A program made the translations under genes and the position numbers. The notes under the pieces were generated by a model. The model did no database searches. It was not told the origin of the DNA and saw nothing but the letters and a program-made list of their open reading frames with translations. Shown here piece by piece: positions 1-64,000 of a DNA stretch of 64,000 nt (position 1 is the first letter of the stretch; each line of letters starts with the position of its first letter). Source of the DNA: Rhabdothermincola salaria (GTDB lineage: Bacteria; Actinomycetota; Acidimicrobiia; Acidimicrobiales; Acidimicrobilacustridaceae). Location of the stretch: positions 620,001 through 684,000 of the forward strand of contig NZ_JAJQXW010000001.1 of NCBI RefSeq assembly GCF_021246445.1. Direction: 5' to 3'.

Positions 1-132
1 GAGCTGATCGACCTCGCCGGCCGACCCGATCCCGCCGAGCTCGCGGCCCGCATCGTCGAGCGCAAGCGACGCACCGCCACGACCCTTCCCGCGGCGACCA
101 TCATCGGGCACCGCGACACCGACCGTCGATGA
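1..132 (+). CDS. VapB-like antitoxin, C-terminal 43 residues (5' end outside window)
   Basis: Only the last 43 codons lie in the window, read in frame 1 from base 1. The Arg-rich tail and the position directly before a PIN-domain toxin are what a type II antitoxin of the VapB kind shows; its C-terminal tail normally wraps the toxin active site while the missing N-terminus binds DNA. The stop codon overlaps the toxin start as ATGA (129-132), so the two are translationally coupled. The family is inferred from the neighbour, not from a recognisable DNA-binding fold. Confidence 0.6.
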   Translation, partial: ELIDLAGRPDPAELAARIVERKRRTATTLPAATIIGHRDTDRR

Positions 133-530
133 CGGTGGTGATCGACGCCTCCGCGCTGGTCGCCGCGCTCGTCGACACCGGTCCCGACGGACGCTGGGCC
201 GAGGCGCTGCTCACCTCCGACCTCGCCGCGCCGCCCCTGCTCGCCGTGGAGGCGGCCAACGTGCTGCGACGAGCGGTGCACGCCGGCGAGATCACCGACG
301 ACGTCGCCTCACTGGCTCACGCCGACCTGCTCGACCTGCGCGTGCAGCTCGTCGCCTACGACACGGTCGCCGACCGGGTCTGGGAGCTGCGCGGCAACCT
401 CACCGCCTACGACGCGTGGTACGTGGCGGTGGCCGAGCTCCTCGACGCCCCGCTGGCCACCCTCGACCAGCGACTCGTGGCCGCGCCCGGCCCGACCTGC
501 CGATTCCGGACACCGGCCGACCGGTCGTAG
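129..530 (+). CDS. vapC: PIN-domain ribonuclease toxin, VapC family
   Basis: 133-residue protein, the normal length for VapC. The acidic residues expected of a PIN nuclease are visible: Asp in the N-terminal VIDASALV (residue 6), Glu in AVEAANVLRR (about 41), Asp in YDAWYVAVAE (about 97) and a final Asp in TLDQRL. Known VapC toxins are Mg-dependent RNases that cut tRNA or rRNA and are held inactive by VapB. The ATG overlaps the upstream stop by 4 bases. All expected acidic positions are present, so it should be catalytically competent. The RNA target cannot be predicted. Confidence 0.88.
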   Translation: MTVVIDASALVAALVDTGPDGRWAEALLTSDLAAPPLLAVEAANVLRRAVHAGEITDDVASLAHADLLDLRVQLVAYDTVADRVWELRGNLTAYDAWYVAVAELLDAPLATLDQRLVAAPGPTCRFRTPADRS

Positions 531-554
531 CGCCCACCCGGCGGGTGGGCTCGG

Positions 555-2648
555 TCAGCCTGGCGCCGCGGTGCTCGAGGCGCCCCGAGGCTGGGCGGGT
601 TGCGTCGGCGGGGTCTCGGCCGGCGCGAGGAAGGCGGTGAGCACCCCGGGGGCGGCCCGCTCGGCGAAGCCCACGGCCTCGCCGGCGTCGAGGTCGGGAG
701 CGGCGTAGGCGCCGGCGCCGGCGGAGGTCATGAAGGTCACGGTGCGCAGGCCGAGACGACGCTGCAACACCGACTCGCGCACCGCCACCGTGCTCACCGC
801 TGATCGCTGCAACGCCGACGTGGTGCGGCTGTCGAGCCCCGAGCGCACCACCACGTAGTCGCCGCTGATGGCGTGCCCCAACGCCCGATAGGCGATGACC
901 GCCCCCGTCAGCGCCAGCGGCCAGACCACCGCACCGGCGGCCAGCGTGAACGACGGCACCACCCCGGTCACGACCAGCCACCCCAGCACCCCCACCACCG
1001 CGGCGGTGGCCAGCGTCGCCCACGTGACCCGCCGACGCAGCGCCGCCCGCGGGTGGCCGACCAGCGGGGCAACGAGTGGGCTGGGCTCCACCCCGAGCAC
1101 CTCGCCGGCCACCCGGCGGGCCACCGGGAACGGGGTGCGGGGGAGCACCGCCGCGGGCTGGGAGGTGGCCCCCATGTCCAACCCGGTGGTGATCACCGAG
1201 GCGTCGGTGGCCCCCAACCAGCGCAACGACAACGGCTCGGCGATCTGCACGCCCCGCAGGCGGTGGTCGTCGCGGGTCACCTCCCGGGTGGTGAGCAGGC
1301 CCTGGCGGGTGCGCAGCACCGTGCCGTCGGTGTCGTCGCTCGGCACCCGGGCGAGCTCGAAGTGGCCGTGCTCCACGAAGAAGTTGACGGCCAGGCCCAC
1401 CACCCCGATCACCGCGATGGCCGCCACCGCGGCGATCGTCGTCCAGACCGGGCCGATCGCCTCCCAGTCGGCGAGCCCCCCGACCACCCCCCGGGCGTCC
1501 ACCCCCACCGTGGAGGCCGCCCAGAAGGCACCCCACACCAGGCCCAACGCCATCACGAACGCCCACGGGCTGAACACGTTGTAGAGCGCCCAGCGCGGCT
1601 GCAGGCGGGCCAGGACCCTGGTGTCGGGCGGGTTCCTCGTGGGGCGAGTCGAGAGGTGGGGTGCGGAGGCCGCCGCGGTGTCGGCCACCGGCCCGACCCC
1701 GGCGACCCGCGGGGCACCGTCGCTGGGCGCCCCGTGGTTCGGGGCACCGTCGTGGGGGACGCTGCGGTTCGAGGCACCGCCGTCCGGGAGGGCGTCGACC
1801 GGCGCGATGCCGTCGACGGGGCGGCCGTCGCGCCGCGGGATGGTCGCGGCAGTGGGTGGTGCGTCGGACGGAAGGGCGTGGGACGGAAGGGCGTGGGACG
1901 GAAGGGCGTGGGACGGAGCCGGGGGAGCGGCGGGGTTGGCCTCCGGGGTGGTGCGGTGCAACAGCAGGGTGCGCAGGGCCTGGGCGTCGGCCACCGACAC
2001 CGCATCGAGATCGAAGGCGGCCTCCCCGGCGCTGCTCTGCTGCCCGGCGCCGATCGACACCACCCGCAGCCCGGCCAGACGGTGGCGGACCTTGGCGTGC
2101 ACGTCGACGGTGCGGATCCGATCCCTGCGCACCGAACGATGGCTGCGCTGCACCACCCCCGAACGGCGCTCCACCACCTCGTCGGTCACCCGGTAGCGGG
2201 TCACCACCCAGCGGTAGGCGTCGAAGAGCGCGCCGATCACCGCGCCGACGACGACGACCACCACCAGGGTCGGCGGGCCCTGGTCGGCGCCAGTCAGCGA
2301 GTTGAGCACGAACAATGCGGCGGTGGAGGCCAGCACCACCACCGCGTCGACCACGATCATGCGCCGATCCAGGCGCAGCCACGGAGCGTCGTCCGGTTGC
2401 GTCGTTCCATCCGGGGTGGCTCCGCCGGGGGTCGGTCCAGGGAGGGGCGCGTTTGGGTGGTGCGGCGCCGGGGGAGTCGGGGGTGGCCCGGGGAGGGCCG
2501 CGTCGGGGTGGGGTGGTTCCGGGGGTGGCCCGGGGGGTGCTGGTGGTCGCGTGTCCGGGAACGAGCCGGGCGGCGCCGGCGGGCCGCCGGGATCGGCGCC
2601 GGGGTCGCCCGGCGGTGGAGGGACGCTGTCGCCGGTGGGGACGCTCAC
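555..2648 (-). CDS. Membrane protein with three bacterial PH (bPH2, YdbT-like) domains
   Basis: 697 residues from a GTG at 2648 that overlaps the upstream stop (GTGA), so it is translated together with the gene before it. A Pro-rich N-terminus (about 75 residues) is followed by a pair of hydrophobic segments and a bPH2 domain, an Ala/Pro/Ser linker with a 15-bp tandem repeat (HALPS repeated, near 1867-1917), then two further membrane-pair plus bPH2 units. This 3-domain layout matches the E. coli YdbT type (pfam bPH_2), which is longer here because of the linkers. The function of the family is not settled; a membrane or envelope stress role is usually suggested. The partner is the YdbS-like protein encoded just upstream. 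Confidence 0.8.
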   Translation of the reverse strand: MSVPTGDSVPPPPGDPGADPGGPPAPPGSFPDTRPPAPPGPPPEPPHPDAALPGPPPTPPAPHHPNAPLPGPTPGGATPDGTTQPDDAPWLRLDRRMIVVDAVVVLASTAALFVLNSLTGADQGPPTLVVVVVVGAVIGALFDAYRWVVTRYRVTDEVVERRSGVVQRSHRSVRRDRIRTVDVHAKVRHRLAGLRVVSIGAGQQSSAGEAAFDLDAVSVADAQALRTLLLHRTTPEANPAAPPAPSHALPSHALPSHALPSDAPPTAATIPRRDGRPVDGIAPVDALPDGGASNRSVPHDGAPNHGAPSDGAPRVAGVGPVADTAAASAPHLSTRPTRNPPDTRVLARLQPRWALYNVFSPWAFVMALGLVWGAFWAASTVGVDARGVVGGLADWEAIGPVWTTIAAVAAIAVIGVVGLAVNFFVEHGHFELARVPSDDTDGTVLRTRQGLLTTREVTRDDHRLRGVQIAEPLSLRWLGATDASVITTGLDMGATSQPAAVLPRTPFPVARRVAGEVLGVEPSPLVAPLVGHPRAALRRRVTWATLATAAVVGVLGWLVVTGVVPSFTLAAGAVVWPLALTGAVIAYRALGHAISGDYVVVRSGLDSRTTSALQRSAVSTVAVRESVLQRRLGLRTVTFMTSAGAGAYAAPDLDAGEAVGFAERAAPGVLTAFLAPAETPPTQPAQPRGASSTAAPG

Positions 2649-3415
2649 GTGGCGTCGTCCGGGGTGCGCTGGGTGATGGCCGTCAACCGCTCGGCCACCC
2701 GGGCGGCGACCTCGTCGTCGAGGCCCACCACGTCGATCGCCCCCGCCGACGACGCCGTGGTGACCCGCAGCGTGGCCAGCCCGAAGACCTGCTCGAGCGG
2801 ACCCCGGATGGTGTCGACGGTCTGGATGCGCGAGATGGGCGCCACCCGCCACTCCAGCACCCACCAACCGGTGAGGGCGTAGACCGCCTCCTCGGTGACC
2901 TCCCAGCGGTGCACCCGCAGCCGCCACCACGGCTCCACCACCGTGGCGACCACCGCCATCACCGCGGCCACCACCAAGAGCCCGGCCAGCCACGGTCGTG
3001 CCGCCGACCACAGCACGAACGCCACCGCGCCGGCCACGAGGATCGGCACCCACAACAGCACGGCCTGCAACGTCCACCACCACACCGTGCGACGCTCCAC
3101 CGGGTGCTGCGGGGGCCGCAGCTGCGCCGGTGCGTGGCCGCCGGACGGGTCGGGGGCAGGCGCCGGGGTTGTCGGGGCAGGGGCAGGGGCAGGGGCCGGG
3201 GGCGTGGTCGGGGCGTCGGTTGGGTCGCCGACCGGGGGTTCGGTCGGGGGCGTGGCCGGGTCGACGGCCGGGGCATGGGTCGGCTCCACCCCCGGAGGTA
3301 TGGACGGGGGTTCGGTTGGGCTGGGCGCCCAGGTCCGGGTGGGCTCGGGGGCATCGTCCGACCCCGGGCTCGGGGGCGGCGTCGTCGGGGGGACGTGGTG
3401 GTCGGGGGCGCTCAT
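2645..3415 (-). CDS. Membrane protein with one bPH2 domain (YdbS-like)
   Basis: 256 residues from the ATG at 3415 (reading MSAPDHHV). An upstream in-frame ATG near 3493 is possible but would add only Pro/Ala-rich sequence and approach the divergent gene. The first 110 residues are Pro/Thr/Ala-rich and probably disordered. Two adjoining hydrophobic segments follow (around TLQAVLLWVPILV and LLVVAAVMAVVATVV), and then a bPH2 domain with the typical ALTGWWVLEWRVAPISRIQTV core. YdbS and YdbT-like genes are commonly adjacent, and here they overlap by 4 bases, so they very likely act together in the membrane. The exact activity is unknown. Confidence 0.78.
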   Translation of the reverse strand: MSAPDHHVPPTTPPPSPGSDDAPEPTRTWAPSPTEPPSIPPGVEPTHAPAVDPATPPTEPPVGDPTDAPTTPPAPAPAPAPTTPAPAPDPSGGHAPAQLRPPQHPVERRTVWWWTLQAVLLWVPILVAGAVAFVLWSAARPWLAGLLVVAAVMAVVATVVEPWWRLRVHRWEVTEEAVYALTGWWVLEWRVAPISRIQTVDTIRGPLEQVFGLATLRVTTASSAGAIDVVGLDDEVAARVAERLTAITQRTPDDAT

Positions 3416-3552
3416 CGAGGCGATCCCTCGGGTCGGGGGCGGGGGTGGTGTCGCAGGCGCTGTCGACCGTAGGGCACCGGCGCCGGTCGCCGTCATCGGT
3501 GCGCCTGGTCGCCGGTGGGTCGGCGAGGGGGTGGGAGGTAGCGTGGCCGCCG

Positions 3553-6405
3553 GTGTCCGATCCCTACGTCCCCCCGGTGATCGCCGACCTGCTGGCGGCC
3601 GTCGAGGCACAGCCCCACGAGGTGGCAGTGGCCGACCGCCACCTGCAGGTCACCTACGCCGAGCTGGCCCACGCCGCCACCGGGGTCGCCCACCGGCTGC
3701 TCGCCACCAGCGTCGGGCCCTCGGTGCCGAACCCGGTGCCCGTGCCGGTGGTGGTGGGGCGCGACGTGGGCACCGTGTTCGCCCTCTTCGGGGTGCTGCT
3801 CGCCGGGCGCTCGTTCGTGGCCATCGAACGCACCGACCCGCCCGGACGCATCGCCGAGGTGATCGAACGGGTCGGCGCCGACATCGGCATGGCCCGCGCC
3901 GACGACCTCCACCTGCTGGGCGCCGGCCTGGCCTCGCTCGCCGTGGAGGACTGCCCACCCGCCGAGCACCTCGACCTCACCCCCGAGGTCCACGACGACG
4001 ACCTGGCGGCGGTGGTCTTCACCTCCGGTTCCACCGGGCGGCCCAAGGGCGTGCGCCTCGACCACTCCAACTTCACGTCGATGCAGGCCCGCAGCCAGGT
4101 CCGCGCCGACGAGGGCCCGGGCCCCTCACCGGCGATGGCCCCGTTCAGCTTCCTCGCCGGGCTCACCACCCTGGGCCACATCGCCACCGGCAACCGCGTC
4201 CACCTCGTCACCCCGGCGGAGTGGGACCCGATCGCCCTGCTCGAGTGGTTCGACGAGCAACGTTTCACCCAGGTCTCGGTCGTGCCCTCGTTCGCCCGCA
4301 GCGCTCTCGAGCACTGGCCCGAGGGCCGCTGCCTCGAGCACGTGGTGCGGCTCGCCACCTACGGCGAGGCCCTGCGCTGGTCCGACGTCCCCGCCCTGCG
4401 CCGGCTGGCACCGGGGGCCCGCATCGCGGTCAGCTACGGCGCGTCGGAGGCCTCCGGTGGGGTGTGCAACCTCTCCATCGCCCCCGGCGACGATCTCGGC
4501 GACGGCCCCATGCCCCTCGGGGTGCCCCAACCCGATCGGCGGGTCACGCTCGAAGCGCTCGACCCCACCGATCCCGGCTCTCCCCGCGAGATCGTCGTGT
4601 ACGGCAACATCTCACCCGGCTACTGGGACGACCCCGAGCTCGACGCCGCCCGCTTCGGCGTGGGCGCCGACGGCGAGCGCTTCTGGCGCTCCGGCGACCT
4701 GGGGGAGTGGGTCGACGGGGCCATCGTGCACCGCGGACGGGTCGACGAGCTGGTGAAGATCGGCGGCCGACTCGTGGAACCGGCCGAGGCCGAACGGGTC
4801 CTCGCCGGCCTCGACGGCGTGGTGCAGGCCGTGGTGCTGGGCCAACGGGTGGGCCACGGGGTCCGACTCGTCGGCCACGTCGAGCCGGCCCGGCTCGACG
4901 GGCGCGACGCCGTCGGTCCCGACGAGCTGCGCGCCGCCATGGCGGAGGTGCTGCCCGCCGCGCTGGTGCCGTCGGTGCTCGTGCGCCACGACCGCCTGCC
5001 CATCAACGCTCGCGGCAAGGCCGACCGGGCCGGCCTGCGGGCCGCGCCGGTGGTGCCGTGGCGGACAGGGACCTACGTGGCGCCGGTGCCCGAGCTCGAA
5101 TGGGTGGTGGTCGGCCACGCCCTCGAGATCCTCGGCTACACCGACGAGACGCTGCTCGGACGCGACGACGACCTGTTCACCCTCGGCCTCGACTCCCTCG
5201 GCGCCACCGAGCTCATCGCCGCCCTCGACGACGCCGGCCTCGGGCCCCTCACCCCCGCCGACCTGCTCGAGTGCCCCACCCCCCGTCTCCTGGCCGAGCG
5301 GTGCGCTCGGCCCCGTGCCCACGTGGGCGCGGGGCGCAGCGGCGGGGAGCCGGTCACCTACAACGTCGACGGCACCCGCGCCCCTTGGTTCGCGGTTGCC
5401 GGCGCCGGCGGCACCGCCTTGGCGTATCGCGACCTCGCCCGCCGTCTGGGCCCCGACCAGCCCTTGGTCGTGCTCGAGAACCCCGGCCTGCACGACGGTC
5501 GGGCGGTTCCGCCCTCGGTGGAGGCGGCCGCCGCCGTGCTGCTGGACGACCTGCGAACGGTGCTGGCGGCGCGGGGCGAGCGCTCGGGCCGTGCGGATGG
5601 CGCCGGCCGCCTCCCCGGCGATGGGGTCGCTGGAGGTGCGGCTGGTCTTCCGGGCGGTGGGGTCGCTCGCGGTGCGGCTGGTCTTCCCGGTGGCGACGCC
5701 GGCCGCCGTGCCGATGGCGCCTCGCTGTCGGACGGGGTCGGGGGATCCGAGCCCGACGGCGATGGGCCTCCGGTCCTCATGGTGATGGGGCACTCGTGGG
5801 GCGGGCTGGTGGCCTACGAGATGGCCCAGCGCCTGGAGGGCCAGAGCGTCGGCGTCCGCCTCGTGCTGCTCGACACCGCCGTGCTGTGGGCCGGCACCCG
5901 AGCCGAGCAGCGTCGCCGCGCCCTTGCCGCCATGGTCCGAGATCCACGTCGGGTGGTGGCCTCCGTGCGCTGGCGCCTCGACCGCCTCCGGGAACGCCGG
6001 GCCGGATCCGATGCCTGGTCTGGAGCGGGGCCTGGTGCCTCTGGCGCGGGGTCCGGTACCGGGGCCGGGGCCGGGTCCGGGTCTGGTGCGGGGGCCGGGG
6101 CCGGTACCGGGGCCGGGTCTGTCGCGACGCAGGCGGCTCCCGGTGACGGCGACGCCGACGGGCGGGCGGTGGTGGAGCGCTACATGGCCGCGTTCCACCA
6201 CGGCATCGAGACCGGCCGGCGCTACCGCCCTCCTCGCTCCACCGTGGCGGTCACCGTCGTCGAGGTCGCCGGCAGTGGTGCCGGCGCCAGCTGGGCGCCC
6301 TACGCCGACGAGGTGGCGGTGGTGGCGGCCGACGGCACGCACAACTCGATGCTGAACCCGCCCCACACCGAGGGGTTGGCCGCCACCCTCGGCCGCCTCA
6401 CCTGA
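3553..6405 (+). CDS. NRPS-like enzyme: adenylation, carrier and thioesterase domains, no condensation domain
   Basis: 950 residues from GTG 3553, with GGGAGGT about 12 bases upstream. The adenylation domain spans residues 1-490: phosphate loop FTSGSTGRPKG (about 155-166), YGASEASGG (about 295), RSGDLGEW (about 378), GRVDELVKIGG (394-403) and the catalytic-type Lys in NARGKADR (about 489). A carrier domain follows at about 515-590, with the phosphopantetheine Ser in GLDSLG (546). The thioesterase spans 615-950, with GHSWGG (Ser about 748) and a late GTHNSM His (about 928). It should activate a carboxylic or amino acid, load it on the carrier and release it by hydrolysis, cyclisation or dimerisation. 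Two Gly/Ala-rich repeat inserts interrupt the thioesterase (about 680-735 and 815-860). No tailoring genes lie nearby; substrate unknown. Confidence 0.85.
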   Translation: MSDPYVPPVIADLLAAVEAQPHEVAVADRHLQVTYAELAHAATGVAHRLLATSVGPSVPNPVPVPVVVGRDVGTVFALFGVLLAGRSFVAIERTDPPGRIAEVIERVGADIGMARADDLHLLGAGLASLAVEDCPPAEHLDLTPEVHDDDLAAVVFTSGSTGRPKGVRLDHSNFTSMQARSQVRADEGPGPSPAMAPFSFLAGLTTLGHIATGNRVHLVTPAEWDPIALLEWFDEQRFTQVSVVPSFARSALEHWPEGRCLEHVVRLATYGEALRWSDVPALRRLAPGARIAVSYGASEASGGVCNLSIAPGDDLGDGPMPLGVPQPDRRVTLEALDPTDPGSPREIVVYGNISPGYWDDPELDAARFGVGADGERFWRSGDLGEWVDGAIVHRGRVDELVKIGGRLVEPAEAERVLAGLDGVVQAVVLGQRVGHGVRLVGHVEPARLDGRDAVGPDELRAAMAEVLPAALVPSVLVRHDRLPINARGKADRAGLRAAPVVPWRTGTYVAPVPELEWVVVGHALEILGYTDETLLGRDDDLFTLGLDSLGATELIAALDDAGLGPLTPADLLECPTPRLLAERCARPRAHVGAGRSGGEPVTYNVDGTRAPWFAVAGAGGTALAYRDLARRLGPDQPLVVLENPGLHDGRAVPPSVEAAAAVLLDDLRTVLAARGERSGRADGAGRLPGDGVAGGAAGLPGGGVARGAAGLPGGDAGRRADGASLSDGVGGSEPDGDGPPVLMVMGHSWGGLVAYEMAQRLEGQSVGVRLVLLDTAVLWAGTRAEQRRRALAAMVRDPRRVVASVRWRLDRLRERRAGSDAWSGAGPGASGAGSGTGAGAGSGSGAGAGAGTGAGSVATQAAPGDGDADGRAVVERYMAAFHHGIETGRRYRPPRSTVAVTVVEVAGSGAGASWAPYADEVAVVAADGTHNSMLNPPHTEGLAATLGRLT

Positions 6406-6927
6406 GCCACGGCTGGCACCAGGAGACGGGCACCGGTGCCGAAGCGGCGGACCGGTCCCCTGACACGGGACGGCGTGCCGTGCTCAGCAACCACGTCCGG
6501 ACGGTGGTTGCGGCGGCTGCGGTGCCTGTGATGGTTGCGCGGCCTCGACCGGCGCGACCAGCACATCGAGATGCTGCCGAAGCTCGTCGTCGACGGGTCT
6601 CCCGGGCTCACCCACCACGACACCGAGGCCACTGGGGAGGTCCAGGCGAGTCCGGCACCTGGGTGGGCTCGACCCCGAGCACCGGGCTGCCCCCATCGCC
6701 GACCAGCCGGTCGCCGGGCTGGTGCAGGCCCCCGACGGCACCCAGAACCTCTTCGCGCTCGACCAGAACGGGGCCACGATGTCCCACCCGCCTGGGAGCA
6801 TGACGCTGCCCCATCCCACGGGGCTCGGCCTCCTTGGGGTGGCGCTCGCAGTGTCCCCTCGGTGGGGGTGTCGTCGCCACGTCGGCGTCCCACAGTTCTT
6901 GGACTATCGGGTTCTGGGACTGTCGGG
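6406..6927. other. Non-coding stretch with a possible decayed reading frame
   Basis: No convincing intact gene. On the plus strand, between about 6560 and 6830, pieces that look protein-like occur in two different frames: LVVDGSPGLTHHDTEATGE, then, after a shift near 6650, GLDPEHRAAPIADQP and APDGTQNLFALDQNGATM. The last piece is loosely like the repeats of secreted beta-propeller lectin domains. This could be a broken gene, but the similarity is weak. Confidence 0.3.
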
Positions 6928-6956
6928 TTGCGTACTCCTGTTCGGTCCGGTACTAT
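6928..6956 (+). promoter_or_regulatory. Candidate sigma-70 type promoter for the leader ORF and HNH gene
   Basis: TTGCGT (6928-6933) and TACTAT (6951-6956) are separated by exactly 17 bases, close to the housekeeping sigma consensus and unusually AT-rich for this window. A transcript starting near 6963 would carry a leader of about 60 nt before the small ORF at 7022. Recognised by eye only. Confidence 0.5.
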
Positions 6957-7021
6957 GGGGATTCTTCCCCTTCGACACCTCGGTGTCCTCCTGTTCCGTC
7001 GATCACCGGTAGGTGAGGCTC

Positions 7022-7165
7022 ATGTCCGGAGGGGTCGTGCCCGGCATCGTCGGCTTCCTGGCCGCGCCGCTCCACGCAGCCGTAGCGGGTGGCCACTCGG
7101 GCCGTCGTGGTGGTCCTGGTGGTCCTGGTGGTCGTGGTGGGCGATCGGGGGTGCGGGCCCGATGA
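7022..7165 (+). CDS. Possible 47-residue Gly-rich leader peptide coupled to the HNH gene
   Basis: ATG at 7022 is preceded by a good Shine-Dalgarno (AGGTGAGG, ending 4 bases before). The frame runs 47 codons (start MSGGVVPGIVGF, end GVRAR) and its TGA overlaps the ATG of the downstream endonuclease as ATGA (7162-7165). The second half is a GGPGGPGGRGG run from a short DNA repeat. The strong ribosome-binding site and coupled stop suggest it is translated and feeds ribosomes to the next gene. It may have no function as a protein. I do not recognise a family. Confidence 0.4.
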   Translation: MSGGVVPGIVGFLAAPLHAAVAGGHSGRRGGPGGPGGRGGRSGVRAR

Positions 7166-9264
7166 CGATGGCGGACGAACCGGTGCTGTCGTCGGTCGAC
7201 CTCGAGCGCGCCTTGGGTCAGTTCCTCGATCGGCTCGAAGCCGGCACGTTGTCGGCGGGTGACGCCACCGTGTTGGGCAAGCGCCTGGGGCGCATCAAGA
7301 CGATGGCCGAGCTCGGTCAAGCGGTGTGCTTCCGGCGGGCGGCGGCGGTGTCGGCGAGGCCGCGTCGAGGCGACGAGGACGGTTCCAAGTGGGTGGCGCG
7401 CCAGATGGGCACCACGCGGGCTCGCGCCGCGGAGCTGCTGACGCTGGTCGACGGGTTGGAGCAGGCGCCGGCCACCAGGGAGAAGCTGGGCGCGGGGCAG
7501 ATCTCCACCGACCAAGCGGTCGAGATCGTGCGCACCACGCAGGTGGCTCCCGAGGCCGAACAAGACATGCTCACCATGGCCGGCGCGGAGTCGGTGGGGG
7601 AGCTGCGCCGGCGGGGCAACCGCATCCGCGCCGCCGCCCCGGGGGCCGAGGACCGGGTGGCTCGCGCCCAGCGCAACCGGTACTTCCGTCACGGCGTCGA
7701 CGGCGAGGAGGGGTGGGGGCAGTGGCGGATGCCGTTGGCGCCGCACTCTGAGTTCGTGGCCCAGATCGAGAGCGGCAAGGACGCCATCTTCCGAAACGCC
7801 CGCCGCCAGGGTCGGCGTGAGAAGCCCGAGGCCTATGGGGCCGACGCGCTCGTGCTGCTCGCCAACGATGCCGCGGCCGCCCGACGGGCTGGCCTCGGCG
7901 GTGGGGCCGGTCCGACCGATGACGCGCCGTCCGACGAGGGTCGGCTGGAGTCCCCGCTGGCGTCGGGCTCGTCGTCGGCGGGACCGCCGCTGGCGTCGGG
8001 CTCGTCGTCGCCGCTGTCCCCTCGACCCACCGTGGGTGGGTCAGCGGGCCCGGTCGGCCCACCCACCGGCGTGGCGTCGGAGCCCACCGACGTCGCCCTT
8101 CCGGGGTTCGGCTCGGACCCCGGGCTCCACTCGAGCGACGACGACGACGAGGGACACCACGGTGCCGACGACGACGGCGAGGGAACCGACGGTGGTGGTA
8201 CCGGTGGACCTGGTGGTCCTTCCGGTGGTGGCGCCGCCGGGGCGGGTGGTTCCGGCCGTTCTCCGGGTGGTGGTGCTGGTGGTTCCGGCCGCGCGGGTGG
8301 CTCCGATCGTTCCTCCGATGATGGCGGTACGTCCCCTGGATCGGTCCGGTCTTGCGATGGTGGCGGAGGTGGCGGCGCCGGTGGACCTGTTGGTTCGTTT
8401 GGTGGCGGCGACTTCGCCGGTGGCCGCGGTGGACCGGGGGTTGCTCGACGCGGAGGTTTCCCGACGGGCGCGGAGGGGGACGTCGACGATGGCTCCCGTG
8501 AGCGTGGCACCGTCCCGTCTGGTGCTGGTGGTCCTTCCCAGGCCGGCGGGCCCTCCGATGACGGCGATCCTCCCCAGGCACGCGCGGTGCGGGCGAAGGT
8601 GGGGGAGTCGACGGTGCGGGTCAGCGCGACCGCTCTTCTGCGGGGTCGCACGCTCGACGCAGAGGTCTGCGAGGTCGTCGGCGTCGGGCCGGTGCCGATC
8701 GGCGAGGTGCGGCGCTGGATGGATGGTGGGGCGTTCGTGGCAGTGGTCGTCAGCGGCGACGATCCCCTCGATGTCCACCTGGCCGCTCGGCTGGGTCGGC
8801 ACCCTCGCTGCTTCCCCGATGGGCGCGACGGAGGTGGCCGCCCGGAGGGTGGCGGGCCTCGCGGTCAGGGCGATCGGTCTCGGCAGCCGGGGGCATCCGG
8901 TCCCCACGCTCACGTCACCGTGGTCGTGCACGCCACCGAGCGCTGGCTCCGACGAGCGGGCCCGCCGGAGCTGAGAGCCGCCGTCGCGGCCAAGGGGGTC
9001 GACCTGCGTGAGCTGGTCCATCGCGGGCGTCGTCCCAACGCCGTGCAGCAGACCGCCCTGGCCTGGATGGCCCCGGAGTGCTGTGTCCTGGGCTGCCCCA
9101 ACCAGGCGAGATTGGAGGCCGACCACATCCGGGAGTGGCGGCTCACCCGCCACACCGTCCTCGACGAGCTCGAGCACCTCTGCACGCTCCATCACCGCCT
9201 CAAGACCCACGACGGCTACCGCCTCGCCCCCGGCCGGGGCAAGCGCCCGCTCCTCCCCCCGTGA
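7162..9264 (+). CDS. DUF222 / HNH endonuclease domain protein (REP13E12 type)
   Basis: 700 residues. The N-terminal 240 residues are the helical DUF222 region (KRLGRIKTMAELGQ, MGTTRARAAELLTLV, TDQAVEIVR). The C-terminus is an HNH nuclease with CCVLGC, ADHIREW and LCTLHHRLKTHDGY (about 636-690). Such proteins are common, often multi-copy, in Actinobacteria; a mobile-element or restriction-like role is suspected but not proven. The middle (about residues 255-470) is a long Ser/Gly/Asp-rich, repeat-built spacer absent from most relatives. The start was chosen at ATG 7162 because of the ATGA overlap with the leader ORF and because DUF222 begins right after it. Upstream sequence in frame is Arg/Trp-rich and not protein-like. 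Confidence 0.82.
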   Translation: MTMADEPVLSSVDLERALGQFLDRLEAGTLSAGDATVLGKRLGRIKTMAELGQAVCFRRAAAVSARPRRGDEDGSKWVARQMGTTRARAAELLTLVDGLEQAPATREKLGAGQISTDQAVEIVRTTQVAPEAEQDMLTMAGAESVGELRRRGNRIRAAAPGAEDRVARAQRNRYFRHGVDGEEGWGQWRMPLAPHSEFVAQIESGKDAIFRNARRQGRREKPEAYGADALVLLANDAAAARRAGLGGGAGPTDDAPSDEGRLESPLASGSSSAGPPLASGSSSPLSPRPTVGGSAGPVGPPTGVASEPTDVALPGFGSDPGLHSSDDDDEGHHGADDDGEGTDGGGTGGPGGPSGGGAAGAGGSGRSPGGGAGGSGRAGGSDRSSDDGGTSPGSVRSCDGGGGGGAGGPVGSFGGGDFAGGRGGPGVARRGGFPTGAEGDVDDGSRERGTVPSGAGGPSQAGGPSDDGDPPQARAVRAKVGESTVRVSATALLRGRTLDAEVCEVVGVGPVPIGEVRRWMDGGAFVAVVVSGDDPLDVHLAARLGRHPRCFPDGRDGGGRPEGGGPRGQGDRSRQPGASGPHAHVTVVVHATERWLRRAGPPELRAAVAAKGVDLRELVHRGRRPNAVQQTALAWMAPECCVLGCPNQARLEADHIREWRLTRHTVLDELEHLCTLHHRLKTHDGYRLAPGRGKRPLLPP

Positions 9265-9458
9265 CCTCGCCGGGCTCGAGGTTCTGGCCCAGCTTCACGC
9301 GCGGCATCGGACGGCTGCGCCAGTGGTGTGGCGGCGCGACGGCGTCGATGGCCGACCGGCGGCCCTCAAGGAGGTCTACGAGGCCCCGTGCTGACGGTCG
9401 CCGAGGTGGCGCCTGGACGTCGTTGCCCGTAGGGGCGCATTGGTGCGACGATTTGGGC

Positions 9459-10448
9459 TTGAGCACGTTCGAGGGGTCGTTGCTGGGGGCGTTCGCGAAT
9501 GCCGAGTCGTTCGCTGCCTACGTCTTCGACCCGGAGTCTCTGGCGATCGTCGAGGCGAACCCGGCGGCGGCGGCGTTCTACGGCTACCCGCTCGAGCAGC
9601 TCCTCACGCTGAGCGTCGACCAGCTCGTGGCCACCTCGGCGTGGGACGTCGCCCACCGGGCCATCGAGGCGGTCGACGACCCCGACCGCGACAACCTCCA
9701 CGTCCACGCCGACGGGAGCCCCATCCCGGTGTGGGTGCACGCCTTCAACGTGACCGTCGACGGCCGGGTGTTGCGCTGCATCCACGTCGAGGACCTCACC
9801 AAGTTGATGAGCGCCCGGGTGTACGCCGAACAGCAGCTGCGAACCATCGTGCAGACCGTCGGCTCGGTGGTGCGTCGACGCGACCCCTACACCGACCGCC
9901 ACCAGATGCGCGTCGCCGACCTCGCCGGCCTGATCGCACGGGAGCTCGGGCTCTCCACCGACGAAGAGGCAGGCGTGGTCACCGGGGCGATGATCCACGA
10001 CATCGGCAAGATCGGCGTGCCCAGCGAGATCCTCACCTATCCCGGCATCCTCGGCAGCACCGAGATGGCGCTGGTGCGCACCCACCCCCAGGTCGGCCAC
10101 GACCTGATCACCGGTACGGAGTTCCCCTGGCCGGTCGACGAGATGATCCTGCAGCACCACGAACGCATCGACGGATCGGGCTACCCGAACCAGCTGAAGG
10201 GCGACGCCATGCTGCCCGAAGCGCGGATCATCGCCGTCGCCGACGTGGCCGAGGCGATGGCCTCACACCGTCCCTACCGGCCCGCGCACCCTCTGGCCGT
10301 CGCCCTGCACGAGCTCGAGCAGGGCGCCGACACCCGCTACGACCCCGAGGTCGTGGACGCCGCCCTGGCGGTGCTGACCCGCCCGGGGATCAGGCTGCGA
10401 CCCCCGGCCTACGGCCATCCTCACGTCGACGAGGCCCGCGACATCTGA
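9459..10448 (+). CDS. PAS-HD-GYP domain protein, probable c-di-GMP phosphodiesterase
   Basis: About 329 residues. No ATG or GTG fits, so the start is taken at TTG 9459 (reading LSTFEGSL); TTG 9423 is the alternative. A PAS sensor domain covers roughly residues 5-115 (SLAIVEANPAAAAFYGYP, VWVHAFNVTVDGR). An HD-GYP domain follows from about 125 to 310: MIHDIGKIG (HD at 180-181), the HHER pair (about 233) and GSGYP (240-243), all metal or substrate positions of active enzymes. HD-GYP proteins hydrolyse cyclic di-GMP to pGpG or GMP. The PAS probably senses a small ligand or redox state. It is likely cytoplasmic, as no membrane segment is seen. It stands alone, followed by a duplicated stretch before the next gene. 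Confidence 0.85.
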   Translation: MSTFEGSLLGAFANAESFAAYVFDPESLAIVEANPAAAAFYGYPLEQLLTLSVDQLVATSAWDVAHRAIEAVDDPDRDNLHVHADGSPIPVWVHAFNVTVDGRVLRCIHVEDLTKLMSARVYAEQQLRTIVQTVGSVVRRRDPYTDRHQMRVADLAGLIARELGLSTDEEAGVVTGAMIHDIGKIGVPSEILTYPGILGSTEMALVRTHPQVGHDLITGTEFPWPVDEMILQHHERIDGSGYPNQLKGDAMLPEARIIAVADVAEAMASHRPYRPAHPLAVALHELEQGADTRYDPEVVDAALAVLTRPGIRLRPPAYGHPHVDEARDI

Positions 10449-10561
10449 CACCCGGTCTCGGCGTCGACGACGCCGCCCCGCGCGGGGCCGAAGGGGCCCT
10501 CACCCGGTCGGGGTGTCCGGGTCCTGGGAGCACGGCGCGACGGTGTCGCCCCACGACAGCC

Positions 10562-10717
10562 GGGCCTCCGCCTCCCCTCCCGCCGGTCGGGTGGCTCGCT
10601 GCTGGTGAGATGGCGAACGGCGGCGGGCAGGGCCTCGACGAGGGCCGGGCCTCCACGTCTCTTCGCCGGTCGGGTGGCTGCTGTACTGGTGAGATGGCGA
10701 ACGGCGGCGGGCAGGGC
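10562..10717 (+). repeat. Tandem duplication (period 84-85 bp) of the GT8 translation start region
   Basis: Two copies of about 72 bp, at 10562-10632 and 10647-10717, share GGTCGGGTGGCT and an identical run ending GCGGCGGGCAGGGC. Each copy holds an ATG with the same sequence around it (10610 and 10694). The spacing of the two ATGs is 84 bases, so both are in the same frame and the upstream ATG would add 28 residues to the glycosyltransferase. Confidence 0.85.
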
Positions 10718-11623
10718 ATCCACGTGGTGACGGCGGCCGACGAGGCCTTCGTGGCGCCGCTCGCCGTGCTGCTGCAGAGCCTGGCCGACACCGCCGACGA
10801 CCAGGGCGTGGAGGTGACCGTGCTCACCTCCGAGGTGGACCCCGTCGAGCCGCAGGCGCTGCTCGCGCCTCGGTCGGCGCCGCGCCTCGAGGTGCGGCCG
10901 CTGCCGGTGCCGGACGCGGCTGTCGACGGCGTGCACCTCCCCAGGTACCTCGGTCGGCCGTCGGCCTGGCGGCTGCTCATGGGCTCGCTGCTGCCACCTG
11001 AGGTGGGCCGGGTGATCTACCTCGACGCCGACACCATGGTGCGCCGCTCCCTCTCGGATCTGGCCGATGTCGATCTCGGCGGCACCACCCTGGCGGCGGT
11101 GCGTGACCCGGTCCTGCCCTGGTTCGGGGCGCCCGGCGCCATCGCCTGGGACGAGCTCGGTCTCGATCCCGCCACCCCCTACTTCAACTCCGGCGTGCTC
11201 GTCATCGACCTCGACCGCTGGCGCACCGACCACGTGGGGGAGCGAGCCCTCGACCTGGTGCGCCGCCACCGGCTCTCCTACGGCGACCAGTGCGGGCTGA
11301 ACCTCACCCTCGACGGGGCGTGGACGCCGCTGCCCCCGTGCTGGAACGTGCAGGCCGGGCACCTCGGCCGGCGCGACACGCTGGGCTGGGTGGCCGAGCC
11401 CGCCGACGAGCTCGAGGCCGCCCGCACCGACCCCGCCCTGGTGCACTTCAACGAGTCCCACTTCGGCCGTCCGTGGGCCGCGATCAGCACCCACCCCTAC
11501 GTCGCGGAGTGGCTCGACGTGCTGGCCTCGTCCGGGCTGACCGAGTGGGCCCCTCCGCCCCCGCCCCGGCGGCGTCCCCCCGGCCGCTTCCGCCGCGCCG
11601 CCGGCGTCCTGCGCCACGGCTGA
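10694..11623 (+). CDS. Glycosyltransferase family 8 (GT-A fold)
   Basis: 309 residues from ATG 10694; an in-frame duplicated start at 10610 would make it 28 residues longer. The GT8 features are present: N-terminal IHVVTAADEAFVAPLAVLLQ, the PSAWRLLMGSLLP helix, the metal-binding DxD in YLDADT (Asp111, Asp113), YFNSGVLVIDL and the closing FNESHFGRPW. The family transfers glucose or galactose from nucleotide sugars, typically to lipopolysaccharide-like or exopolysaccharide acceptors, or initiates glycogen. The next gene encodes a GT-C membrane protein, so a role in cell-surface glycan is plausible. Donor and acceptor cannot be told. The Pro/Arg-rich tail (last 30 residues) is not part of the fold. 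Confidence 0.85.
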   Translation: MANGGGQGIHVVTAADEAFVAPLAVLLQSLADTADDQGVEVTVLTSEVDPVEPQALLAPRSAPRLEVRPLPVPDAAVDGVHLPRYLGRPSAWRLLMGSLLPPEVGRVIYLDADTMVRRSLSDLADVDLGGTTLAAVRDPVLPWFGAPGAIAWDELGLDPATPYFNSGVLVIDLDRWRTDHVGERALDLVRRHRLSYGDQCGLNLTLDGAWTPLPPCWNVQAGHLGRRDTLGWVAEPADELEAARTDPALVHFNESHFGRPWAAISTHPYVAEWLDVLASSGLTEWAPPPPPRRRPPGRFRRAAGVLRHG

Positions 11624-11822
11624 GGTGGGTCCTCGGTTCGTGTCTCTTGCTGGCGGCGGTGAACGGCGGGGTGTTGCGCCACGGCTGAGGTGGGTCTTCG
11701 GTTCGTGGTTCTGGTGGGGCGGCGGGGGTGGCGGGCGGGTGGTGTCGTGGTTGAGGTGGGTGCTCGGTTCGTGTCTCTGGTGGGGCGGCGGCTGGTGGCG
11801 AGGGGGTTGCGCCACGGCTGAA
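11610..11822 (+). repeat. Diverged tandem repeat (period about 65-68 bp) starting in the GT8 stop region
   Basis: TGCGCCACGGCTGAGGTGGG, which contains the GT8 stop codon at 11621, recurs at 11675 and, partly changed, at 11743 (GTCGTGGTTGAGGTGGG) and about 11809 (GCGCCACGGCTGAAG). Each unit carries TGAGGTGGGT and a GGTTCGTG segment. The copies fill most of the 335-bp gap before the next gene, which otherwise holds nothing recognisable. Confidence 0.8.
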
Positions 11823-11958
11823 GCCGGTGACCGGCCCGCACGCTCCGGGTGAACTCGAGGTCCCGTGGCCGGGGCGCGGCGGGGGCCGGAGTGGCAGCCG
11901 TCTCGCGTGGCCGCCCGACGGTGACTCGGAGGGGTGCTGGCCGTGATAGGAGAGCGGG

Positions 11959-13719
11959 GTGGCGGCGAAGGGCGTGGACGAGAAGGCCCGGTGGTCATCG
12001 CCGGTCTGGTTGGCTGCCGTCGTCGTGGTGGCGGTGGGGATGGCCGCGGTCGTGGCCTTCGCGACGCCGGCCGGCCAGCCCTACGACGAGCCCTCGCACT
12101 GGGACACCGTGGCCTTCTACGGGGCGGAGCACCGGCTGCCCGAGCTCGGGCGCCCCGGCGTCACCTACCAGGCCCAGATGGGACCGGTGTTCTACGGCGT
12201 CGGCGGCGCGGTGCTGTGGGCGATGGGCGCCGACGTCACCAATGAGCGTGGCTTCTCCGCGGTGCGCCTCCTCAGCGTCGCCCTCGTGGCGGCCGTGGTG
12301 GTGCTCACCCACCGCCTCGCCCGCCGCCTGGTGCCGGGACGTGAAGGGGTGGCGCTGGCGTCCGCCGCGTTCATGGGCCTCACCCCGACCGTCACGCTGT
12401 TCTCGGGATCGGTGCAGAACGACACCGCCGCGCTGGTGGCGGCCCTGGCCGCGGCCGTGCTGGCCTCCGGGTTGCTCGCCCGCCTGGGCGACGCGTCGGT
12501 CAGGCCGTACGTGCCGGCTGGGGGGCCGGCCTCGGCGGTGGGGGATGGGTCGCCGACGGGGCGGGGCGAGCCGGCACCGGCGGTCGTGTCGGGACAGGGA
12601 CGGGCGTCGGCCGCGTCGGCTGACGAGGGTGGGTCGGTTGCTGCGTCCGGGGTCGGTCGGGGGTTCGGGGCGGCCGGGGCCGCGGGTGGCGCGTCGGCTG
12701 ACGAGGGTGGATCGGGGGAGGGGCCGGCGTCGGCTGGATCGGCTGGCGAGGGTGGGTCGGTTGACGAGGGTGGGACGGGGAGGACCGGAGCGACCGAGGA
12801 CTGGTGGCGCTGGATCGCCCTCGGGGCGGTCATCGGGGTGGCCGTGCTCACCAAGGTGCAGACCCTCGCGCTGGTGCCGGCCGTGGTCGTCGGCGCTCTG
12901 ATGGTGCCCGCGGCCAACCGGCGTCGGGCCCTGGTCGGGGCGGGCGTGGCGCTGCTGGCCGCCGCGGTCGTGAGCGGATGGTGGTTCCTGCGCAACCTGG
13001 CCGTCTACGGCGACCCGACCGGGCGCAGCGCCATCGAACGCTCCGGCGAGACGTTCGACCCGCTGCCGCTCGCCGGCCTGGGCGACGTGGCTTCGTGGGT
13101 GCGGTCGCTCATCAGCGCGGTGTGGGTGCCCACCGAGTACCACCGCAACGCCTACGAGGCGCCGCTCGTGCTGCGCGGCGCGGCCGTGGCCGCCACCGTG
13201 GCGGTCGTGGCCCTGGTGGTGTGGTGGCTGGCGACCCGGTGGAGGGGGCGAGGATCCCACCCGGCCACCTCCACCTCCACCTCCACCTTCCCGTCGTCGT
13301 CGACGCCGGCGCACTCGTCCCTCCCGCCGGACGTGGCGTCGAGGGAGGCACCCCTGGCGTCGTCGGCGGAGCCGCCGGAACCGGACACAGGACGACGACG
13401 GTCACCGGATCCAGGGTGGGCGCGATCCCGGCCGCGGGTGCGGCCGGAGGTGGCGTTCGCCTGGGCGTGGGCCACGATCACGTTCGTCGCCTACGTGGTG
13501 ATCGCCTTCGGCATGTCGTCGCTGGGCCCCCGCGCCGTGTACGTGGCTGCAGCCCCGATCGTGATCGGCGTGGCCGCCCTCGTGGACCGACTGCTGCCGA
13601 ACCCGCTGTCCCGGATCGTGGCCGTGGGCACCCTCGGCTTCGCGCTGGGGGTCGACATCTGGTTGGCCGTGCAGGCATCCAGGATCCCCGAACAGGTCTT
13701 CTGGATCCCCCTCACCTGA
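11959..13719 (+). CDS. Polytopic membrane protein of the GT-C glycosyltransferase type (DUF2142-like)
   Basis: 586 residues from GTG 11959, with AGGAGAG 5 bases upstream. It has about 10 hydrophobic segments, beginning with VWLAAVVVVAVGMAAVV. The first outside loop carries an acidic pair and His (PYDEPSHWD, about 36-44) followed by GVTYQAQMGPVFYGV, the pattern seen where GT-C enzymes and DUF2142 proteins bind polyprenyl-phosphate sugars. A hydrophilic insert at about 182-275 is built from repeats of S-A-D-E-G-G-S type and splits the membrane domain. A second insert at about 430-490 is Ser/Pro-rich. Together with the GT8 upstream it may assemble a surface glycan. The substrate is unknown, and the assignment to a precise family is moderate. 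Confidence 0.65.
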   Translation: MAAKGVDEKARWSSPVWLAAVVVVAVGMAAVVAFATPAGQPYDEPSHWDTVAFYGAEHRLPELGRPGVTYQAQMGPVFYGVGGAVLWAMGADVTNERGFSAVRLLSVALVAAVVVLTHRLARRLVPGREGVALASAAFMGLTPTVTLFSGSVQNDTAALVAALAAAVLASGLLARLGDASVRPYVPAGGPASAVGDGSPTGRGEPAPAVVSGQGRASAASADEGGSVAASGVGRGFGAAGAAGGASADEGGSGEGPASAGSAGEGGSVDEGGTGRTGATEDWWRWIALGAVIGVAVLTKVQTLALVPAVVVGALMVPAANRRRALVGAGVALLAAAVVSGWWFLRNLAVYGDPTGRSAIERSGETFDPLPLAGLGDVASWVRSLISAVWVPTEYHRNAYEAPLVLRGAAVAATVAVVALVVWWLATRWRGRGSHPATSTSTSTFPSSSTPAHSSLPPDVASREAPLASSAEPPEPDTGRRRSPDPGWARSRPRVRPEVAFAWAWATITFVAYVVIAFGMSSLGPRAVYVAAAPIVIGVAALVDRLLPNPLSRIVAVGTLGFALGVDIWLAVQASRIPEQVFWIPLT

Positions 13720-13891
13720 CATCGGTCGGTGGACGCCAGCGGCCCCACCGCGAGACGGGCGGCCTGCGGTCCACACGCGTGCTCCGGCGGAGGACCGGAG
13801 ACGGACGATGCTTCCCATCTCGGCGGCCGGTCGGTTGCTACGGTGGCCGGACCCGGCGAGGGCGCGTCTCGCCGCGGACGAAGGGATCTCG

Positions 13892-14893
13892 ATGCGATCT
13901 GGAACCGTGTCCAAGCTCGCCGTCACGGGCGTCTCCGTGACCGCTCTCGGGCTGTTCGGCTTCGCCGGACCAGCCGGTGGTCAGGAGGGCGGCACCGCCT
14001 ACGCCTTCACCGGCGAGACGCAGAGCTACACCATCCCCGACGGGGTGTGCGCCATCCGCGTCGAGCTCTCCGGCGGCAACGGCGACGACCTCGCCGGCAC
14101 GGCGCCCGCCTCGCCCGGCGTGGGCGGGGCGATCGCGGCGACGCTCGAGGTCAACCCCGGCGACGTGTACACCGTGGTCGTCGGCGGCGCCGGACAGGGC
14201 GCCGACGGTGGTTGGGGCGGCATGGCCCCGGGTGGCGACGGAGGTCTTCGCGAGACCGGTATCAGCTCGTTCGGCACGGGTGGGGGCGGCGGCAGCTACC
14301 TCGCGTTCGGTTCGACGGTGCGGATCGCCGCCGGCGGTGGTGGTGGCGCCGGCGCCAACGTCGGTGACGGCGGCGACGGGGCCATCGGCGCCGCCGCCGG
14401 TGATGACGGCGGCACCCCCGGGAACACGTTCGCCGGCGGGGCCGGCACGGGCGCCACGCAATCCGGCGTCGGTCTCGGCGGCGAGCCCGGCGACGGGGTC
14501 GGCGCCGACCCCGGTCAGGACGGCTCCGCGATGGTCGGCGGCAACGGCGGCGATGTCACCGCGCCGACCGCCGGTCCCGGTGGTGGCGGCGGCGGCGGTT
14601 GGTTCGGTGCCGGCGGTGGCGGCGGCGCCACCGTCAGCAGCAGCGGTGGTGGCGGTGGCGGCGGGAGCTCCTCGGTGGACGCTTCCGGGGTCGATGTGGC
14701 GGCCGGCTCGCTCGGCCAGGACGGCGACGGCAACGGCCAGGCCCTGATCACCCCGGCCGCCGATTGCGTCGACCCGACCACCTCCACCTCCACTTCCACC
14801 CCGACCACGACGACGTCCCCGAGCACGACCGCCACCCCCACCACCAGCACCGGCGCCCAGCCGGCGGTGGTGACCCCCCGCTTCACCGGGTAG
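13892..14893 (+). CDS. Secreted Gly-rich protein with Thr/Ser linker and C-terminal VTPRFTG
   Basis: 333 residues. A signal peptide is visible (LAVTGVSVTALGLFGFAGPAGG, about residues 8-29, charged start). Next comes a short beta-rich part with TQSYTIPDGVCAIRVELSGG, a pattern common in Gly-rich surface proteins of Actinobacteria. A region of about 200 residues very rich in Gly follows, with repeated VVGGAGQGADGG-like motifs. A Thr/Ser/Pro linker of about 30 residues ends in the last seven residues VTPRFTG. The same seven residues end the unrelated secreted protease at 58397-59470. There is no membrane anchor or LPxTG after the linker. The function is unknown; a structural or surface role is likely. 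Confidence 0.7.
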   Translation: MRSGTVSKLAVTGVSVTALGLFGFAGPAGGQEGGTAYAFTGETQSYTIPDGVCAIRVELSGGNGDDLAGTAPASPGVGGAIAATLEVNPGDVYTVVVGGAGQGADGGWGGMAPGGDGGLRETGISSFGTGGGGGSYLAFGSTVRIAAGGGGGAGANVGDGGDGAIGAAAGDDGGTPGNTFAGGAGTGATQSGVGLGGEPGDGVGADPGQDGSAMVGGNGGDVTAPTAGPGGGGGGGWFGAGGGGGATVSSSGGGGGGGSSSVDASGVDVAAGSLGQDGDGNGQALITPAADCVDPTTSTSTSTPTTTTSPSTTATPTTSTGAQPAVVTPRFTG

Positions 14894-15179
14894 CCACCGC
14901 TCCGGTAGGGCGCTCCCAGTCGCTTCTCCGGACCCGAGTGGCCGCCATGGAGCGGGGACCACGATCCGGGCGACGGCCGGAGAGCGCCTCCGGTCGGCGG
15001 AGCACCGGGTCGGTGTCCGACATCGCCGGGTGCACCGACGATGAGCGCTGGGGTGCCCCGCATCGCTCGACCACAGCGACCGGCTGGAGGGTCGGATCCG
15101 ACGCGCCGCGGTCGACCACGACGGGGTGCGTGGCCACCCCGGCTCGGTCCGACCGGATGGGCGCCGGGGCGGGTGAGCC

Positions 15180-17276
15180 TCAGAGGGCGTCCTGGGAGAG
15201 CAGGACGCTCAGCTCGGTGGCGGGGATGGGACGCGACCACAAGAAGCCCTGGGCGTGGCGACAGCCCAGCTCCAGCAGGGCCCGACGCTGGGCCTCGGTC
15301 TCCACGCCCTCGGCGAGGGTGTGCAGCTCCAACGACGCGGCCAGGCCCATCACCGCGTCGACCACCGCCGCGTCACGGCGGCTGGTGGCCAGGCCAGCCA
15401 CGAAGCTGCGGTCGATCTTCACCACGTCGATCGGGAAGCGGGCCAGGTAGCTGAGGCTCGAGTACCCGGTGCCGAAGTCGTCGACGGCGATCAGCACCCC
15501 CAGGGCCTTGAGGCGTTCGAGCGAGGTCAACGAACGGCGCGCGTCCTCCATGAGCGTCGACTCGGTGATCTCCAGGCACAACGCACGCGGGTGCAGCCCC
15601 GACGCCTGCAGCGCGTCGCTCACCAGCTGGGGCAGCCCGGGGTCGGCCAACTGGTGGACCGACACGTTCACGCTCACCGTGCGCCGCGTCCCCGTGGTCA
15701 GCACCGGCCACCGGGCCCCCTGGCGGCAGGCCTCCACCAGGGCGTGGGCCCCCAGGTCGTGGATCAGCCCGCTGCGTTCGGCCAGCGGGATGAACTGGTT
15801 GGGCGACACCGGCGCCGCGCCCGGGCGCTCCCAGCGCAACAAGGCCTCGGCGCCCACCACCCGGGAGGTGTCGATCTCCACCTGGGGCTGCCACCACACC
15901 CTCAGCTGACCGTCGGCCAGGGCCTCGGCCAGCTCGGCCGCCCGTCGCTGGTCGTCGTGCGACAGCGGGGCGCGGGCCCGCGGCGACGGCGCCGAGGGGT
16001 GGCCGGTGCCGCCCGGGCCGGTCCGGTTCGGTCGGGCCGATGGTCCGCGGTCGTCGCCCGTGCGCATCGTCGAGCCGGACGTCGCCGTCGGGGCCGCCAC
16101 CTCGGTGGCGCTGAGCACCGTGCGCTCCGCCCCGAGCAGCGCCGACAGGGTGCGGTCCAGCACCACCCGCAGGTGGCGCCCTGCGTCAGGTCCTGCACCC
16201 GGGTCGGCGTCCATCGGGGAGATGATCTCGTGGTGGGTGCGGGCGGGATGGCGCAGCACCTGGGCCAACAGCGCGGCGGCGTCGGTGCCGGCGAGGAAGC
16301 CGGTCTCGCCGATGCTGTGGCCGAGGACGTGGCGCTCGTCCAGACCGAACAGGGCGGTGGCGCACCGGTTCCAGTAGTCGATCACCCCGTCGTCGTCGAG
16401 CACCACCACCGCCGCCCGGTGGTGCTCCGCCGCCACCCCCTCCAGGCGGTCGCGATACCGCCCGCGCACCACGTCGGTCACGTCGACGGCGGTCACCGCC
16501 ACGTCGATCACGTCGCGGTGGGGCCGCCGGGTGCGCGCCGCCTGCAGCAGCGAGTGGCCCCAGCCGGCGTCGCCGCGCCGCGAGCGCACCACCCGTTCGG
16601 CGAAGTCCACCCGACCCTCGGCCACGTCGGTGACGTCTGCCAGGAACAGCGGGCGATCGGCGGGGTGCAACGGGTGCAGCGCCCGCGAGATGTGATCGCC
16701 CGGCGCCACCTGGGCCCGACGCCACACCGCCTCGCTGCACTCCACCACATACCCGGCCCGGGAGTAGACGACCCGCCGGCGCACGCCGTCGTCGTGGGCG
16801 CCCAACAGGGCGCTCACGGCCCCGAAGGTCTGGTCCTCGACCGCTCGTCCCGGGCGGGCTTCGGCCACGGTGACCACGACGGTCGGTGTCGCACCGTCGC
16901 GGTCGGGACGGTGGGCCCGCACCGTGACGTCGAGTGGGCAGGGGTGATCGGGCGTACCCAGCGCGAAGCGGACGCCCGGGGCCTCGGGGTCGACGAGGGC
17001 GACGCCGAACGAGTCGCGCAGGTCACGGGCATGGGCCACCCCCTCGGCGGCGGCGTCGTCCCAGCGCCGGCCGACCTGCTCGCCCGGGGCGAGACCGGCG
17101 AACAGGCGGGGGTGGTGCAGGGCGGGCTCGTCCCAGCGCAGGTCGGTGAGCACGGCACAGGCCTCGGCGTCGAGGGCCACCACCGCCACCCGAGGCTCGG
17201 ACACCGCACGATGGGGGAGCGGCCCGGCGCCGGAGGTCGCCTCGGCGCCGAGCGGAGCAGTCGCCCTGCTCGTCAT
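15180..17276 (-). CDS. PAS-EAL domain protein, probable c-di-GMP phosphodiesterase
   Basis: 698 residues from ATG 17276 (GTG 17291 would add five). The N-terminal 270 residues are not recognised with certainty but look like degenerate sensor domains. A PAS domain lies at about 275-400 (VVLDDDGVIDYWNRCATALFG). A Pro/Gly-rich linker leads to a complete EAL domain (about 445-690): GAEALLRWERP, NQFIPLAERSG, CLEITEST, DDFGTGYSSLSYL, VKIDRSFV, AEGVET and QGFLWSRPIP. All metal and substrate residues of active EAL enzymes are there, so it should cut c-di-GMP to pGpG. No GGDEF domain is present. No membrane segment is evident. It stands alone, with its 3' end facing the Gly-rich secreted protein gene. 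Confidence 0.88.
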   Translation of the reverse strand: MTSRATAPLGAEATSGAGPLPHRAVSEPRVAVVALDAEACAVLTDLRWDEPALHHPRLFAGLAPGEQVGRRWDDAAAEGVAHARDLRDSFGVALVDPEAPGVRFALGTPDHPCPLDVTVRAHRPDRDGATPTVVVTVAEARPGRAVEDQTFGAVSALLGAHDDGVRRRVVYSRAGYVVECSEAVWRRAQVAPGDHISRALHPLHPADRPLFLADVTDVAEGRVDFAERVVRSRRGDAGWGHSLLQAARTRRPHRDVIDVAVTAVDVTDVVRGRYRDRLEGVAAEHHRAAVVVLDDDGVIDYWNRCATALFGLDERHVLGHSIGETGFLAGTDAAALLAQVLRHPARTHHEIISPMDADPGAGPDAGRHLRVVLDRTLSALLGAERTVLSATEVAAPTATSGSTMRTGDDRGPSARPNRTGPGGTGHPSAPSPRARAPLSHDDQRRAAELAEALADGQLRVWWQPQVEIDTSRVVGAEALLRWERPGAAPVSPNQFIPLAERSGLIHDLGAHALVEACRQGARWPVLTTGTRRTVSVNVSVHQLADPGLPQLVSDALQASGLHPRALCLEITESTLMEDARRSLTSLERLKALGVLIAVDDFGTGYSSLSYLARFPIDVVKIDRSFVAGLATSRRDAAVVDAVMGLAASLELHTLAEGVETEAQRRALLELGCRHAQGFLWSRPIPATELSVLLSQDAL

Positions 17277-17409
17277 GGTCAGTCCCAACACGTCCTACGC
17301 TCCCGCCGGGTGGACCGTGAGACAGCCCGCTCAGGCGGGCGAGTCGTCACTGACGACTCATCTCACGGGATGTGGTCAAGCGAATGCGCCTGAGTCTCGC
17401 GCTCGCGGA

Positions 17410-17498
17410 CGGCTCCGGGCGCGGATCCACACGTTGCGGACCGGCCGTGGTCGCAGATGGGCCCGTTCCTCGCCGATCGGCTCCGGGCGCGGATCCAC
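17410..17498. repeat. Direct repeat between the EAL and TetR genes
   Basis: A 21-bp sequence beginning CGGCTCCGGGCGCGGATC occurs at 17410-17430 and 17478-17498, 68 bases apart, with partial similarity continuing after each copy (GCGGACCG and CCGGACCG). No gene lies here. Confidence 0.7.
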
Positions 17499-17527
17499 CC
17501 CCTCCGGACCGACCCTCGCCAGCCGCC

Positions 17528-18094
17528 TCAGGCGTCGCGGAGGTCCTGGGCGAGCAGGAGGGCCATCCGCACCTCGAGGCGGCGCAGTTCGGCGAAGGCC
17601 TCGTCGTCGATGCCGATGATGTCGCCGAAGAGCACCACCCCGAAGACCCAGGCCACCACCCGCCGGGCCAGCAGGTCGGCCACCTCGGGATCGAGGCCCA
17701 AGTCCTCGACGAAGGGGGTCACGATCCGCTGGCGCAAGAAGCCATCGGCGGGCCCGTCGAGCATCTCCGGGGCGATGATCGTCAACCAGTTGATGACCTG
17801 CACCACGATGCGGATGTCGCCGGGGATGCCTGCCCCGTCGGGCGCGAAGGGAGCCAGGTCGCGGGTCATGTCGGCCAGCATCGACTCGAGGGCGGCCCGG
17901 TACAGGCCCGCCTTGCCGCCGAACCACTCGCTCACGAAGCGGTGGTGGTGACCGGCGCGCTCGCTGATGGCCCGCACCGTGATCTGGTCCGGCCCCATCT
18001 CGTGGAGCAGCCCGACGGTGGCCTGCACCATGTTGGCCATGCCCTCGGCGCGCGGCGTGGGCAGGTTACGGCGGGGGAGGACGGTGTCACTCAT
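17528..18094 (-). CDS. TetR-family transcriptional regulator
   Basis: 188 residues from ATG 18094 (MSDTVLPRRN), the usual TetR length. The N-terminal DNA-binding domain reads VGLLHEMGPDQITVRAISER followed by AGHHHRFVSEWFGGKAGLYRAAL, the TetR helix-turn-helix with the family's KxxL ending. The remaining helices form the ligand-binding and dimerisation part, with several Trp, Met and Phe residues suited to a hydrophobic ligand. It is divergent from the small gene at 18369. A 15-bp perfect palindrome at 18299-18313 between them is a good candidate operator. The ligand is unknown. Confidence 0.85.
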   Translation of the reverse strand: MSDTVLPRRNLPTPRAEGMANMVQATVGLLHEMGPDQITVRAISERAGHHHRFVSEWFGGKAGLYRAALESMLADMTRDLAPFAPDGAGIPGDIRIVVQVINWLTIIAPEMLDGPADGFLRQRIVTPFVEDLGLDPEVADLLARRVVAWVFGVVLFGDIIGIDDEAFAELRRLEVRMALLLAQDLRDA

Positions 18095-18298
18095 CTCGAT
18101 GTGGCCAACTTCCCGGTGGCGAGGTGCTGCAGACCAGGATCCTCGCCGACCACCGCCAACGCTAGGGCCGCACGGCCCGCCGCGGGGTGCCACCGGCCCG
18201 AAGGTGCTCGCGAGTGGTCCCCGACATCGACCCGGTGAACACGCTGGTGGTCGGCGGTGGGTGGAGGCTCGCCGACGGCCAAGGGCACCCCCGGAGTA

Positions 18299-18313
18299 TG
18301 GAAGGTCCTTCCA
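18299..18313. promoter_or_regulatory. 15-bp perfect palindrome, candidate TetR operator
   Basis: TGGAAGGTCCTTCCA reads the same on both strands around its central T. It lies 205 bases upstream of the TetR start and 56 bases before the ATG of the divergent small gene, where an operator overlapping that gene's promoter would be expected. Binding by the neighbouring TetR protein is inferred from position and symmetry. Confidence 0.5.
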
Positions 18314-18368
18314 ACTGTGCTACACCTCCACCGTTCACCAAACGCTTGCCTGACGAAGGATCACGACG

Positions 18369-18698
18369 ATGTCGGTGGATGGAACCGCAGCTCGACCCGG
18401 GGCGACGCGGGCCATCGGCGTTCCTCCACGGGAGGGCACGACGAACGCCGCCGCCGCCGACGTGGCGGCCGTGCTGGCTGGAGCGCGAGTCCGTCGGGCG
18501 TCGGCCGCAGCACGGCTGCGCCTCGAGGTCCGCACCGCCGCCCTGGGCTGGCGCTACGAGGTCCACGACGGGGCGCTCGGCGGGGGAGCACCCGTCGATC
18601 GGGCGACGGGCTGGCGGCCCACGCGGGGTGGTGCCCGCCGCGCCGGCATCCGGGCGATGCGTCGCAGCCGTCCTGCCCTCACCCAGCAGTCGTCCTGA
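18369..18698 (+). CDS. Small basic protein of unknown function (paralogue 1)
   Basis: 109 residues, ATG 18369 preceded by GAAGGA eight bases upstream. The N-terminal half is Ala-rich. The C-terminal 50 residues hold LRLEVRTAALGWRYEVHD, then TGWRPTRGGARRAGIRAMRR. The same pattern (hydrophobic strand, GW-YE, GWRPTR, Ala-Gly-Arg-rich basic helix) recurs in the smaller protein at 18871-19035, so the two are paralogues. A short beta hairpin plus a basic helix is suggested; nucleic-acid binding is possible but unproven. It lies just downstream of the palindromic candidate operator and may be controlled by the TetR protein. Confidence 0.6.
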   Translation: MSVDGTAARPGATRAIGVPPREGTTNAAAADVAAVLAGARVRRASAAARLRLEVRTAALGWRYEVHDGALGGGAPVDRATGWRPTRGGARRAGIRAMRRSRPALTQQSS

Positions 18699-18870
18699 AC
18701 CCCCAGCATGTGACCACGGGGCGTGGTGGACCACCGCGTCTCGTGAGCTTGCCGACGGTAGGGGTGGGGGAGAGGATGGCCGTGGCCCCCTGGACGGCGG
18801 GCCACGGCGACGGCGGAGCGGTTTCGGGTCGTCGACGGCATCCGGATCGCACACTGCACAGGAGCGCGGC

Positions 18871-19035
18871 GTGGCCACGCACAACGGCGGACCCCTCTAC
18901 CTCGACCTCGTCGTCCGGCGCATCGGGTGGGGCTACGAGATCACCGGCGTGGCCCACACCACCGGCTGGCGCCCCACCCGGTCCTGGGCCAAGAAGGCCG
19001 GCAAGCGCCGGCTGCGCCGCCTCCACCGCCGCTAG
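18871..19035 (+). CDS. Small basic protein of unknown function (paralogue 2)
   Basis: 54 residues from GTG 18871, with AGGAG six bases upstream. It reads VATHNGGPLYLDLVVRR, IGWGYEITGVAHTTGWRPTR, then SWAKKAGKRRLRRLHRR. It is a compact version of the C-terminal half of the protein at 18369-18698, with shared GW-YE, TGWRPTR and a basic Ala/Gly/Arg helix. Very basic (about a third Arg, Lys or His), so contact with nucleic acid or a membrane surface is plausible. I recognise no named family. Its real ribosome-binding site and conservation with the neighbour support it as a gene. Confidence 0.6.
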   Translation: MATHNGGPLYLDLVVRRIGWGYEITGVAHTTGWRPTRSWAKKAGKRRLRRLHRR

Positions 19036-19071
19036 CACGTCGGCTCGCCGCCTCGTCGCTCCGTCGCCGCG

Positions 19072-19399
19072 GCGGTCGCACCAGGGCCTCGGCCCACACC
19101 GGACCCCGCCAGGCGGCCACGATCGGCTGCCACACCAGGCGCAGCTGCCCGGCGGCGATGGCCGACGGCAGCTGCTCGGCCAGCACGAAGCTCTCGTCGC
19201 GGCGGCGCTGGTGCTCGGGGTCGTGCACGATCGCCCCGTCGCCCCGTCGCCCCGTCGCCCCGTCGCCCCGTCGCCCCGTCGCCCCGTCGCCCCGTCGCCC
19301 CGTCGCCCCGTCGCCCCGTCGCCCCGTCGTGGGTCGGTGTGGTGAGGGTGCCTGGGCTCGTGGCGTGGGTCGCCCGTCGTGGGGGTCGCGGCGCGACAT
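19072..19399 (-). pseudogene. Truncated EAL-domain remnant (N-terminal part of the domain)
   Basis: On the minus strand an open frame reads, from about 19230 down, HQRRRDESFVLAEQLPSAIA, then AGQLRLVWQPIVAAWRG and EALVRP. This is the start of an EAL domain, including the Glu-Ala-Leu signature itself, but the homology stops at about 19072, just outside the stop of the small gene 18871-19035. The rest of the domain (NxxxP, DDxG, KxD and the second Glu) is missing. The upstream part of the frame is the 8-bp repeat read as RRGDGATG. The C-terminal half of an EAL domain, also broken, lies on the same strand at 31373-31835. Confidence 0.6.
19233..19328. repeat. Simple tandem repeat, GCCCCGTC x 12
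   Basis: Twelve perfect copies of the 8-mer GCCCCGTC fill exactly 96 bases. It lies in the broken EAL frame. Perfect copies suggest recent expansion and possible length variation between strains. Confidence 0.95.
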
Positions 19400-19458
19400 C
19401 GGACCCTCGGCGACGACCTGGTCGTCGGCACCGGCATGGTCGTCGGGCGCGTCGGTCG

Positions 19459-20145
19459 CTACTGGGGCTGGTTCACCGAGGCGGCCATGGCGACGGGGAA
19501 CAGGACCGTCTCCTCGAGGCGGATGTGCTCGCGCAGGGCCCGGCCGACCTCGATGAGCGCCCGTTCTCGTCGAGCGGTGTCGGTGCCGCCAGCCTCGAGC
19601 TCGTCGAGGGCCCGGGCGATGGCGTCGAGGTCGGCGCCGAAGGTCTCGGCCAGGCGAGGGTCGACCCGCTCGGCGATCGCCGCGTAGGCCCCCTTCTCGG
19701 CGAGCAGGTGGGTGCGGGCCTGGCGCACGAAGTCGGCGAGGCGTTCGGGGTCGTGGGCGAGTGCCGCAGGGACGGTGCCCAGACCGCCACCTGGGCCGGC
19801 ACCCGGGCCGGCACCGGGCCCCGAGCCCTGGTCGAGGGCGGTGTGCAGCCGATGGTGGTCGTCGCCGAGCTCGCCGAGGAGCTCCACCAGGGGATCGTCG
19901 AGGTGGGCGGCGTGGGCCCAGTCCCGCAGGTCCTGGGCGCCGATCTCGGACGAGCCGACGCGGAGGGTGATGGCCCCAACGGGACAGGCCGTGACGGCCC
20001 GCACGACCTTGTCCTCGGGCTCGCCGCGCTGGTCGTGCACCACCGCCTTGGCGTCGTCGTCCTGCTCGAAGGCCCGGGGGGCCACGTAGACGCACTGGCC
20101 CGATCCGATGCACTGGGTGCGGTCGATGTGAATCGTGACGTCCAC
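19459..20145 (-). CDS. Ferredoxin-hemerythrin (HHE) fusion protein
   Basis: 228 residues from GTG 20145, with GGGAGG five bases upstream. Residues 1-65 are a single-cluster ferredoxin: CIGSGQC (Cys12, Cys18) and ACPVGAI (Cys54), with the middle Cys missing, so a [3Fe-4S] type cluster is expected, as in ferredoxins serving cytochromes P450. Residues 85-220 resemble a hemerythrin-like HHE domain: DDHHRLH, THLLAEKG and LREHIRLEETVLFP supply His and Glu ligands for a di-iron site, though one usual His appears replaced. A Gly/Pro-rich linker repeat (GPGAGPGAG) sits inside the HHE region. A fusion of electron carrier and di-iron O2/NO-binding domain suggests an oxygen, NO or iron-repair redox role. 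The arrangement is unusual; the function is inference. Confidence 0.75.
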   Translation of the reverse strand: MDVTIHIDRTQCIGSGQCVYVAPRAFEQDDDAKAVVHDQRGEPEDKVVRAVTACPVGAITLRVGSSEIGAQDLRDWAHAAHLDDPLVELLGELGDDHHRLHTALDQGSGPGAGPGAGPGGGLGTVPAALAHDPERLADFVRQARTHLLAEKGAYAAIAERVDPRLAETFGADLDAIARALDELEAGGTDTARRERALIEVGRALREHIRLEETVLFPVAMAASVNQPQ

Positions 20146-20280
20146 CTCTGCCTCCCCTGCGGGTCGGTCGGTGCGGCCGTGGGCTCGGCCGACGATCGAA
20201 AATCTAGCAGAAACTAGAGAAACCAGCGATCGTGAACGCGATCCGGGCCGACGTGGAGCGCGGCCCCTGGGCCCCCTCCC

Positions 20281-20436
20281 CGGACGCAGGGTGGCGTCGG
20301 TGATGGCCCCGTCGCCGTACCCGTCGACCACGACGAGCCCGCACGCGGCACCCTCGAGCTGTTCGCCCCGATGCACCCGCCGCCCGCGGCGGACCCATGA
20401 GCCCGCTGGCCGTGAACCCAGGGCGGGCCGGACGCT
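20281..20436 (+). pseudogene. Remnant of an S33-type alpha/beta hydrolase
   Basis: Frame from 20281 reads DGPVAVPVDHDEPARGTLEL then FAPMHPPPAADP and stops at 20397-20399. After a one-base shift the next residues are SPLAVNPGRAG. The intact hydrolase at 27948-29567 has VVVPVDYDDPTRGTLELF, MRPAPAADP and GPLFVNQGGPG in the same order. This is therefore about 50 codons of a related gene, frameshifted and cut at both ends. The ATG of the downstream RES frame lies inside it. Confidence 0.7.
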
Positions 20437-20822
20437 TGCGCCCGGCCCGGCTCCCCGGGCCTGCTGTCGGCCCTCGCGACGACGCCCCCCGACCGCCTCC
20501 AGAGACCGACTGGTGGCACGACGTCGTCGACTACCAGGGCTACACCTGCACCGTCGGCGGGCCGTGGTTCGCCGACCTGTGCCCCGACGACCCCCGGGCC
20601 CGGGCCTGCCTCGACCCCGCCTCCCACGTCGCTGCCCAGGCGCTGGCCGCCACGCTGCCTGTCGACGACGCCGCCGGGGTCGTCTACCCCTCGACGCGCC
20701 ACCCGGGCGGCACCAACGTCGCCTGCTTCCGTCCCGCGCTCCTGCCCCCGGTGGCGGCCGGAGGGCGCTTGCGGCTCACCTTCGCCGGCAGCCCCGAGCC
20801 CATCATCGCCCCGCTCGGCTGA
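20397..20822 (+). pseudogene. Truncated RES-domain toxin (C-terminal part)
   Basis: The 141-codon frame starts in a hydrolase remnant. From about residue 45 it shows the C-terminal half of a RES domain: ASHVAAQALAATL, GVVYPSTRHPGGTNVACFRP. The family's Ser (in YPSTR) is present, but the N-terminal part with the conserved Arg and Glu is missing and no Xre-type antitoxin gene precedes it. RES toxins of the Xre-RES systems destroy NAD+. Here the gene is almost surely inactive: its 5' half has been replaced by sequence from another gene. If the ATG at 20397 is used, a fusion peptide could still be made. Confidence 0.65.
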
Positions 20823-20910
20823 CTGCCGGTCCGCTCGGCGCGCCGACCTCGGCGGCCATCGCCCCGCTCGGCTGACTGCCGGTCCGCTCGGCGCGCCGAC
20901 CTCGGCGGCC
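20805..20910 (+). repeat. 53-bp tandem duplication across the RES stop codon
   Basis: Two identical copies (20805-20857 and 20858-20910) begin ATCGCCCCGCTCGGCTGACT. The first contains the stop codon of the RES frame at 20820; the second repeats it in the non-coding DNA. Confidence 0.9.
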
Positions 20911-21032
20911 ACCTCGACCTCGTCAGGCATCTCGATCTCGTCGGGCACCCGTCCGCGGGGTGGGCCTCTCGAACCTTCTCGGGCGGCCCCTGGGGTAGGG
21001 AGCAGTCGGAACCACGAGACCCAGGAGACGAC

Positions 21033-21218
21033 ATGAGCGACCAAGGCAATGCCACCAACGACGACCTCATCACCGACGAAGAGGCGGTGGAGATCCTCGA
21101 GGTCGAGCCCGGCCGGGTGGCGGTCATGATCAACGAAGGCCTCCTCACGCCGGTCGGCGACGGCGACCGTCGTCTCCGCCGCTCCGAGGTGGAGGCCCAG
21201 CGCCTGGCCGGCGCCTGA
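21033..21218 (+). CDS. Small helix-turn-helix protein (excisionase/MerR-like fold)
   Basis: 61 residues. ATG 21033 is preceded by AGGAG six bases upstream. The core ITDEEAVEILEVEPGRVAVM, INEGLLTPVGDGDRRLRR and SEVEAQ is the winged helix-turn-helix pattern of excisionase or MerR-N proteins: recognition helix, then a Leu-thr-Pro turn, then the Arg-rich wing. Such single-domain proteins act as DNA-binding adaptors, and some direct phage excision. No integrase is close, so a phage origin is not shown here. The gene is followed by a 63-bp tandem repeat array. Confidence 0.7.
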   Translation: MSDQGNATNDDLITDEEAVEILEVEPGRVAVMINEGLLTPVGDGDRRLRRSEVEAQRLAGA

Positions 21219-21223
21219 CCCCC

Positions 21224-21565
21224 CAGCGAACCTGCGCCCCGGGCTCTCTGGCGCCGGACCCGGTGGGTGGCTGGGGGCATGGCGCGCGGGGCCACTGCGT
21301 CTCGGGTTCCCGGGCGCCGGACCCGGTGGGTGGCTGGGGGCATGGCGCGCGGGGCCACTGCGTTTCGGGTTCCCGGGCACCGGACCCGGCGGGTGGCTGG
21401 GGCCTGACGCGCGGGGCCACTGCGTTTCGGGTTCCCGGGCGCCGGACCCGGCGGGTGGCTGGGGGCATGGCGGGCGGGGCCACTGCGTTTCGGGTTCCCG
21501 GGCGCCGGACCCGGCGCGTGGCCGGGGCCTGACCCGCTAGGGCGCCTGCGTTCCGGGCTCCCCGG
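21224..21565. repeat. Tandem repeat array, period 62-63 bp, about five copies
   Basis: Units starting with GCGCCGGACCCGG begin at 21251, 21314, 21377, 21439 and 21502. Each contains GGTGGCTGGGG, GCGCGGGGCCACTGCGTTTC and CGGGTTCCCGGG. The array fills the space between the stop codons of two convergent genes (21218 and 21537). Its last, diverged unit runs into the 3' end of the SGNH hydrolase gene. It has no unique spacers and is not a CRISPR array. Confidence 0.9.
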
Positions 21566-22826
21566 AGACGTCGTCGGAGATCGCGGGCGACCCGGCTTCC
21601 GCCGTGGTCGATGTCGTCGACGGCTCGGGGACGCTGGTGCTGGTCGTGGTCGTGGGAGCCTCCACCGTGGTCGTGGTCGTGGTCGTGGTCGTCGACGGCT
21701 CGGGGATGGTCGTGGTCGTGGTGGTGCTGCTCGTGGTCGGTGGCTCGGGCACGGTGACGGTGGCACAACCCAAGGGCCGGGCGCGAGCCCCGGTGCTGTC
21801 GACGGCCCGGGCGCAGACCCGTCGGAGCCCGGGTTCGGCGGGCACCGTGGCCGAGAAGCCGGTGTGGGCGCCCAGATGGGGGAACACCCGCGCCACGTCC
21901 GATCGGCGGCCATCGGCGGGCACGGTGGCGACCAGTCGTCCGTCGACGACGATCTCCACCTGCGTCGGCCGATGGGGATCGGACTGGTCCTTGGCCCATC
22001 CGGCCACGGTGACGCTGTCGGCGCGGGCCACCACGGCGTCGAGGTTCGCCAGCGTGGCGCGCGGTGGGCACTGGGCCACGGTGTCGGCGATCAGGTCCAA
22101 GAAGGCGCGTGAACCCCTCGACGTGTGGTGCACGTCGCCCGGGGCGACGAAGTAGTCGTGGCGACCGGCCGACCGGCTCGCCCAGTCGGCGAGGAACGTG
22201 CGCCCGGGCGCCCGCCCCGACGCCGTGATCTCGACCGACGTCATGAGGTTGACCCACGGGCCGTAGACCACGTGGTCACCGCCGGGGCCCCAGTAGCCGC
22301 TGGTGGTGTTGACCCCCACCCACACCACGCAGGGCACGTCGCGGGCCGTCGCCAGCGTGGCGCGCACCAGATCGCGGTACCCCCCGAGGTCCTGGTGCCC
22401 GATGGCGAACTCGCGGATGTCGTTGCTGCCCAGGGCCACGACCAGCACCTCGGGTCCGGTGCCCACCGCCCGCTGGAGGGTGTCTTGGTGGTCGCGCAAC
22501 GTGTAGCCGCCGAAGGCGGTGACCGAGACGGCCCATCCGTCGTCGGTGAACCGGTCGATGGCGGCGTCCTCGATGTCGAGGGTGAGGCTGTCGCCCACCA
22601 CGGCCATCTTCGGGGCGGTCGGGTGACCGACGTAGGGCTCGGGCTCGCACGCTGCGAGCACCCCCACGGCGAGCAGGGCGAGCACCCCCGTGGCGGTGCG
22701 GCGGCCGCGTGGCCGCAGAGCTGATCGGTCCCGGACGTGATCGGGCAGGGGATACCGCCGTCGGGCCGCTGGAGATCTCCGCCATGGCCACCATGCAGCG
22801 CCCCCGCCGGGCGCTGGCAATCTCAT
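21537..22826 (-). CDS. SGNH/GDSL hydrolase lipoprotein with Thr-rich C-terminal tail
   Basis: 429 residues from ATG 22826; an upstream ATG at 22862 adds twelve. A long basic leader is followed by LLAVGVLAAC, a lipobox with Cys60, so an exported lipoprotein is likely. The SGNH blocks are visible: VVGDSLTLD (Ser about 80), GGYT, ALGSNDIR and PGDVHHT with the catalytic Asp-x-x-His. These enzymes cleave esters of acyl groups or acetylated sugars. A beta-sandwich repeat follows (SVTVAGWAKDQSDPHRPTQV then EIVVDGRLV), common in surface proteins of Actinobacteria, and then a Thr/Pro/Glu-rich stalk. The substrate is unknown. The stop codon lies at the edge of the 63-bp repeat array, whose units resemble its 3' end. 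Confidence 0.78.
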   Translation of the reverse strand: MRLPAPGGGAAWWPWRRSPAARRRYPLPDHVRDRSALRPRGRRTATGVLALLAVGVLAACEPEPYVGHPTAPKMAVVGDSLTLDIEDAAIDRFTDDGWAVSVTAFGGYTLRDHQDTLQRAVGTGPEVLVVALGSNDIREFAIGHQDLGGYRDLVRATLATARDVPCVVWVGVNTTSGYWGPGGDHVVYGPWVNLMTSVEITASGRAPGRTFLADWASRSAGRHDYFVAPGDVHHTSRGSRAFLDLIADTVAQCPPRATLANLDAVVARADSVTVAGWAKDQSDPHRPTQVEIVVDGRLVATVPADGRRSDVARVFPHLGAHTGFSATVPAEPGLRRVCARAVDSTGARARPLGCATVTVPEPPTTSSTTTTTTIPEPSTTTTTTTTTVEAPTTTTSTSVPEPSTTSTTAEAGSPAISDDVSGEPGTQAP

Positions 22827-23009
22827 GGCAGAATTCTGTCCCTCGCGCGGTGAACCGGACAAGGACCGCGGCCCGGTCGGGTCCGGTCATCCGTCACATC
22901 GAGAGCGGGTCGCCTCGGTGGCGAGCGGGTGCGGATCAGGAGCGGTGGTGGCGCGGAGGCCGGCGCCGCTCGTCGGGTCGAGGCCGGCCGCGGTCTCGTC
23001 CCGGCGACG

Positions 23010-24770
23010 TCAGCCGAGGAGCATGACCATGGTCGTGGTGGTGGCCAGCACCACCACGCTGATCACCCCACCCACCCGCACGAAGTCGGCGAAGCGGTAC
23101 CCGCCGGGGCCGTAGACCATGGCGTTGGTCTGGTAGCCGATGGGGGTCAGGAACGAGCACGACGCCACCACCGCCACCCCGACGGCCATCACCCGGGGGT
23201 CGAGGCCGACCGACTGGGCGCTGAGCAGGGCGATGGGGGCGACGACGGCCGCCGCTGCGTTGTTGGTGACGATCTCGGTGAGGGCCTGGGTGGTGAGCAG
23301 GATGCCGAGCACGATGCCCAGCGTGCCGAGACCACCGAGGCTGTCGGTGGCCAGATCGGCGATGTCGCGAGCCAGCCCCGAGGTCTCCACCGCCACCCCG
23401 ATGCCGAGCGACGCGGCGATCATCAGCACCACGTCGAGGTCGATGGAGCGCTTGGCCTCGGCGAAGCTCACCACCTGGGTGGCCACCACGACGGCGGCGG
23501 CCACCAACGAGGCCTCGAACACGCTGACGACCTCGGTGGTGGCCAGCACCACGAAGGCCAGCAACGACAGCGCCACCCACTTGGCGCCCTTGCCGATCAC
23601 CGGCACCGTGTGGCTGAGCGGCGAGATCACCAGGAAGTCCTCGACCGCCCGGCGGGCCGTGCGCAGGTCGCTGCCGGCCAGCAGCACCAGCGTGTCGCCG
23701 GCGTGCAGGTCGACGTCGCCGAGCTTGCCCTCGACCGTGGAGCCGGCCCGGTGGATGGCCACCGCCGCGGCCCGGTAGCCGGTGCGGCCGCCGACCTCCT
23801 TGAGGGTGCGACCCACCAGCGGCGACTCGCGCCCCACGACCGCCTCGAAGTACTGCGGCTCGCGGGCCTGGGCCAGCACCTCGGCCTGCTCGCCGGGTGG
23901 GGCCAACCCGGGACGGGCCCGCAGGTCGAGCACGTCGGTGACGTCGCCCACGAAGATCAACAGGTCGCCGCCCTCGAACACCTCGTCGGGGGAGACGGGC
24001 CCGAGGTGGCGCTCGCCCCGCACGATGTCGGCCAGGTAGACGCCCTTGAGGTTGCGCAGCCCGGCGTCGCTCACCGATGTGCCCACCAGCGGCCCGCCCG
24101 GCTCGATGACCAGGTGCAGGGCGTACTCACGCAGGGCGCTCATGGCCTCGAGGGCGGGGTCGGAGCGGTCGGGGATCCAGCGCACGGCCACCACGATGAG
24201 CACGGCCAGGCCGACCACGGCGACGGGCAGGCCCACCGGGGTGAGCTCGAACAGGCCGAACGGCTCGAGGCCCTGCTGTTGCAGCACACCGGAGACCACC
24301 AGGTTGGTGGACGTGCCGATGAGGGTGACGGTGCCGCCCAGGATGGCGGCGAACGACAGCGGCATGAGGAACCGGCTGACGGGGAGGCGCTTGGAGCGGG
24401 CCCAGCTGGCCACCTCGGACAACAACATGGCCACCAGCGGCGTGTTGTTGAACACCGCCGACAGCCCCGAGGCGGGCAGGCACAGGCGCACCAGTGAGTC
24501 CCGGCCGCCCGACCCGCCGAGGAGGCGGGCCGTCACCCCGGCCAGCAGGCCGGTTCGGCGGGCGCCGGCCGCCACCACGTAGAGGGCGGCCACGGTGAGC
24601 GGGGCCTGGTTGGCGAAGCCGGAGAAGCCCTCCGCCGGGTCGACCACGCCACCGAGCACCAGCACGCCCAGACCCCCGAGCAGGACCCCCGACGGTGGGA
24701 AGCGGTCGGTGGCCAACAGGGCGAACATCACCACCAGCACGACGAGGGTGGCGACGGCGTCAGCGGACAC
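23010..24770 (-). CDS. SLC13/DASS-type anion transporter with two TrkA-C domains
   Basis: 586 residues from GTG 24770. There are roughly ten membrane helices in two blocks, separated by two cytoplasmic RCK/TrkA-C domains (about 205-285, VGTSVSDAGLRNLKGVYLAD; and 305-385, VGRTLKEVGGRTGYRAA). Each membrane block carries a hairpin motif of the DASS family (NNTPLVAMLL and TLIGTSTNLVVSG in the first; TNNAAAAVVAPIAL and SFLTPIGYQTNAM in the second), the Na+ and anion binding sites. Relatives transport dicarboxylates, sulfate or arsenite-like anions. The RCK domains suggest regulation by a nucleotide or similar ligand. No linked metabolic gene points to a substrate. Confidence 0.85.
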   Translation of the reverse strand: MSADAVATLVVLVVMFALLATDRFPPSGVLLGGLGVLVLGGVVDPAEGFSGFANQAPLTVAALYVVAAGARRTGLLAGVTARLLGGSGGRDSLVRLCLPASGLSAVFNNTPLVAMLLSEVASWARSKRLPVSRFLMPLSFAAILGGTVTLIGTSTNLVVSGVLQQQGLEPFGLFELTPVGLPVAVVGLAVLIVVAVRWIPDRSDPALEAMSALREYALHLVIEPGGPLVGTSVSDAGLRNLKGVYLADIVRGERHLGPVSPDEVFEGGDLLIFVGDVTDVLDLRARPGLAPPGEQAEVLAQAREPQYFEAVVGRESPLVGRTLKEVGGRTGYRAAAVAIHRAGSTVEGKLGDVDLHAGDTLVLLAGSDLRTARRAVEDFLVISPLSHTVPVIGKGAKWVALSLLAFVVLATTEVVSVFEASLVAAAVVVATQVVSFAEAKRSIDLDVVLMIAASLGIGVAVETSGLARDIADLATDSLGGLGTLGIVLGILLTTQALTEIVTNNAAAAVVAPIALLSAQSVGLDPRVMAVGVAVVASCSFLTPIGYQTNAMVYGPGGYRFADFVRVGGVISVVVLATTTTMVMLLG

Positions 24771-25166
24771 GGCGGGCGACGTTACCCCAGGTCAGCCCGC
24801 ATTGTCGGAAATCTCGGTCGACATTGCCATCTTTGGGTGGATTGCCACGTCACCGCCCGCCGGGGCCGATCAGGACGGCCGTGCCGCCGTGCCGCCGTGC
24901 CGCCGTGCCGACGTGTCGAACGAACCGAACCGGTCGAGCCCAGTTGCGTAGGTGTCGGGTTAGGGCGTCGGGGGGTGACGCCGTTTCCTGACAGGTTGGC
25001 CAGGGGAGTTGGCCAGGGGAGTTGGCCAGGGGAAGTTGGTCAGGGGGGAGGGGCAAAGGGAGGCAGGGGGACGGAGGGTGGGTGTGGGTCCGGTGAGCGG
25101 GGTCGACGGCACCGCGCCACCATGGGGGCGTCCGCCGATCTGGACGCCGGCGGACGGAAGGAGCCC
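24771..25166. other. Gene-free stretch with two short tandem repeats
   Basis: Between the divergent SLC13 and ABC genes. It holds a 9-bp repeat (GTGCCGCCG type, about four copies, 24887-24920) and a 13-bp repeat GTTGGCCAGGGGA at 24995-25007, 25008-25020 and 25021-25033, with a fourth diverged copy. The frames across it are Pro/Arg-rich and not protein-like. Promoters for both genes must lie here but none could be chosen by eye. Confidence 0.6.
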
Positions 25167-26576
25167 ATGTCGACCGCATCGCCTACGCCACGGTCCGATC
25201 CCACGGACTCGAGCCCAGCCACCCCCGCTCCCGGTTCCTCCGGCGCAGTGACGCCATCCTCGGCCCCCTTCGACGCCGACCCCGATGCCGGGCTGGCCGT
25301 GCGCGGCGTACGCCACCGCTTCGGCGACCGAGTGGTGCTCGACGACGTCGACCTGGTGGTGCCCCCCGGCGCGGTCATCGGCCTGCTCGGACCCAACGGG
25401 GCCGGCAAGACCACGCTCATGCGGGTGATCTTCGGGGTGGTGACCCCCCAGGGCGGCACGGTGAGCTGGCTGGGACGGCCGGTCGTCGCCGGTGACCGCA
25501 GCCGCTGGGGCTACATGCCCCAGGAGCGGGGGCTCTACCGGGAGATGCGGGTGCTCGACCACCTGGTGTGGATCGCCCGGCTGCACGGCGTCGACCGGCG
25601 CCAGGCCACCGACCGGGCCATGGACCTGCTCGGCCGCCTCGGCCTCGACGACCGGGCCGACGCCAACGTGGGCGACCTCTCCGGCGGCATGGCCCAGCGA
25701 GTGCAGCTGGCCGCCGCCATGGTCCACGAACCCGACCTGTTGGTGCTCGACGAGCCCTTCGCCGGCCTCGATCCCACAGCCGTCGAGTTCCTCTCCGAGG
25801 TCGTGCTCGACCACGTCGCCGCCGGTCGACACCTGTTGTTCTCCAGCCACCAGCTCGACCTGGTGGAGGACCTCTGCCAGACCATCACCATGCTCGACCA
25901 GGGCCGGGTCGTGCTCGAGGGCGACGTCGCCGCGCTCAAGGCGGCCAGCCCCGATCGCTTCCTCCGCCTCGACGGCGAGGTCGACTCCGGCTGGCTCGAC
26001 GGCGTCCCCGCCGAGGTGAGCCGGGTCGACGGCACCGGCACCCGCCTGCGCCTCGAGCCGGGGGCCGACGCCCTCGCCGTGCTCGACGTGGTGCGCGGCC
26101 ACCGCCCCATCGCCGACTTCGGGGTGGAGGCGCCATCGCTGTCCGAGCTCTTCCTCTCTGCCGTCGGTCGCCGCCGCGTCGAGGTCGACGGTTCCGACGA
26201 GGACCGTCCCGCCACCGGATCGACCGGCGGCGGCACCCGCGACGGAGACACGCGGGACGGTGACGCTCGGGACGGTGACGCTCGGGACGGTGACGCTCGG
26301 GACGGTGACGCTCGGGACGGTGACAGCCCCGCGTCGGCGACCGACGAGGTCGCGCCCGACGGGTCCGTCGACGAGCGGGGTGACGGGCTGGTCGGAGAAT
26401 CGGGTGACGGGCCGGGGGCGGAGCCGGTCGGGGACTCGGATGTCGGGCCGATCGGAGAATCGGGTGACGGGCCGGGCGACGGGTCCCATCCCGGTCCGGG
26501 GCGGGCGGGGCGCCCACCGTCCGGCCAGGCGCCGCGGCTCGGCGAAGGCCTCGGCGACGAGGGGGAGGGCTCATGA
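25167..26576 (+). CDS. ABC transporter ATP-binding protein (NatA-like)
   Basis: 469 residues from ATG 25167, with GGAAGGAG four bases upstream. The ATPase core is at about 45-260: Walker A GPNGAGKTT, Q-loop YMPQERGLY, signature LSGGMAQRVQLA, Walker B LLVLDEPFAGLD, switch His in SSHQLDL. A regulatory C-terminal part with LSELFLSAVGR follows, as in NatA and drug-export ATPases. The last 120 residues are an unusual acidic tail with a 15-bp DNA repeat (DGDAR repeated five times, 26250-26330) and Gly/Glu/Asp-rich sequence. The stop overlaps the permease start (ATGA). With the permease it would form a type-2 (export) ABC system; the substrate is unknown. Confidence 0.88.
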   Translation: MSTASPTPRSDPTDSSPATPAPGSSGAVTPSSAPFDADPDAGLAVRGVRHRFGDRVVLDDVDLVVPPGAVIGLLGPNGAGKTTLMRVIFGVVTPQGGTVSWLGRPVVAGDRSRWGYMPQERGLYREMRVLDHLVWIARLHGVDRRQATDRAMDLLGRLGLDDRADANVGDLSGGMAQRVQLAAAMVHEPDLLVLDEPFAGLDPTAVEFLSEVVLDHVAAGRHLLFSSHQLDLVEDLCQTITMLDQGRVVLEGDVAALKAASPDRFLRLDGEVDSGWLDGVPAEVSRVDGTGTRLRLEPGADALAVLDVVRGHRPIADFGVEAPSLSELFLSAVGRRRVEVDGSDEDRPATGSTGGGTRDGDTRDGDARDGDARDGDARDGDARDGDSPASATDEVAPDGSVDERGDGLVGESGDGPGAEPVGDSDVGPIGESGDGPGDGSHPGPGRAGRPPSGQAPRLGEGLGDEGEGS

Positions 26577-27925
26577 GTGCCGAGGTGCGTCACGACGGCA
26601 TCGGCGACGGCGCCGCGCTCTGGCTCGTCGCCGGACGCGAGCTGCGCGAAGCAGCCCGCCGCAAGTCGGTGTGGATCACCATGGCGGTGCTCTTCGCCGC
26701 CTCGGTGGCCGCGGTGGTGCTGCCCGAGATCCTCTCGACCGACCCCGACGACGACCGCACCGTCGTCACCGCCGGGGACGTGCCGCCCGGGTTCGACGAG
26801 GTCGTGGCCGAGGTGGGTCCCGCCGTCGATCTCACCATCACCGTCACCCCGGCCGCCGAGATGGCGGCCGCCGACGGGAACCCCCCGACCGGTGCACCCG
26901 CGGGCGGAGAACCCCCGACGAGTGCGCCCGCAGCCGGCGAACCCCCGACCAGCGCTCCAGCGGGTGCAGAACCCCCGACCGCCGACCCGTCCGGCGCGTC
27001 CACCGACCCCGAGAGCACCGACCCCGCGGTGGCCCTGGTGAGCGATGGCGACGCCGACGCCGCCGTGGTGTTCGGCGCCGAAGGCATCACCATCCTCACC
27101 GACGACGACAGCGACCAGCGCCTCCTCGCCGCCCTGCGCCAGAGCGCCCAGGTCGTCACCACCACGGAGCTCCTCACCGACGCCGGCGTGCCCGAGGCCG
27201 ACATCGCCCAGGTCACCGGCGCGGCCCCCGTCAGCGTCGAGATCCTCGACACCGAGCAAGGGGGGCGCCAGGGGGTGGCCCTGGCCTCCAGCCTCGCCGT
27301 CTACCTGTTGTTGATGTTCCTGGCCATGCAGGTCGCGAACGGCGTGGCCGTGGAGAAGTCCAACCGGGTGAGCGAGGTCCTGCTCGCCGTGGTGTCGCCC
27401 CGGGCGCTGCTGTTCGGCAAGGTCGTGGGGGTGGGCCTCATCGGGCTGGCCACCATCGTGGTCGGCACCCTGCCCCTGGTGGCGCGCCTCGTGCTCGGGG
27501 GCAGCGTGCCGCCGGGCACCGGCCCCACCCTCGTCGTCAGCGTGGCGTTCGCTCTGGTCTCCATCGCCCTGTACCTCAGCGTGGCCGGTGCCCTCGGGGC
27601 GCTGGTGGCCCGGGCCGAGGACGTGGGCAGCACGGTGGGGCCCATCACCGTCGTCCTCATCGGCGGCTACCTCGTCGGCCAGTTCGCCTCGGGCAGCACG
27701 CTCGGCATCGTGCTGTCGTACCTGCCGCTGACCTCGGCCATGGTCATGCCCGCCCGGGTGGCGCTCGACGAGGTGGGGCTCGCCGGCGTGCTGCTCTCGC
27801 TGGCGCTCGGCGTGGCGACGGTGGCCGTGGCCGTCCGCTTCGCGTCGGTGGTCTACCGCCGGGCCATCGTGCGCACCGGCGAACGCCTCCACCTCGCCGA
27901 GGTCCTGCGCTCCTCGGCCGGCTGA
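26573..27925 (+). CDS. ABC-2 type export permease (NatB-like)
   Basis: 450 residues, start overlapping the ATPase stop by 4 bases. The first membrane helix (SVWITMAVLFAASVAAVVLP, about 31-50) is followed by a large outside domain (about 50-235). Five further helices come at 240-420 with the ABC-2 motifs VAVEKSNRVSEVLLAVVSPR and VVGVGLIGLATIVVG. This is the layout of NatB and YhaP-type permeases. The outside domain has a Pro/Ala/Gly insert built from repeats of EPPTSAPA type (about 100-140), not expected in the family. Na+ export or peptide/lipid extrusion are the known roles of relatives. Confidence 0.85.
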   Translation: MSAEVRHDGIGDGAALWLVAGRELREAARRKSVWITMAVLFAASVAAVVLPEILSTDPDDDRTVVTAGDVPPGFDEVVAEVGPAVDLTITVTPAAEMAAADGNPPTGAPAGGEPPTSAPAAGEPPTSAPAGAEPPTADPSGASTDPESTDPAVALVSDGDADAAVVFGAEGITILTDDDSDQRLLAALRQSAQVVTTTELLTDAGVPEADIAQVTGAAPVSVEILDTEQGGRQGVALASSLAVYLLLMFLAMQVANGVAVEKSNRVSEVLLAVVSPRALLFGKVVGVGLIGLATIVVGTLPLVARLVLGGSVPPGTGPTLVVSVAFALVSIALYLSVAGALGALVARAEDVGSTVGPITVVLIGGYLVGQFASGSTLGIVLSYLPLTSAMVMPARVALDEVGLAGVLLSLALGVATVAVAVRFASVVYRRAIVRTGERLHLAEVLRSSAG

Positions 27926-27947
27926 GCCCCGGTGGGCGTCGGAGGGG

Positions 27948-29567
27948 CTACGAGGGGATGAGGTCGAGGTCGGGGTCCTCGAAGCCGAGGTCCCCGGGGT
28001 CGAGTTCGTCGAGGTTGTCGGCGTCGAGGTCGTCGGCGGCCAGGCCCTCGACGGCGCCCGGGTCGAGGAACCGGTTGGGGTCGCGGCACACCGTGCCCGC
28101 CGCCGGGAGGGTGAGGTCGACCAGGAAGGTGAGCACCTCGTCGAGCACGCAGACGCTCGCCAGGAACGCGGTGTGCGACTCCGCCTCCCAGGTGAGCAGC
28201 GTGGCGGTGGCCAGGTGGTCGGCCAGGCTCTCCGCCGACGCGTACGGGGTGGGCACGTCGCCGGTGGTGCCGACGACCAGGATCGGGCCGGCCCCGTCGG
28301 CCTCGGTGACGGTGATGGGATCGGCCGCCGGCCAGTGGGCGCAGGCGGCGAGGGTGAACAGCGGATCGGGTGGGATGTCACCCACCTGGGCGTCGAGGCG
28401 GGCGAACGCGTCGCGGTAGTCGTCGATGGGCAGGTCGAGGCAGGTGATGGCCACGAACGCCGTGGCCAGGTCCGGGTCGGACTCCGCCAGGTCCTCGACC
28501 ACCAGGTCCTCGATCTCGCCGTCGAGCACCAGCGCATCGAGCGCGGCGGTGCGCATCTCGTCGGGGGCGCCGACGAAGTCGTTGGCCCATTCGCGCAGGC
28601 CGCCGGCGGTGAGCTCGTCGCCGGTGTCGGCGTCGACGACGGGTTCGTCCTCGAGGCGGTCGAGCAGCGCCGCCCAGGCCGCATCGGGCTCCTGGCCCTG
28701 CGTCCACGCGCACGGGTCGGCGGTGGCCGCCGCCTCGGCGCAGCGCTGCAGGTAGCCGTCGACCAGCGCCTGCCCGGCGTTGGTCTGCTGGGCCACGAAG
28801 TCCACCGGGTCGAGGGTCAGGTCGCTGACCCCGTCGAACACGCCCGCCCGGAGCCGCTCCGGGAACGAGCTGGCGTAGGCGGTGCCCAGGTCCGAGCCGT
28901 AGGACTTGCCGTGGTAGGTGATCTGCTCGGCCCCCATCAGCTCCCGCAGGCGATCCATGTCGCGGGCGGCGGAGTTGGAACCGAAGGCGTCGAGGTTCGG
29001 GTCCGACGCGCAGGCCTCGGCGAAGGCCACCACCTCCTCCTCGAAGGCGGTGAGGGTGCCGGGGTCGTCGCCCGGGGGTTGCGGCTCGCTGCTGGGCAGG
29101 GGGGTGTCCCCGCAGTCCAGGTGGGTGGAGCGCCCGGTGCCCCGGGGGTCCATGCCCACGATGTCGAAGCGGTCGAGCTCGGCGTAGGTGGCGAAGGTGG
29201 CCGTGTAGGCGGCCGCCGACGCGCCCGGCCCGCCCTGGTTCACGAACAACGGGCCGATGGGGTCCGCCGCGGGAGCCGGGCGCATCTGCACGAACAGCTC
29301 GAGGGTGCCGCGTGTGGGGTCGTCGTAGTCGACCGGCACGACGACGATGGCACACTGGTAGTCGGCGAAGACCGCCTCCATCGAGGCCCGGATGTCGGGG
29401 TCGTCCTCGTCGGTGACGGTGCACGCCTCCCAGGCGATCTCGGTCGACTCGGGGCGGTCCGACCCGACCCCGGATCGGCTGCCGTCGTCGGGGGTCGGCC
29501 AGACGGCTCCGACCACCAGTGCGGCCACGACGAGGAGGGCGACGATCAGGCTTCGGTCACGGGGCAT
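27948..29567 (-). CDS. Secreted alpha/beta hydrolase, S33 tripeptidyl aminopeptidase type
   Basis: 539 residues from ATG 29567 (MPRDRSLIV), with a signal anchor LIVALLVVAALVVGAV at 7-22. The fold blocks are VNQGGPG (oxyanion region, about 110-116), DPRGTGRS, the nucleophile elbow GKSYGS (Ser222), VVGTTGDVPTP (Asp437) and AESHTAF (His465), a complete Ser-Asp-His triad. The family (TAP/SCO7095-like exopeptidases of Streptomyces) removes N-terminal tripeptides or hydrolyses esters outside the cell. The acidic C-terminal 45 residues, rich in Asp and Leu, are an extra. A broken partial copy lies at 20281-20436. It is convergent with the ABC permease gene, 22 bases apart. Confidence 0.85.
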   Translation of the reverse strand: MPRDRSLIVALLVVAALVVGAVWPTPDDGSRSGVGSDRPESTEIAWEACTVTDEDDPDIRASMEAVFADYQCAIVVVPVDYDDPTRGTLELFVQMRPAPAADPIGPLFVNQGGPGASAAAYTATFATYAELDRFDIVGMDPRGTGRSTHLDCGDTPLPSSEPQPPGDDPGTLTAFEEEVVAFAEACASDPNLDAFGSNSAARDMDRLRELMGAEQITYHGKSYGSDLGTAYASSFPERLRAGVFDGVSDLTLDPVDFVAQQTNAGQALVDGYLQRCAEAAATADPCAWTQGQEPDAAWAALLDRLEDEPVVDADTGDELTAGGLREWANDFVGAPDEMRTAALDALVLDGEIEDLVVEDLAESDPDLATAFVAITCLDLPIDDYRDAFARLDAQVGDIPPDPLFTLAACAHWPAADPITVTEADGAGPILVVGTTGDVPTPYASAESLADHLATATLLTWEAESHTAFLASVCVLDEVLTFLVDLTLPAAGTVCRDPNRFLDPGAVEGLAADDLDADNLDELDPGDLGFEDPDLDLIPS

Positions 29568-29610
29568 GGTCGGAGTCTGACAGGACCGATCCGCGGGGTA
29601 GGAACCCGAC

Positions 29611-30732
29611 ATGGCACCCCTTCCCACCAGCGAGTCCCTCACGTTCGACTTCGAGCCGTGGCTCGAGCCCTCCGGACCGGTGACGACGGTGTGGCTGCCC
29701 ACACCCAGCGCCACCGACGAGGCCCGCGAGCGACTGCGGCTCGAATGGAAGAACGTCCGCGACCAGGTCGCCGAGTCGGCGCCGGCCGAGACGTTGGCGG
29801 CCCTCGATGCCGCCACCGCCGACCCCGCTCTCCATGCCGAAGGGCACAGCGTGGTGCTCTACGGCAGGGGCGACGATGTGGCCCTGGTGCCCATGGCCGA
29901 CGAGGTCGATGGCGCCCGGGCCCACGTCGGCGCGTTGCCGCGGCTGACGCCGCTGCTCGTGGCCCGCCAGGCGGCCGTCCCCCACCTGGTGGTGGTCACC
30001 GACCGGGTGGGCGCCGACATCCTCGTGGTCGGCCCGACCGGGGCCACCGACGAGGCGAGCGTCGACGGCGACACCGGCAACATCGCCCGCAGCGCCCCCG
30101 GCGGCTGGTCCCAGCGCCGCTTCCAGCAGCGCGCCGAGAACACCTGGGAGCACAACGCCGCCGAGGTGGCCGACACCGTCGAACGCCTCCGTAGCGAGGT
30201 GGGCGCCCGGCTGGTGGTCGTGGTCGGCGACGAGCGGGCGGTGCAGTTCCTCACCGAGCACGCCTCGGCGGAGCTGGCCGACGTGCTCGAGGTGGTCCAC
30301 GGGGCCGGCCGCAACGACGCCGACCCCTTCGAGGCCGTTGCCCACGACGTCGAGAAGCTGCTCGCCACCGTGGCCGCGGCCGACACCGTCGAGCTGTTGG
30401 ACCGCTTCGGCGCGGCCCGCAACGCCGGGGGCCCCGGCGCCGCCGCCGACGGGCCGGTGCAGACCATGGAGATGCTCAGCCAGGGTCGGGTCGAGGTGCT
30501 GTTGGTGGCGGTCGACGACGCCGACGATCGCACCGCGTGCGTCGACCTCGCCACCGGCCAGCTGGCCCCGGACGGTGCCCCGCTCACCGAGCTGGGACTC
30601 CACCCGGTGGAGGTCCCGCTGGTCGACGCCACCATCTGGGCGGCGTTGCGCACCGGCGCCGAGGTGCACCTGGTGCCCGCCCACGGCCCCAACGCCCCCC
30701 GGGCCGGACTGGCCGCCCTCCTGCGCGGCTGA
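29611..30732 (+). CDS. Rv2629/Balon-like ribosome hibernation factor (baeRF family)
   Basis: 373 residues. The layout is that of the bacterial/archaeal eRF1-like family to which Mycobacterium Rv2629 and Balon belong: an N-terminal domain, then the hallmark GGWSQRRFQQRAENTWEHNA (about 167-186), a central Rossmann-like domain (LVVVVGDERAVQFL) and a C-terminal domain ending VHLVPAHGPNAPRAGLAALL. Known members enter the ribosomal A site with EF-Tu and protect idle ribosomes. The family assignment rests on the GGWSQRR block and overall order. The gene stands alone after a 43-base gap from the divergent hydrolase. Regulation by stress or stationary phase is likely by analogy, but no promoter is visible. 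Confidence 0.75.
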   Translation: MAPLPTSESLTFDFEPWLEPSGPVTTVWLPTPSATDEARERLRLEWKNVRDQVAESAPAETLAALDAATADPALHAEGHSVVLYGRGDDVALVPMADEVDGARAHVGALPRLTPLLVARQAAVPHLVVVTDRVGADILVVGPTGATDEASVDGDTGNIARSAPGGWSQRRFQQRAENTWEHNAAEVADTVERLRSEVGARLVVVVGDERAVQFLTEHASAELADVLEVVHGAGRNDADPFEAVAHDVEKLLATVAAADTVELLDRFGAARNAGGPGAAADGPVQTMEMLSQGRVEVLLVAVDDADDRTACVDLATGQLAPDGAPLTELGLHPVEVPLVDATIWAALRTGAEVHLVPAHGPNAPRAGLAALLRG

Positions 30733-30968
30733 TCCCTCGCCGGCGAGTGGCCGGTCGACCCTTCCCGCTGGTCGGTCGATCGGTCGGCCGGTCAGCCGTT
30801 CCCGTTGGTCGGCGAGCAGGTCGCGCCGACAGTCGGGCAGTCCGTCGGCGGGTCCGCCGGTCCGTCAGATGGCCCATGGGCCGATCGGCCGGTCGGCCGG
30901 TCGGCCGGTCCGCCGGCACGCCGTGCGCGGCGTCGGTCAGGAGGTGACGGGCCGCCTTTCGTCCCGGG

Positions 30969-31298
30969 TCACCAGTGGCGGTGGCGGGCCATGGTCTCGC
31001 GCAGGGCGTCGAACGACGGCAGCTGGGTGAGCGCCGGGAGCGGCGGCTCCTCCTCGTGGCCGGACCAGGTCAGCTCCACGAGCACGAACGCGCCCTGGCC
31101 GACATGGAAGGCCACCATGCCGCACTGCGTGCAGCGGGCCATGGCCCGAGCCGGGCTGCGGTGCAGCAGGTGCGTGGGGCCGGCCTCCCGCCAGAGCTCG
31201 TCGCGCAGCTCGTCGGCCAGGGGTCCCTCCTCGACGACCTCCCAACCGTCCCCGGCGTCGGCGGCCGTGGGCGGGCCCGAGCGATGGCCAGCCGTCAT
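30969..31298 (-). CDS. Hypothetical protein with one CxxC pair
   Basis: 109 residues from ATG 31298. No family is recognised. The body reads LADELRDELWREAGPTHLLH then RSPARAMARCTQCGMVAFHV and GAFVLVELTWSGHEEEP. One CxxC (in RCTQCG) could bind metal as half of a zinc ribbon, or pair in a dimer. Trp, His and acidic residues follow. Codon use is normal for the window, and no better frame competes. Upstream on the same strand is a broken EAL gene, so this gene lies in a decayed zone but looks intact itself. Confidence 0.5.
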   Translation of the reverse strand: MTAGHRSGPPTAADAGDGWEVVEEGPLADELRDELWREAGPTHLLHRSPARAMARCTQCGMVAFHVGQGAFVLVELTWSGHEEEPPLPALTQLPSFDALRETMARHRHW

Positions 31299-31372
31299 GC
31301 CCGCCAATCGTACCGCCGGCATCGGCGAGGGTCGCACCGGGTTCGACGGATCCTCGCCGGTGGGATCACGGT

Positions 31373-31835
31373 CGAGGTGCGGGCTCCGGGCGACCGAGGT
31401 GCCAGCCCTGGACCAGGTCCACGCCGACCTCGCGCACCACATCGAGCTGCTCGGCGGTCTCCACCCCTTCGGCCAGCACGGTGAACGGCGGGTCACCGGT
31501 GCGACCGAACGCGACCGCTCGCTCACGAAGGCGCGCGCCCGGTCGTCGTCGAGCGCGCCGCGCACCACGGCGCCGTCGAGCTCGATGACGTCGGGTCGGA
31601 GCTGCTCGGCCACGTCGAGCGAGGCATGGCCCGAACCGACGTCGTCGAGGGCCACCTGGGCTCCCATCTCGCGGTAGCGGTCGACGATCGACCGCAGGTG
31701 GGGGATGTCGCTGATGTGCTCGGTCTCGATGACCTCGAAGGTGAGCTGCTCCATCGACACCTGCGCCAAGACCAGCGTGGTGTCGCAGGTCAGGACGTGG
31801 TGCGGACCGATCGCGTCTACCCGCGCAGCACGTCA
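31373..31835 (-). pseudogene. Frameshifted EAL-domain remnant (C-terminal half)
   Basis: On the minus strand, from about 31835 down, one frame reads VLAQVSMEQLTFEVIETEHI, MGAQVALDDVGSGHASLD and PDVIELDGAVVRG. After a shift near 31515 a second frame continues FTVLAEGVETAEQLD and GVDLVQGWHLGRP. These are the Glu, DDxG, (K)xD and EGVE blocks of an EAL domain in order. The EAL signature itself and about 60 following residues are missing, the Lys before the last Asp is replaced by Glu, and the frame is broken. It cannot encode an active phosphodiesterase. Confidence 0.65.
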
Positions 31836-32008
31836 CTCTGCCCGCGCCGCACGTGACGACCGCACTTCGGCTGGACCGTGGTGGCGTCTCGCACCCGCGA
31901 TGCGGTGATCGGGGTGGACCGGTACCTTGACCGGGTCATGGTCGAGCCGCTGCCGTCGTCCCCCGCCCCTCGGTTGGGGTGTCGCGTCGGGCCGAGACCG
32001 GCGACGCC

Positions 32009-33037
32009 ATGACCGTCGAGGAGCATCCGGACGGCACCGGTCCCGACGCCCCCGACCTCGGGGAGGAGCCCGATGCCCCCGACGTGGCGGACGAGCCCGG
32101 TGTCGCGGACGAGGCCGGCACCCCCGACGTGGCGCAGGAGCCCGGTGTCGCGGACGAGGCCGGCACCCCCGACGTGGCGGACGAGGCCGGCACCCCCGAC
32201 GTGGCGGACGAGCCCGGTGGGTGGGGGAGGACGCCACCTGCGAGCTCTGAGAGGGAAGAGCCCACCGTCACCGGTCCCACGGGTGCCGCCCCGGGCGCCG
32301 GCGATTCGGTGCCCGTGGCCGGGCGGCCGGCAGCGGCTCCCCAAGGGTCGGGCGGACCCGTGCCGGTCGCCGAGGGGTCGGCGGACGCTCCCGTGGTACC
32401 AGGGGAAGACGCACCCGTTGCCGAGGAGGGGTCGTTGGCCGCACAGCTGGCCGCGGTGGCCGACCCGTGGCAGCGAGCCCGAATGGCCGCCCAAGCGGCC
32501 GAGTCGCTGCGGCGGGAGCTGCAGGAGGTCACCGAGGTGCTGGCCGACACGGTGAGCGCCCTCGTCGGTCGCCGCGGTGAGATCGCCCCCTCGCCTGCCG
32601 CCGGGCAGGCCATCGCCGGGGCCGAGCCCGGGCCCGCAGGGGGCGGCGGCCGCCCGGCCGAACCGCCGGCCGAAACGCCAGCTGAGCCGCTGGCGGGGTC
32701 GCCGAGCGACCGGTCGATGGGCGGGGCGGGCGACGCCGGTGCGGAGCACGGCAAGCAGATGCCCGCGCCGTCGAGCGCCGATCGGGCCCCCGACGACGAG
32801 GCCACCCCGAAGGAGCGGAGCGGTTCGGACGGGCCGTACGCGTCGAGCGGGCGGGCCATCCGGGACGGGCGGGACGCGTCGGACGGTGGCCACCGCCCGG
32901 ACCAGCGAAGCGCTCCGGGCTGTCGACTGGTCGCTCTGGTCGACCCCTTCGGACTCGCCCGAGCCATCATCCCCCGGTGCCTCGACGGCGCGCTGTACAT
33001 CCCCCGAGCGCTGGTCGGCCGGATCACCCCCCGCTGA
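32009..33037 (+). CDS. Low-complexity protein of unknown function with a short helical core
   Basis: 342 residues from ATG 32009 (GTG 31979 would add ten). The first 75 residues contain a 15-residue repeat (units of ADEAGTPDV and ADEPGV, about four copies, from a 45-bp DNA repeat). A Pro/Gly/Ala-rich stretch follows. A helical segment at about 145-200 (SLAAQLAAVADPWQRARMAA, then SLRRELQEVTEVLADTV) resembles the first helices of small actinobacterial proteins that carry a sigma-region-4-like fold, but the DNA-binding part does not follow. The C-terminal LVALVDPFGLARAIIPRCLD is hydrophobic. Opposite-strand frames are shadows. Coding status is likely but function is not known. Confidence 0.4.
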   Translation: MTVEEHPDGTGPDAPDLGEEPDAPDVADEPGVADEAGTPDVAQEPGVADEAGTPDVADEAGTPDVADEPGGWGRTPPASSEREEPTVTGPTGAAPGAGDSVPVAGRPAAAPQGSGGPVPVAEGSADAPVVPGEDAPVAEEGSLAAQLAAVADPWQRARMAAQAAESLRRELQEVTEVLADTVSALVGRRGEIAPSPAAGQAIAGAEPGPAGGGGRPAEPPAETPAEPLAGSPSDRSMGGAGDAGAEHGKQMPAPSSADRAPDDEATPKERSGSDGPYASSGRAIRDGRDASDGGHRPDQRSAPGCRLVALVDPFGLARAIIPRCLDGALYIPRALVGRITPR

Positions 33038-33221
33038 GGGGCTCGGCGGGGCCTCCGGCAAGGTCTTGCCACCCAGGGCCCGCGAACCCCGGGCCACCGA
33101 TCGACCCGGCCGCCGGCGGTGCCCTGCACCCCCGACTGCCAGGGTCGGACTCCGCTCGTGCCGGTCCGCGCGGCGGCCTCCGAGGCTGCGGGTCTGTGCG
33201 GTGGCGATGGTGCGGGTCAGC

Positions 33222-33469
33222 GGTGGCCGGGAGCCCAGGGCCACGGCGGTCTCCAGCGCCGTTCGCTCGTCGGCGGCCAGCTCGACGTCGACGGCGTCGG
33301 TCCAGCCCCGGGCCCCGAGGGCCACCGGCACCGCGCCCACGCCGACCAGCCCACCGAGCTCCCCGTCGAGCACGACCTGGGCCGGCACCACCACCTCGCG
33401 CCCCTGCACCATGGCGGTGACCAGGTCGGCCAGGGCGTGGGCGGTGACCACCTCGGTGGTGTGATCATC
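33222..33469 (-). pseudogene. C-terminal remnant of a malate/lactate dehydrogenase gene
   Basis: The minus strand from 33469 reads DDHTTEVVTAHALADLVTAM, then REVVVPAQVVLDGELGG, VGAVPVALGARGWTDAVDVE and LAADERTALETA. This is the C-terminal substrate-domain pattern of malate dehydrogenases (pump of beta strand, LDGExG, VPVxLGxxG, Glu-rich last helix). No NAD-binding domain or catalytic His/Arg region occurs upstream, and the frame before and after is not protein-like. About 83 codons remain. Confidence 0.6.
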
Positions 33470-33691
33470 GCCCAGACCGGACGGAGTCGGCCGCACCGGC
33501 CAACGCGACCGGTCGCCCGGGTCGGCCCTCGACCGTTCCCCGCCGCGCCACGTGCCGCTCGACGGTGGGCCCGTCGATCGACGCTGAGCCGGCTCACGGG
33601 AGGTGGGGGCGAGGTCGTCCGGCGGCGGTCCAGCGGGTAGCTCGGCCGCGTCGGGGTGGCGCCGCCGTCGACGTGCGCTACGGTCGTCGAC

Positions 33692-33807
33692 GAACACGGG
33701 AGCCCGGGGAGCCGGGCTGAGAGGGAGGGGCAGATCCCCTCCGACCGTTCGAACCTGATCCGGGTCATGCCGGCGCAGGGAGGTTCGGTTCACGCGTGCC
33801 CGTGTTC
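33692..33807 (+). ncRNA. TPP riboswitch (THI element)
   Basis: The conserved TPP aptamer blocks are plain: CTGAGAGGG (33717-33725) and GAACCTGATCCGGGTCATGC (33751-33770), followed by CCGGCGCAGGGAGG. The P1 closing helix can be drawn as GAACACGGG (33692-33700) with CCCGTGTTC (33799-33807), nine perfect pairs. It lies 20 bases before the thiamine pyrophosphokinase ATG, so thiamine pyrophosphate binding should repress translation or transcription of the whole downstream thiamine operon. Confidence 0.93.
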
Positions 33808-33827
33808 TCGTCGGACTCGAGCCGCCC

Positions 33828-34721
33828 ATGCACCAACCCACTTCACCGAGGCACCCTGCCGATCCGGCCGATCCGGCCGAGCAGCCGCTGCCCGGGCACG
33901 ACCGGCGCACCGTGGTGGTGGTGACCGGAGGCGAGGCGCCCGACGTGGACCTCGTCGCCGACATGCTCGCCGACGTGCCCGACGACGCCCCCGTGGTCGC
34001 CGCCGACTCCGGCATCGAGCACGCCCTGCGGCTCGGCCTCGGCATCGACCACGCCGTCGGCGACTTCGACTCGGTCGAGGCCGCCGTGCTCGCCGGCGTG
34101 GAAGCGGCGGGCACCCACGTCCAGCGCCACCCGGTGGCCAAGGACGCCACCGACCTCGAGCTGGCCCTCGACGCCGCCGTGGAGCTCGGCGCCCTGCGCG
34201 TCGTCGTCCTCGGCGGCCACGGCGGCCGCCTCGACCACTTCCTCGGCAACGCCCTGCTGCTGGCCTCACCGCGCTACGCCAACCTCGTCATCGACGGGGT
34301 CATGGGCGACGCCCGGGTGCACGTGGCCCGGCCGTGGGTGCCGACCCGCTTTCGGGGACGTCCGGGCGACCTCGTCACCCTGCTCCCCGTGAACGGTCCC
34401 GCCGAGGGCGTGAGCACCAGCGGGCTGGGCTTCCCCCTCGACATGGAGACCCTCGTCGAGGGCACGACCCGAGGGGTGTCCAACGAGATGACCGCCGACG
34501 AGGCCGAGGTGCGCCTCACCGGCGGCTGCCTCCTCGTCGTGCGTCCGGGCTGCGACGCGGACCCCGTCCCGTCGCGGCCGCTCGCCGGGTCCAGCGACTC
34601 GCCCGGGTCCCCTGACCCGTCCGGGTCCACCGGACCGTCTGCGTCCACCGACTCGACCGGGTCCGGCGACGACCCGATCGATCCCAGCCAACCCCACAAC
34701 CCCGCCGGACGGCGACCGTGA
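33828..34721 (+). CDS. thiN: Thiamine pyrophosphokinase
   Basis: 297 residues from ATG 33828, 20 bases after the TPP riboswitch. It makes thiamine pyrophosphate from thiamine and ATP. Visible blocks: VVAADSGIEHALRLG (about 56-70), GDFDSV (77-83), KDATDLELAL (about 104-113), GGHGGRLDHFLGN (about 128-140) and the thiamine-site TRGVSNEM late in the protein. These are the substrate and Mg sites of the TPK family. The first 27 residues and the last 50 (Ser/Pro/Asp/Gly-rich) are extras around the normal 220-residue enzyme. Its stop overlaps the next gene's upstream GTG, and together with the importer genes that follow it forms a thiamine salvage operon. Confidence 0.9.
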   Translation: MHQPTSPRHPADPADPAEQPLPGHDRRTVVVVTGGEAPDVDLVADMLADVPDDAPVVAADSGIEHALRLGLGIDHAVGDFDSVEAAVLAGVEAAGTHVQRHPVAKDATDLELALDAAVELGALRVVVLGGHGGRLDHFLGNALLLASPRYANLVIDGVMGDARVHVARPWVPTRFRGRPGDLVTLLPVNGPAEGVSTSGLGFPLDMETLVEGTTRGVSNEMTADEAEVRLTGGCLLVVRPGCDADPVPSRPLAGSSDSPGSPDPSGSTGPSASTDSTGSGDDPIDPSQPHNPAGRRP

Positions 34722-34753
34722 CCGTCCGGCCCCATCCCCACCCGAGGAGCCCC

Positions 34754-35986
34754 ATGCCGTCCCCCGCCCCCCGTCCCGCCTCCACCGCCGGCCCGGTCCC
34801 GGCCCCCGGCCCGGCCGCCGGCCCGGCCGCCGATCCGGACCCCACCCGACGTCGCCGACCCCGCCGTGCCGCGGTCGTCGTGGCCCTGCTCACCACCCTG
34901 GTGATGGTGCTGGCCGCCTGCTCCAGCCCGGCCGACGACGACGCCGGCGACGCCGAGGTCGGCCCCGCCCTCTCCACCCCCGAAGGTGGGGTGTTCCCCG
35001 ACGGCACCACCGTGCGGCTGTTGGCCCACGACTCCTTCGCCGTCAGCGAAGAGGTGCTCGACCAGTTCACCCAGTCCACCAACGTCGAGGTCGAGCTGGT
35101 CCTCGGTGGCGACGCCGTCACCCTGGTCAACCAGGCCGTCCTCACCGCCGGCAACCCTCAGGGCGACGTGCTGTTCGGGGTGGACGGCAACACCCTCACC
35201 CGGGCCGTGGAGGCCGACATCTTCGAGTCCTACGAACCTGAGGGCCTGGCCGACATCGACCCCGCCTTCACCGCGGATGCCGGCGGCGTGGTCACCCCGG
35301 TCGACTACGGCGACGTGTGCGTGAACTACGACCGGACCTGGTTCGAGGACGAGGGCCTGGCCCTGCCGACCGGGTTCGAGGACCTGGTCGACCCCGCCTA
35401 TCGCGACCTGCTGGTGGTGCAGGACCCGTCGTCGTCGAGCCCCGGTCTCGCCTTCCTGCTGGGCACCATCGCCGAGATGGGCGGCGGCGACGTCACCGGT
35501 GACGACGCCCCCTGGCTCGACTACTGGCGCCAGCTGCAGGACAACGGGGTGCAGGTGGCCGACTCGTGGTCCACCGCCTACTACACCGACTTCTCCGGCT
35601 CGGAGGGCCAGGGCCCCCGCCCGCTGGTGGTGAGCTACGCCTCCAGCCCGCCCGCCGAGGTCACCGATCCCTCCATCCCTGTCGACGAGGCCCCCACCGG
35701 CACCGTGGTCGACACCTGCTACCGCCAGGTCGAGTACGCCGGCATCCTGCGGGGCACCACCGAACGGGGCGCCGCCGAGGCCCTCATCGACTTCATGATC
35801 TCGGTGCCGTTCCAGGAGGACGTGCCCGAGCAGATGTACGTGTACCCGGTCAACGACGAGGCCGCCCTGCCGGAGGTCTTCGAGACCTTCACCGCCGAGG
35901 TGTCCGACCCGCTGACGGTGCCGCCGGCCGAGGTGGCCGCCAACACCGAGCGCTGGGTGCAGCAGTGGGCCGGCATCTTCCGGTGA
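34754..35986 (+). CDS. thiB: Thiamine ABC transporter substrate-binding lipoprotein
   Basis: 410 residues from ATG 34754, with GAGGAG four bases upstream; the GTG at 34718 is in frame but has no such site. A basic stretch (TRRRRPRRAA) and hydrophobic core end in the lipobox VLAAC (Cys56), so it is anchored outside the cell. The mature part is a type-2 periplasmic-binding fold with blocks TVRLLAHDSFAVSEEVLDQF, GDVLFGVDGNTLTRA, VTPVDYGDVCVNYD and SWSTAYYTDF, as in ThiB. It follows the riboswitch and the pyrophosphokinase, and precedes the permease and ATPase, which fixes thiamine (or its phosphates) as the likely ligand. Confidence 0.9.
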   Translation: MPSPAPRPASTAGPVPAPGPAAGPAADPDPTRRRRPRRAAVVVALLTTLVMVLAACSSPADDDAGDAEVGPALSTPEGGVFPDGTTVRLLAHDSFAVSEEVLDQFTQSTNVEVELVLGGDAVTLVNQAVLTAGNPQGDVLFGVDGNTLTRAVEADIFESYEPEGLADIDPAFTADAGGVVTPVDYGDVCVNYDRTWFEDEGLALPTGFEDLVDPAYRDLLVVQDPSSSSPGLAFLLGTIAEMGGGDVTGDDAPWLDYWRQLQDNGVQVADSWSTAYYTDFSGSEGQGPRPLVVSYASSPPAEVTDPSIPVDEAPTGTVVDTCYRQVEYAGILRGTTERGAAEALIDFMISVPFQEDVPEQMYVYPVNDEAALPEVFETFTAEVSDPLTVPPAEVAANTERWVQQWAGIFR

Positions 35987-36040
35987 CCGCCGCAGCCGGC
36001 CCGCCGGCGACGACCTCGCTGACCGGGCGTTGAGCGCACG

Positions 36041-37792
36041 GTGAGCGCACGTTGGCGATGGGGGCTGGCGGCGCTGCCGCTGGCGTTCCTCGGGGTGTTC
36101 TTCGTGTGGCCCGTCACCGCCATCGTGGTGCGGGGCCTGCGCCCCGAGGGCCAGTGGGACCTCAGCCCCATCGCCGACGTCGTCACCGACCCGGTCATCC
36201 GCCGCGTCGCCTGGTTCACGCTGTGGCAGGCGGTGGCCTCCACCGTGCTCACCCTGCTGGTGGGCCTGCCCGGCGCCGCCCTGTTCGCCCGCTACTCCTT
36301 CACCGGCAAACGGGTGATCTGGGCGGCGTTGGTGGTGCCCTTCGTGCTGCCGACGGTGGTCGTGGGCATCGCCTTCCTCGGCGTGATCGGCCCCACCGGG
36401 GTGCTCGGCCTCGACCTCTCCGGCACCGTGTGGGCCATCCTCATCGCCCACGTCTTCTTCAACTACGCCGTCGTGGTGCGCACCGTCGGCGGGTTCTGGG
36501 CCTCCCTCGACCCCGACGTGGTCGATGCCGCCCGGGTGCTCGGCGCCCCGCCGTGGCGCACCTTCCTCGAGGTGACCTGGCCCCTCCTGCGCCCGGCGGT
36601 GGCGGCCGCTGCCTCCATCGTGTTCCTCTTCACCTTCACCTCGTTCGGGGTGGTGCTCGTGCTGGGCGGCACCCGCCACCGCACCCTCGAGGTCGAGATC
36701 TACGAGCAGACGACCCAGTTCCTCGCCCTCGACGTCGCCGCCGGGCTGGCCCTGGTGCAGCTGGTGTTCGTGGTGGCCACGCTGGCCTGGTTCGCCCGTA
36801 CCCAGGAACGGCGCGCCGTGGCGCTGCGGCCCCGGTCGGCGGCCGAGACGGCCCGCCCCGTGCGCGGTTGGCGGGCCCGTGCCTTCCTCGCCGCCAACCT
36901 GGCGGTCATGGCGGTGCTGTTGGTGCTGCCGCTCGGGGTGCTGGTGGTGCGCTCGTTCCGGGTGCCCGGCGGCGGATGGGGCACCGACTTCTACCGGGCG
37001 CTGTCCACCAACCCCCGGGGCTCCACGTCGTTCGTGGCCCCGGTGGAGGCCATCGCCAACTCGCTGCTGTTCGCCAGCGGCGCCACCGTGGTGGCGGTGG
37101 TCCTCGGCGCCCTCGCCGCCTGGGCCATCGCCGGGGGTGCGGGCCGGAACGGGGACCCTGCGGCGGTGGAGGTCGGGAGCGCGGACCCCGCGGCGGTGGA
37201 GGTCGCCAGCGCGGACCGGGGACGGGACCGGGGCACGTCCCGGGGGCGGCCGCTACGGCGGGGGCCGGGCGCGTGGCGGTGGGTCGACACGGCGCTGATG
37301 ATCCCGCTGGGCACCTCGGCGGTGACGGTGGGCTTCGGCTTCCTCATCGCCCTCGACGAACCACCCCTCGACCTGCGCGACTCGCTGTGGCTGATCCCCC
37401 TCGCCCATGCCATCGTGGCCCTCCCGTTCGTGATCCGCCTGGTGGTGCCCGCCCTGCGGGCCATCGACCCGGCCTTGCGCGAAGCCGCCGGCACCCTCGG
37501 GGCGTCGCCGTGGCGGGTGTGGCGAGAGGTCGACCTGCCTGTCGTCGGCCGGGCCCTGGCCGCCGCCGCCGGCTTCGCCTTCGCCGTCTCGCTGGGGGAG
37601 TTCGGCGCCACCGTGTTCCTCGTCCAGGTGGACCGGCCCACCCTGCCGGTGGCCATCTACCGTTTCCTCGGTCGGCCCGGCCCCCTCGAGTTCGGTCAGG
37701 CCATGGCCCTGTCCACCATCTTGATGGCCCTCACCGTGGTCGTCGTGCTGGTCATCGATCGGCTCCGGCCCGCCGGCGCCTCGGAGTTCTGA
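36041..37792 (+). CDS. thiP: Thiamine ABC transporter permease (double-length, ThiP)
   Basis: 583 residues from GTG 36041. It has about 12 membrane helices and two ABC-permease EAA-type loops: AARVLGAPPWRTFLEVTWPL in the first half and EAAGTLGASPWRVWREVDLP in the second, so both halves of the pore are in one chain, as in ThiP. A Gly/Asp/Arg-rich insert with a direct repeat (DPAAVEV and related, about 367-410) lies between helices. The order thiB-thiP-thiQ and the TPP riboswitch at the head of the operon give the substrate. The gap after thiB (54 bases) carries no terminator. Confidence 0.9.
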   Translation: MSARWRWGLAALPLAFLGVFFVWPVTAIVVRGLRPEGQWDLSPIADVVTDPVIRRVAWFTLWQAVASTVLTLLVGLPGAALFARYSFTGKRVIWAALVVPFVLPTVVVGIAFLGVIGPTGVLGLDLSGTVWAILIAHVFFNYAVVVRTVGGFWASLDPDVVDAARVLGAPPWRTFLEVTWPLLRPAVAAAASIVFLFTFTSFGVVLVLGGTRHRTLEVEIYEQTTQFLALDVAAGLALVQLVFVVATLAWFARTQERRAVALRPRSAAETARPVRGWRARAFLAANLAVMAVLLVLPLGVLVVRSFRVPGGGWGTDFYRALSTNPRGSTSFVAPVEAIANSLLFASGATVVAVVLGALAAWAIAGGAGRNGDPAAVEVGSADPAAVEVASADRGRDRGTSRGRPLRRGPGAWRWVDTALMIPLGTSAVTVGFGFLIALDEPPLDLRDSLWLIPLAHAIVALPFVIRLVVPALRAIDPALREAAGTLGASPWRVWREVDLPVVGRALAAAAGFAFAVSLGEFGATVFLVQVDRPTLPVAIYRFLGRPGPLEFGQAMALSTILMALTVVVVLVIDRLRPAGASEF

Positions 37793-37793
37793 C

Positions 37794-38858
37794 GTGCCTG
37801 CCGCCCCCGCTGCTCCCGCCACCCTCACCGTCGACCACCTCACCGTCCGCTTCCCCGACGCGGAGCGCCCGGCGGTCGACGACGTCACCCTCGACGTGGC
37901 CGCCGGCGAGGTGGTGGCTCTCCTCGGACCGTCGGGGTGCGGCAAGACCACCGTGCTGCGCGGCGTCGCCGGCCTGCAGAGCCCCACCTCGGGTCGCGTC
38001 CTCCTCGACGGGGTCGACGTCACCGCGCTGCCGGCCCACCGGCGTGGCGTCGGGCTCATGTTCCAGGACTACGCCCTGTTCCCGCACCGCGACGTGGGCG
38101 CCAACGTGGCCTTCGGCCTGCGCATGCTGGGCCGGTCCAAGGACGAGCAGCGCCGCCGGGTGGCCGAGGTCCTCGACATGGTGGGCCTGGCGGGCTGGGA
38201 GTCTCGGGCCGTGGCCCCGCTGTCGGGCGGCGAGCAGCAGCGCGTGGCGCTGGCCCGCGCCCTGGCCCCGGCCCCCGGGGTGCTGCTGCTCGACGAGCCC
38301 CTGGGCGCCCTCGACCGCAGCCTGCGCGACCGGCTGTTGCCCGAGATGGCCGAGCTGTTCCGGACGCTCGGCACCACCGTGCTGCACGTCACCCACGACC
38401 AGGGCGAGGCCCTGGGCATGGCCGACCGCGTGGTGGTGATGGACGAGGGCCGCATCGCCCAAATCGGGTCCCCGGCCGAGGTGTGGACCCGTCCCGCCAC
38501 CGCGTCGGTGGCCCGCTTCTTGGGCTTCGCCAACGTCGACGACGACCACCTCGTCCGCCCCGACGCCGTGGAGCTGACCGCCCTGCCCGACCAGGCGGCG
38601 CCTGCGGTCGGGGGCGTCGAGGCGCGAGCGCCGGGCGGCCCGACACCGGTTGCCGGGGAGCGGGGAGTCGGGGTGGTGGAGGCGGTGGTCTTCACCGGCG
38701 CACGGGCCGAGGTGCGCGTCCGCCTGACCGACGGGTCGGTGCTGGAGGCCAGCGTGGCCACCGGCGCCGTCCTCGCCCCCGGGGGTCCGGGTCTGCCCCG
38801 GGTGGGCGAGCGAGTGGGCGTGGCGGTCGACCCCTCGGGGGTCGTGGCCTTCCCCTGA
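37794..38858 (+). CDS. thiQ: Thiamine ABC transporter ATP-binding protein
   Basis: 354 residues from GTG 37794, one base after the permease stop. All ABC motifs are intact: Walker A GPSGCGKTT (45-53), Q-loop MFQDYALFPHRDV, signature LSGGEQQRVALARAL (about 143), Walker B LLLDEPLGALD, and switch His in VTHDQGEA. After residue 245 a TOBE-like extension (VVEAVVFTGARAEVRVRL) makes it longer than E. coli ThiQ and more like Fe/sulfate-type ATPases, but the operon sets the role. The last 40 codons and stop were duplicated downstream in tandem (second copy 38904-39026). Confidence 0.9.
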   Translation: MPAAPAAPATLTVDHLTVRFPDAERPAVDDVTLDVAAGEVVALLGPSGCGKTTVLRGVAGLQSPTSGRVLLDGVDVTALPAHRRGVGLMFQDYALFPHRDVGANVAFGLRMLGRSKDEQRRRVAEVLDMVGLAGWESRAVAPLSGGEQQRVALARALAPAPGVLLLDEPLGALDRSLRDRLLPEMAELFRTLGTTVLHVTHDQGEALGMADRVVVMDEGRIAQIGSPAEVWTRPATASVARFLGFANVDDDHLVRPDAVELTALPDQAAPAVGGVEARAPGGPTPVAGERGVGVVEAVVFTGARAEVRVRLTDGSVLEASVATGAVLAPGGPGLPRVGERVGVAVDPSGVVAFP

Positions 38859-39046
38859 TCCCCCGGGTTTCGGGCGGTCCGGCGTGCTGGAGAGGGTGGC
38901 TGGACCGGTGCCGTCCTCGCGCCCGGGGGTACGCGTCTGCCGCGGGTGGGGGGCGCGTCGGTGTGGGGGTGGCTTCCTCAGGGGTGATGGTCTTCTCTCG
39001 AGCCACCCCATGGTCTGGGCGGTCCGTGCACTGGAGGGGAGGCTGG
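38759..39046 (+). repeat. Tandem duplication (period 145 bp) of the thiQ 3' end
   Basis: The end of thiQ from 38759 (ACCGGCGCCGTCCTCGC) recurs from 38904 (ACCGGTGCCGTCCTCGC). Both copies continue with CCCGGGGGT, TCTGCC and, after the stop region, GGGCGGTCCG and GGAG-GG-GGCTGGACCGG. The second copy is diverged and frameless. The 277-bp gap between thiQ and the next gene consists mainly of this copy. Confidence 0.8.
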
Positions 39047-39135
39047 ACCGGGCGAGGGGCCCGGGTCGCGCCTCGGGGTCCGGCGAGGAGGCGGTGCGGG
39101 CCGGACGGTCACAGGGGGCCGGTAGCGTCGGCGGG

Positions 39136-40734
39136 ATGGGAGAGACCGGGGTGCACGAGCCGGCCCGGCGCATCGCCGTGGTCACCCCCGAGTGGCCCAC
39201 CACCGAGGACGACCCCGGCGCCGAGGCGCTGCACGCCGAACGGCTCTGCGTGGCCCTGCTGGAGGCGGGTTGGACCCCGGAGGTGTTCTGCCCGGCCGAC
39301 GAAGCCGGCCCCCTCGACGACGACGGCATCCTGGTGCACCGGGTGCCTCGCGGTGTGCCGCCTCCCGGCATGCCGCTCGCCGAGGGCGTTGAGCGCATCC
39401 TCGACCGGTCCATCCTGGCCGCCGGGCTGCGCAAGGCCACCAACCGTCGCGAGCTCCTGGCCAGCACCCGCATGCAGGAACGGCGCCAGTACTTCGAGCG
39501 CCAGAGCGAGGCTCGCGATCTCGGCGCCGCGGTCGAGGATCGTCAGAAGGAGGCCCCTTTCCAGGCCGCCATCTCCACCGAGGCCGGCTTGGCCGGGCTG
39601 TTCGTGCCGGCCCGGCGCAGTCGCCCCCACATCGTGCGGGCCACCAGCGCTCCCGAGGCGTGGCGGGTGGCCGACGAGGACAACTCCCCGCACCGGCGCC
39701 GCATGGTGGCCGACCAACAGAAGGTCCTCACCCAGGCCCAGGCGGTCTACGCCTCCAGTGCGGTGGTGGCCGACGCCGTGCTCGACGAGCTCGGGGTGGA
39801 GGCCACTGTGCTGGCGCCACCGATGCCGGTGCAGCCCGACACCGGCGCCCGTCGGCGCGGCCTGCCGCGCCGGTACCTCGCCCTCTGCGGGCCCCTCGAC
39901 CTGCGCCACGGGGCCATCACCCTCGCCGCGGCGTTGCCGATCGCCTGGCGCCAGGCGCCGGACCTGGCCATCGTGCTGGCCGGGCCGGTCGACCGCATGC
40001 TCCTGGCCGACTGGCGCGCCGAGTGGCGCGACCAGGGACGTCTGGTCACCCACGTGGGCGAGCTCCTCGGCCTCGACCGCACCATCGAGCGGCGCCCACC
40101 GCGCACCAAGGCCGACATGCGCCGCCGGGCGGCCCGCGACGCCGATCCCTCCGAGGGCGCCGACCCCGATTCCGCCCAGGCATCGGGCCCGGGTGGCGCA
40201 GGCGCGGTCGACGACGATGCGTCGTCCGGCAACGTGCGCCGCTCCGGCTCGGGCTCCGCGGGCGGGAATGCGGCCAAGGGGTCGGACATCCACGACAGCA
40301 GCTCCCGGGCGACGGTGGCCGGCGCCCTCGGCGCGCCGGTGCCGGAGGGTCCGGGGGAGCCGCTCGGTGGTGGCGACCTGGTGGCCATCGCCGCCCGAGC
40401 GGTGGCTGTCGTGGTGCCGCCCCTGTTCGACGACGTCGACGAGGTGGCGCTGCAGGCCTTGGCCGCCGGCGTGCCCGTCATCGCCTCGTCCAAGTCCGGC
40501 ACCGCCTCGCTGGTGGAGCCGGGGCGCACCGGCACCGTGGTGCCGGCCGGTTCGCCGAGTCAGCTGGCGGCTGCGCTCGTGGAGGCGTGGACGGGGGCCT
40601 GGGGTGTGCCCGAACGGGTCGACCTCGCCGGCACCCCGGCCGAGGCCGCCGCACCCCACGTGGCCGTGCAGGCCTTGTTGGCCCACGTGGCCGAGGTCCG
40701 CGAGCAGTGGCGGGAGGAGGCCCCCCAGGGCTGA
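39136..40734 (+). CDS. Glycosyltransferase family 4-like protein
   Basis: 532 residues from ATG 39136. The N-terminal Rossmann domain starts RIAVVTPEWPTTEDDPGAEA, then LHAERLCVALLEAGWTPEVF, the usual acceptor-domain opening of GT4 enzymes. Middle blocks include QAVYASSAVVADAVLDELG and the donor-side LALCGPLDLRHGAITLAAAL. The C-terminal part has VVVPPLFDDVDEVALQALAA, GVPVIASS and the GT4 Glu-type end (SLVEPGRTGTVVPAGSPSQL). A Gly/Ser/Asp/Ala-rich insert (about 345-410) interrupts the donor domain. Sugar donor and acceptor are not known. It stands alone between the thiamine operon and a repeat-filled gap. Confidence 0.8.
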   Translation: MGETGVHEPARRIAVVTPEWPTTEDDPGAEALHAERLCVALLEAGWTPEVFCPADEAGPLDDDGILVHRVPRGVPPPGMPLAEGVERILDRSILAAGLRKATNRRELLASTRMQERRQYFERQSEARDLGAAVEDRQKEAPFQAAISTEAGLAGLFVPARRSRPHIVRATSAPEAWRVADEDNSPHRRRMVADQQKVLTQAQAVYASSAVVADAVLDELGVEATVLAPPMPVQPDTGARRRGLPRRYLALCGPLDLRHGAITLAAALPIAWRQAPDLAIVLAGPVDRMLLADWRAEWRDQGRLVTHVGELLGLDRTIERRPPRTKADMRRRAARDADPSEGADPDSAQASGPGGAGAVDDDASSGNVRRSGSGSAGGNAAKGSDIHDSSSRATVAGALGAPVPEGPGEPLGGGDLVAIAARAVAVVVPPLFDDVDEVALQALAAGVPVIASSKSGTASLVEPGRTGTVVPAGSPSQLAAALVEAWTGAWGVPERVDLAGTPAEAAAPHVAVQALLAHVAEVREQWREEAPQG

Positions 40735-41180
40735 TCCCCGCCGCGTCGCCAACAGTGCCCGTCGGCCAGGCCCGAGGCCGACGGTGTGAGCCGATCTCGG
40801 GCCCGAACAGGGTGCCCGGCGACGTCAGCCCGGCATGGGTCGGCGGACCGAGCTTCGCTCGTCGCGCGGGTCGTGCGGGTCGTGCGGGTCGTGCGGGTCG
40901 TGCGGGTCGTGCGGGTCGTGCGGGTCGTGCGGGTCGTGGGGTCGTGGGGTCGTGGGGTCGTGGGGTGGGCTGCTGGCGGGGTTCCACGGCAGCGCTTGTC
41001 GTGGTCGGGGTGGGCTGCTGGCGCGGTTCCACGGCAGCGCTTGTCGTGGTCGGGGTGGGCTGCTGGCGGGGTTCCACGGCAGCGCTTGTCGTGGTCGGGG
41101 TGGGCTGCTGGCGGGGTTCCACGGCAGCGCTTGTCGCGGTTGCCGGTGGGCTGCCCGCAGCGACTGGCCGCGACCCGGCG
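40735..41180. repeat. Gene-free gap filled by two tandem arrays (9-bp and 45-bp units)
   Basis: From 40867 the 9-mer CGGGTCGTG is repeated about eight times, passing into an 8-bp variant (GGGGTCGT, four copies) to about 40965. A 45-bp unit then follows, four copies, with GTTCCACGGCAGCGCTTGTC at 40981, 41026, 41071 and 41116. Open frames across it are just translated repeats. No gene or regulatory element is recognised. Confidence 0.9.
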
Positions 41181-41672
41181 TCAGGTGCGGGTCATCTGGC
41201 GCACCCCCTCACCCGGCTGCCACAGGTTGACGGTGAGGGTGCCGGCATCGGGGTTGACCTCGGTGAGGATGACCTGGCGCAGGTCGAAGCGGAACAGGTG
41301 GCTCTCGTCGGCCGGCGGTCCCTCCGTGCCGTCGGGGCCACCGAGCGATTCGTAGAAGGCGGCGTGCTCGGCGCCGGTGACCTCCTCGGCGTGGGCGTCG
41401 AACTTGGCGTCGCCGCCGACCATGTGGCGGTCCGACGGGTTGGCGTGCACCGCGCAGCGGGGATCGCGCTGCAGGTCGAGGGCCTTGCGGGCCTGCCACA
41501 TGGACCCGGCGACCACGTCGTCGCCCCAGAAGTGCACCTCGGTACCGCTGAGCCGGGGCGTGCCGTCGGCCCGGAGGGTGCCGAGCACGTGGTGGGTGTT
41601 GGCGGCGAAGCGGGCGCGGACCCTGTCGGCCAGCTCCGGCGCCTCGTCGTGGAACATCTGCCAGGAAGCCAT
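41181..41672 (-). CDS. Pyridoxamine 5'-phosphate oxidase-fold protein
   Basis: 163 residues from ATG 41672 (MASWQMFHDE). The split-barrel flavin-binding pattern is seen: VRARFAANTHHVLGTLRADG, TPRLSGTEVHFWGDDV, SMWQARKALDLQRDPRCAVH, and the later FDLRQVILTEVN. Relatives bind FMN, F420 or heme and reduce or detoxify small molecules; many actinobacterial ones use F420. The protein lacks the residues that would mark a true PdxH. It is a single gene between two repeat regions. The cofactor cannot be decided from sequence alone. Confidence 0.75.
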   Translation of the reverse strand: MASWQMFHDEAPELADRVRARFAANTHHVLGTLRADGTPRLSGTEVHFWGDDVVAGSMWQARKALDLQRDPRCAVHANPSDRHMVGGDAKFDAHAEEVTGAEHAAFYESLGGPDGTEGPPADESHLFRFDLRQVILTEVNPDAGTLTVNLWQPGEGVRQMTRT

Positions 41673-41782
41673 CTCTCCATCATCGCCAGCCCCTGGGACA
41701 GGCGCCGTCGAGGCCTCCGCCTCGCCAGGCTCGGTGGGACCCGGCCGTGTCGGGTCTGAGAGCGGAGGGGTTCGACATCCGG

Positions 41783-41995
41783 CGGTGTCCGGCCCTCGGT
41801 GGGGGGATGCCCGGCGATATCCGGCCCGCGCCGTGGGGCGGGTGGACGTCTGGGCAGTGTCCGGGTCGCGCCGGGGGCGGGTGCACGCACAGCGATGTCC
41901 GGCTCGCGCCGGGGGCGGGTGCACGCACAGCGGTGGCCTGTCCGTGCCGTGGGGCGGGTGGACGTCCGGTGATGTCCGGTCCGCGGCGGGGGAGC
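41783..41995. repeat. Imperfect tandem repeat, unit about 38 bp
   Basis: The gap 41673-42012 holds about six imperfect units with the shared pieces TGTCCGG, CGCGCCG-GGGGCGGGTG and ACG(T/C). Two adjoining units (41869-41930) share CGCGCCGGGGGCGGGTGCAC exactly. The rest of the gap shows nothing recognisable. Confidence 0.7.
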
Positions 41996-42012
41996 GGGCA
42001 GACTCGGTGGCG

Positions 42013-42600
42013 ATGGACGTGAACGCCTCGCTCGACGCCCCCTGCCCGCCCGACCGGCTCCGCCAGTGGGTCGACGACCTCGAGCGCTACCCGGCCTGGC
42101 TCTCCATCGTTCCCCGCGCCGAGCGTGAGGCCGCCGTCGGCCACTCTGCCGATCCGGACCTCCCCGGCGCCCTGGATGCTCCTGCCGGCCCGGGTGGCTC
42201 CGGCGACGCCGACCGTTCAACCGGATCGGGCGGCGTCGGCGACGGCGACAGCGACGGCGACGGCGACGGTTCAGCCGACACCGACGAGCCGCCGGCGTGG
42301 TCGGTGGAGCTGCGGGCCACGCTCGGCCCGCTGGCCCGCTCCAAGCGTCTCCGCATGGTGCGCACCGTCGACGAGGCCGATCACCTGCGCTTCGAACGCC
42401 GAGAGACGGACGGGCGGGAGCACTCGCCGTGGGTCCTCGACGCCACCATCGTTCCCCTCGAGGGCGGCGCCGCCAGCCGGCTCGTCATGAACCTCCACTA
42501 CGGCGGGTCGTTCGGCGGCAACCTGCTCGAACGCCTCCTCGGCGACGAGATCGAGCGCTCCAAGCCCTGCCTCCTGGACCTGGTGTCCGACCCCGCCTGA
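42013..42600 (+). CDS. SRPBCC (START/polyketide cyclase-like) superfamily protein
   Basis: 195 residues from ATG 42013. The opening MDVNASLDAPCPPDRLRQWV, then DDLERYPAWLSIV is the beta1-helix pattern of SRPBCC proteins. After an Asp/Gly/Ser repeat insert (residues 45-95) the barrel continues: WSVELRATLGPLARSKRLRM, RFERRETDG, then SRLVMNLHYGGSFGGNLLER and a long final helix. The fold forms a deep hydrophobic pocket that binds lipids, polyketides or sterols. The ligand here is unknown. Short simple-sequence DNA (GGCGAC repeats near 42236-42270) created the insert. Confidence 0.75.
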   Translation: MDVNASLDAPCPPDRLRQWVDDLERYPAWLSIVPRAEREAAVGHSADPDLPGALDAPAGPGGSGDADRSTGSGGVGDGDSDGDGDGSADTDEPPAWSVELRATLGPLARSKRLRMVRTVDEADHLRFERRETDGREHSPWVLDATIVPLEGGAASRLVMNLHYGGSFGGNLLERLLGDEIERSKPCLLDLVSDPA

Positions 42601-42616
42601 CCCTCCCGCAATCTCT

Positions 42617-42727
42617 TTCTTGCATGAGATCGTCGCGCTGGAGCACGCCGAACCCATGCAGGAAGCGGTTCTGGCGGGCTTCTTGCATCGAATCGTCGCG
42701 CTGGAGCACGCCGAACGGATGCAGGAA
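42617..42727. repeat. Two tandem copies of a 48-bp dispersed repeat
   Basis: Copies at 42617-42664 and 42680-42727, 63 bases apart. Each begins TTCTTGCAT and ends ATGCAGGAA, imperfect inverted ends, with a shared core ATCGTCGCGCTGGAGCACG. A third copy in the same orientation is at 44594-44641, so the MBG gene is flanked by the element. Confidence 0.9.
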
Positions 42728-42771
42728 GCGGTGCCGGTCGGGTGAGGCGGGTGGACCATGCGCGGCGCGGA

Positions 42772-42799
42772 ACGGCCGGCCTCCGAGGAGGCCGGCCGT
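42772..42799. terminator. Bidirectional hairpin terminator between convergent genes
   Basis: ACGGCCGGCCTC and GAGGCCGGCCGT form a perfect 12-bp stem with a 4-base CGAG loop. It lies between the stop of the SRPBCC gene (plus) and the stop of the MBG protein gene (minus). There is no T-run, as is usual in high-GC Actinobacteria. Confidence 0.8.
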
Positions 42800-42844
42800 C
42801 GTGTCGTCTCAGGTGGGTCGTCCCTCAGGAGGGTCGACCCGGGG

Positions 42845-44446
42845 TCAGGCTTGGGCGAGGCGGCGGCGGAACAGCGCCACCAGGGCGGCGCCGGCGGCGA
42901 GCACGAGGCCGCCGAAGGCGACCAGCGGCGTCACGATGCCGCCGGTGTAGGGCAGCACGCCGGCCGGCGTGACCGGGGCGGGAGCCGGTGGGGTGGGAGC
43001 GGCGGCCACGGTGATGCCGAGCACCTCGCTGTAGGGCTCACCGGCGGCATCGGTGCCCGAGATGACCACCTCGCACTCGCCGACGGGGAGGTCGGCGGGC
43101 AGGGGGAAGGTGGCTCGCACCCGGCCGTCGGCGTCGACGACGGCGGTGCCGACCTCGATGCCGCAGACGGTGACGGTGACGGTGGTGCCCGGCATCCAAC
43201 CGCCGGTGTCGATGTCGATGTCACCGCCGGGGACCAGGTTCGAGTCGTCGACCACCTCGCCGGTGGGGGCGGCCAGCACCTCGAGGGTGCCGTCGACCCA
43301 GGCGATGTCGTAGTTGGTGGAGGTGAGCCCGTCGCAGGTGATGGGGTAGTCGCCGACGGGCGACGCCAGCACGGCGGTGGTGGTGCAGGCGAGGGTGCCG
43401 TCGAGGTCGGCGGCGTCGTCACCGGCCACGAAGCCGGCGTAGGAGACGGAGAAGCTCGGGTTGGCCACGCCGGTCACCCGCTGGGCGTCCTGGGCGGTGA
43501 TGGTGAGGTCGGCGGCGGTGACGTCGAGGGTGCCGTCGATCCAGTCGATGTCGTAGTTGGTGGTGGTGAGGCCGTCGCAGGCGATCGGGTACCCGCCGAC
43601 CGCACTGTCGGTCACGGCGGTGGTGGTGCAGGTGAGGGTGCCGTCGAGGTCGGCGGGGCCCTCGCCGAGCACGAAGCCGGCGTAGGAGACCGTGAAGTCC
43701 GGGTTGTCGGCGCCGTACACGCGGGTGTCGTCGTCGACGGTGATGGTGAGGTCGGCGGCGGTGACGTCGAGGGTGCCGTCGATCCAGTCGATGTCGTAGT
43801 TGGTGGTGGTGAGGCCGTCGCAGGCGATCGGGTACCCGCCGACCGGGCTCTCGAGCACGGCGGTGGTGGTGCACGCGAGGGTGCCGTCGAGGTCGGCGGG
43901 GCCCTCGCCGAGCACGAAGCCGGCGTAGGAGACCGTGAGCTCGGGGTTGTCGGCGCCGTAGGCGCGGGACAGGTCGTCGGCGGTGATGGTGAGCGGCGCC
44001 GGGTCGGCGTAGATCACGGTGGCCCCGAGCGACGGAAGGAAGCTCCCCGACGGCACGTAGACCGCACCCGGTGCGATGTGGCCCAGGTCGGTGGGGGTGA
44101 CGGTGACGTCGCAGGAGGCGGCCCGGTCGCTGATGCCGGCGAGCGTGCACGGCGAGCCCTGCACGTCGAGGCGGTTGAGGATCGTGTCCACGTAGGCGGT
44201 GCCGGTGGGGACCTTCTTGGCGCCCATCCAGCCCGGGGCGATGTCGGTGACGGTGATGGTGCACGTCGACGGGCTGCCGTAGGTGTCGGCGTCGGGGCAC
44301 GACACGGCGGTGGTGGTGGGGTGCGGCAGGCCGTTGGCGTCGGCCGGACGGCTGGTGCCGACGAGCATCGTCGTGGTGGCGGCCAGGACCAGCAGCGCGG
44401 CGGCGATGAGCCGCGCGCTGGCACGAGGAAGGTGGAGGTGGGGCAC
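42845..44446 (-). CDS. Cell-wall-anchored surface protein with three MBG repeats and LPYTG sortase signal
   Basis: 533 residues from GTG 44446, with AAGGA six bases upstream. A signal peptide (LIAAALLVLAATTTMLVGTS) is followed by an Ig-like N-terminal domain. Three tandem MBG-type repeats of about 80 residues follow (each with YGADNP or like, VSYAGFVLGEGPADLDGTL, CTTTAV, YPIACDGL, TNYDIDWIDGTLDV). Another Ig-like domain leads to the sortase signal: LPYTGG, a hydrophobic helix (LVAFGGLVLAAGAALVALF) and RRRLAQA. Two of the repeats are almost identical at DNA level over more than 65 bases (near 43535 and 43775), 240 bases apart. Adhesion or surface-layer function is likely. Confidence 0.88.
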   Translation of the reverse strand: MPHLHLPRASARLIAAALLVLAATTTMLVGTSRPADANGLPHPTTTAVSCPDADTYGSPSTCTITVTDIAPGWMGAKKVPTGTAYVDTILNRLDVQGSPCTLAGISDRAASCDVTVTPTDLGHIAPGAVYVPSGSFLPSLGATVIYADPAPLTITADDLSRAYGADNPELTVSYAGFVLGEGPADLDGTLACTTTAVLESPVGGYPIACDGLTTTNYDIDWIDGTLDVTAADLTITVDDDTRVYGADNPDFTVSYAGFVLGEGPADLDGTLTCTTTAVTDSAVGGYPIACDGLTTTNYDIDWIDGTLDVTAADLTITAQDAQRVTGVANPSFSVSYAGFVAGDDAADLDGTLACTTTAVLASPVGDYPITCDGLTSTNYDIAWVDGTLEVLAAPTGEVVDDSNLVPGGDIDIDTGGWMPGTTVTVTVCGIEVGTAVVDADGRVRATFPLPADLPVGECEVVISGTDAAGEPYSEVLGITVAAAPTPPAPAPVTPAGVLPYTGGIVTPLVAFGGLVLAAGAALVALFRRRLAQA

Positions 44447-44773
44447 GAGGCGTCCTTGTCGATCGGTTGTCCAGTGGCTCGCGGCGGTTTCCCGCTCGCC
44501 GCGGCGCCCCTGTGCCTACCACGTCGCCCACCCCCACCCGCGCACCCACGCACCCGCGCACCAGCGCACCCGCGCACCATCGCTCCTCTGGGGTTCTTGC
44601 ATGGAATCGTCGCGGTGGAGTGCGTCGAAACCATGCAGGAACGGTTCTGGGCCGGGGCGAACGGGGGCGGAGGCCTCCGGCGGGCCCGGCGGGTGCAGGG
44701 CGGGTCGGCGGGGCGGGGCCGTCCGGCGGGTCGGAGGGTCGGAGGGTCGCAGGCCGGTCCTAGCCTGGGGATC
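44447..44773. other. Gene-free gap between divergent genes, holding the third 48-bp repeat
   Basis: A short repeat of GCGCACC/CGCACCC type lies at about 44530-44580. The third copy of the 48-bp element (TTCTTGCATGGAATCG to ATGCAGGAA) is at 44594-44641. A TCGGAGGGTCGGAGGGTCGCAGG run precedes the M3 gene. No gene is seen. Confidence 0.75.
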
Positions 44774-46603
44774 ATGACGGTCACCGACGCCAACGCCGAG
44801 CACGCCGACACCCCGAACGACCCCGATCTCACCGCCGCCGACATCGCCTGGGACCTCGAACCCCTCGTCGCCGGCAAGGGCACCGAGGGCGTCGACGAGT
44901 TGATGGCCCGCGCCGACGAGGTGGCCACCGCCATCGAGGGCTACCGCGGGCGCATCCCCGGCCTCGACGCCGCCGGTCTGGCCGAGCTCATGGGCCACGT
45001 GGCCGACCTGCAGGACGCTCTCGGCCGGGCCGGCTCCTACGTGAGCCTGCGCTTCGCCGTCGACACCCTCGACGCCGAGCTCGGCGCCGCCATGCAGCGC
45101 TTCTCCGAGCAGGCCACCGCCATCTCCAACCGGGTGCTGTTCGTCGAGCTCGAGTGGGCCGAGGTCGACGACGCCCGCGCCACCGAGCTCACCGCCGATC
45201 CCGCCCTCGAGTTCTGCCGCCACCACCTGCGCTCGGCCCGCCGCTACCACCCGTACCTGCTCACCGAGCCCGAGGAGCAGATCCTCGGCGAGAAGGCCGT
45301 CACCGGCTCGAGCGCCTGGAGCCGGCTCTTCAGCGAGCTCACCTCGGCCATCACCGTCGACCTGCCCGACGGCCCGACATCGCTCGAGCAGGCCCTCAGC
45401 GTGCTGGGCTCACCGACCCGCGACGACCGCCGGGTCGCCGCCGAGGCCGTCACCGCCGCCCTCGAACCGGGCCTGCGCACCCGAGGCTTCGTCTACAACA
45501 CCCTCATGGCCGACCTGGCCAGCGACGACCGGCTGCGGGGCCACGACAGCTGGATCGCCAGCCGCAACCTGTCCAACGAGGCCAGCGACGAGTCGGTGCA
45601 GGCGCTCGTCGACAGCGTGGTGGCCCGCTACGACATCCCGCAACGCTGGTACGCCCTCAAGGCCCAGCTCCTCGGCGTCGACCGCCTGGCCGACTACGAC
45701 CGCAACTCCTCGGTGGCCGACGTGGAGGAGACGTTCGGGTGGAGCGAGGCCAGCGAGCTGGTGCTCGACGCGTACGGCTCGTTCTCCGGCGAGCTGGCCG
45801 GCGTGGTCCAGCGCTTCTTCGACGACCGCTGGGTCGACGCCCCCGTGCGGGCCGGCAAGCGTCCCGGCGCCTTCTGCGCCTACACCGTCCCTTCGGCCCA
45901 CCCGTACCTGTTGCTCAACTGGACCAGCCGCCGCCGCGACGTGCTCACCCTGGCCCACGAGCTGGGCCACGGCCTGCATGCCTACCTGGCGCGCGAGCAG
46001 GGCGTTTTCCACCAGGCCACCCCGCTCACCCTGGCCGAGACGGCGTCGGTGTTCGGTGAGACGGTCACCTTCGGCCGCCTCCTCGACGAGACCACCGACC
46101 CGGCGGCCCGGCTGGCCCTGCTGGCCGAGAGCCTCGAGGGCCAGATCGCCACCGTCTTCCGTCAGGTGGCCATGAACCGCTTCGAGGATGCGGCCCACAC
46201 CCGGCGTCGCACCGAGGGCGAGCTGTCGGTCGAGGCGTTCGGCGACGAGTGGGAGCGCACCCAGCGCGACATGCTCGGCGACGCCGTGGAGCTCACCCCC
46301 GGCTACCGCACGTGGTGGAGCTACATCCCGCACTTCATCGGCACGCCCGGCTACGTGTACGCCTACGCCTACGGCCAGCTGCTGGCCCTGGCGGTGTACG
46401 CCCGCTACGAGGCCGAAGGGGCGGGGTTCGTGCCGGCCTACCTCGACCTGCTGCGCGCCGGTGGCTCCTTGCCGCCCGAGGAGCTGGGCCGCATCGTCGG
46501 CGTCGACCTGGCCGACCCCGGGTTCTGGGACGGCGGCCTCGCCATCATCGACGCCCAGCTCGCCGCCGCCGAGCAGGCCGCACGCGACGCCGGCCGCCTC
46601 TGA
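44774..46603 (+). CDS. pepF: M3-family oligoendopeptidase F
   Basis: 609 residues from ATG 44774, the normal size. The zinc site HELGHGLH (His395, Glu396, His399) and the second-shell TLAETASVFGETV, which provides the third ligand Glu, are intact. The C-terminal GYRTWWSYIPHFIGTPGYVY, then AYAYGQLLAL closes the substrate channel and is typical of M3B enzymes. Oligoendopeptidase F cleaves short peptides in the cytoplasm for recycling. There is no signal peptide. The gene is alone; the preceding gene is divergent. Confidence 0.92.
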   Translation: MTVTDANAEHADTPNDPDLTAADIAWDLEPLVAGKGTEGVDELMARADEVATAIEGYRGRIPGLDAAGLAELMGHVADLQDALGRAGSYVSLRFAVDTLDAELGAAMQRFSEQATAISNRVLFVELEWAEVDDARATELTADPALEFCRHHLRSARRYHPYLLTEPEEQILGEKAVTGSSAWSRLFSELTSAITVDLPDGPTSLEQALSVLGSPTRDDRRVAAEAVTAALEPGLRTRGFVYNTLMADLASDDRLRGHDSWIASRNLSNEASDESVQALVDSVVARYDIPQRWYALKAQLLGVDRLADYDRNSSVADVEETFGWSEASELVLDAYGSFSGELAGVVQRFFDDRWVDAPVRAGKRPGAFCAYTVPSAHPYLLLNWTSRRRDVLTLAHELGHGLHAYLAREQGVFHQATPLTLAETASVFGETVTFGRLLDETTDPAARLALLAESLEGQIATVFRQVAMNRFEDAAHTRRRTEGELSVEAFGDEWERTQRDMLGDAVELTPGYRTWWSYIPHFIGTPGYVYAYAYGQLLALAVYARYEAEGAGFVPAYLDLLRAGGSLPPEELGRIVGVDLADPGFWDGGLAIIDAQLAAAEQAARDAGRL

Positions 46604-46714
46604 CGCATCGCGCCCGGTCCCGCGCGGGCGGATCGCCAGCGACGGCCGGCGGCTGCACCACGTCGCCGGTCGACCAGAAGGGACCGGCGCCGCGGGCGTC
46701 CCGGGTCGGTCGAG

Positions 46715-46864
46715 TCAGTGGCGGGCGAAGGCCCGGCGCCCCAGGATCACGGCGCCGGCGATGAGCGCCAGCGTGACGAGCAGCAGCCACGCCAGCCCTT
46801 CGATGAGGGCCCCGATGCCGATGAGCAGGGCGAGGACGATGAGGACGATCACGACGACGGTCAT
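46715..46864 (-). CDS. Small two-helix membrane protein
   Basis: 49 residues from ATG 46864, with AGAGGA five bases upstream, so it is probably translated. It reads MTVVVIVLIVLALLIGIGAL, IEGLAWLLLVTLALIAGAV, ILGRRAFARH: two hydrophobic segments joined at Glu-Gly and ended by a basic tail. This Glu-Gly-x-x-Trp turn and the length are typical of small actinobacterial membrane proteins of unknown role. It is convergent with the peptidase gene and divergent from the carotenoid oxygenase. Confidence 0.65.
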   Translation of the reverse strand: MTVVVIVLIVLALLIGIGALIEGLAWLLLVTLALIAGAVILGRRAFARH

Positions 46865-46984
46865 CGCCGTCCTCTACCCGCCCGGGCCGTGATCGCGCGG
46901 TCGGCACGGTGAGGGGTCGGACCTTCACCCCGGCCGGGCGTTCCCGTGCTCTAGGTTCGCGGCATCGGCGAGGAGGACACGACC

Positions 46985-48391
46985 ATGCCCGACCTGGAAC
47001 CCGTCGACCCGACCACCAACGCCCACCTGCGTGGGCGGTTCGCGCCCACCCACAGCGAGATCACCGTGGAGGGCCTCGAGGTGGAGGGCACCCTGCCGGA
47101 GGGGCTGGTCGGGGCCTACCTGCGCAACGGCCCGAACCCCAAGTTCACGCCGCTCGGGAGCTACACGTTCCCGATGGAGGGCGACGCCATGGTGCACGGC
47201 ACCTGGATCGAGGCCGACGGCACCATCCGCTACCGCAACCGGTGGGTGCGCTCCAAGGGCATGGCCGCCGAGGAGCGGGCCGGCAAGGCGCTGTTCGGCG
47301 GGCTCATGACGCCCGCGTTCGTCGACCCGTCGCTGCTCGGCAACGACCCCGACCCGGGCTGGCCGTTCAAGCTCGACCCGTTCATCAACGTGGTACGCCA
47401 CGCAGGACGTCACCTGGCCCTCACCGAGTCCGCACCCGGCTACGAGATCACCTCGGACCTCGACACGATCGGGCGCTTCGACTTCGACGGACGCGTCAAG
47501 GGGATGTGCGCCCACCCCCGCATCGACCCCGTCACCGGCGACATGGTGCTGTTCACCTACGACGTGGAGGCACCGTTCCTGTCGTGGATGACCATCGGCG
47601 CGAACGGCGACCTCACCCGTGGCCCCACCGTCATCGACGGCGTCGACGAGGGCTACATGGTCCACGACTGCGTCATCACCGAGCGCTACCTGGTGCTCAC
47701 CCTGGCACCGGTGGTCTTCGACCTCGACGCCATGATGACCGGCGGCGACGTGCTGGCCTGGAAGCCCGACCTCGGCACCCGCATCGCCTGCATCCCCCGC
47801 GACGGCAGCCCGGTGCAGTGGGTGCACACCGACCCGTTCTTCGTGTGGCACTTCGGCAACGGCTTCGACCTGGGCGACGACGTGGTCATGGACTTCTCGT
47901 GGTGGAGCTCGTTCTCCCTCGGCCCCGATCCCGACAAGCGCGGCGCGTTCGCCCGGGCCACGCTGCACCCGTCGGCGGGCACCGCGGAGATCGAGCACGT
48001 CGAGGACGTGCCCGGCGAGTTCGGCCGCATCGACGACCGGCGCACGGGGCGCGAGCACCGCTACGTCACCGTGTCCCGCAAGTCCCCTCGCGGTGGCGAT
48101 CTGGTGCCCGGCGAGTTCGACCAACTGGCCCGCTACGACATGGCCACCGGCGAGTGCAAGGCCTACGACAGCGACCTGGTGTTCGGCGAGGTGGTGTTCG
48201 CTCCCCGCCAGGGCGGCACCGACGAGCTCGACGGGTTCTACGTCACCTACGGCACCGACCGGGCGGCCGAGAGCTCCTGGCTGGTGATCTGGGACGCGGC
48301 CTCGTTCCCGGCCGACCCGGTGGCCAAGGTGCGCATGCCCCAGCGCATCCCCAACGGCCTGCACGGCAACTGGCTCCCCGCTGAGGGCTGA
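46985..48391 (+). CDS. Carotenoid cleavage oxygenase family protein
   Basis: 468 residues from ATG 46985, preceded by GAGGAGG nine bases upstream. The four iron-binding His of the family are all present: CAHPRID (His177), MVHDCVIT (His227), VWHFGNGF (His289) and GLHGNWLP (His460). The N-terminal GAYLRNGPNPKF and FPMEGDAMVHG are the family's opening blocks. Members split a double bond of carotenoids, stilbenes or lignin-like phenolics with O2. The substrate cannot be predicted. The stop is 14 bases from the convergent ferritin-like gene. Confidence 0.92.
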   Translation: MPDLEPVDPTTNAHLRGRFAPTHSEITVEGLEVEGTLPEGLVGAYLRNGPNPKFTPLGSYTFPMEGDAMVHGTWIEADGTIRYRNRWVRSKGMAAEERAGKALFGGLMTPAFVDPSLLGNDPDPGWPFKLDPFINVVRHAGRHLALTESAPGYEITSDLDTIGRFDFDGRVKGMCAHPRIDPVTGDMVLFTYDVEAPFLSWMTIGANGDLTRGPTVIDGVDEGYMVHDCVITERYLVLTLAPVVFDLDAMMTGGDVLAWKPDLGTRIACIPRDGSPVQWVHTDPFFVWHFGNGFDLGDDVVMDFSWWSSFSLGPDPDKRGAFARATLHPSAGTAEIEHVEDVPGEFGRIDDRRTGREHRYVTVSRKSPRGGDLVPGEFDQLARYDMATGECKAYDSDLVFGEVVFAPRQGGTDELDGFYVTYGTDRAAESSWLVIWDAASFPADPVAKVRMPQRIPNGLHGNWLPAEG

Positions 48392-48405
48392 GCCCCCGCC
48401 GTCGC

Positions 48406-48897
48406 TCAGCCGGTGGGCAGCCGGGCGAGCGTCGAGGGCGTGAGGGCGGCGAGGAGGCGCTCGATGGCGTCCGGGTCGCCGTCGGCCTCGGCGCGCGCAA
48501 ACCCGCTGAGCGCCTGCTCGTGAGCAACGATCTCGGCGACTCGCTCATTGTCGGGGTCGGCGACGACCTCGAGGAGTTGCGCATAGAGCGACCGGTACGC
48601 CCCGGTGCCGTCGGCGATGGCGGCCATGGTGGTCGGCCAGTCGAGCTCCGCCATCGTGGTGGCCGCCGACCGGCCGACCTCGGCCTTGTCGCCGGCCTCA
48701 CCCAACTCCACCCCGTGGTCGGCGGCGAGCGCGGCGATGGTGGTGGCGGTCTGCTCCTCGAGGAGGCGACAGGCAGCGAGCTTGCGGCGCCGGTCTGGAT
48801 CGGTGGCCCGGCCGGCGAGCTCGCCGAAGAGCGTGGCGCCGAGGACCTCACCGCCATGGGCCTCTCGGAGCAGTTGGGTCAGACGGTCCTCAGCCAT
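48406..48897 (-). CDS. Ferritin-like fold protein
   Basis: 163 residues from ATG 48897. The pattern is an up-down four-helix bundle: LTQLLREAHGGEVLGATLFG (Glu residues in first helix), RRRKLAACRLLEEQTATTIA, LYAQLLEVVADPDNERVAEI, then VAHEQALSGFARAEA. The Glu/His spacing (EAHGGE, LLEEQT, AHEQ) fits a di-metal ferritin-like or MiaE/rubrerythrin-type centre. Electron partner and role are unknown; relatives handle iron, peroxide or tRNA hydroxylation. It may be co-transcribed with nothing, as both neighbours are separate. Confidence 0.65.
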   Translation of the reverse strand: MAEDRLTQLLREAHGGEVLGATLFGELAGRATDPDRRRKLAACRLLEEQTATTIAALAADHGVELGEAGDKAEVGRSAATTMAELDWPTTMAAIADGTGAYRSLYAQLLEVVADPDNERVAEIVAHEQALSGFARAEADGDPDAIERLLAALTPSTLARLPTG

Positions 48898-48991
48898 GGT
48901 CGTGGTGGTAGCACAGCTCCGGTGTCGAGACCCGCGGTGTGGGTCGGGTCGTTGCCGTCGGCAATGACGCTGGACCCGGAGTTCCACAGCG

Positions 48992-49303
48992 TCAGGGATG
49001 GACGCGGCGGCACTGGGTGAGGATGGCCCGCTCGGCGGCCTGGGTGCGCAGGTCGGCGAAGGACTGGTACTCGTCGCTGCGGATCATGTCCTCGAAGACC
49101 TCACGTGAGGGGTAGCGGACCACGGCGAGCACGTCGGGCACGAAGTCGTCCTGCACCGCCTTGTCGGCCACCAGGGCGTAGTCGAGGCCACCGCCGAGGC
49201 GCTCGACGAGGTCCATGGCTCGGGCGCCGTACTCGCCGTACTGGCGGCGCCCCTCCTGGCCCTTCAACCACAGTGCGTTGAACATGAAGATCTCGTCGCT
49301 CAC
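48992..49303 (-). CDS. DUF1330-like small protein
   Basis: 103 residues from GTG 49303 with AGGGGG upstream. The sequence has the ferredoxin-like beta-alpha-beta pattern of DUF1330 and related stress-response dimeric barrel proteins: MFNALWLKGQEGRRQYGEYG, DFVPDVLAVVRYPSREVFED, then MIRSDEYQSFADLRTQA. Proteins of this type form alpha-beta-barrel dimers without a known cofactor. Function unknown. Confidence 0.7.
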   Translation of the reverse strand: MSDEIFMFNALWLKGQEGRRQYGEYGARAMDLVERLGGGLDYALVADKAVQDDFVPDVLAVVRYPSREVFEDMIRSDEYQSFADLRTQAAERAILTQCRRVHP

Positions 49304-49547
49304 CGGTTCCCCCTCGTGTCGGTCGGTCGCTGCGAGTCTGGCCCAGCCGCTGGGACGCCTGCGTCTGGGTCCGGGAGCGATGGCACCGGATCGGCGGTGG
49401 CTGGGCCGCCGGCGTCCCAGCGAGAAGGCCCAGGTGGCAGCGGGCGACGAGCCTCGCTGGGGCCGTGGCGTTTGGCGGAAGGGGCGGGGGAGCGCGCTAG
49501 TGTGACCCTCCGCATCACGGGTGCCGCAGTACCCGATCGATGGCCAC

Positions 49548-49634
49548 GTCGGAGTGGCGGAATAGGCAGACGCGCTAGCTTGAGGGGCTAGTGCCCGAAA
49601 GGGCGTGGGGGTTCAAGTCCCCCCTCCGACACCA
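49548..49634 (+). tRNA. tRNA-Leu (anticodon GAG)
   Basis: The acceptor stem GTCGGAG pairs with CTCCGAC without mismatch. The D arm is TGGCGGAATAGGCAGACGCG. The anticodon arm is CTAGC-TTGAGGG-GCTAG, giving anticodon GAG. The long variable arm (TGCCCGAAAGGGCG) marks a class II tRNA, and the T arm is GGGGG-TTCAAGT-CCCCC. The CCA end is encoded. Immediately downstream begin a truncated gene copy and a block with different codon use, so this tRNA may be an integration point. Confidence 0.97.
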
Positions 49635-49739
49635 ACTAGGCAGACCGGGGCCGGAGTCTCCTCGCGAGAGCCGGTCTGGACGCCAGCTTGCCGGTGCTGC
49701 ACCGAGAGGCCGGAGTGGCCCCCGACCCCCCGACCCTCG

Positions 49740-49968
49740 TGTCACGTAGGAGCGAGAAGGCCGTATCGTTCGGGTGATGGTCGGGCATCCCGCACCCAAC
49801 CATGGCGTGAGCGCCGGCTGCACGGCCGACGCCTGCGGTGCCGGCGGGCGTTCTGTATGTCCCGCCAGGGAGAGAACCGGACCGGCCGGTTCACCGACGT
49901 GTGCTCCGCGTGCGCACCGACGCTGGTCGCCGACCGGGCCGCGCACCCGACGAGCCACGCCGAGTAGC
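49740..49968 (+). pseudogene. Truncated, mutated copy of the zinc-finger gene at 59960
   Basis: From 49760 the DNA follows the start region of the gene at 59960-60505 closely: CGTATCGT, TCGGGCA, CACCCAAC and ATGGCGTGAGCG upstream, then coding sequence VSAGCTADACG, a deletion of about 30 bases that shifts the frame, MSRQGENRTGRFTDVCSACA, and LVADRAAHPTSHAE. A stop codon (TAG, where the intact gene has TCG) ends it. Homology fades about 30 bases later. The duplicated segment includes the promoter region. Confidence 0.8.
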
Positions 49969-50136
49969 CCCGCTGGCCGCCGGAGCGTTGCGGCCACACT
50001 CCACGACGTGACGACATGGCATCCGGGGTTCGAGTCGAGGGGCGGCGGTGACGTGCACCGGGAGTGCGCCCCCGCTGCTCCGGCCATATAGCTCTTCATC
50101 GCACCGCTCCGGGCCACAGATCAGTGTCACCCAGGT

Positions 50137-50802
50137 CTAGGGAAGTCCGGGATTCGTTGAGATTCCCTCCTCGAGGGTGATCTCGTAGGTGCAGGTGTGG
50201 GCGCCCTCGGTCTTGTGGGTGACGCGTTCCACGGTTGCGCCGGGGATGAGGTCGCGGATGAAGTCGAGCTCGGCGGTACAGGCTTGTCGGTAGCGGTTGG
50301 CGACAGGCCAGATGGCGCAGCTGTGGAGGTTGATCCGGTAGCGGGTGTCGCTGAGTGCGTCGGCGTCGGCAAGGAAGCCCTGGGAGTCGAGTAGATCACT
50401 CAGGACTGCGACCTGTTCATCGACCGGTTTGCCCTGCAGCCGCTCCCTGGCCTCCTCGACGAGTCGATGGCGGCGTCGTTCGAAGACCCGGCCGACGAGC
50501 TCGGGGTCTTCTTCTTCGACGTGTTCGAGGAGCTCGATCGAGAGGCTGCCCTGGGTGCCGACGAACAGCGATTCGGTGAGCTCGGTGGCGTGGTACCTGT
50601 CGGCCGGGCGTCCGGGATGTCCGCGGTCTGGGCGCGCCGCGATGAGGCCGGCGGACCGGAGCGCGCTCAGGTGCTGTCGAACTGCGCTGGCGGAGATGTC
50701 GAGGGCACTGGCGAGTTCGTCGGCGGTCGCGTCGCCACGTCGCTTCAGGGCGACGAGAACTCGGCGTTGCGTCGGCGAGGGTGTGCCGTCGGTGCTGGCC
50801 AC
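50137..50802 (-). CDS. sufR: SufR, Fe-S sensing repressor of the SUF operon
   Basis: 221 residues if GTG 50802 is used; ATG 50832 would add ten. A winged helix (TQRRVLVALKRRGDATADEL, then ASALDISASAVRQHLSALRS) is followed by the SufR C-terminal domain with three Cys: LHSCAIWPVANRYRQACTA (Cys162, Cys175) and TCTYEI (Cys204), the ligands of a [4Fe-4S] cluster. Known SufR proteins repress suf genes when the cluster is bound. It is divergent from the suf operon, with a 145-base promoter gap that includes a TTGTACAA palindrome (50839-50846). Confidence 0.88.
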   Translation of the reverse strand: MASTDGTPSPTQRRVLVALKRRGDATADELASALDISASAVRQHLSALRSAGLIAARPDRGHPGRPADRYHATELTESLFVGTQGSLSIELLEHVEEEDPELVGRVFERRRHRLVEEARERLQGKPVDEQVAVLSDLLDSQGFLADADALSDTRYRINLHSCAIWPVANRYRQACTAELDFIRDLIPGATVERVTHKTEGAHTCTYEITLEEGISTNPGLP

Positions 50803-50838
50803 CGTCCGATGGTAGCGCGGCCACACCACCATCCACAG

Positions 50839-50879
50839 TTGTACAAGATGGAACTGGCGAAACTATGGTTACCGTGTAG
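50839..50879 (+). promoter_or_regulatory. Candidate suf promoter and SufR operator region
   Basis: TTGTAC (50839-50844) and TATGGT (50864-50869) are 19 bases apart, a possible promoter. TTGTACAA is a perfect 8-bp palindrome, and GGTTACC (50867-50873) is another short one. The gap is AT-rich relative to the window. SufR binding here is inferred from the divergent arrangement only. Confidence 0.4.
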
Positions 50880-50947
50880 CGTGCCGGGTCGAAAGTGAAC
50901 CAGCCCACCGGCGTTGCGTTCGGGCGACTGACAGAACAGGAACCACG

Positions 50948-51214
50948 ATGAAGGTCTGGATCGACCAGGATCTCTGTACCGGCGACGGATTGTGCGAGGA
51001 GATCGCCCCGGACGTCTTCTTCGGGATGGACGACGGGCTCTTCTATGTGAAGGAATCGGCGGACAACTTCGGCGCGGACAAGCTCTTCGACGGCGCGGCC
51101 AACCCCGCAGGGGCCGAGGGTATGGCTCGGATCCCCGACGGCGGGTTGGACCGGGTCGTCGAGGCGGCCGAGGAATGCCCCGGCGAGTGCATCTTCATCG
51201 AGGTGGACGGCTAG
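50948..51214 (+). CDS. Single-cluster ferredoxin of the suf operon
   Basis: 88 residues, with AGGAAC upstream of ATG 50948. Cys10 and Cys16 (CTGDGLC) and Cys77 and Cys81 (CPGEC) are the cluster ligands; the usual middle Cys of a [4Fe-4S] set is absent, so a [3Fe-4S] cluster is likely. An insert of about 30 residues (ESADNFGADKLFDGAANPAG) is longer than in typical P450-type ferredoxins. It is the first gene of the suf operon, so it may deliver electrons for Fe-S assembly. Confidence 0.85.
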   Translation: MKVWIDQDLCTGDGLCEEIAPDVFFGMDDGLFYVKESADNFGADKLFDGAANPAGAEGMARIPDGGLDRVVEAAEECPGECIFIEVDG

Positions 51215-51291
51215 TCCCCTCGCGGGAACGACTGGACGAGTGTCCCGGGTGGATCGACCGCCGGGTCACGTCAACGAAGGAGACGATGGGA

Positions 51292-51642
51292 ATGACGACG
51301 ACCGAACAACGAGCCCAACCGGTGATGATGCTCAGCGATGCCGCGTCCACGAAGGTCGCCCAGCTGCTCAGCGACATGGACGAAGAGGGGCTGGCTCTGC
51401 GCGTGGCGGTCCGAGCCGGCGGTTGCTCGGGGCTCTCCTACGAGATGTTCTTCGACACCGAGTCCCGTAGTGATGACCACGAGGTCACGTTCGGATCGGT
51501 GACGGTGAGGGTGGATGCCGAGAGTGCACCCCATCTCACCGGCGCCACGTTGAACTACAGCGACGGCCTGCAAGGCGAGGGGTTCAGCGTCGACAACCCG
51601 AACGCGCAGCGCAGCTGCGGGTGTGGGAAGTCGTTCGGGTGA
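51292..51642 (+). CDS. sufA: SufA/HesB-type A-type Fe-S carrier protein
   Basis: 116 residues from ATG 51292 (GAAGGAG ends nine bases before; ATG 51286 is only three away). The three Cys of the family are present: GGCSGLSYEM and SCGCGKSFG, with DSKVAQLL-like opening VAQLLSDMD. A-type carriers hold clusters and pass them to client proteins. It lies between the ferredoxin and sufB, in the same direction, with short gaps. Confidence 0.9.
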   Translation: MTTTEQRAQPVMMLSDAASTKVAQLLSDMDEEGLALRVAVRAGGCSGLSYEMFFDTESRSDDHEVTFGSVTVRVDAESAPHLTGATLNYSDGLQGEGFSVDNPNAQRSCGCGKSFG

Positions 51643-51721
51643 CAGGCCGGCACGACTCGCACCGACCATCCACCGCCACGGACCTGTTCGCGGTCGGCGC
51701 CGGTGACGGAAGGGACTCTCG

Positions 51722-53936
<2,215 letters not shown>

Positions 53937-53940
<4 letters not shown>

Positions 53941-55154
53941 GCGTGGCCATCCTGCCGTCTCGCACGGTGGCGCTCGAGCAGCTCGGTTCGCTGAGTCTGC
54001 CGACCAGACGCGATGAGGCGTGGCGCTACGCACCGCACAAGGCATTGGGTCAGCTCACGTTCGGACCGGCCACGGCTCCCGATGTGGTGCCGGCCGTCGT
54101 CGACGGTCAGATCCCCCACATCGATGGTCCGCGACTCGTGATCGTCAACGGCGTCGTCGATCGTGAGCGGTCGAAGCTCGACGTCATGCCTGCCGGTGTC
54201 GAACTGGTCAGCATCGAAGGTGCATCCGGCGACCGTGCCGCTCGTGCGCTCGGGCGCGAACACGAGGAGCCAGAGGACGCGTTCTCGATCATCAACCGGG
54301 CCTACGGAACCGGCGGCGCACTGTTGCTGATCGATGGCCGCCCCGATGAGGTGATCCACATCGTTGACGTCGCGGTCCCGGATGGCGCACACAATGCTTC
54401 GGCCAGTCGCGTGGTGATCGAACTGGCAGCCGGGAGCTCGGCCACCGTGGTCGAGACCCGCATCGGGAGTGGCGACACGTTCGGCGGTTCCAACGTCCGC
54501 AGCGAGGTCTCACTCGCCACGGACGCGAGCCTCGAGCACATCATCCTCCAAGACCTCCCCGCCAGCCAGATCCACCTGGGTCGGGTGGATGTGGTCCAGG
54601 CCGCCGGCAGCACGCTTCGCGCCCGGCTCTTCAACCTGGGATCGGACTACGGCCGAGTCGCCTATCACGTCCTCCTCGCCGGCGAGGGCGCCCACGCCGA
54701 CCTGTCCGGGCTCTACTTCGGCTCAGGCCGACAGACCCTTGATCAGCAGATCACCGTGGTCCACGCCGCGAAGGACTGCACGAGCCGGCAGTCGTACCGC
54801 GGGGTGCTCGATGACGCCAGCACCGGCGTCTGGAACGGTGGCGTCGCGGTTCGTGCCGGTGCCGACGGGACCGACTCCGAGCAGTCCAACGACAATCTGT
54901 TGCTCTCCCGGCAAGCGGAGGTGAACTCGATGCCGAGACTCGAGATCCTTGCCGATGAGGTGTCGTGCCGGCACGGCGCCACCGTCGGCCAACTCGACGA
55001 AGCAGCGCTCTACTACATGCGTTCTCGTGGCATCCCCGCAGCCGAAGCCAGCCGACTGTTGGTCCACGGTTTCGCCGATCAGGTGATGGACACCCTGGAG
55101 AGTGAGGCGGTGCGATCCTGGATCACCGAGCGACTCGGGCGTGACGATGCGTGA
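53937..55154 (+). CDS. sufD: SufD, Fe-S scaffold subunit
   Basis: 405 residues from GTG 53937. The beta-helix core carries SufD-type blocks: LPTRRDEAWRYAPHKALGQL, then YFGSGRQTLDQQITVVHAAK, DCTSRQSYRGVLDDASTGVW and SRQAEVNSMPRLEILADEV followed by SCRHGATVGQLDEAALYYMR. It includes the conserved His/Cys area used with SufB to build the cluster. The order B-C-D is as in proteobacterial and cyanobacterial operons, while many Actinobacteria have B-D-C. Confidence 0.93.
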
Positions 55155-55719
55155 ATCGAAGGTCGCGATCGGCGGATCCCAGAGATTCACTCTCCCGCGC
55201 GACGTGAGGGCCACGATCATCCCGGCCGGCCACACCGCGGTGTTGCCGGCAGGCGAACGGGTCACCCTCGTGCAGGCACTCGGGGGAACGGCGACCGTCA
55301 CCACCCGTGAAGGAGAGATGGCCCGGCTGACCCGGGAGGATTCGGTCGACTTCGGCTTCGTCCAGCCGTCGCAGGAAGGCGACGGCGGCGAAGCGCCGAT
55401 CGGCGAGTTCAGCATCGAGGCCGTCTGGGAGGCGGCAGCGACGGTGTACGACCCGGAGATCCCCGTCGACATCGTCGAACTCGGCCTGGTCTACCGGATC
55501 GAACCATCCGATCTGCCGAGCGGTAACAAGCGGGTCGACATCGACATGTCGGTCACCGCACCGTTCTGCGGGATGGGTGACATCCTTCGCCGAGACCTCC
55601 ACGACGCGGTGGCTGCCCTGCCCGGCGTCGAAGTGGTCGAGGTCGTCCTGGTGTTCGACCCCCCGTGGGACGCCTCGCGCCTGTCCGACGTCGCGCGGCT
55701 CGAACTGGGGATGATGTGA
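55147..55719 (+). CDS. sufT: SufT, MIP18/DUF59-family Fe-S maturation protein
   Basis: 190 residues from ATG 55147, overlapping the sufD end by eight bases; an in-frame GTG is at 55141. The N-terminal 95 residues form the SufT extra domain (PAGERVTLVQALGGTATVTT). The DUF59 part has the hallmark DPEIPVDIVELGLVYRIE, TAPFCGMGDIL (conserved Cys) and VEVVLVFDPPWD. It is an auxiliary factor that helps insert Fe-S clusters into client enzymes. This is the last gene of the operon; no sufS or sufU follows. Confidence 0.9.
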   Translation: MRESKVAIGGSQRFTLPRDVRATIIPAGHTAVLPAGERVTLVQALGGTATVTTREGEMARLTREDSVDFGFVQPSQEGDGGEAPIGEFSIEAVWEAAATVYDPEIPVDIVELGLVYRIEPSDLPSGNKRVDIDMSVTAPFCGMGDILRRDLHDAVAALPGVEVVEVVLVFDPPWDASRLSDVARLELGMM

Positions 55720-55807
55720 CCGACCCAACGGCCGACACCGCCACCGATCTCGGCGCGGCCGGCCCGAGCGGGTCTGTGACCCGGAGTGGGACGAGTCACT
55801 TGGGTCT

Positions 55808-56551
55808 GTGCGGTTTGGTGCGCGGCGGCTCGGTGTTGACACGGGCTGTGGGCGGGTCGTGTACCTCTCCCTCGCCGACGCTGCACTCGCGTCGTTCTTC
55901 CAGGCAACGGTCGGCGCCGCCGGCGGCGAACTCGGCGACTACTGGCTCGTGGGAGCCGGCGCGAAGTCGACCGAAGTGGAGACTTGGTTCCTGCTCAACG
56001 CCGGCGGCCGAGCGCTTGGTCTCATGCTCATCGGCGTGGCCCTCTACCGACTCGGCATCGTCCAAGGCGAACGCAACAACGCGTACTATCGCCGGCTTGC
56101 AGCCTGGGGTATCGGGGCCGGCGCCGCTGTCACTTCAGTCGGTTCTGTGCTCCACATCGCCACCGACTGGTCCGTCGACTACGCCCTCACCGGCACCATC
56201 CCTACCGGGCTCGGCACCATCCCCACGGCGCTCGGCTACATGGCCGCCATCATCCTGTGGAACCGCAGCAGCAGCCGCTAACTCGAACGCTTCCGCAACG
56301 CCGGCCGCATGGCGCTCACCAACTACCTCACCCAGACCGTCATCGGGCTGACGACGCTGGGCTGGTTGCTCGGTGACGTCGACCTCACCCGCACCATGAT
56401 CGCCGGCTGGATCCTCGCCGTCTGGGCCCTGCAGCTCTGGTGGTCGACTTGGTGGCTCGACCGCTTCCGCTACGGGCCCTTCGAATGGGCCTGGCGATGC
56501 GCCACCTACCGGACATGGCAATCACTCCGGAGGCCACACGCCGTCGCCTGA
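55808..56551 (+). pseudogene. DUF418-type membrane protein, interrupted by a stop codon
   Basis: The frame from about 55808 reads VYLSLADAALASFFQATVG and RLAAWGIGAGAAVTSVGSVL, then a TAA at 56279-56281. The same frame continues at once with [50 protein letters not shown] and [17 protein letters not shown], the highly typical C-terminus of DUF418 membrane proteins. So a single nonsense codon divides the gene. The N-terminal 100 or so residues of the family are also missing. A TTGACA (55836-55841) and TGTACC (55860-55865), 18 apart, lie near the start. The pieces may still be made separately. Confidence 0.75.
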
Positions 56552-56870
56552 ACCAACGTTCGCAGAGCCATGACCGTCGCAGACCCATCCTGGGTCTGAC
56601 ACTCAATCGAAGTCGATCGGGCCCAGGCGCTGCACAGCGTGCGCTCGGCAATCCGCTCGCTTTCGGGTTCAGAGCGTTGCGTAGCGGCACGAGTGCAGTA
56701 CTCGGGGAGGTGAGTTCAAGCCCCCTCCTGGCCCGCCACGTCAGGGGTCGGCTGCAGCGGCCGCCCGGCGCTTCTCGGATCAGCGTTGGGGGCGCTGCCA
56801 GGCCCTTTCCGCCCCGTCATTCCGCGAGCGATGAGTGTTACGGTATACCGGAAGGTGAGGGAGGCGAACG
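56552..56870. other. Gap with a tRNA-like 3' fragment and palindromic operator
   Basis: No gene. At about 56708-56738 the bases GAGTTCAAGCCCCC and CGCCA resemble the T arm and CCA end of a tRNA, but no acceptor or anticodon stem fits. CGGTATACCG at 56841-56850 is described separately. Confidence 0.4.
56841..56850. promoter_or_regulatory. 10-bp palindrome upstream of the XRE gene, candidate autoregulatory operator
   Basis: CGGTATACCG reads the same on both strands and lies 20 bases before the ATG of an XRE-type antitoxin gene, overlapping a possible -10 (GTATAC). Antitoxins of this kind repress their own operon from such sites. The Shine-Dalgarno GAAGGTGAGGGAGG follows it. Confidence 0.6.
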
Positions 56871-57452
56871 ATGACGCTTGCAAGCGCACTACTCAAGCAG
56901 GCGCGCATCTCAGCGGGTGCGTCCTGTCGTGGCCTTGCCCGTCGGGCGCAGGTTGCTCCCGCTCGCATCTCCGAGATCGAGCACGCCAAGCATGACCCCG
57001 GCGTCGGTACCCTTGAGCACACGCTCGGTGCGATCGGTTGGCAACTGGCCGCTCTACCCACCCGGGCCCCCACCGCCGCCGCAGTCGCCCTCGCCATCTC
57101 GGACGGGGCTGCTCCTGGCCACCCGGCCGGCGACTCGGACGCCGCGTTCCGGGCGCTCCTCGCGCTGTCCGACGGCCTCGCATCGGTCGACGCTGCCACC
57201 CGGATCGCCCTGTGCGTGGCGCCCCCTCCGCCCACGGGTGACCAGCGCATCGACGCGGCCATCGCCGCCATCGTCGAGTACCACCTCGAGGGCGCAGGAG
57301 TCCTCCCCGAGTGGGTGGACGGCCCCGGCCGCGTGCTCACCGAAGCTTGGATCCCCGACCCCTACGCCGGGCCGGACATCGTCGACGAGGCCCCCCAGGC
57401 GTTCCGTCGCCACGGTGTGCTGCTGGCCGAAGCCGAGCTCGCCAGCGTCTGA
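56871..57452 (+). CDS. XRE-family helix-turn-helix antitoxin
   Basis: 193 residues from ATG 56871 with GGGAGG upstream. The N-terminal LLKQARISAGASCRGLARRA, then QVAPARISEIEHAKHDPGVG, TLEHTLGAIGW is a full XRE DNA-binding domain. The C-terminal half (about 80-193) is Ala/Pro/Asp-rich with RRHGVLLAEAELASV at the end and could bind the toxin. The stop overlaps the next gene's ATG (TGATG), a toxin-antitoxin arrangement with the antitoxin first. Autoregulation via the palindrome at 56841 is likely. Confidence 0.75.
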   Translation: MTLASALLKQARISAGASCRGLARRAQVAPARISEIEHAKHDPGVGTLEHTLGAIGWQLAALPTRAPTAAAVALAISDGAAPGHPAGDSDAAFRALLALSDGLASVDAATRIALCVAPPPPTGDQRIDAAIAAIVEYHLEGAGVLPEWVDGPGRVLTEAWIPDPYAGPDIVDEAPQAFRRHGVLLAEAELASV

Positions 57453-57973
57453 TGGCCGTCACCCTCGGCCGTGACGACATCATCTCGGCGCTGGACGAGC
57501 TCGTCGATGCCCTCGCCGAGTCCGGCGCACGCAGCCAGATCCATCTCATCGGCGGTGCAGCCATCACCATCGCGTACAGCCGGGCAGTCACCACCACCGA
57601 TGTCGACGCGTTCTACGGGGGCGACGTGGCGGTCTGCGAAGCCGTCAAGGACATCGCCGCTCGCCGCGGATGGCCCGAGAACTGGCTCAACGACCGGGCG
57701 AACCAGTTCCGGTCCCATTTCGAGCAGCCTGACGACTGGATGGAGCTGACGGTCAACGACGGCGTGGTCGTGCGGGTCGCGAGCGCACGACTCCTGCTCG
57801 CCATGAAGCTCCTCGCCGCCCGGGGACGTCGCGACTCCGATGACATCGACGTCCTCCTCGACGCGTGCGGCATCACGAGCCTGGACGAAGCCCTGGAGAT
57901 CTACGAGCGGTACTACCCGGAAGAGGACCTCAAGCCTCGAGCCAGGCGGCAACTCGAGCGTCGACTGGGGTGA
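57452..57973 (+). CDS. Nucleotidyltransferase-fold toxin (DUF6036/AbiEii-like)
   Basis: 173 residues. The opening reads LDELVDALAESGARSQIHLI, GGAAITIAYSRAVTTTDVDA: the GG-x-A plus T-x-D-x-D pattern of a nucleotidyltransferase active site (Gly-Gly near 35, Asp-x-Asp near 52-54). The rest (MKLLAARGRRDSDDIDVLLD, then LDEALEIYERYYPEEDLKPR) fits DUF6036 and AbiEii-like toxins, where the second Asp cluster occurs. Such toxins nucleotidylate tRNA or other targets and are neutralised by the partner XRE protein. All motif residues are present. Confidence 0.75.
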   Translation: MAVTLGRDDIISALDELVDALAESGARSQIHLIGGAAITIAYSRAVTTTDVDAFYGGDVAVCEAVKDIAARRGWPENWLNDRANQFRSHFEQPDDWMELTVNDGVVVRVASARLLLAMKLLAARGRRDSDDIDVLLDACGITSLDEALEIYERYYPEEDLKPRARRQLERRLG

Positions 57974-58396
57974 GGCCTCCCCTTGACACTTCACCCGTCG
58001 TCTGGCTCGCCCCGACCGAACACAACCGGTTGTCGAGATGTCCAGCCGATCGGGGTGGCGGGAGGACGGACTTGACGGACCGGAGGCCAACTGAAGCAGG
58101 GTCTCCGACCTCCCGTTCCCGGCGGCGGGCGGAAGGTCGTGCCGTCCTACGTGACCGTGTACTGCGCCGTCCCGAGCAGTCGTCGGGTCGCAGCGCGCCT
58201 CGCTCCTCCGACACCACCGGGTGGGTTCGTCCTACCCGACGCTGGACCGGCGCTCAGCGCCGGTTGTAGCTGCTGGAAGTCCTGAGGACGATCGTGCGCG
58301 CTTCGAGGAAGTCGGCATGGAACTGGCTGCTGAGGTGTTCCCGAACACCTCGCTGATCACGTCCACGGGCTACGCAGCGATCGCTGAGGATCTCGT
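57974..58396. other. Gap without a complete gene
   Basis: Most of it shows nothing. From about 58230 to 58398 a plus frame reads DDRARFEEVGMELAAEVFPN, TSLITSTGYAAIAEDLVQPV, which looks protein-like, but it has no start or family I know and runs into the antisense end of the protease gene. It may be the remnant of another gene. Confidence 0.35.
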
Positions 58397-59470
58397 TCAG
58401 CCGGTGAAGCGGGGAGTGACCTCGGCGAGGGCCGGGGACGGCTCGGCAGGCTTCGACGAGACGGTCTGGACCGGCGGCTCGATGGGCTCGATGGGCTCGA
58501 TCGGCGGGATCGGTGGGATCGGCGGGTCGACCGGCGCGTCGGGATCCTCGAACAGCTCTGGGACGTGGATGGCGATCCAGTCGAGGTGGCTGCTCACCCG
58601 GGTGTACACCTCGGGATAGTCGATCCACCCACAGGGAACCTCGTTCCAGCTGGCGATGCCGGCCAGGGCCCACTCACCGCCCTGGCGGACCACCAGCGGC
58701 CCCCCGCTGTCACCACCGCAGGCATTGACCCAGGTCCCGGGACCCAGTGGAGACTCACCGAACGCGCACACCATGGTCTCGGGCAGGTAGAAGAAGCCGT
58801 CCTCGTCGGGCTGGTCGAGGGTGGGAAGGGACCGGCAGGTGGGGGAGTCGGGTCCGGCCGCCACCGCCACGTCGCCCTGGCGCAGGAAGGTCGGGGATGA
58901 CAACGTCTCGGTCACGCCCCATCCGAGCACCCGAGCCGGGGTGCCCAGCTCGAGCCGGGTGCCGGCCGCCACCAGCGCCAGCGTCGGTACCGAGGCGTTC
59001 CGCGACGGGTCGGCCAGCTGCACCAGGGCGATGTCGTGGTTGGGGCCCGTCGCCCGGTCCCAGTCAGGGTGGATGACGATCGAGGCGACGGCCTGACGAT
59101 CCGCAGAGGTCATGAGCTCCAGGTCGGGTTGGCCGACCACGATCTCGAACTGTTCCGGGCCGGAGAGGAAGTCCATGCAGTGGGCGGCGGTCAGCACCCA
59201 CCCGGGGGCGATGAGCGACCCGGCGCAGAACTGTCCCAGCACGGGGTCGGGTTGGTCGACCTCGGCGAAGAGCGGGCTGACGATCCAGGGGTAGGCGTCG
59301 GCCGAGGGCACCGGTTCGCCGTGCGCGATCTGCGGTGACAGGCCTGCAGGGGTGTCGGCGCCGTCGGCGCGGGCCGAACCCGGTGCCGTCATCCCCACCA
59401 CAGCCAGCGAGAAGGCCAGAGCGACGGCCACGACGGCAGGCCACCGGTCGCTGCTCAGGGGATGGAGCAC
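58397..59470 (-). CDS. Secreted trypsin-like serine protease with C-terminal VTPRFTG
   Basis: 357 residues from GTG 59470. The signal peptide (VVAVALAFSLAVVGMTAPGSARA) is followed by a short propeptide and an S1 domain: LTAAHCMD (His97), PNHDIALV (Asp146) and CGGDSGGP (Ser255), a complete triad, with the disulfide Cys pairs of the family and GIASWNEVPCGWIDYPEVYT near the end. A Pro/Ile/Glu repeat stalk (PPIPPIPPIEPIEP) leads to the last seven residues VTPRFTG. The Gly-rich secreted protein at 13892-14893 ends with the same seven residues. There is no membrane anchor. It likely acts outside the cell or on its surface. Confidence 0.9.
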   Translation of the reverse strand: MLHPLSSDRWPAVVAVALAFSLAVVGMTAPGSARADGADTPAGLSPQIAHGEPVPSADAYPWIVSPLFAEVDQPDPVLGQFCAGSLIAPGWVLTAAHCMDFLSGPEQFEIVVGQPDLELMTSADRQAVASIVIHPDWDRATGPNHDIALVQLADPSRNASVPTLALVAAGTRLELGTPARVLGWGVTETLSSPTFLRQGDVAVAAGPDSPTCRSLPTLDQPDEDGFFYLPETMVCAFGESPLGPGTWVNACGGDSGGPLVVRQGGEWALAGIASWNEVPCGWIDYPEVYTRVSSHLDWIAIHVPELFEDPDAPVDPPIPPIPPIEPIEPIEPPVQTVSSKPAEPSPALAEVTPRFTG

Positions 59471-59959
59471 GAGATCAACGTACCGGTGGGTTCCTGGGCG
59501 GTCACCGGCCGAAGGTCACGAGTGCCCGCCATGAGTGCCCCGCACCGGCCGGGGGCACCGGGGCGCGAGTGCCTCGACCATGGACGACCACGAGCTGGTC
59601 CGGACCCGGCTCGTCGCCCGGTCACCCGCTCATCCGGCCAAGCGCGATCTCGGCGACCTGGGCCGAGGTGGCCCTGTCGTCATCGCCGCGGGCGACCATG
59701 ACCTGCAGGTACCAGTCCTTGCCCTCGATCGAGCTCGCTGGAGGCCGGCGCTCGCTCTGGTCTCGACGACGTCGTGCGCCGTGGCGAGCGCGGGGTCGAG
59801 CCGTTCGGGAAGGTCGGGCCCTTCATGCTCGACCTGCTGGAGTGAGCCAATCGCTGGGGCCGTCCGCTCGGACACGCCGGCCAGCCGCGCCAGTGTGGCC
59901 CGGACACGCGGCCGACGTATCGTGCGGACGATGTCGGGCACCCTCCACCCAACGATGGC
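59471..59959. other. Gap with a probable gene remnant on the minus strand
   Basis: On the minus strand between about 59750 and 59630 a frame reads SSIEGKDWYLQVMVARGDDD then RATSAQVAEIALG, a pattern like the end of a small exported lipoprotein. Frames upstream (HEGPDLPERLDPALATAHDV) seem to continue it after a shift. No intact gene is visible. The end of the gap shares about 40 bases with the duplicated segment at 49750-49790. Confidence 0.4.
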
Positions 59960-60505
59960 GTGAGCGCGGGCTGCACGGTCGACGCCTGTGGTGTCGCCGC
60001 CATCGGCCGCTGCCGGCGGTGCCGACAGGCGTTCTGCATGTCCCACCAGGGAGAGAACCAGACCCGTCGGTTCACCGACGTGTGCTCCGAGTGCGCACCC
60101 AGGCTGGTCGCCGACCGGGCGGCCCACCCGACGAGCCACGCCGAGTCGCCCCGCTGGCTGCTGCAGAACCGCGGCCTCGAGTTGCTCCGCAACGCCGGCG
60201 TGGCTCCGGACGAGCTGGTGCGGACCGTCGTCACGTCGCGCCTCTCGCTGCTGGGCAGCCGGGAACGAGTCCGCTACGAACCGGTCGGTCACGCCTACGT
60301 CCTCGGCTCCTTCGAATGGGTCGACGACGCCGGTCACCACGAGCACTGGTCGACCGGGCTGCGCCAGGGGCCGCGGGCACGACCAGGCTGGGGTGAGACG
60401 GTGCGGTTGCGGATCACCCCCGGCGGGTGGGAGATCGTCGACGGGGGTCGCCTCGTCGACGAAGCGGGGGCCGCCGCCGCGTTGCGACAACACGTCAGGA
60501 CATGA
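59960..60505 (+). CDS. Zinc-finger (B-box-like) protein of unknown function
   Basis: 181 residues from GTG 59960. The first 46 residues hold Cys and His in the order C-x4-C, C-x2-C, FC-x2-H, C-x2-C (GCTVDAC, CRRCRQAFCMSH, VCSECA), a cross-brace zinc pattern as in B-box and AN1-like fingers. The remainder is a mixed alpha/beta domain without recognised relatives (SPRWLLQNRGLELLRNAGVA, then TVRLRITPGGWEIVDGG). It could be a protein-protein adaptor. It lies just before the ATP-grasp operon, 217 bases upstream, same strand. A truncated copy of its start is at 49740-49968. Confidence 0.6.
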   Translation: MSAGCTVDACGVAAIGRCRRCRQAFCMSHQGENQTRRFTDVCSECAPRLVADRAAHPTSHAESPRWLLQNRGLELLRNAGVAPDELVRTVVTSRLSLLGSRERVRYEPVGHAYVLGSFEWVDDAGHHEHWSTGLRQGPRARPGWGETVRLRITPGGWEIVDGGRLVDEAGAAAALRQHVRT

Positions 60506-60722
60506 CGGCAGGGCACCCGCAGAGGTGACGTCCCGCCAGCCGAATGGGCGAACCCCGATGCTGATGGTGACGCCGCCCGGTTTGACCCGTCACCGGCACC
60601 CACCCACCCTGGTCCGGGCCTGCCGGGCGACCGGTGGTGACCGCTCTGGGCCGCATCCCCTGCTCGACGAGCCACCGGCGCCGGAGGCTTCGACCGCCGA
60701 GACCGAGAGGGCATTGCGCAGC

Positions 60723-61949
60723 ATGGCTGAGAAGGACCCCACCAAGGGCTACGTGGCGTTGTTGGGCTGGTCCCTGAGCGCCATCGACGCCGCCGAGAAC
60801 TTCGACCGTCGCTATGTGGTGGTGGCCCCCGAGTGGGCCCGTGAGTTCGCCGAGGCCAACGACATCCCGTTCCTGGCGTGGGACTTCGAGCGGCTCAACG
60901 ACCGTTCCATGGAGGTCGCCACCACGCTGAAGGACATGGGCGTGGACGTGACGATCCCCCTGTTCGAGGAGACCGTCGAGTGGGCCGGCGCCATCAACGC
61001 CGTGCTGTTCGGCAGCCCGCGACTGCACGGTCAGGCGGTGCTGTTCCGGGACAAGGCCCTGATGAAGCGAAGGGCGCAGCTCGGCGGCATCCGGGTCGGC
61101 ATCTTCGAAGAGGCCCACGATCACGGCGACGTGGTCCGCTTCCTCAAGCGGGTGAACCAGACGCTGCTCAAACTCGACGGCGACCCCAACGACCCCGTGC
61201 ACCTCAAGGCCTTCGACAAGGCGGGCTGCCTGGGTCACCGGGTGATCCGCACCCCCGACGAGGTCGACCTCATCCCCGACATCGACTTCCCGCTGCTGAT
61301 GGAGAGCCACCTCGACGGGTGGGAGTTCGCGGTCGAGGCCTGGATCCACGACGGCAAGATCCGCTTCCTGAACATCTCGGAGTACGTCACGTTGGGCTAC
61401 TCGGTGTTCGTGCCCGCCTCCCCGGAGCTGGAAGCCTGGCGGGAGCGCGTCACCGAGGAGATCGAGAAGCTCATCAAGACCTTCGAGATCGACTTCGGGC
61501 TGATCCACCCGGAGTACTTCGTCACCAGCGACGGGACGATGTACTTCGGGGAGGTGGCCTTCCGGCCGCCGGGGTTCAAGGTGCTCGAGCTGCTCGAGCG
61601 CGTCTACGGTTTCAACGGCTACCAGGCCCTCATCATGTGCTTCGACCCCACGACCACCGAAGAAGAGGTCGCCGCCTTCTTCCCACGGGAGGTGGTCGAC
61701 GCCGACGGCTTCGCCGGGTGCTTCGGCGTGTACCCGCGCCAACGAGTGGTCAGCCAGCTCGATCTCCCCGAAGAGACGGTGCAGCACCCCTACTTCGAGT
61801 CCCACGAGTTGGTCTCGCCGCTCGAGTCCAAGGTGACCAAGCGCACCGCGTTCGGCACCCACTGGGGCCTCGTCTACTTCACCGGGGACGACCCGATCGT
61901 GATGCGAGAGCTGCTGAAGCACCAGGAGGATCTCGACTTCTATGTCTGA
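60723..61949 (+). CDS. ATP-grasp domain ligase
   Basis: 408 residues from ATG 60723. The pattern is an ATP-grasp enzyme of the carboxylate-amine ligase superfamily: N-terminal pre-ATP-grasp part (YVALLGWSLSAIDAAENFDR), ATP-grasp lid residues DKALMKRRAQLGGIRVGIFE, LMESHLDGWEFAVEAWIHDG and the Mg-binding GLIHPEYFVTSDGTMYFGEV, then AFRPPGFKVLELLERVYG. These enzymes join a carboxyl group to an amine through an acyl phosphate. The gene overlaps the next one by eight bases (61942-61949), so the two proteins very likely work together. The substrates are unknown. Confidence 0.8.
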   Translation: MAEKDPTKGYVALLGWSLSAIDAAENFDRRYVVVAPEWAREFAEANDIPFLAWDFERLNDRSMEVATTLKDMGVDVTIPLFEETVEWAGAINAVLFGSPRLHGQAVLFRDKALMKRRAQLGGIRVGIFEEAHDHGDVVRFLKRVNQTLLKLDGDPNDPVHLKAFDKAGCLGHRVIRTPDEVDLIPDIDFPLLMESHLDGWEFAVEAWIHDGKIRFLNISEYVTLGYSVFVPASPELEAWRERVTEEIEKLIKTFEIDFGLIHPEYFVTSDGTMYFGEVAFRPPGFKVLELLERVYGFNGYQALIMCFDPTTTEEEVAAFFPREVVDADGFAGCFGVYPRQRVVSQLDLPEETVQHPYFESHELVSPLESKVTKRTAFGTHWGLVYFTGDDPIVMRELLKHQEDLDFYV

Positions 61950-63933
61950 GGTCCCTGGGGCCACCCAGGACGAGGTGACCGCCCCGGTGGTCAGCGCCGA
62001 CCAGCTCGCCGAGCGGCTCGACGCCGCCATCGCCGCCCTGGAGCAGGCCTCCGCCTTCGCCAAGGCGAGCCCCGCGCTGCGCGTGGCCGACGTCGCCCAC
62101 CGGCTCATGAGCCACCCCGAAGGCCCCGAGCTCATCTACCGGCGGATCCAGCGGATGCAGGACGGCGGGGTGTTCGCCGGCACCGACTGGGACCATCCCG
62201 AGACCCTCCAGCCCCGCCTGGCATCCGGCACGCTCGAGCACGGGTCGGCCGAGACCGCCAGCCTCGAGATGTTGAGCGAGCTGCGTCTGCTGGCGGTGGC
62301 CCGCGGTGAGGCCTTCCACCTCGCGGTCTCCTCCGAGAGCGCCACGCACTTCCTGGCCCAGCTGCTGGCCTTCGAGCTCGACCACCTCTTCGGGCCCCGA
62401 TCCGAAGCCGACCGCGCCGCGGGCAGCCACGGCGACGCGGTGCGCAACCACCTGTCGTTCGTCGCCGACGGCATCGGCTACGACCACGTGCTCGACAGCC
62501 TGGTGGCCGAGATCGAGAGGATCCTGGCCCAGCGCCCGATCGCCGTCGACCACGTCAAGGTCATGATCGGCCGCATCGCCGCCAACCTCGACGACCCCGA
62601 CCTGTCGGGCACCGGCTCCACGCTCGGTCTCAACCGGCTGGTGAGCGCCCTGTTCGGTCCCACCGCCAACTGCCGCGAGGACCCGGGGGTCGAGACCTAC
62701 GCAGAACGGCTGACGTCGCTCGACGAGAGCGCGCTGTGGCAAGAGGCCCGCGAGTTCGCGTTGGCCATGCACTCCACGGGCCTGGTGTCGCCCTACCAGG
62801 AAGTCTTCGTCCACCACGTCAACGGCACTCGCGACGACCTCCTCGGCCAGGTGCTGGGGCTGAGCCGCACCGGCATGGAGGCCCTGTCGTGCTACGCCCC
62901 CCTCGTTCGTCGCCTCATCGAGGTGGCCATCACCCCGGGCACCACGCAGACCATCTACTCGCTGGCCCAGATGATCGAACGGGCCGTGCTGTTCGACCCC
63001 GCAGTCGCCCCGTCGTTGTGGGCCATGATCGGCCTGGTCCCGTCCCCGAGCGCCGAGCTGGCCCTCGCCGGGATCACCGGGGAAGAGACGGCGTCGACGG
63101 TCCTGCTGGCCGGCGTGATCGACGTGCTCGGCCAACCCCTCGGCATCGGGCAGGGCAACAACCCGACGTGCCAGGCGGCGCGGGCCATCTCCATGTGGTC
63201 GCTGGCCGCGCCCAGCTACGTGCTGCGCCTCGTGACCCGTGCGGCACGCGACGACGAGATCCGCCTGTTCTTCGAGGGCGATGCCATCTCCTCGGCCGAG
63301 GTCCCCGCGGGCACCTTCACCGCTCCGCTGGTGGACGTCGACCCGGTCTCCATGGTGCTGGTGCCCCATCTCGACCGGATCTACATCGAGATGGGCCGAC
63401 GGTGCGCGTCCCGCAGCGGCGATCCGCACGCCTGGATCAACCGCGAGATGCACGGCTGGTGGGTGGGACGGGAGACCGCACTGGCCGTCGACCTGGCCAG
63501 TGGCCATCTCGACGACTACCCGAGCTTCGTGCGCCGCTTCTACGCCCTGTACCACCCGCTGCACAACCGCGATCGGCCTGTGATCCACCCTCAGCCCGCC
63601 GGCATCGCCGTCACCGACGGCCTCGGTCGGTTCATCGGGTGGCATGCCATCTCCATCCTGCGCGTGGGCATGGATCCCTCCGAGGAGATGCGGGTGTACT
63701 TCTTCAACCCCAACAACGACGGCGGTCAGGACTGGGGTCAGGGCGTGGTGGTCTCCACCGAGGGCTGCGGCGAGCGGTTCGGCGAGTCCTCTCTGCCCAT
63801 CGCCGCGTTCACCTCGAGGCTGTACCTGTACCACTACGACCCCCCGGACGTGGGGGAGGTGGCTGCCGTCCCGGCCGAGGTCGCCGACGAGGTCGAGGCT
63901 CTCGCCCGGGCCAGCTGGGCCGCGGACCGCTGA
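61942..63933 (+). CDS. Large papain-like fold protein coupled to the ATP-grasp ligase, unknown function
   Basis: 663 residues from ATG 61942, start overlapping the ligase end. The first 400 residues are helical and not recognised. Residues 400-640 look like a papain-like (C39/C58-type) catalytic domain: GQGNNPTCQAARAISMW (Cys410), GRFIGWHAISILRVG (His568) and VYFFNPNNDGGQDWGQG (Asn589 or Asp593). This Cys-His-Asn order, with the FNPN after the His, is typical of such peptidases and transglutaminases. Other fixed blocks are HAWINREMHGWWVGRE and HPQPAGIAVTDG. It may cleave, transfer or cyclise peptides made or tagged by the ligase. No signal peptide. No named family recognised; the catalytic assignment is inference. 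Confidence 0.6.
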   Translation: MSEVPGATQDEVTAPVVSADQLAERLDAAIAALEQASAFAKASPALRVADVAHRLMSHPEGPELIYRRIQRMQDGGVFAGTDWDHPETLQPRLASGTLEHGSAETASLEMLSELRLLAVARGEAFHLAVSSESATHFLAQLLAFELDHLFGPRSEADRAAGSHGDAVRNHLSFVADGIGYDHVLDSLVAEIERILAQRPIAVDHVKVMIGRIAANLDDPDLSGTGSTLGLNRLVSALFGPTANCREDPGVETYAERLTSLDESALWQEAREFALAMHSTGLVSPYQEVFVHHVNGTRDDLLGQVLGLSRTGMEALSCYAPLVRRLIEVAITPGTTQTIYSLAQMIERAVLFDPAVAPSLWAMIGLVPSPSAELALAGITGEETASTVLLAGVIDVLGQPLGIGQGNNPTCQAARAISMWSLAAPSYVLRLVTRAARDDEIRLFFEGDAISSAEVPAGTFTAPLVDVDPVSMVLVPHLDRIYIEMGRRCASRSGDPHAWINREMHGWWVGRETALAVDLASGHLDDYPSFVRRFYALYHPLHNRDRPVIHPQPAGIAVTDGLGRFIGWHAISILRVGMDPSEEMRVYFFNPNNDGGQDWGQGVVVSTEGCGERFGESSLPIAAFTSRLYLYHYDPPDVGEVAAVPAEVADEVEALARASWAADR

Positions 63934-64000
63934 CGGTGCGCCCCCGGCCTGACGGTTCGACCGCTCCGATGCTGGCGCCGGTGACGGACAGCCGGGCCGG

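Follow-up and report, generated by a model that had tools for sequence, protein, structure and literature searches.

A tail-less C-terminal PxFTG pentapeptide with the properties of a surface-sorting signal on exported proteins of Acidimicrobiia

Introduction

Type IX secretion C-terminal domains, which are folded, tens of residues long and found in diderm Bacteroidota, act as the C-terminal address of exported, surface-displayed enzymes. The LPXTG signals of sortase substrates are also C-terminal, follow a flexible linker on unrelated exported proteins and carry Thr-Gly near the end; P3 of these sortase signals is Pro or Ala, and P2 is unconstrained (PMC5148588). GlyGly-CTERM and PEP-CTERM are tripartite (motif, membrane helix and basic residues) and have known cognate proteases, rhombosortase and exosortase; for these systems, the literature describes a number of unrelated exported targets in each genome, a sporadic spread over lineages and homologues with other tails (PMC3237569). 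MYXO-CTERM, the counterpart of myxosortase, marks dozens of proteins in each genome across its lineage (PMC11980579) and has an invariant Cys, a membrane helix, an Arg-rich end and predicted lipidation. The LPXTG, PEP-, GlyGly- and MYXO-CTERM signals hold their substrates through a membrane helix, and the type IX signal through a folded domain.

Here we analyse a C-terminal pentapeptide, PxFTG, that was noticed on two proteins encoded in a 64,000-nucleotide stretch of the Rhabdothermincola salaria genome (the window). It shares with LPXTG the C-terminal position after a flexible linker, the unrelated exported carriers and the nearby Thr-Gly, and the two kinds of tail are interchangeable on DUF4397 proteins; unlike LPXTG, it has neither a hydrophobic segment nor a basic cluster, and its Gly is exactly terminal. 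A loose likeness to LPxTG, proposed in the preliminary description for the pattern P-x-x-T-G, stops at Thr-Gly because the Pro sits one place further upstream: P3 is variable and P2 is Phe, in place of the Pro or Ala at P3 of the LPXTG core. As with GlyGly- and PEP-CTERM, the end is shared by non-homologous proteins that have an export signal and homologues with another anchor tail, but PxFTG is the pentapeptide alone, ending at Gly, and sortase distribution and gene neighbourhoods gave no partner for it. It resembles MYXO-CTERM in its lineage-wide presence on many proteins and has none of the other features of that tag, and it is a five-residue end in Actinomycetota, in contrast to the folded type IX domain. 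Judged by these properties, PxFTG appears to work like a sorting signal while belonging to neither the LPXTG nor the CTERM families. Searches of the open-access literature, including that on Microthrix sortases, listed no description of a PxFTG or TPRFTG-type ending.

Two unrelated window proteins share one ending

A glycine-rich exported protein of about 333 residues is encoded on the forward strand at 13892–14893, with its ATG at 13892. Read from the sequence, its signal peptide is approximately MRSGTVSKLAVTGVSVTALGLFGFAGPAGGQ (13892–13984, end approximate); a simple hydropathy rule likewise flags the frame, from an earlier start. Neither Pfam nor NCBIfam gave a match for this protein, but other glycine-rich proteins with the tag in the same genome match ALK_LTK_GRD. 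A Pro/Thr/Ser-rich linker (14774–14869) leads to the ending VTPRFTG and its TAG stop codon (14870–14893; stop 14891–14893; core PRFTG-stop 14876–14893). The second protein, a trypsin-like exported protease on the reverse strand (58397–59470; PF00089, E = 3.4e-39), has its trypsin domain at residues 59–299 (58574–59296), followed by a Pro/Glu-rich linker (58421–58540) and by VTPRFTG with a TGA stop codon (58397–58420; core PRFTG-stop 58397–58414). Its single-sequence fold was poor (mean pLDDT 38.5).

Both translations thus bear out the preliminary description in the shared end right before the stop and in the stalks that precede it. The pair is otherwise unrelated, as had been claimed: the best BLASTP match between the two is the tail itself (E = 0.078), and the remaining listed matches score lower and appear to be due to chance. 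Three of the seven tag codons differ (GTG/GTC, ACC/ACT and GGG/GGC), one more than first counted, and the stop codons are also unlike; the likeness is therefore kept at the protein level, as proposed. Against the two PxFTG-stop occurrences in the window, 0.01 were expected from 100 dinucleotide shuffles, none of which reached two.

A classical sortase substrate lies between them for comparison. This MBG-domain protein (42845–44446, reverse strand; MBG_2 PF18676, E = 1.3e-60; Gram_pos_anchor PF00746, E = 3.2e-4) ends in an LPYTG motif, a hydrophobic segment and FRRRLAQA (42848–42955; TIGR01167, 20.6 bits against a cut-off of 15.9), in agreement with the earlier identification.

The ending is common in the genome and marks exported proteins

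A narrow pattern, with x limited to Arg or Ser codons, gave 14 matches in the R. salaria genome against none for the reversed control, and each of the 14 lies at the end of an open frame for an exported-type protein. With any residue at x there were 25 matches in 3.9 Mb, again with no match for the reversed pattern. One reads TGG rather than a stop; of the 24 true PxFTG-stop ends, one closes a 21-codon chance frame and 23 belong to credible proteins, so the two carriers first noticed have become 23. Sixteen matches, one of them a chance frame, lie on the 2.0-Mb contig C1, and three of the 23 genes lie within 14 kb on contig C4; two pairs among the 23 are tandem paralogues. The 868-kb contig C2 encodes no PxFTG protein, its single match being the one that reads TGG.

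Signal peptides were judged by the simple hydropathy rule and by eye, and genes were called with our own codon-score script, so that some starts are wrong. A signal peptide-like segment opens all 23 carriers, as judged by the rule for 18 and by eye on the full gene for 5; the rule fired at a false start in a nineteenth. Relatives behave alike with few exceptions; an equal frequency of the ending on cytoplasmic proteins, which would have counted against the tag, was not seen. Two more exported proteins of this genome end in the near variants PRLTG (on C2) and PSVTG. The looser motif P-x-[FLIMV]-[STAP]-G shows no general enrichment (122 matches against 151 for the control), and of five candidates read, two were these exported proteins and three were chance frames.

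In the neighbourhoods of tagged genes, a signal peptide-like start was found for 63 of 74 tagged but 260 of 1,175 untagged called genes; when proteins with a further hydrophobic segment are set aside, 55 tagged and 123 untagged genes remain (Fisher odds ratio 24.8, p = 2e-34). For 11 tagged genes no such start was detected. Four of them (L072, L103, L136 and L305) have a signal peptide when inspected by eye or when the frame is read differently, four (L123, L140, L143 and L154) have frames that are broken, cut or unclear at the start, and one has a twin-arginine segment behind a PqqD-like domain. The PxFTG tag is restricted almost wholly to exported-type proteins.

The last two of the 11 are ubiquitin-headed proteins of genome G021 that have no signal peptide. 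Their genes are in tandem on contig 14 (L306:6991-7686:+ and L306:7709-8401:+), and each protein has an N-terminal ubiquitin domain (PF00240, E = 3.5e-28 and 7.6e-31), a stretch without a Pfam match and the tag. An alignment count gives 6 differences in 75 positions between the second protein and eukaryotic ubiquitin, and the domain of this second protein ends in RLRA instead of RLRGG; for Bacteroides fragilis ubiquitin, the accessible part of one report gives 63% identity to the human protein (PMC3352274). This implies either a cytosolic step for the tag or a different exit route for these two proteins. The twin-arginine protein comes from the same genome (L299:7093-7890:+) and combines the PqqD-like domain, the twin-arginine-type segment, an Ig-like domain and the tag in one chain. 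In genome G063, an apolipoprotein N-acyltransferase, a membrane enzyme (L142:6658-8118:+), ends in PVPAPRFTG, possibly by chance, the other reading being a membrane enzyme with a tag.

Carriers are alike only at the C terminus

Tagged genes were called in 11 genomes (57 genes), and 56 of their products were aligned, the G063 membrane enzyme being left out. These 56 match 40 Pfam families at E 0.01. Among the best 25 of the 40, the ALK/LTK glycine-rich family is the commonest (5 of 56), followed by DUF4397 (4) and beta-helix (3), with trypsin, M28, S15, sulfatase, collagen and others represented by single members; three of the 56 match choice-of-anchor Q at E up to 1, the best at 8.3e-19. Such a repertoire is typical of surface-displayed enzymes and adhesins. 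The carriers are otherwise unrelated, their likeness being confined to the C terminus. One tagged protein was modelled: its residues 355–401, which comprise linker and tag, have pLDDT below 50, against mostly above 70 for the preceding domain, so the tag is predicted to follow a disordered linker.

The motif is P-x-F-T-G-COOH, with the upstream Val and Thr of the window pair merely preferred and Arg one of many residues at x. Over 70 distinct ends, x was Arg in 46, Ala in 7, and Thr, Ser, Lys, Gln or others in the rest; Arg is over-represented because most of this set was fetched with the Arg/Ser pattern. In the alignment of 56 proteins, P, F, T and G are invariant by selection and no further column is. 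The motif is not completely rigid, since Val for Phe and Ala for Thr occur among DUF4397 genes.

Position was examined in 19 tag-positive genomes, in which the exact PxFTG-stop pattern gave 367 matches against 18 for the control. One codon added after Gly reduced this to 51 against 8, with 1 to 5 per genome: 5 exact tags read with a further codon, 9 ends reading TGG, 5 rRNA-like repeats of one sequence and 32 true longer ends. Of 20 such loci fetched, 16 had a readable stop frame, and none of these 16 encodes an exported protein with a one-residue-longer tag; they comprise 8 crotonase-like proteins (by eye), 6 short frames, 1 long frame without an export signal and 1 exact tag. The sequence VTVPVFTGA occurs in two of the short frames, both of which are out of frame within a transporter gene. 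As far as one residue tests it, the tag must therefore be exactly terminal. The crotonase-like proteins (L204, L207, L208, L211, L214, L215, L216 and L219) end in R-x-P-x-F-T-G-x, one residue longer than the tag, and are a source of false positives for looser patterns.

The tag fills one family and recurs sporadically

The narrow pattern is present in 29 of 37 genomes of the family to which the window belongs. Of the eight without it, the four searched with the wider pattern all carry that one (G010, 5 matches; G015, 11; G028, 29; G036, 6; controls 0, 2, 2 and 0, respectively), and x is accordingly free. In a sample of 296 genomes of the class, nine genomes of this family gave 183 matches against 10 for the control, eight of a further family (f36) gave 86 against 3, with just 2 each in its genus g96, and one genome of a third family (G288 of f8) gave 13 against 3; none of the other 278 exceeded 7, with G241 (7 against 1) and G130 (6 against 1) as possible weak cases. 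Genera g87, g100 and g134 of f36 count as tag-positive alongside G288, and the other genera of f8 and family f2 as tag-negative. In a phylum sample of 296 genomes, which does not contain f36 or G288, no genome outside the window's family exceeded 8 matches, and the one that reached this number had a control of 5. The PxFTG tag thus fills two families (that of the window and f36), occurs in a single genome of a third, and is at background elsewhere in the class and phylum samples. A search in named relatives found three loci, all of one protein family. The tag lineage probably includes wastewater filament formers of the Microthrix kind. One locus, L159 (CAMCTY010000006.1), carries a tagged protein of the window's family in a record titled Bifidobacterium breve, a title that looks wrong.

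Tag and sortase-type tails replace each other on DUF4397 proteins

DUF4397 genes were sought by domain, regardless of tag, in 44 genomes and found in 15. Of 12 such genes in tag-positive genomes, 8 end in PxFTG and 3 in the near variants PSVTG, PKFAG and PRVTG, the last in genome G034 in a gene with a frame break; the remaining one is cut at PSFT by a contig end. None of the 12 DUF4397 genes of tag-negative genomes ends in PxFTG. Nine of them end in a hydrophobic segment and basic residues, eight of these with a TG motif (for example, AVNTGSP), and three, all in family f8, are tail-less. Homologues with other functional tails have likewise been reported for GlyGly-CTERM in the accessible sections of Haft and Varghese (PMC3237569). 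Together with the properties of the tag, this exchange with sortase-type tails means that PxFTG behaves like a C-terminal surface-sorting signal.

Discussion

We consider it probable, on sequence grounds, that PxFTG-COOH is a C-terminal surface-sorting tag recognised by a lineage-specific component of the envelope that fixes the protein to the surface. The sorting or anchoring role suggested at the outset gains support from the 23 carriers of one genome, all with a signal peptide-like start, and the tag data and the LPYTG protein in the same genome uphold the idea of a second signal type that lacks a hydrophobic tail. Tagged proteins would be exported by Sec, and some by Tat, and would then fold, with the pentapeptide displayed at the tip of a disordered linker rich in Pro/Thr/Ser or in Ala. 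We infer that a dedicated component would recognise both the peptide and its free C-terminal Gly and fix the protein to the cell surface, the job done by the sortase tail in tag-negative relatives. Fixation might occur by transpeptidation at Thr-Gly, in which the Gly would leave and the protein would be joined through its Thr to an amine of the wall or of a surface polymer; this seems somewhat more likely than non-covalent docking. A stricter form, in which the free-standing pentapeptide is the acyl donor for a surface transpeptidase that releases one terminal glycine, much as D-Ala is released in D-Ala-D-Ala transpeptidation, giving covalent anchoring with neither membrane retention nor a sortase, is a speculative proposal that we rate as unlikely.

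Under stable non-covalent docking, the main alternative, which is possible although doubtful, the tag would be a docking or secretion signal and an envelope protein would bind the free C-terminal peptide in a PDZ-like manner, holding or exporting its cargo uncleaved. The strict need for a free C terminus favours this, the conserved Pro and Phe around a free residue fit an extended bound peptide, and there are no residues after Gly for a protease to remove. A terminal Gly is nevertheless unusual among known PDZ ligands, and our searches identified no receptor. Clustering of the neighbours of the 57 tagged genes in 11 genomes showed by eye no recurrent specific neighbour, only broad metabolic families; 20 more neighbourhoods were gene-called, and the 12 of these read by eye held no candidate partner. 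The only match in genome G178 is a tagged gene that adjoins ATP synthase genes and looks frameshifted, and no enzyme is seen in the 3 kb covered. No NCBIfam sorting-tag model specific to the PxFTG end appeared among the best 25 of 69 families.

It is improbable that the ordinary housekeeping (class E-like) sortase accepts the tag as a substrate without a tail and cuts it PxFT|G. Thr-Gly is common to the tag and to sortase signals, the tag replaces sortase-type tails on DUF4397 proteins, and at least one sortase is encoded in each of the 36 genomes tested, that of R. salaria being nearest the NCBIfam class E model, although below its cut-off (143.7 bits against 160); by eye, its gene adjoins cytochrome c maturation-like genes. 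However, tag-positive and tag-negative genomes alike have a sortase, so presence does not discriminate, and they share the same sortase family. Exactly one match was found in seven tag-positive genomes (R. salaria included) and also in G117, G332, G082 and G106, the last two counted as tag-negative despite two PxFTG matches each against a control of 0. No sortase copy therefore tracks the tag; the co-occurring sortase sought after the preliminary description did not emerge from these 36 genomes. Inheritance of the housekeeping sortase together with the tag was not seen: by eye, the G288 sortase resembles those of tag-negative f8 relatives, and no residue was common to tag-positive sortases. 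The substrate is also ill-suited: P3 varies (mostly Arg in our set) and P2 is Phe, there is no hydrophobic segment, Gly must be last, and a tailed LPYTG protein is encoded in the same genome.

A dedicated extra sortase was likewise rejected. Second sortases of several tag-positive genomes adjoin phosphate-transport-like genes (read by eye in G035 and G023), but tag-negative G190 and G220 have a similar arrangement. Among the matches listed, divergent second sortases in this setting were seen by eye at L161 (G035), L174 (G190) and L180 (G220).

A degron, or quality-control mark for an extracytoplasmic C-terminal-processing protease, would suit an exposed C-terminal peptide on a linker that the fold model predicts to be disordered, but is very improbable: the tag is kept across genera on many surface-type proteins per genome, from which selection would be expected to remove a degron, and the DUF4397 tail swap points to anchoring. 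Chance or the functionless spread of a DNA module, for which some tandem paralogues among tagged genes (L004/L005, L102 and L294) might speak, can be dismissed given the 25 matches against a reversed control of 0, the differing synonymous codon positions, the unrelated families and linkers, and the PxFTG ends of DUF4397 genes picked regardless of tag.

PxFTG as a surface-sorting tag looks like an undescribed address label that replaces the usual sortase anchor. Because its distribution is sporadic, its partner should be findable by phylogenetic profiling. A tail-less, exactly terminal signal of five residues, shared by 23 proteins in a single genome, would imply a recognition chemistry different from that of the signals compared here. 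The tag would help to predict the surface proteome of the lineage that bears it, and could serve as a compact handle for attaching proteins to cells.
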